From: Nanobdellota archaeon
GTDB taxonomy: Archaea; Nanobdellota; Nanobdellia; Woesearchaeales; UBA12501
Length of the DNA: 10,879 nucleotides
Direction: 5' to 3'
Assembly (NCBI GenBank): GCA_018812465.1
Contig: JAHJCS010000273.1
Span: 1-10,879 of the forward strand
In this document: one piece after another, positions 1 through 10,879 of the stretch
How positions within the stretch are numbered: position 1 is the first letter of the stretch
How the letters are laid out: each line of letters opens with the position of its first letter
The notes under the pieces: generated by a model
The model's database searches: none
Told to the model about the DNA's origin: nothing
What the model saw: only the letters and a program-made list of their open reading frames with translations
Translations under genes and position numbers: made by a program

Positions 1-26
1 CAGTGAGTGTGGCTGTCAGCTGCCAT
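1..26 (-). CDS. 5' end of a divergent gene, possible metal-dependent hydrolase (DxHxH start)
   Basis: Only the first eight codons are in the window; the rest runs off the left edge. Read on the minus strand from the ATG at 26-24, the protein begins MAADSHTH. A strong archaeal ribosome-binding site (GGTGAT at 36-31, preceded by another GGT) lies four bases upstream, which is the main reason to believe this is a real start. An in-frame ATG at 32-30 is a possible alternative start but lies inside that site; an in-frame TAG at 41-39 closes the frame upstream. The DSHTH stretch fits the DxHxH metal-binding motif found near the N-terminus of TatD-type, amidohydrolase and PHP-type hydrolases. The family call rests on five residues and is an inference. 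The gene is divergent from the signalling cluster and need not be related to it. Confidence 0.5.
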
Positions 27-30
27 AATC

Positions 31-36
31 ATCACC
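31..36 (-). promoter_or_regulatory. Ribosome-binding site of the divergent left-edge gene
   Basis: On the minus strand the sequence GGTGGTGAT is followed after four bases by ATG. GGTGAT is complementary to the usual 3' end of archaeal 16S rRNA. This site decides the choice of the ATG at 26 over the in-frame ATG at 32-30. Confidence 0.55.
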
Positions 37-92
37 ACCTACAAGATAAACAATCCTCTGTCATCTGGGCAGTATCTGGCTTTATTACCGCA

Positions 93-104
93 ATATTTAA
101 ATAT
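93..104. promoter_or_regulatory. AT-rich palindrome, possible TATA element of the divergent gene
   Basis: ATATTTAAATAT is a perfect 12-base palindrome in the gap between the divergent genes. It lies about 67 bases upstream of the minus-strand start at 26, a distance that would allow a TATA box followed by a leader of about 40 bases. Because it is symmetric it could bind TBP in either orientation. The assignment is from composition and position only. Confidence 0.3.
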
Positions 105-128
105 CCTATATATCCTTTAATCATTCTA

Positions 129-149
129 CACTATATATATCATATATGA
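129..149 (+). promoter_or_regulatory. Probable TATA-box promoter of the first response regulator and downstream cluster
   Basis: A run of alternating T and A (TATATATAT at 132-140, then CATATATGA) lies 52-60 bases upstream of the start codon at 192. An archaeal transcript normally starts about 25 bases downstream of the TATA box. That would give a leader of about 30 bases holding the ribosome-binding site. A second box, CTATATATCC at 107-116, is an alternative. No purine-rich BRE was clearly resolved. Confidence 0.45.
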
Positions 150-191
150 TGCAAATCTAGTGTTGGATACAATTCCAAAGGGGTGTGAATC

Positions 192-563
192 ATGAAGAAG
201 AAGATACTTGTTGTTGATGATGAGCCAGATAACAGGACAACTGCAAAGGCTTTGCTTGAGAAAGAAGGATATTCTGTGACCACTGCAATAAGCGGTGATG
301 ACTGCCTTGAGAAGCTGAAGAAAGAGAAGCCTGACCTTATTCTCATGGATATCATGATGCCAGGCACTCCTGTAAGGCAGGTTGTTGAGAAGATCAAGAA
401 CATCAAGATCGCATATCTGAGTGTTGTGAGGACTTCTGAGGCAGAGAAAGAGGAGCTTCTGAGCCCGAAGAACATTGTGGGATTCATCCAGAAGCCATTT
501 GATATAACTGAACTCCTGGCTCAGGTAAAAAATTTCCTAAAACAAGATAAGGAAATAAAATAA
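192..563 (+). CDS. Receiver-only response regulator (CheY-like), first in cluster
   Basis: This is a single phosphoacceptor (REC) domain of 123 residues with no output domain. It should take a phosphoryl group from a histidine kinase in the cytoplasm and signal by contact with another protein. The acidic pocket is D9, D10 and E11; the phosphoacceptor is D53 in LILMDIMMPG; S77 is in the switch position; and K101-P102 form the conserved KPF. The region after D53 (MMPGTPVRQVVEKIK) and the stretch LSVVRTSEAEKEELL give it an archaeal look and set it apart from the two regulators at the other end of the cluster. The start follows a GGGGTG ribosome-binding site at 180-185 with six bases of spacing. 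The next gene, a histidine kinase, begins 77 bases downstream and is the likely partner. The receiver assignment is secure; the downstream target is unknown. Confidence 0.93.
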   Translation: MKKKILVVDDEPDNRTTAKALLEKEGYSVTTAISGDDCLEKLKKEKPDLILMDIMMPGTPVRQVVEKIKNIKIAYLSVVRTSEAEKEELLSPKNIVGFIQKPFDITELLAQVKNFLKQDKEIK

Positions 564-590
564 AGTGTGTAATCCGTCAGATAATCTGTT

Positions 591-618
591 CATCATGATC
601 ATCTCATTATGATCATAT
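591..618. repeat. Tandem 14-base repeat, each copy holding the palindrome ATGATCAT
   Basis: Two adjacent 14-base units, CATCATGATCATCT (591-604) and CATTATGATCATAT (605-618), agree at 12 of 14 positions. Each contains the perfect palindrome ATGATCAT (595-602 and 609-616). They lie just upstream of the ribosome-binding site of the Cache kinase gene and fill part of the 77-base gap after the first regulator. A protein-binding operator is possible; function is inferred only from symmetry and location. Confidence 0.45.
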
Positions 619-640
619 TATCATAAAAAAGAGGAATTTA

Positions 641-2593
641 ATGGAGAAGAAAAGAGAGCCTGCAGATATATCTTTCTTCAGCAGGCTGTCCACCAAGATG
701 ATATTATACTCTCTTACCCTGTTTGTTCTGCTGTTGATATTGGTCCTGTCATCATTATCCCTCTTGTCCACCACAAGCAAAGGCTTCCTGACACAGGCAG
801 AGTTCCTTGGCAACACCTCTATTCAGTATAGTATTGAGGGTCTGAAATCCCAGGCTGAGGACAATATCAAGGATAAATCTATGCATTCTGCTGATATGCT
901 GCGTGATTTCCTGGATGATAATCCTGGAATGACTATCCAAGAGCTTGAGAATGATGAGCACATGAAACGAGTGGCAATTGTTTCTGTAGGAAAGACAGGA
1001 TATACTGCAGTGCATGACACTAAAGGAATAAATCATTTCCATGTCAATCCAGCTCTTGTAGGCTCTGATCTTCATGACCTTGCTGAAAGGTTCCCTAGTT
1101 TCTGGGTTATCCTGGAGAAAAGCCTGACAGAAGATGCTGAGGGTTATTATGATTGGGAAGATGCTGATGGAAATATCAGGCAGAAGTATATGTATTGTGC
1201 GCATGTCAGAGATTCTGACCTTATAACCTGCGCCACAACCTATATTGACGAGTTCTTCGGACCTCTAAATGCTGCTGAAGAGTCAATAAGATCCTCTGTT
1301 TCACAATCAAAAGAGCAGATCAATAGTTCATTAAGGACTGCAAGCCTATTTATCATTGTATTATCCATACTGGTATTGATATTCTTCTTGTATATCATCT
1401 CCATATTAAACAAAAAAGTTGTAGATCCTATCAACAAGCTCAGGTCTGCTACAGAAGAGATACAGAAAGGAGATTTCAGTGTTAGGGTTGATATCCATAC
1501 TGGAGGAGAGATTCAGGAGCTTGGCGAGAGCTTCAACAGGACAATAGATGCTCTGCAAGAGCTTGATGATGAACGGCTGCAGCTTGACAAGGCAAAGACA
1601 GAATTCCTCTCAATCACAAGCCATGAGCTGAGAAGCCCTATGACTCCAATGAAAGCCCAGATGCAGATGCTCCTGAAAGGCTATTATGGAAAGCTCAATC
1701 AGAAGCAGAAAGATGCGCTTGATATTGTGCTCAGGAACACAGATAGGCTTGACAGCATAATTGTTGATCTTCTTGAGGTGTCAAGGATTGAGGCAGGCAG
1801 GCTCAAGTTCAGGTTTGTCAAGACAGACCTGACTGATACTATAAAGAGGCTTGTTGAGGAGATGAAGGGCTTCATGCCTGAGAAGAAAATCCAGTTGATG
1901 CTTGAGATAGGCAAGCTGCCTGTGATTGAGGTTGATCCAGACAGGGTCATGCAGGTCCTGAGGAACCTCATAAATAATGCAATAAAGTTCTCCCCTGCAA
2001 AAAGCAAGATTCACATAAACATATCTTCTGATAATAAAGAGATATTTTTCAGTGTCAAGGACACTGGAATAGGCATGGGCCTAAAAGATGTGAGAGGTGT
2101 GTTTGAGCCTTTCTATCAGGTTGAGCATACCCTTAGCAGGAAAGTTGGAGGAACAGGGCTTGGACTGACAATCTGCAAAGGAATAATTGAGTCTCAGAAA
2201 GGAAGGATCTGGGCTGAAAGCACCCTGAACAAGGGCACAACATTCTATTTCACAGTGCCTTTGACGCCTGTCAAAGAGATTAAGCCACTGAAGCTCATGT
2301 TCTCAGGAAGAGGAGTGACAGACCAGAAGATCATGGAACTGTTCAGGGAAAGGCTGGGTCCTGTTGGTCTGAATGAGTTCAATGATATCAAAGAGAAGAC
2401 AGAGCTGACACCTGAGTCATTATCAGGTTATATTGACACACTGGTCAGCCAGGGAGTTGTCTCTAAAGAAGAATCGGTTGCGCTCAAGAAGAGCATAACC
2501 CTCATATTTGAGGGGGCTGTCGGAGAAAAGGAAGGCAGCGTTAAGAAACCAAATGGTTTTGAGGAGCAGATGGACAGTTTCTTCAGAGACTGA
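641..2593 (+). CDS. Membrane histidine kinase: Cache sensor, HAMP, HisKA, HATPase, extra C-terminal domain
   Basis: This 650-residue sensor kinase should detect a small ligand outside the membrane and autophosphorylate on histidine. Segments: TM1 about 22-45; extracytoplasmic Cache-like domain about 46-233 (GKTGYTAVHD at 118-126 and YDWEDADG followed by KYMY are typical of a widespread Cache type); TM2 about 234-255; HAMP about 256-308 (P263, E290). HisKA follows with phospho-histidine H328 in SHELRSP, then the ATPase core with N-box N446, DTGIG at 474-478, FEPF at 488-491 and GGTGLGL at 503-509. All key residues are present, so the kinase looks active. Residues about 543-650 lie beyond the ATPase and form an unrecognised, mostly helical tail. 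GAGG at 631-634, six bases before ATG, supports the start. The first regulator upstream is the natural partner. Confidence 0.93.
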   Translation: MEKKREPADISFFSRLSTKMILYSLTLFVLLLILVLSSLSLLSTTSKGFLTQAEFLGNTSIQYSIEGLKSQAEDNIKDKSMHSADMLRDFLDDNPGMTIQELENDEHMKRVAIVSVGKTGYTAVHDTKGINHFHVNPALVGSDLHDLAERFPSFWVILEKSLTEDAEGYYDWEDADGNIRQKYMYCAHVRDSDLITCATTYIDEFFGPLNAAEESIRSSVSQSKEQINSSLRTASLFIIVLSILVLIFFLYIISILNKKVVDPINKLRSATEEIQKGDFSVRVDIHTGGEIQELGESFNRTIDALQELDDERLQLDKAKTEFLSITSHELRSPMTPMKAQMQMLLKGYYGKLNQKQKDALDIVLRNTDRLDSIIVDLLEVSRIEAGRLKFRFVKTDLTDTIKRLVEEMKGFMPEKKIQLMLEIGKLPVIEVDPDRVMQVLRNLINNAIKFSPAKSKIHINISSDNKEIFFSVKDTGIGMGLKDVRGVFEPFYQVEHTLSRKVGGTGLGLTICKGIIESQKGRIWAESTLNKGTTFYFTVPLTPVKEIKPLKLMFSGRGVTDQKIMELFRERLGPVGLNEFNDIKEKTELTPESLSGYIDTLVSQGVVSKEESVALKKSITLIFEGAVGEKEGSVKKPNGFEEQMDSFFRD

Positions 2594-2683
2594 CCTATAT
2601 AGCCCATTAATCAATAACCTAATCATATCAATAAAACATATCAAAGGATATTCAGATCAATATCAAGACCCAAAGAGGATAAA

Positions 2684-4348
2684 ATGAAACCAATAAAAAT
2701 ACAGACAATGATGATAATTGCCCTGATTCTAATAGGTTTGTCTGCTTCTGTTGGAGGCTCATATTATTTTTATCTCAATTCAGAGAAAAGGCTTATTGCA
2801 TCAGAGCACTCTCTTCTTGAGGCAGTCTCTCACTCAAGGGAGAATCATCTGCAAAGCTATATCCAGTATAATCTTGATGAACTGAGAATCATCTCAAGCA
2901 GGGTTCAGACTAAGACAATCCTTGAGAACTATTACAAAGATCCTAATAATGAGGATCTGGCATTGCTGCATAGAATCTTGTCTGATCCTGTGAGCCAGAT
3001 AAAAAATTATGAGTCCATATCTATCCTAAGCATTGATGGAAATATATTAGTGTCTAGCCAGGAAGGCGCTGCATCTTTTCTTGATGTCAATAAATTATTT
3101 GAAGAAGCAAGGGATAAAGAGATGATATCTGTGCTGCCAGGAACTGATGGACTTCCCAGAATAATCCTGGCAGGACCTATCTCTAATGATGATGAGTTCC
3201 TTGGGGTGCTTGTGATTGTGTCTGATACTAGTGGAATCTCATTTATAACCAGCGACACTGCAGGATTAGGAGAGACCGGAGAAGTGTACATCATAGATGA
3301 AGATTATAATATGATCACTCCATCAAGGTTCATCACTGAGGGTTTCTATGATATTGTGGTCAATACAACCAATTCCCAGAACTGCTTTATGCATAAATTG
3401 CTTTCTGAGGAAGAGACTAAGAGAAGGCATCAAGAAATAAGCTTGTTTGATGATTATGGGGGTGTGCCTGTCCTGGGAACCCATGCTTATCTGCCTGAGA
3501 CTGGATGGTGTCTTCTGGCAGAGATTAACTATGAAGAGACTATTGGCTCTGGAAGACGGGAGATCTTTTTTAATTCTGTCTGGATGGTATCTATACTACT
3601 TATATTTGTCATAATAATGGCTTTGCTGATATCAAGATGGATCTCTGTCCCAATCTCAAGGCTTTCATCAGCTGTCGAAGAGATAACCAAAGGTAATTTT
3701 AAAGTTGATCTAAAACAGAGCAGCATCTATGAGATACAGAATTTAACAGAATCCCTGAACCGGATACTCGCAAGCCTCAAGCTTGCTGTTCTGAAGGTAG
3801 GGATAAAGAAGAGTGATATAGGTCTTGGAGAGGCTCTTAAAGCAAAAGAAGAGGCTGAAAAGAGATACAAGGACCTGTTTGATGCAGCAGTTGATGCAAT
3901 ACTCACAATAGACAAGACAGGCAAGATAACAAACATCAATAAGGCTGCCCAGAAGGTCAGCGGATACGACTTCGATGAGATTGTAGGCCATAATATCGCA
4001 ACTATAAAACTGCTTACACTTGCGAGCAAGCTTAAAGCCGTCAAATCATTCAAGAACAGGATTAGCGGCATAGAATCGCCTCCTTATGAGATTGAGATAA
4101 TCAGGAAAGACGGCTCGATAATGCCTGCTGAGGTGAATGCATCAGCTATAAAGGACAATCAGGGCATTGTCACAGGAACTCTTGCGATCATCAGGGATAT
4201 CTCAGACAGGAAGAAAGCAGAGACTCAGATCTCAAAGAAGAGCCAGGATCTTGAGAGATTCGCAAAGCTCTCAGTCGGAAGAGAAGAAAAGATGATAGAT
4301 CTCAAGAAGAAGATAAAAGAGATGGAGGCAAAGCTTAAGAAGAAATAA
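2684..4348 (+). CDS. Membrane sensor without kinase: double-Cache-like, HAMP, PAS, coiled coil
   Basis: This 554-residue protein has the input half of a sensor kinase but no HisKA or ATPase domain. Segments: TM1 about 7-30; extracytoplasmic domain about 36-293 of dCache size (ISILSIDGNILVSS and GETGEVYIIDED are typical strands); TM2 about 296-317; HAMP about 318-370 (P323, E350); PAS about 393-512 ending RDISDRKKAE; then a charged helix. The tail holds LERFAKLSVGREEKMIDLKK (from 523), a conserved linker often seen in PAS kinases between a PAS domain and the next module. The C-terminus therefore looks like a natural linker, not random truncation. The start has GAGG at 2675-2678. The stop TAA is one base before the next ATG, so the two proteins are probably translationally coupled. 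It is likely an input subunit for a separately encoded kinase, which is inference. Confidence 0.88.
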   Translation: MKPIKIQTMMIIALILIGLSASVGGSYYFYLNSEKRLIASEHSLLEAVSHSRENHLQSYIQYNLDELRIISSRVQTKTILENYYKDPNNEDLALLHRILSDPVSQIKNYESISILSIDGNILVSSQEGAASFLDVNKLFEEARDKEMISVLPGTDGLPRIILAGPISNDDEFLGVLVIVSDTSGISFITSDTAGLGETGEVYIIDEDYNMITPSRFITEGFYDIVVNTTNSQNCFMHKLLSEEETKRRHQEISLFDDYGGVPVLGTHAYLPETGWCLLAEINYEETIGSGRREIFFNSVWMVSILLIFVIIMALLISRWISVPISRLSSAVEEITKGNFKVDLKQSSIYEIQNLTESLNRILASLKLAVLKVGIKKSDIGLGEALKAKEEAEKRYKDLFDAAVDAILTIDKTGKITNINKAAQKVSGYDFDEIVGHNIATIKLLTLASKLKAVKSFKNRISGIESPPYEIEIIRKDGSIMPAEVNASAIKDNQGIVTGTLAIIRDISDRKKAETQISKKSQDLERFAKLSVGREEKMIDLKKKIKEMEAKLKKK

Positions 4349-4349
4349 A

Positions 4350-6305
4350 ATGCCAGAAGAAGAGATAAAACAGGAAGCTCTCCTCAACATGCTTGAGGAT
4401 CTTGAGGAGACAAAGAAGAAGCTTGAAGAGAGCCAGAGGCTTTACAGGCTGATAACTGACAATGCAACAGATCATATTGCTCTGATGAAGCTTGACACTA
4501 CTTATGTCTATCTTAATGCTGCAAACCAGCAGCTTGGCTATAAACCAGGAGAGCTTGTAGGAAAGAAAGGAATTGATTTTGTGCATCCTGATGACAGGAA
4601 GAAGTTAGTGCCTATTCTCATGAAATACTCTGTTAACCTTATCTCAAATCTCCTGAAAAGACAAAAGAATGTGTATGAAAAATTCCAGTACAGGTTCCCT
4701 GACAAGTCAGGCAAGTGGCATGACATGGAAGGAATAGCAACACCTGTGCCAAGCCCTGATGGAAAAGGATACAATATCCTGCTTGTTTCAAGGGATATTA
4801 CAGAGAGAAATAAATCGGAGGGGGTCAGGAGAGAGGAACAGGCAAGGTTCAAAGGCCTTTTTGACAACATGAGCTCTGGTGTAGCTGTGTATGAACCAGT
4901 TAATAACTGCAATGATTTCATATTCAAGGACTTGAACCTATCAGGAGAGATTATTGATGGGATAAAAAAGAAGGATGTGGTCGGAAAGAACTTATTATCT
5001 GTATTTCCTGGAGCTAAAGAATTTGGTATTCTTGGTGCAATGAGAAAAGTATGTAAAACAGGAGAATCCCAGCACCTGCCCATCAACAAATATACAGACC
5101 CACGTATCAAAGGATGGAGAGAGAATTTTCTATTCAAGCTTCCAACAGGAGAGGTAGTCGCTGTGTATAATGATGTGACAGAGAAGATGGAGACTCAGGA
5201 AGAGCTGCAGAAACTGGCTGCTATCCCAAAATACACCACTGAGCTCATAAATATAGCAGATCTGAAAGGGCAGATGATATTTCTCAATAATGCTGGAAGC
5301 AGGATGCTTGGCATCTCTTCAAAAGATGTAAATAATCACAATATTCTTGAGGTCATTCCAGACCCTCTTAAGGACATTGTAAAAAAAGAGCTTCTGCCTG
5401 CATTGATGAACAGAAAGACCTGGGAAGGTGACCTGCAGTACAAGAACATCAAGACAGGAAAGCTGACTGATGTGCATTCAATCACTTTCACAATAAAGGA
5501 CCAAAAGACAGGCAAGCCTTTGTATCTTGCCAATGTATCAAGGGATATCACAGAGAAGAAGAAAGCAGAGCAGGAGATAAAGGACTCTGAAGAGCGCTTC
5601 AGAATAGCTTTTGATTATGCCCCAATAGGATATTATATCTCAGATTCAAAAGGCGCTTTTATTGAAGGAAACAAGAAAGCAGAAGAGATAATAGGCTATA
5701 AAAGAAAGGACCTGTTAGGAAAGAATTATTTTGATGTTGGCCTGATATCCAAAGAATCACTGCCTCTGGCAGCAAAGATCCTTGCGAAGAATGTCATGGG
5801 CAAGGCAACCGGCCCTGATGAGTTTGTTCTCAACAGAAAAGATGGCAAGAAGATAATCCTTGAGGTGTGGACCTATCCTATCAAGATGAAAGGAAACAGG
5901 GTTGTTCTGGGCATTGTCAATGATATCACAGAGAAAAAGATGGTAGAAGGGCAGATCAAAGAGAAAGACCTGCTTTTCAAAGACATATCGGACAAAAGTT
6001 TTGATATTGTTTATATCCTTGATAGAACAGGCAAGGTTACTTATGTTAATAATGCCATAAGAAATATTCTGGGTTATAATCCTAAGGAAGTTATTGGCAT
6101 TAATTTTAAGTCAATAGTATCCAAAAGTGAGTTTCCAAGCATGAAGAATGTCTTTATCTCTATACTCAAAGGCAAAAGCGTCAAGTCTATCAGGACAAAG
6201 CTCAAAAACAATAAAGGCAAAGAAGTTGATATACTCTTCAATTCATCCCCCTTAATCAAAGAGGGAAAGATAATCGGTACATATGGAATCATTAGAAAGG
6301 CTTAA
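4350..6305 (+). CDS. Soluble five-PAS protein without kinase domain
   Basis: The 651 residues contain five PAS domains and nothing else: about 27-155, 164-283, 287-406, 413-531 and 541-650. Four end in the usual (D)(I/V)TE linker (SRDITERNKSE, NDVTEKMETQ, SRDITEKKKAE, NDITEKKMVE). The fifth stops abruptly at GIIRKA. The second PAS (VIGK/VVGK then VFPG, WRENF, KLPTGEVVAVY) belongs to a recognisable PAS subtype. No membrane segment or signal peptide is seen. The N-terminus, with ALLNMLEDLEETKKKLE at 10-26, resembles a linker helix normally found inside PAS kinases, continuing the linker at the end of the preceding gene. There is no convincing ribosome-binding site; ATG follows the upstream stop as TAA-A-ATG, so translation probably depends on re-initiation. 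Its likely role is a signal-sensing adaptor between the membrane sensor and the eight-PAS kinase. Ligands are not predictable, and no LOV cysteine motif is seen. Confidence 0.87.
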   Translation: MPEEEIKQEALLNMLEDLEETKKKLEESQRLYRLITDNATDHIALMKLDTTYVYLNAANQQLGYKPGELVGKKGIDFVHPDDRKKLVPILMKYSVNLISNLLKRQKNVYEKFQYRFPDKSGKWHDMEGIATPVPSPDGKGYNILLVSRDITERNKSEGVRREEQARFKGLFDNMSSGVAVYEPVNNCNDFIFKDLNLSGEIIDGIKKKDVVGKNLLSVFPGAKEFGILGAMRKVCKTGESQHLPINKYTDPRIKGWRENFLFKLPTGEVVAVYNDVTEKMETQEELQKLAAIPKYTTELINIADLKGQMIFLNNAGSRMLGISSKDVNNHNILEVIPDPLKDIVKKELLPALMNRKTWEGDLQYKNIKTGKLTDVHSITFTIKDQKTGKPLYLANVSRDITEKKKAEQEIKDSEERFRIAFDYAPIGYYISDSKGAFIEGNKKAEEIIGYKRKDLLGKNYFDVGLISKESLPLAAKILAKNVMGKATGPDEFVLNRKDGKKIILEVWTYPIKMKGNRVVLGIVNDITEKKMVEGQIKEKDLLFKDISDKSFDIVYILDRTGKVTYVNNAIRNILGYNPKEVIGINFKSIVSKSEFPSMKNVFISILKGKSVKSIRTKLKNNKGKEVDILFNSSPLIKEGKIIGTYGIIRKA

Positions 6306-6313
6306 TCTAAAAA

Positions 6314-9300
6314 ATGCCAGACCAAAAATTCCGTGAGATCCTGGACCGCCTGCCTGAGGGTGTCTCTGTTATAGATAAGGATATGCGGATTCTGTGGGTG
6401 AACAAGGCCCTGAGAGACAAGGGATTTGACATTGAGGGATGCAAGGGCAGGCATTGCCATATTGTGTACAAGCAGAACAATGAGGTCTGCAAGGGCTGTC
6501 CTGCTGTTGAGGTGTTCAGGACAGGCAAGGAAGTGAGGGTCACAGAGAAAGGCGCTGATGGAAAGGAGTATGAAGTGACTGCTCTTCCTGTCAAGGAATC
6601 AGGTGAGGTTGCAAGGGTCATTGAGATTGTCAGAGAATCCCAAAAGGAAGATATAGAAGAGAGAGCAGCCAGGCTGAGCAATGTAAAATGCCAGTCTTTC
6701 ATAGAGAATGCAGAAGATATAATATTCATGATGAATAAAGAATGCAGGGTTGTATCTTTAAACCAGAAAGCTGCGCATTCTCTTGGAAGAAATGCTGAAG
6801 AGATAATGGGAAAGACTATGCACGAGCTCTTTCCGCCAAAGATTGCAGAGAGACAGTGCGCTAATGTGCTGAAAGTGTTCAGGACTGGAGAATCATCCTC
6901 CTATATCAGAGTGTCAGAGATGTGCAGGAAAGTTGCCTGGCTTAACACCTCCCTGAATCCTGTAAAAGACATTCATGGCAATATTGAGGCTGTGCTGGGC
7001 ATATCAAGGGACATAACAGAACAGAAAAGAGCAGAAGAATCGCTTAAAGAGAGCGAGGAAAAGCTTAGAATAGCAACCGAGAACATAACTGAAGCTTTCT
7101 TTGCAAAGGATATCAACAGAAAATACATGATCATCAATACTGCTGCTGCCAGGATGGTGGGTCTGCCTGCTGCCAAGATCATCGGAAAGACAGCTGAACA
7201 GATATTCTCAAAGAAGGATGCAAAGACAATCAGGAAAGTCGATGAGATGAACTTAAGCGGCCAGAAAATTGACCGAGTAGAGACTGTATTTTTTAGGGGT
7301 CAGGAACGCTTTCTTCATACAATCCAGAATCCTTTGAAAGACAGAGATGGGAAGATTATAGGGATAGTAGGGACTGTCACAGACATCACTGAAGAGAGAA
7401 AAGCAGAGCAGGCTCTGATGGCAGAAAAACAATGGTCAGAGACACTCTTGCAGTCAGCGCCCAGCATAATGATATGTCTTGGAGAGAAGTCAAAGATCCT
7501 TCTGTTCAACAAGGCTGCAGAGAAGATAACCGGATACAATGCAGAAGATGTCATGGGAAAGAGTTGGATTGATTTGTTCATCCCAAAAAAGCAGAGAAAA
7601 GAGCTTTATGGGGTATGGGAAAAGATAGTAAAAGGAAAGCTGACTCTCCACAATTACGAGAATCCTATAATCACAAAAAAAGGGGAAGAGAAGCTGATCT
7701 ATTGGAACAACACGTTCCTTTCACAGAATCATAAATTCAGGATGGTGTTCTCAATCGGCCAGGATGTGACTGAGAAGAGGTGGGCAGAGAAGGCCCTGAA
7801 AGCGTCTGAAAACCGCTACAGGCGTCTTTTTGAGAGTGCTAAGGATGCTATCCTGATTGTGGATGTGGATTCTGGCCAGATTGTTGATGCCAATCCTTTT
7901 GTGCAGGATCTTCTGGGCTATTCCCATAAGGAATTCCTTGGCAAGAAGCTTTGGGAGATAGGCTTTTTGAAGGATATTGTCGCGAACAAGAAAAATTTCA
8001 GGGAATTGCAGAAGAAAAAGTATATTCATTATGAGGATCTTCCTTTGGAGACAAAGTCAGGCAAGGAAATCCATGTTGAGTTTGTGAGCAATGTGTATCC
8101 TATCAATGGAAAGAGTGTCATCCAGTGCAATATCAGGGACATAACAGAAAGGCATGCTGCAGAGAAAGCATTGATGCAGAGCGAGCAGAAATACCGTTCT
8201 TTTGTAGAGAACTTCCAGGGCATTGCGTATAATGCATATACAAATGGAATACCTATATTCTTTCACGGTGCTGTTAAAAGAATAACTGGCTATACTGAAA
8301 AAGACTTTAAAAAAGGAAAACCTAGATGGGACCAGATCATCCTTAAAGAAGACTTCAAAAAGATTCAGAAGAGCTGGAAAGACCTGGCAACCAAACCAGA
8401 TTATTCTACCTCACGAGAATACCGGATATTAACCAAAGACAAGAAGATAAGATGGATACATGAACTTATCAGGAATACCTGCGATGAATCAGGAAAGCTT
8501 AAGCTTCTGCAGGGAACTTTATATGACATAACTGACCAGAAGAGGGCAGATGAGAAGATAAAAGAATCAAGGAACATGCTCAGGCTTGTGTTTGACACAA
8601 TCCCTGTCAGGGTCTTCTGGAAGGACAGGAACCTAAATTATCTCGGATGCAACAAGCTCTTTGCAAAGGATGCTGGAGTGAAAGAGCCGAAAGACCTGAT
8701 AGGCAAGGATGACTACCAGATGGGATGGAAAGAACAGGCAGATATATACAGGGCAGATGACCGGGCTGTCATCTCAACTGGCAAGGAGAAGCTGAATTAT
8801 GAAGAGCCTCAGACAACTCCATCTGGAGAAAAAATATGGCTGAGGACAAGCAAGAGGCCTCTTAAGGATCCAAAAGGAGATATAATCGGGATGCTTGGCG
8901 TATATGAGGATATCACAGAGAAGAAGAAGGCAGAGCAGGCCCTAAAAGAGAGCGAGGAAAGGTACAGGAACATATTCAGTTCTGCGAATGATATAATCTT
9001 CCTGATCAACAAGAAAGGAGTCATCATTGATGCCAATAAACGTCTTAAAGAGATCGCAGGATACAGCAGAGAAGAGATTCTAGGAAAGTCAATATCTCAG
9101 CTCAGGAAGATCATGCCTCTGTCAAGCATCGCTACCCTGCTAAAGAATTTCATGAAGAGGATAGTCGGAATTGATATGCCTCCTTATGAAGTGCAGCTGC
9201 GCACAAAATCAGGAGAACTCAGGGATTTTGAGATCAATGCAGTTGCTTTAAGATCTGGAAAGAATATCACCGGAGACCTGGCAATACTGAGGGATACTAC

Positions 9301-10033
9301 TGAAAGAAATAGGTCAAGAATAGATCTTCAGAAAGCCTATGAAAGCCTTAAAGAGGTTGACAAGCTCAAATCATCTATCATCCGGGACACTACCCATGAG
9401 TTCAAGAATCCTATATCCAAGATAAAGATGATATCCAGCCTTATGAATGAAGAGCTGGCAAAGACCAAGCCTGACAAGAAACGAGTCAGTTATTATCTTG
9501 ATATCATAAGAATCAATTCAGACAGGTTCCTCAAGGAGATAACAAATGTGCTCCAGCTGAGCAGGCTGCAGTCAATGGAACACCTGGAGAAAGAGAAGAT
9601 AGATATCTGTTCAATAGGCCATAGCGTGCTTGATGAGCTTAATCTGGATATAAAATCAAAAGGCCTCAAGCTGAGGCTGAATGTCTCAAAAAGAAATTAT
9701 CTTATAGGGAATAAGGAGTTCATAAGGAGCCTTATAAGGAATCTTGTAGAGAATGCCATAAAGTTCACTGACAAAGGATATATAGATATAACCTGCAAGA
9801 CTGCAGGAAAGGACCTGATCATCTCAGTAGCAGACACAGGCAAAGGAATAAGCAAAAAAAATATAAGCACACTCTTCCAACCATTCACTCAGGCAGACCC
9901 CAGTATGTCTGGTGTCGGAATCGGGCTCTCAATCTGCAAGAAGATTGTTGAGCTCCATAATGGGAAGATTGATGTTGAATCAAAGCTTGGCAAGGGCACG
10001 AAATTCACTGTGACCCTTCCGATAAAAGGGTGA
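6314..10033 (+). CDS. Soluble hybrid-free histidine kinase with eight PAS domains
   Basis: This is a 1239-residue cytoplasmic sensor kinase with no membrane segment. PAS domains lie at about 4-107, 125-238, 246-362, 372-490, 499-613, 624-742, 751-870 and 881-998, mostly joined by DITE(+)KxAE linkers. The HisKA domain has phospho-histidine H1028 in THEFKNP. The ATPase has N-box N1143/N1147, DTGKG at 1174-1178, FQPF at 1188-1191 and GVGIGL at 1200-1205, so catalysis should be intact. There is no receiver or HPt domain. PAS1 is unusual in carrying C43, C48, C59 and C62 (ending CKGCP), which suggests metal or redox sensing. The gene starts eight bases after the five-PAS gene with only a weak AAAGG upstream, and its stop overlaps the ribosome-binding site of a receiver, the likely phosphoacceptor. 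It is the only kinase core among three adjacent PAS genes. Confidence 0.93.
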   Translation: MPDQKFREILDRLPEGVSVIDKDMRILWVNKALRDKGFDIEGCKGRHCHIVYKQNNEVCKGCPAVEVFRTGKEVRVTEKGADGKEYEVTALPVKESGEVARVIEIVRESQKEDIEERAARLSNVKCQSFIENAEDIIFMMNKECRVVSLNQKAAHSLGRNAEEIMGKTMHELFPPKIAERQCANVLKVFRTGESSSYIRVSEMCRKVAWLNTSLNPVKDIHGNIEAVLGISRDITEQKRAEESLKESEEKLRIATENITEAFFAKDINRKYMIINTAAARMVGLPAAKIIGKTAEQIFSKKDAKTIRKVDEMNLSGQKIDRVETVFFRGQERFLHTIQNPLKDRDGKIIGIVGTVTDITEERKAEQALMAEKQWSETLLQSAPSIMICLGEKSKILLFNKAAEKITGYNAEDVMGKSWIDLFIPKKQRKELYGVWEKIVKGKLTLHNYENPIITKKGEEKLIYWNNTFLSQNHKFRMVFSIGQDVTEKRWAEKALKASENRYRRLFESAKDAILIVDVDSGQIVDANPFVQDLLGYSHKEFLGKKLWEIGFLKDIVANKKNFRELQKKKYIHYEDLPLETKSGKEIHVEFVSNVYPINGKSVIQCNIRDITERHAAEKALMQSEQKYRSFVENFQGIAYNAYTNGIPIFFHGAVKRITGYTEKDFKKGKPRWDQIILKEDFKKIQKSWKDLATKPDYSTSREYRILTKDKKIRWIHELIRNTCDESGKLKLLQGTLYDITDQKRADEKIKESRNMLRLVFDTIPVRVFWKDRNLNYLGCNKLFAKDAGVKEPKDLIGKDDYQMGWKEQADIYRADDRAVISTGKEKLNYEEPQTTPSGEKIWLRTSKRPLKDPKGDIIGMLGVYEDITEKKKAEQALKESEERYRNIFSSANDIIFLINKKGVIIDANKRLKEIAGYSREEILGKSISQLRKIMPLSSIATLLKNFMKRIVGIDMPPYEVQLRTKSGELRDFEINAVALRSGKNITGDLAILRDTTERNRSRIDLQKAYESLKEVDKLKSSIIRDTTHEFKNPISKIKMISSLMNEELAKTKPDKKRVSYYLDIIRINSDRFLKEITNVLQLSRLQSMEHLEKEKIDICSIGHSVLDELNLDIKSKGLKLRLNVSKRNYLIGNKEFIRSLIRNLVENAIKFTDKGYIDITCKTAGKDLIISVADTGKGISKKNISTLFQPFTQADPSMSGVGIGLSICKKIVELHNGKIDVESKLGKGTKFTVTLPIKG

Positions 10034-10034
10034 T
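10029..10034 (+). promoter_or_regulatory. Ribosome-binding site overlapping the kinase stop codon
   Basis: GGTGAT, a perfect match to the archaeal Shine-Dalgarno core, contains the TGA stop of the eight-PAS kinase and precedes the next ATG by three bases. It supports both the start of the downstream regulator and tight coupling of its synthesis to that of the kinase. Confidence 0.7.
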
Positions 10035-10037
10035 AAA

Positions 10038-10397
10038 ATGAAAAAAAAGACAATTCTTGTTGTTGAGGATGATCCTGAGATGCAGAGCATCTATAAGGAG
10101 ATGCTGGAATCAGATTATGACCTTATCATAGCTGATAACTCCAGGAAAGCAAGATCATTGCTTGAGGCCAACAAAGTGGATCTGATGATCCTTGACATAA
10201 TACTTCCTGATGAGACAGGGGATTCTTTTCTTGCGCATCTCAAGAAGATGCCTCGTTTTGAGAACCTTCAGGTGCTTGCAATAACTGTCCTGGGCGACCT
10301 GACTTACGAGCTGTGCAAGATAGACCCTAAGATAATAGGCGTCGCAAAGCCTTTTGACAGAAAGAAACTGCTGAAGATAATCAAAGAGGTAATCTGA
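10038..10397 (+). CDS. Receiver-only response regulator, coupled to the eight-PAS kinase
   Basis: The 119 residues form one REC domain with no output module. The acidic pair is D11/D12 (VVEDDPE), the phosphoacceptor is D53 in LMILDIILP, the switch threonine is T83 in ITVLG, and K104-P105 is the conserved lysine-proline. It starts four bases after the kinase stop with GGTGAT directly upstream, which makes it the most likely phosphorylation target of that kinase. It is clearly paralogous to the regulator that follows: both share VEDDPE, the LMILDIILP block and the TVLG switch loop, and both differ from the regulator at the left end of the cluster. The DNA after the active-site codons is also similar (gaggatgatcctgagat in both), which suggests a local duplication. 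With no output domain it probably acts by binding a partner not seen here. Confidence 0.93.
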   Translation: MKKKTILVVEDDPEMQSIYKEMLESDYDLIIADNSRKARSLLEANKVDLMILDIILPDETGDSFLAHLKKMPRFENLQVLAITVLGDLTYELCKIDPKIIGVAKPFDRKKLLKIIKEVI

Positions 10398-10419
10398 TAT
10401 CAGACTTAGTCAGATATCA
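10393..10419. repeat. Palindrome and inverted repeat between the last two regulators
   Basis: TCTGATATCAGA (10393-10404) is a perfect 12-base palindrome overlapping the stop codon of the upstream regulator. Its TGATATC half also pairs with GATATCA at 10413-10419 across an 11-base loop. It could be an operator or a weak RNA hairpin. No U-run follows, so it does not look like a terminator. Palindromes of this length occur by chance a few times in a window this size. Confidence 0.25.
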
Positions 10420-10455
10420 AGCAATATCGCCAAAAGTCAGGCATTATATCCAATA

Positions 10456-10462
10456 AAGGAGG
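10456..10462 (+). promoter_or_regulatory. Ribosome-binding site of the last response regulator
   Basis: AAGGAGG lies 11 bases upstream of ATG 10474. It is the strongest GGAGG-type site in the window. It shows that the last regulator is translated independently and is not coupled to the gene before it, from which it is separated by 76 bases. Confidence 0.6.
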
Positions 10463-10473
10463 CAATAAGCAAT

Positions 10474-10842
10474 ATGAAAACAAACAAGAAGAGCATTCTG
10501 ATTGTTGAGGATGATCCTGAGATAAACCGGATATATCAGGATGTCCTAGGAGACAGGTATGATCTGACAATAACTGACACTGCAAAGAAGGCAATGAACC
10601 AGATGAACAAGAAGACCTTTGATCTCATGATCCTGGATATAATACTTCCAGTAGAGAGCGGAGAGCAGTTCTATGAGCGCATCAAGGACATGAAGAAATT
10701 CAAGAATCTTAAGGTGCTTGTTGTGACTGTCTTAGGCAATGGGTGCGAGTTCTTCAGGAACATATATTCTTCAGCCAGATGCCTTCCAAAGCCTTTTGAG
10801 ATAAAAGAGCTGGTCAAGACTATCCAAAGCATGATCAGTTAA
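10474..10842 (+). CDS. Receiver-only response regulator, tandem paralogue of the previous gene
   Basis: The 122 residues form a single REC domain. Conserved positions are D13/D14 (IVEDDPE), phosphoacceptor D55 in LMILDIILP, T85 in VTVLG and K106-P107 in LPKPF. It aligns over its whole length with the preceding regulator but differs in the loop after the switch residue (GNGCEFFRNIYSSAR versus GDLTYELCKIDPK). That loop lies next to the alpha4-beta5 face, which receivers commonly use for partner contact, so the two may be read by different targets. It has its own strong ribosome-binding site. No DNA-binding or enzymatic output is present. Whether it is served by the eight-PAS kinase, the Cache kinase or both cannot be told from sequence. 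Only 37 bases follow, with no recognisable terminator. Confidence 0.93.
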   Translation: MKTNKKSILIVEDDPEINRIYQDVLGDRYDLTITDTAKKAMNQMNKKTFDLMILDIILPVESGEQFYERIKDMKKFKNLKVLVVTVLGNGCEFFRNIYSSARCLPKPFEIKELVKTIQSMIS

Positions 10843-10879
10843 CAAGATTCTGCAACTGAATCATATCAAGATCCTATTA

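Follow-up and report, generated by a model that had tools for sequence, protein, structure and literature searches.

The sensor genes g1 and g2 of the archaeal contig analysed here are, judged from sequence, genuine kinase-less genes and not gene fragments, and the split between them is old. We put at about one in two the probability that their products act as input subunits within a sensor complex of several proteins, in which the kinase partner with the older claim is probably HK0, encoded directly upstream. The first-pass annotation had taken both for input subunits of the PAS kinase g3. The input role is supported in that both genes are conserved, undamaged and kinase-linked and carry conserved segments at their facing ends, but the partner need not be g3. 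If the complex exists, sensor input and kinase output would be separately encoded in these small-genome archaea, and sensors could be swapped without rebuilding the kinase.

The window, i.e., the whole stretch of 10,879 nucleotides under analysis, is one contig (G000:C182) of a 1.35 Mb genome that is assembled in 280 contigs and 79% complete. It is filled by seven plus-strand genes. RR0 (192..563) encodes a lone receiver (REC) of 123 aa (Response_reg, E 2.5e-21), and HK0 (641..2593) encodes a membrane sensor kinase of 650 aa with the order Cache-HAMP-HisKA-HATPase (Pfam HATPase_c 1.5e-28, HisKA 8.6e-16, HAMP 2.7e-13, and dCache_2 4.4e-7) and a conserved C-terminal domain that relatives also have. 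After a gap of 90 bases comes g1 (2684..4348), a kinase-less membrane sensor of 554 aa with the order TM-dCache-TM-HAMP-PAS-tail, followed 1 base later by g2 (4350..6305), a kinase-less soluble protein of 651 aa consisting of a head segment and PAS x5, and 8 bases later by g3 (6314..10033), a soluble PAS x8-HisKA-HATPase kinase of 1239 aa with the H-box histidine at His1028. Two further lone receivers complete the run: RR1 (10038..10397, 119 aa, Response_reg 1.1e-16), 4 bases after g3, and RR2 (10474..10842, 122 aa, Response_reg 3.5e-16). The ORFs of g1, g2, and g3 are all intact, and their coordinates, strand, and spacing had been annotated correctly, while HK0 and the three lone receiver genes had been overlooked. 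No Rfam family was found in the window at its gathering score.

Per Pfam, g1 contains dCache_1, HAMP, and PAS_9, g2 contains PAS families only, and g3 contains PAS, HisKA, and HATPase_c, in agreement with the domain orders first given for the three genes (Cache-HAMP-PAS, PAS x5, and PAS x8-HisKA-HATPase). The total of 14 PAS domains (1 + 5 + 8) was likewise recovered, each at 95 bits or more, with a PAS profile made from the window; that profile was seeded by the same 14 domains, and independent support comes from Pfam PAS and NCBIfam sensory_box. The statement that there is one kinase core holds for the three genes but not for the cluster, in which HK0 is a second complete kinase. All kinase boxes (H box, N box, G1, and G2) are present in g3. 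HisKA with its histidine plus the HATPase N and G boxes, the mark of a two-component histidine kinase, is found in HK0 and g3 and in neither g1 nor g2. No HisKA match was obtained for g1 or g2 (Pfam, E<=0.01), which places them outside the non-enzymatic HK-like proteins, and the MCP signalling domain PF00015 is absent among the Pfam matches of g1 at E<=0.01, so g1 is not a chemoreceptor of the MCP type. Two membrane spans are predicted for g1, and its AlphaFold model (mean pLDDT 87, pTM 0.56) ends in a single 47-residue helix (residues 507-553, block pLDDT 71-84). The Cache part matches DctB and the amino-acid chemoreceptor domains of PctA, Tlp3, and Mlp24, although the top of the ranking is taken by three integrative models (of WalK-YycH and of chemoreceptors).

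Our searches covered 352 genomes of the order, among them the one to which the window belongs. Matches to g1 were found in 17 genomes at E<=1e-20, to g2 in 7 genomes at E<=1e-30, and to HK0 in 21 genomes, own included, at E<=1e-60. The full g1-g2-g3 trio, which the first-pass annotation had proposed to seek in relatives, was recovered in the same-genus genome G001 but nowhere else besides the window. There the order is RR, HK, g1, g2, g3, RR, RR, followed by a KaiC-like ATPase, with a small KaiC-related gene upstream of the cluster. Protein identity to the window is 51% for HK0, 41% for g1, 54% for g2, and 50% for g3. Both gene borders (g1-g2 and g2-g3) are kept, with near-touching genes. The first PAS of g2 (62% identity) and of g3 (73%) are kept in G001, as are some inner domains (g2p4 at 72%, g3p4 at 80%, and g3p8 at 51%), whereas several other PAS domains of g2 and g3 have no clear partner there and the g1 PAS is absent. 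Since the borders are kept while PAS content has changed, the gene borders predate a good part of the present domain composition.

The C-terminus of g1 carries a segment (4226..4342, plus strand) with the consensus ELERFxKLAVGRELKMIELKKKIKELE, a new element reported here and the most novel part of the arrangement. The motif occurs in 33 distinct segments, and in each of them its GRE precedes the C-terminus by 18 to 45 residues. A position-blind profile of about 40 residues built from 20 seed segments gave 78 matches in 36 of the 352 genomes and in 28 of the 220 genera of the order; 17 of the 20 seeds come from the order and are counted among the 78. The g1 tail itself, one of the seeds, matches at E 3.3e-19, and g1 is a tail-bearing kinase-less sensor in the sense used here, i.e., a protein with a 40-residue C-terminal tail, sensor domains, and no kinase. 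Of 20 genomes that belong to the class but not to the order, one has the tail, again C-terminal, in a PAS x5 gene. Apart from two matches with no usable ORF (G274:C28:19049 and G281:C34:41774), the tails could be mapped (76/78), and no more than 34 codons (median 3) separate any mapped tail from the stop. A kinase domain is absent from all 76 tail-bearing ORFs. Among database proteins with the tail, all 15 (a count that includes g1 of the window and the G001 protein) have it at the C-terminus, and none of 185 kinase-bearing entries (which repeat where loci overlap) has it. Beyond the anchor letters, a Lys is constant (75/75) and a Leu nearly so (73/75). The tails show a modest periodicity near 3.5 (75 tails; 56 of 2000 shuffles reach the value, and period 3.0 is close behind). 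The tail profile had no match to solved structures at E<=1. By eye the tail might have passed for a degenerate kinase H-box helix, a candidate that found no support in hhalign, with a probability of 1.6% against DHp (2.5% against HAMP).

Tail genes lie close to kinase genes more often than expected by chance. Of the 78 tails, 33 have a HisKA match no more than 6 kb away, versus about 1.3 expected from random placing with rounded genome sizes; 30 of these 33 are on the same strand and 25 have the kinase downstream. Against the kinase-complex reading, no HisKA match stands that close to the other 45 tails, for which fragmentation may explain part, and in 12 of the 36 tail-bearing genomes no tail is near any HisKA match. 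Many kinase-less sensors are also tail-free: of the 79 proteins retrieved with g1, 42 are kinase-less and 11 bear a tail. Taken as a predicted, conserved C-terminal helix, the tail could be a general docking plug by which diverse kinase-less sensors sit on a shared kinase, an idea that we advance tentatively and hold at somewhat less than even odds. Equally tentative is its extension to Cache-HAMP proteins, PAS arrays, and membrane proteins alike, which would make for an interchangeable multi-sensor array resembling a CheA array but built from unrelated parts. Separate encoding would fit the combination of a small number of kinases (the 36 tail-bearing genomes together give 70 HisKA matches) and yet long kinase-less PAS arrays (up to PAS x10), and the 40-residue tail would then serve as a sequence handle for finding such sensors.

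At the facing end, g2-type proteins begin with a conserved helix segment, EALLNMLEDLEE, which in g2 starts the head motif (4356..4472, plus strand). The head profile gave 7 strong matches in 6 of the 352 genomes. All 7 are the profile's own seeds, and most of their loci were retrieved via g1 or HK0. The remaining 10 of 17 matches are weak (E 2.8e-7 to 8.4e-4, one of them inside g3) and were disregarded, since the latter half of the profile covers the general PAS N-cap; on the same grounds, the many weak head marks in the proteins retrieved with g1 were left out of account. In 5 of the 7 strong matches the head is preceded by a tail gene, with spacings of 1 base in the window and 4 bases in G001, 4-base overlaps in G348 and G266, and one gene between in G041. 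Both remaining heads are in G056, one of them 172 bases from a contig edge and the other behind another head gene. Tail and head never share an ORF (0/76). A tail end facing a head start is the pattern that would be expected of two chains continuing one helical signal path, though it is no proof of contact. In a separate scan of named genomes with g2, which yielded 23 loci, the tail motif was absent from all 23.

The relatives outside the genus bear on which kinase would be the partner. In G266 (L077), the run consists of an HK0-type kinase, a dCache_3-HAMP-tail gene, a head-PAS x3 gene overlapping the latter by 4 bases, and a KaiC ATPase, with no PAS-kinase and no g3 on the 17-kb locus. In G348 (L044), a Cache-HAMP-PAS-tail gene overlaps a head-PAS x3 gene on a contig of only 3.3 kb, and the sole HisKA match of this 90% complete genome is an HK0-type kinase on another contig. 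In G041 (L038 and L099), a PAS x3 kinase, REC genes, a small KaiC, an HK0-type kinase, and a ten-TM protein are followed by a Cache-HAMP-PAS-tail gene, a 240-aa gene, a head-PAS x6 gene, two genes, and a PAS x2 gene at the contig end. The soluble PAS x3 kinase (L099:3106-4953) lies upstream of the HK0-type kinase, and the PAS x2 gene (L038:12471-13262), 3' of the g2-type gene and cut by the contig end, could be part of a kinase, so G041 was not counted as g3-free. Since the G266 pair stands without g3 and the sole HisKA match in G348 is HK0-type, HK0 has a claim to be the partner no weaker than that of g3. On few cases, the older unit is therefore more likely to be HK0-g1-g2, and HK0, which has its own Cache and HAMP, is the partner best supported by linkage.

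We also tabulated loci centred on HK0-type kinases, with 21 loci from 23 matches, many of them cut by contig ends; G049:C72 was left out with half of its stretch masked, and a second match in G089 was given no centre of its own. Within 6 kb of the 21 kinases, a small KaiC-like gene occurs at 17 loci, a lone REC at 15, a kinase-less HAMP gene at 8, a kinase-less PAS gene at 6, a tail at 6, a head at 4, a KaiC ATPase in at least 4, and another kinase in at least 3; for this last count, the G041 PAS-kinase sits on the neighbouring locus. Some neighbours at the HK0 loci are NMT1/THI5-like binding proteins (two tested).

A signal path through the proposed complex might run as follows. The dCache of g1 would sense a small extracellular ligand and pass the signal via HAMP and one PAS to the C-terminal helical tail, while the soluble PAS array of g2 would supply cytoplasmic input and its head may pair with or stack on the g1 tail. 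Tail and head would probably seat g1 and g2 on a kinase, and the two would feed a kinase complex in which HK0 is probably the older partner. Within the genus, g3 and two lone receivers are part of the same gene run, and g3 may be a second output of the complex, or the main one, as first proposed. Output could take the form of phosphotransfer to the lone REC proteins and pass onward by protein contacts, perhaps to nearby KaiC-like ATPases. About 40% of the response regulators of archaea are lone REC proteins, and archaeal output is considered to rely mainly on protein contacts (PMC5847659).

The proposed complex has likenesses to, and differences from, several known systems. The archaeal two-component systems with a lone REC in PMC5847659 are similar in combining PAS-rich kinases with lone REC proteins that are expected to act by contacts; judged on parts of that census, it describes kinases and HisKA-only proteins, from which Cache-HAMP and PAS-array genes without HisKA differ. 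The non-enzymatic archaeal HK-like proteins (section 7 of the same source, in the part drawn on here) likewise have sensor domains without HATPase but keep HisKA with a conserved His, of which g1 and g2 show none. In the DivL-CckA system of Caulobacter (PMC4211667), a kinase is regulated by another protein that has PAS domains but no kinase activity of its own, as proposed here, but DivL keeps a repurposed DHp-CA core and g1 and g2 have no such core. A search of one literature library, covering titles and abstract openings, found no account of this sensor/tail arrangement. In chemoreceptor-CheA arrays, kinase-less Cache-HAMP receptors feed a separate kinase. The likeness lies in the kinase-less Cache-HAMP receptor, and the difference is that g1 is without the MCP signalling domain.

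The earlier view that g1 and g2 are dedicated inputs of g3, giving one 14-PAS membrane-to-cytoplasm chain, seems to us unlikely. The 1- and 8-base spacing and the order kept with near-touching genes in G001 speak for it, as do the PAS x3 kinase upstream of the HK0-type kinase and the contig-cut PAS x2 gene after the g2-type gene in G041. However, the pair occurs without a PAS-kinase in G266, the only HisKA match in G348 is of the HK0 type, and, for the 10 of 76 tail genes whose next gene is a kinase, these kinases resemble HK0 and not g3 (9 with predicted membrane spans, 6 with HAMP, and none with a detected PAS).

We consider it unlikely, too, that g1 and g2 sense for a KaiC-like ATPase hub, with the kinases merely co-regulated. 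A role as hubs of archaeal signalling has been suggested for such ATPases (Makarova 2017, cited by PMC5847659), and relatives do have KaiC-like or small KaiC-related genes beside HAMP/PAS sensors. A KaiC ATPase gene comes next after the g2-type gene in L077 and third after g3 in L036 (G001), a KaiC-like ATPase adjoins kinase-less HAMP/PAS genes in L037, L040, L041, L065, and L070, and a KaiC profile match lies within 4 kb of 17 of the 76 tail ORFs. At L037, L040, L041, and L070 the kinase-less HAMP or PAS genes stand beside the ATPase with no kinase on the retrieved locus, and these loci therefore count against the kinase-complex reading. On the other hand, a kinase within 4 kb of a tail ORF is commoner (32/76), and the window's own genome (79% complete) has only weak KaiC matches (best E 3e-9). 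The window contig itself ends after RR2 and carries no KaiC-like gene up to that point.

Finally, that a former giant kinase was broken by frameshift or stop into decaying fragments is highly improbable, and rejected as a recent event: PAS domains do run on across the borders and Cache-PAS-kinase proteins encoded by one gene do occur (13 of the 79 proteins retrieved with g1, query included), but the split is shared with G001 at 41-54% identity, a g1-g2 type split recurs in G348 and G266 and, interrupted by one further gene, in G041, and the reading frame stays open upstream of g2 for no more than 11 codons and upstream of g3 for 1. The genes thus fall outside the class of fragments of one kinase, the split being common to relatives and the borders without frame remnants. 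A search with the joined g1-g2 junction, following the earlier suggestion to look for single-gene fusions, retrieved one protein, P0201 (Bacteroidetes, 1082 aa), which matched on the head side only; with an N-terminal head and a C-terminal tail, this protein is not a junction fusion.

In the membrane sensor kinase HK0, the kinase core is followed by a C-terminal domain, ~85 residues long and conserved (HK0 residues 546-630; window positions 2276-2530, plus strand). With a profile made in this analysis, the domain was also detected in the HK0-type kinases of the related loci L036, L038, L064, L075-L083, and L095, and no Pfam family matched it at E<=0.01 in the window or in L077. The most constant neighbour of HK0-type kinases is a small KaiC-related protein, present within 6 kb in 17 of the 21 loci centred on such kinases; in L036, from a genome of the same genus, it is a DUF7090 protein of ~175 aa (L036:1245-1781). 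At L064:7505-14557, one HK0-type kinase is followed by two kinase-less HAMP genes, which are separated from each other by two one-TM genes, at least one of them NMT1/THI5-like. This arrangement combines several receptors with a single kinase.

The first PAS domain of g3, the soluble kinase (window 6317-6661, plus strand), is cysteine-rich (GRHCHIVYKQNNEVCKGCPA) and 73% identical to its counterpart in the same-genus genome G001; it possibly holds a metal or redox site.

Three kinase-less PAS or HAMP-PAS proteins (L041:2324-2899, L051:1366-2601, and L057:1330-2268), encoded ahead of KaiC-like ATPases, share an IRYWAANGFIQ motif close to the C-terminus, which differs from the tail, the 40-residue C-terminal helical motif of g1 and other kinase-less sensors. 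The kinase-less PAS protein P0201, which is named Bacteroidetes and whose record is a metagenome bin, begins with the head, the N-terminal motif of g2-type PAS arrays, and ends with the tail. Because it carries both, the pair may extend beyond archaea.
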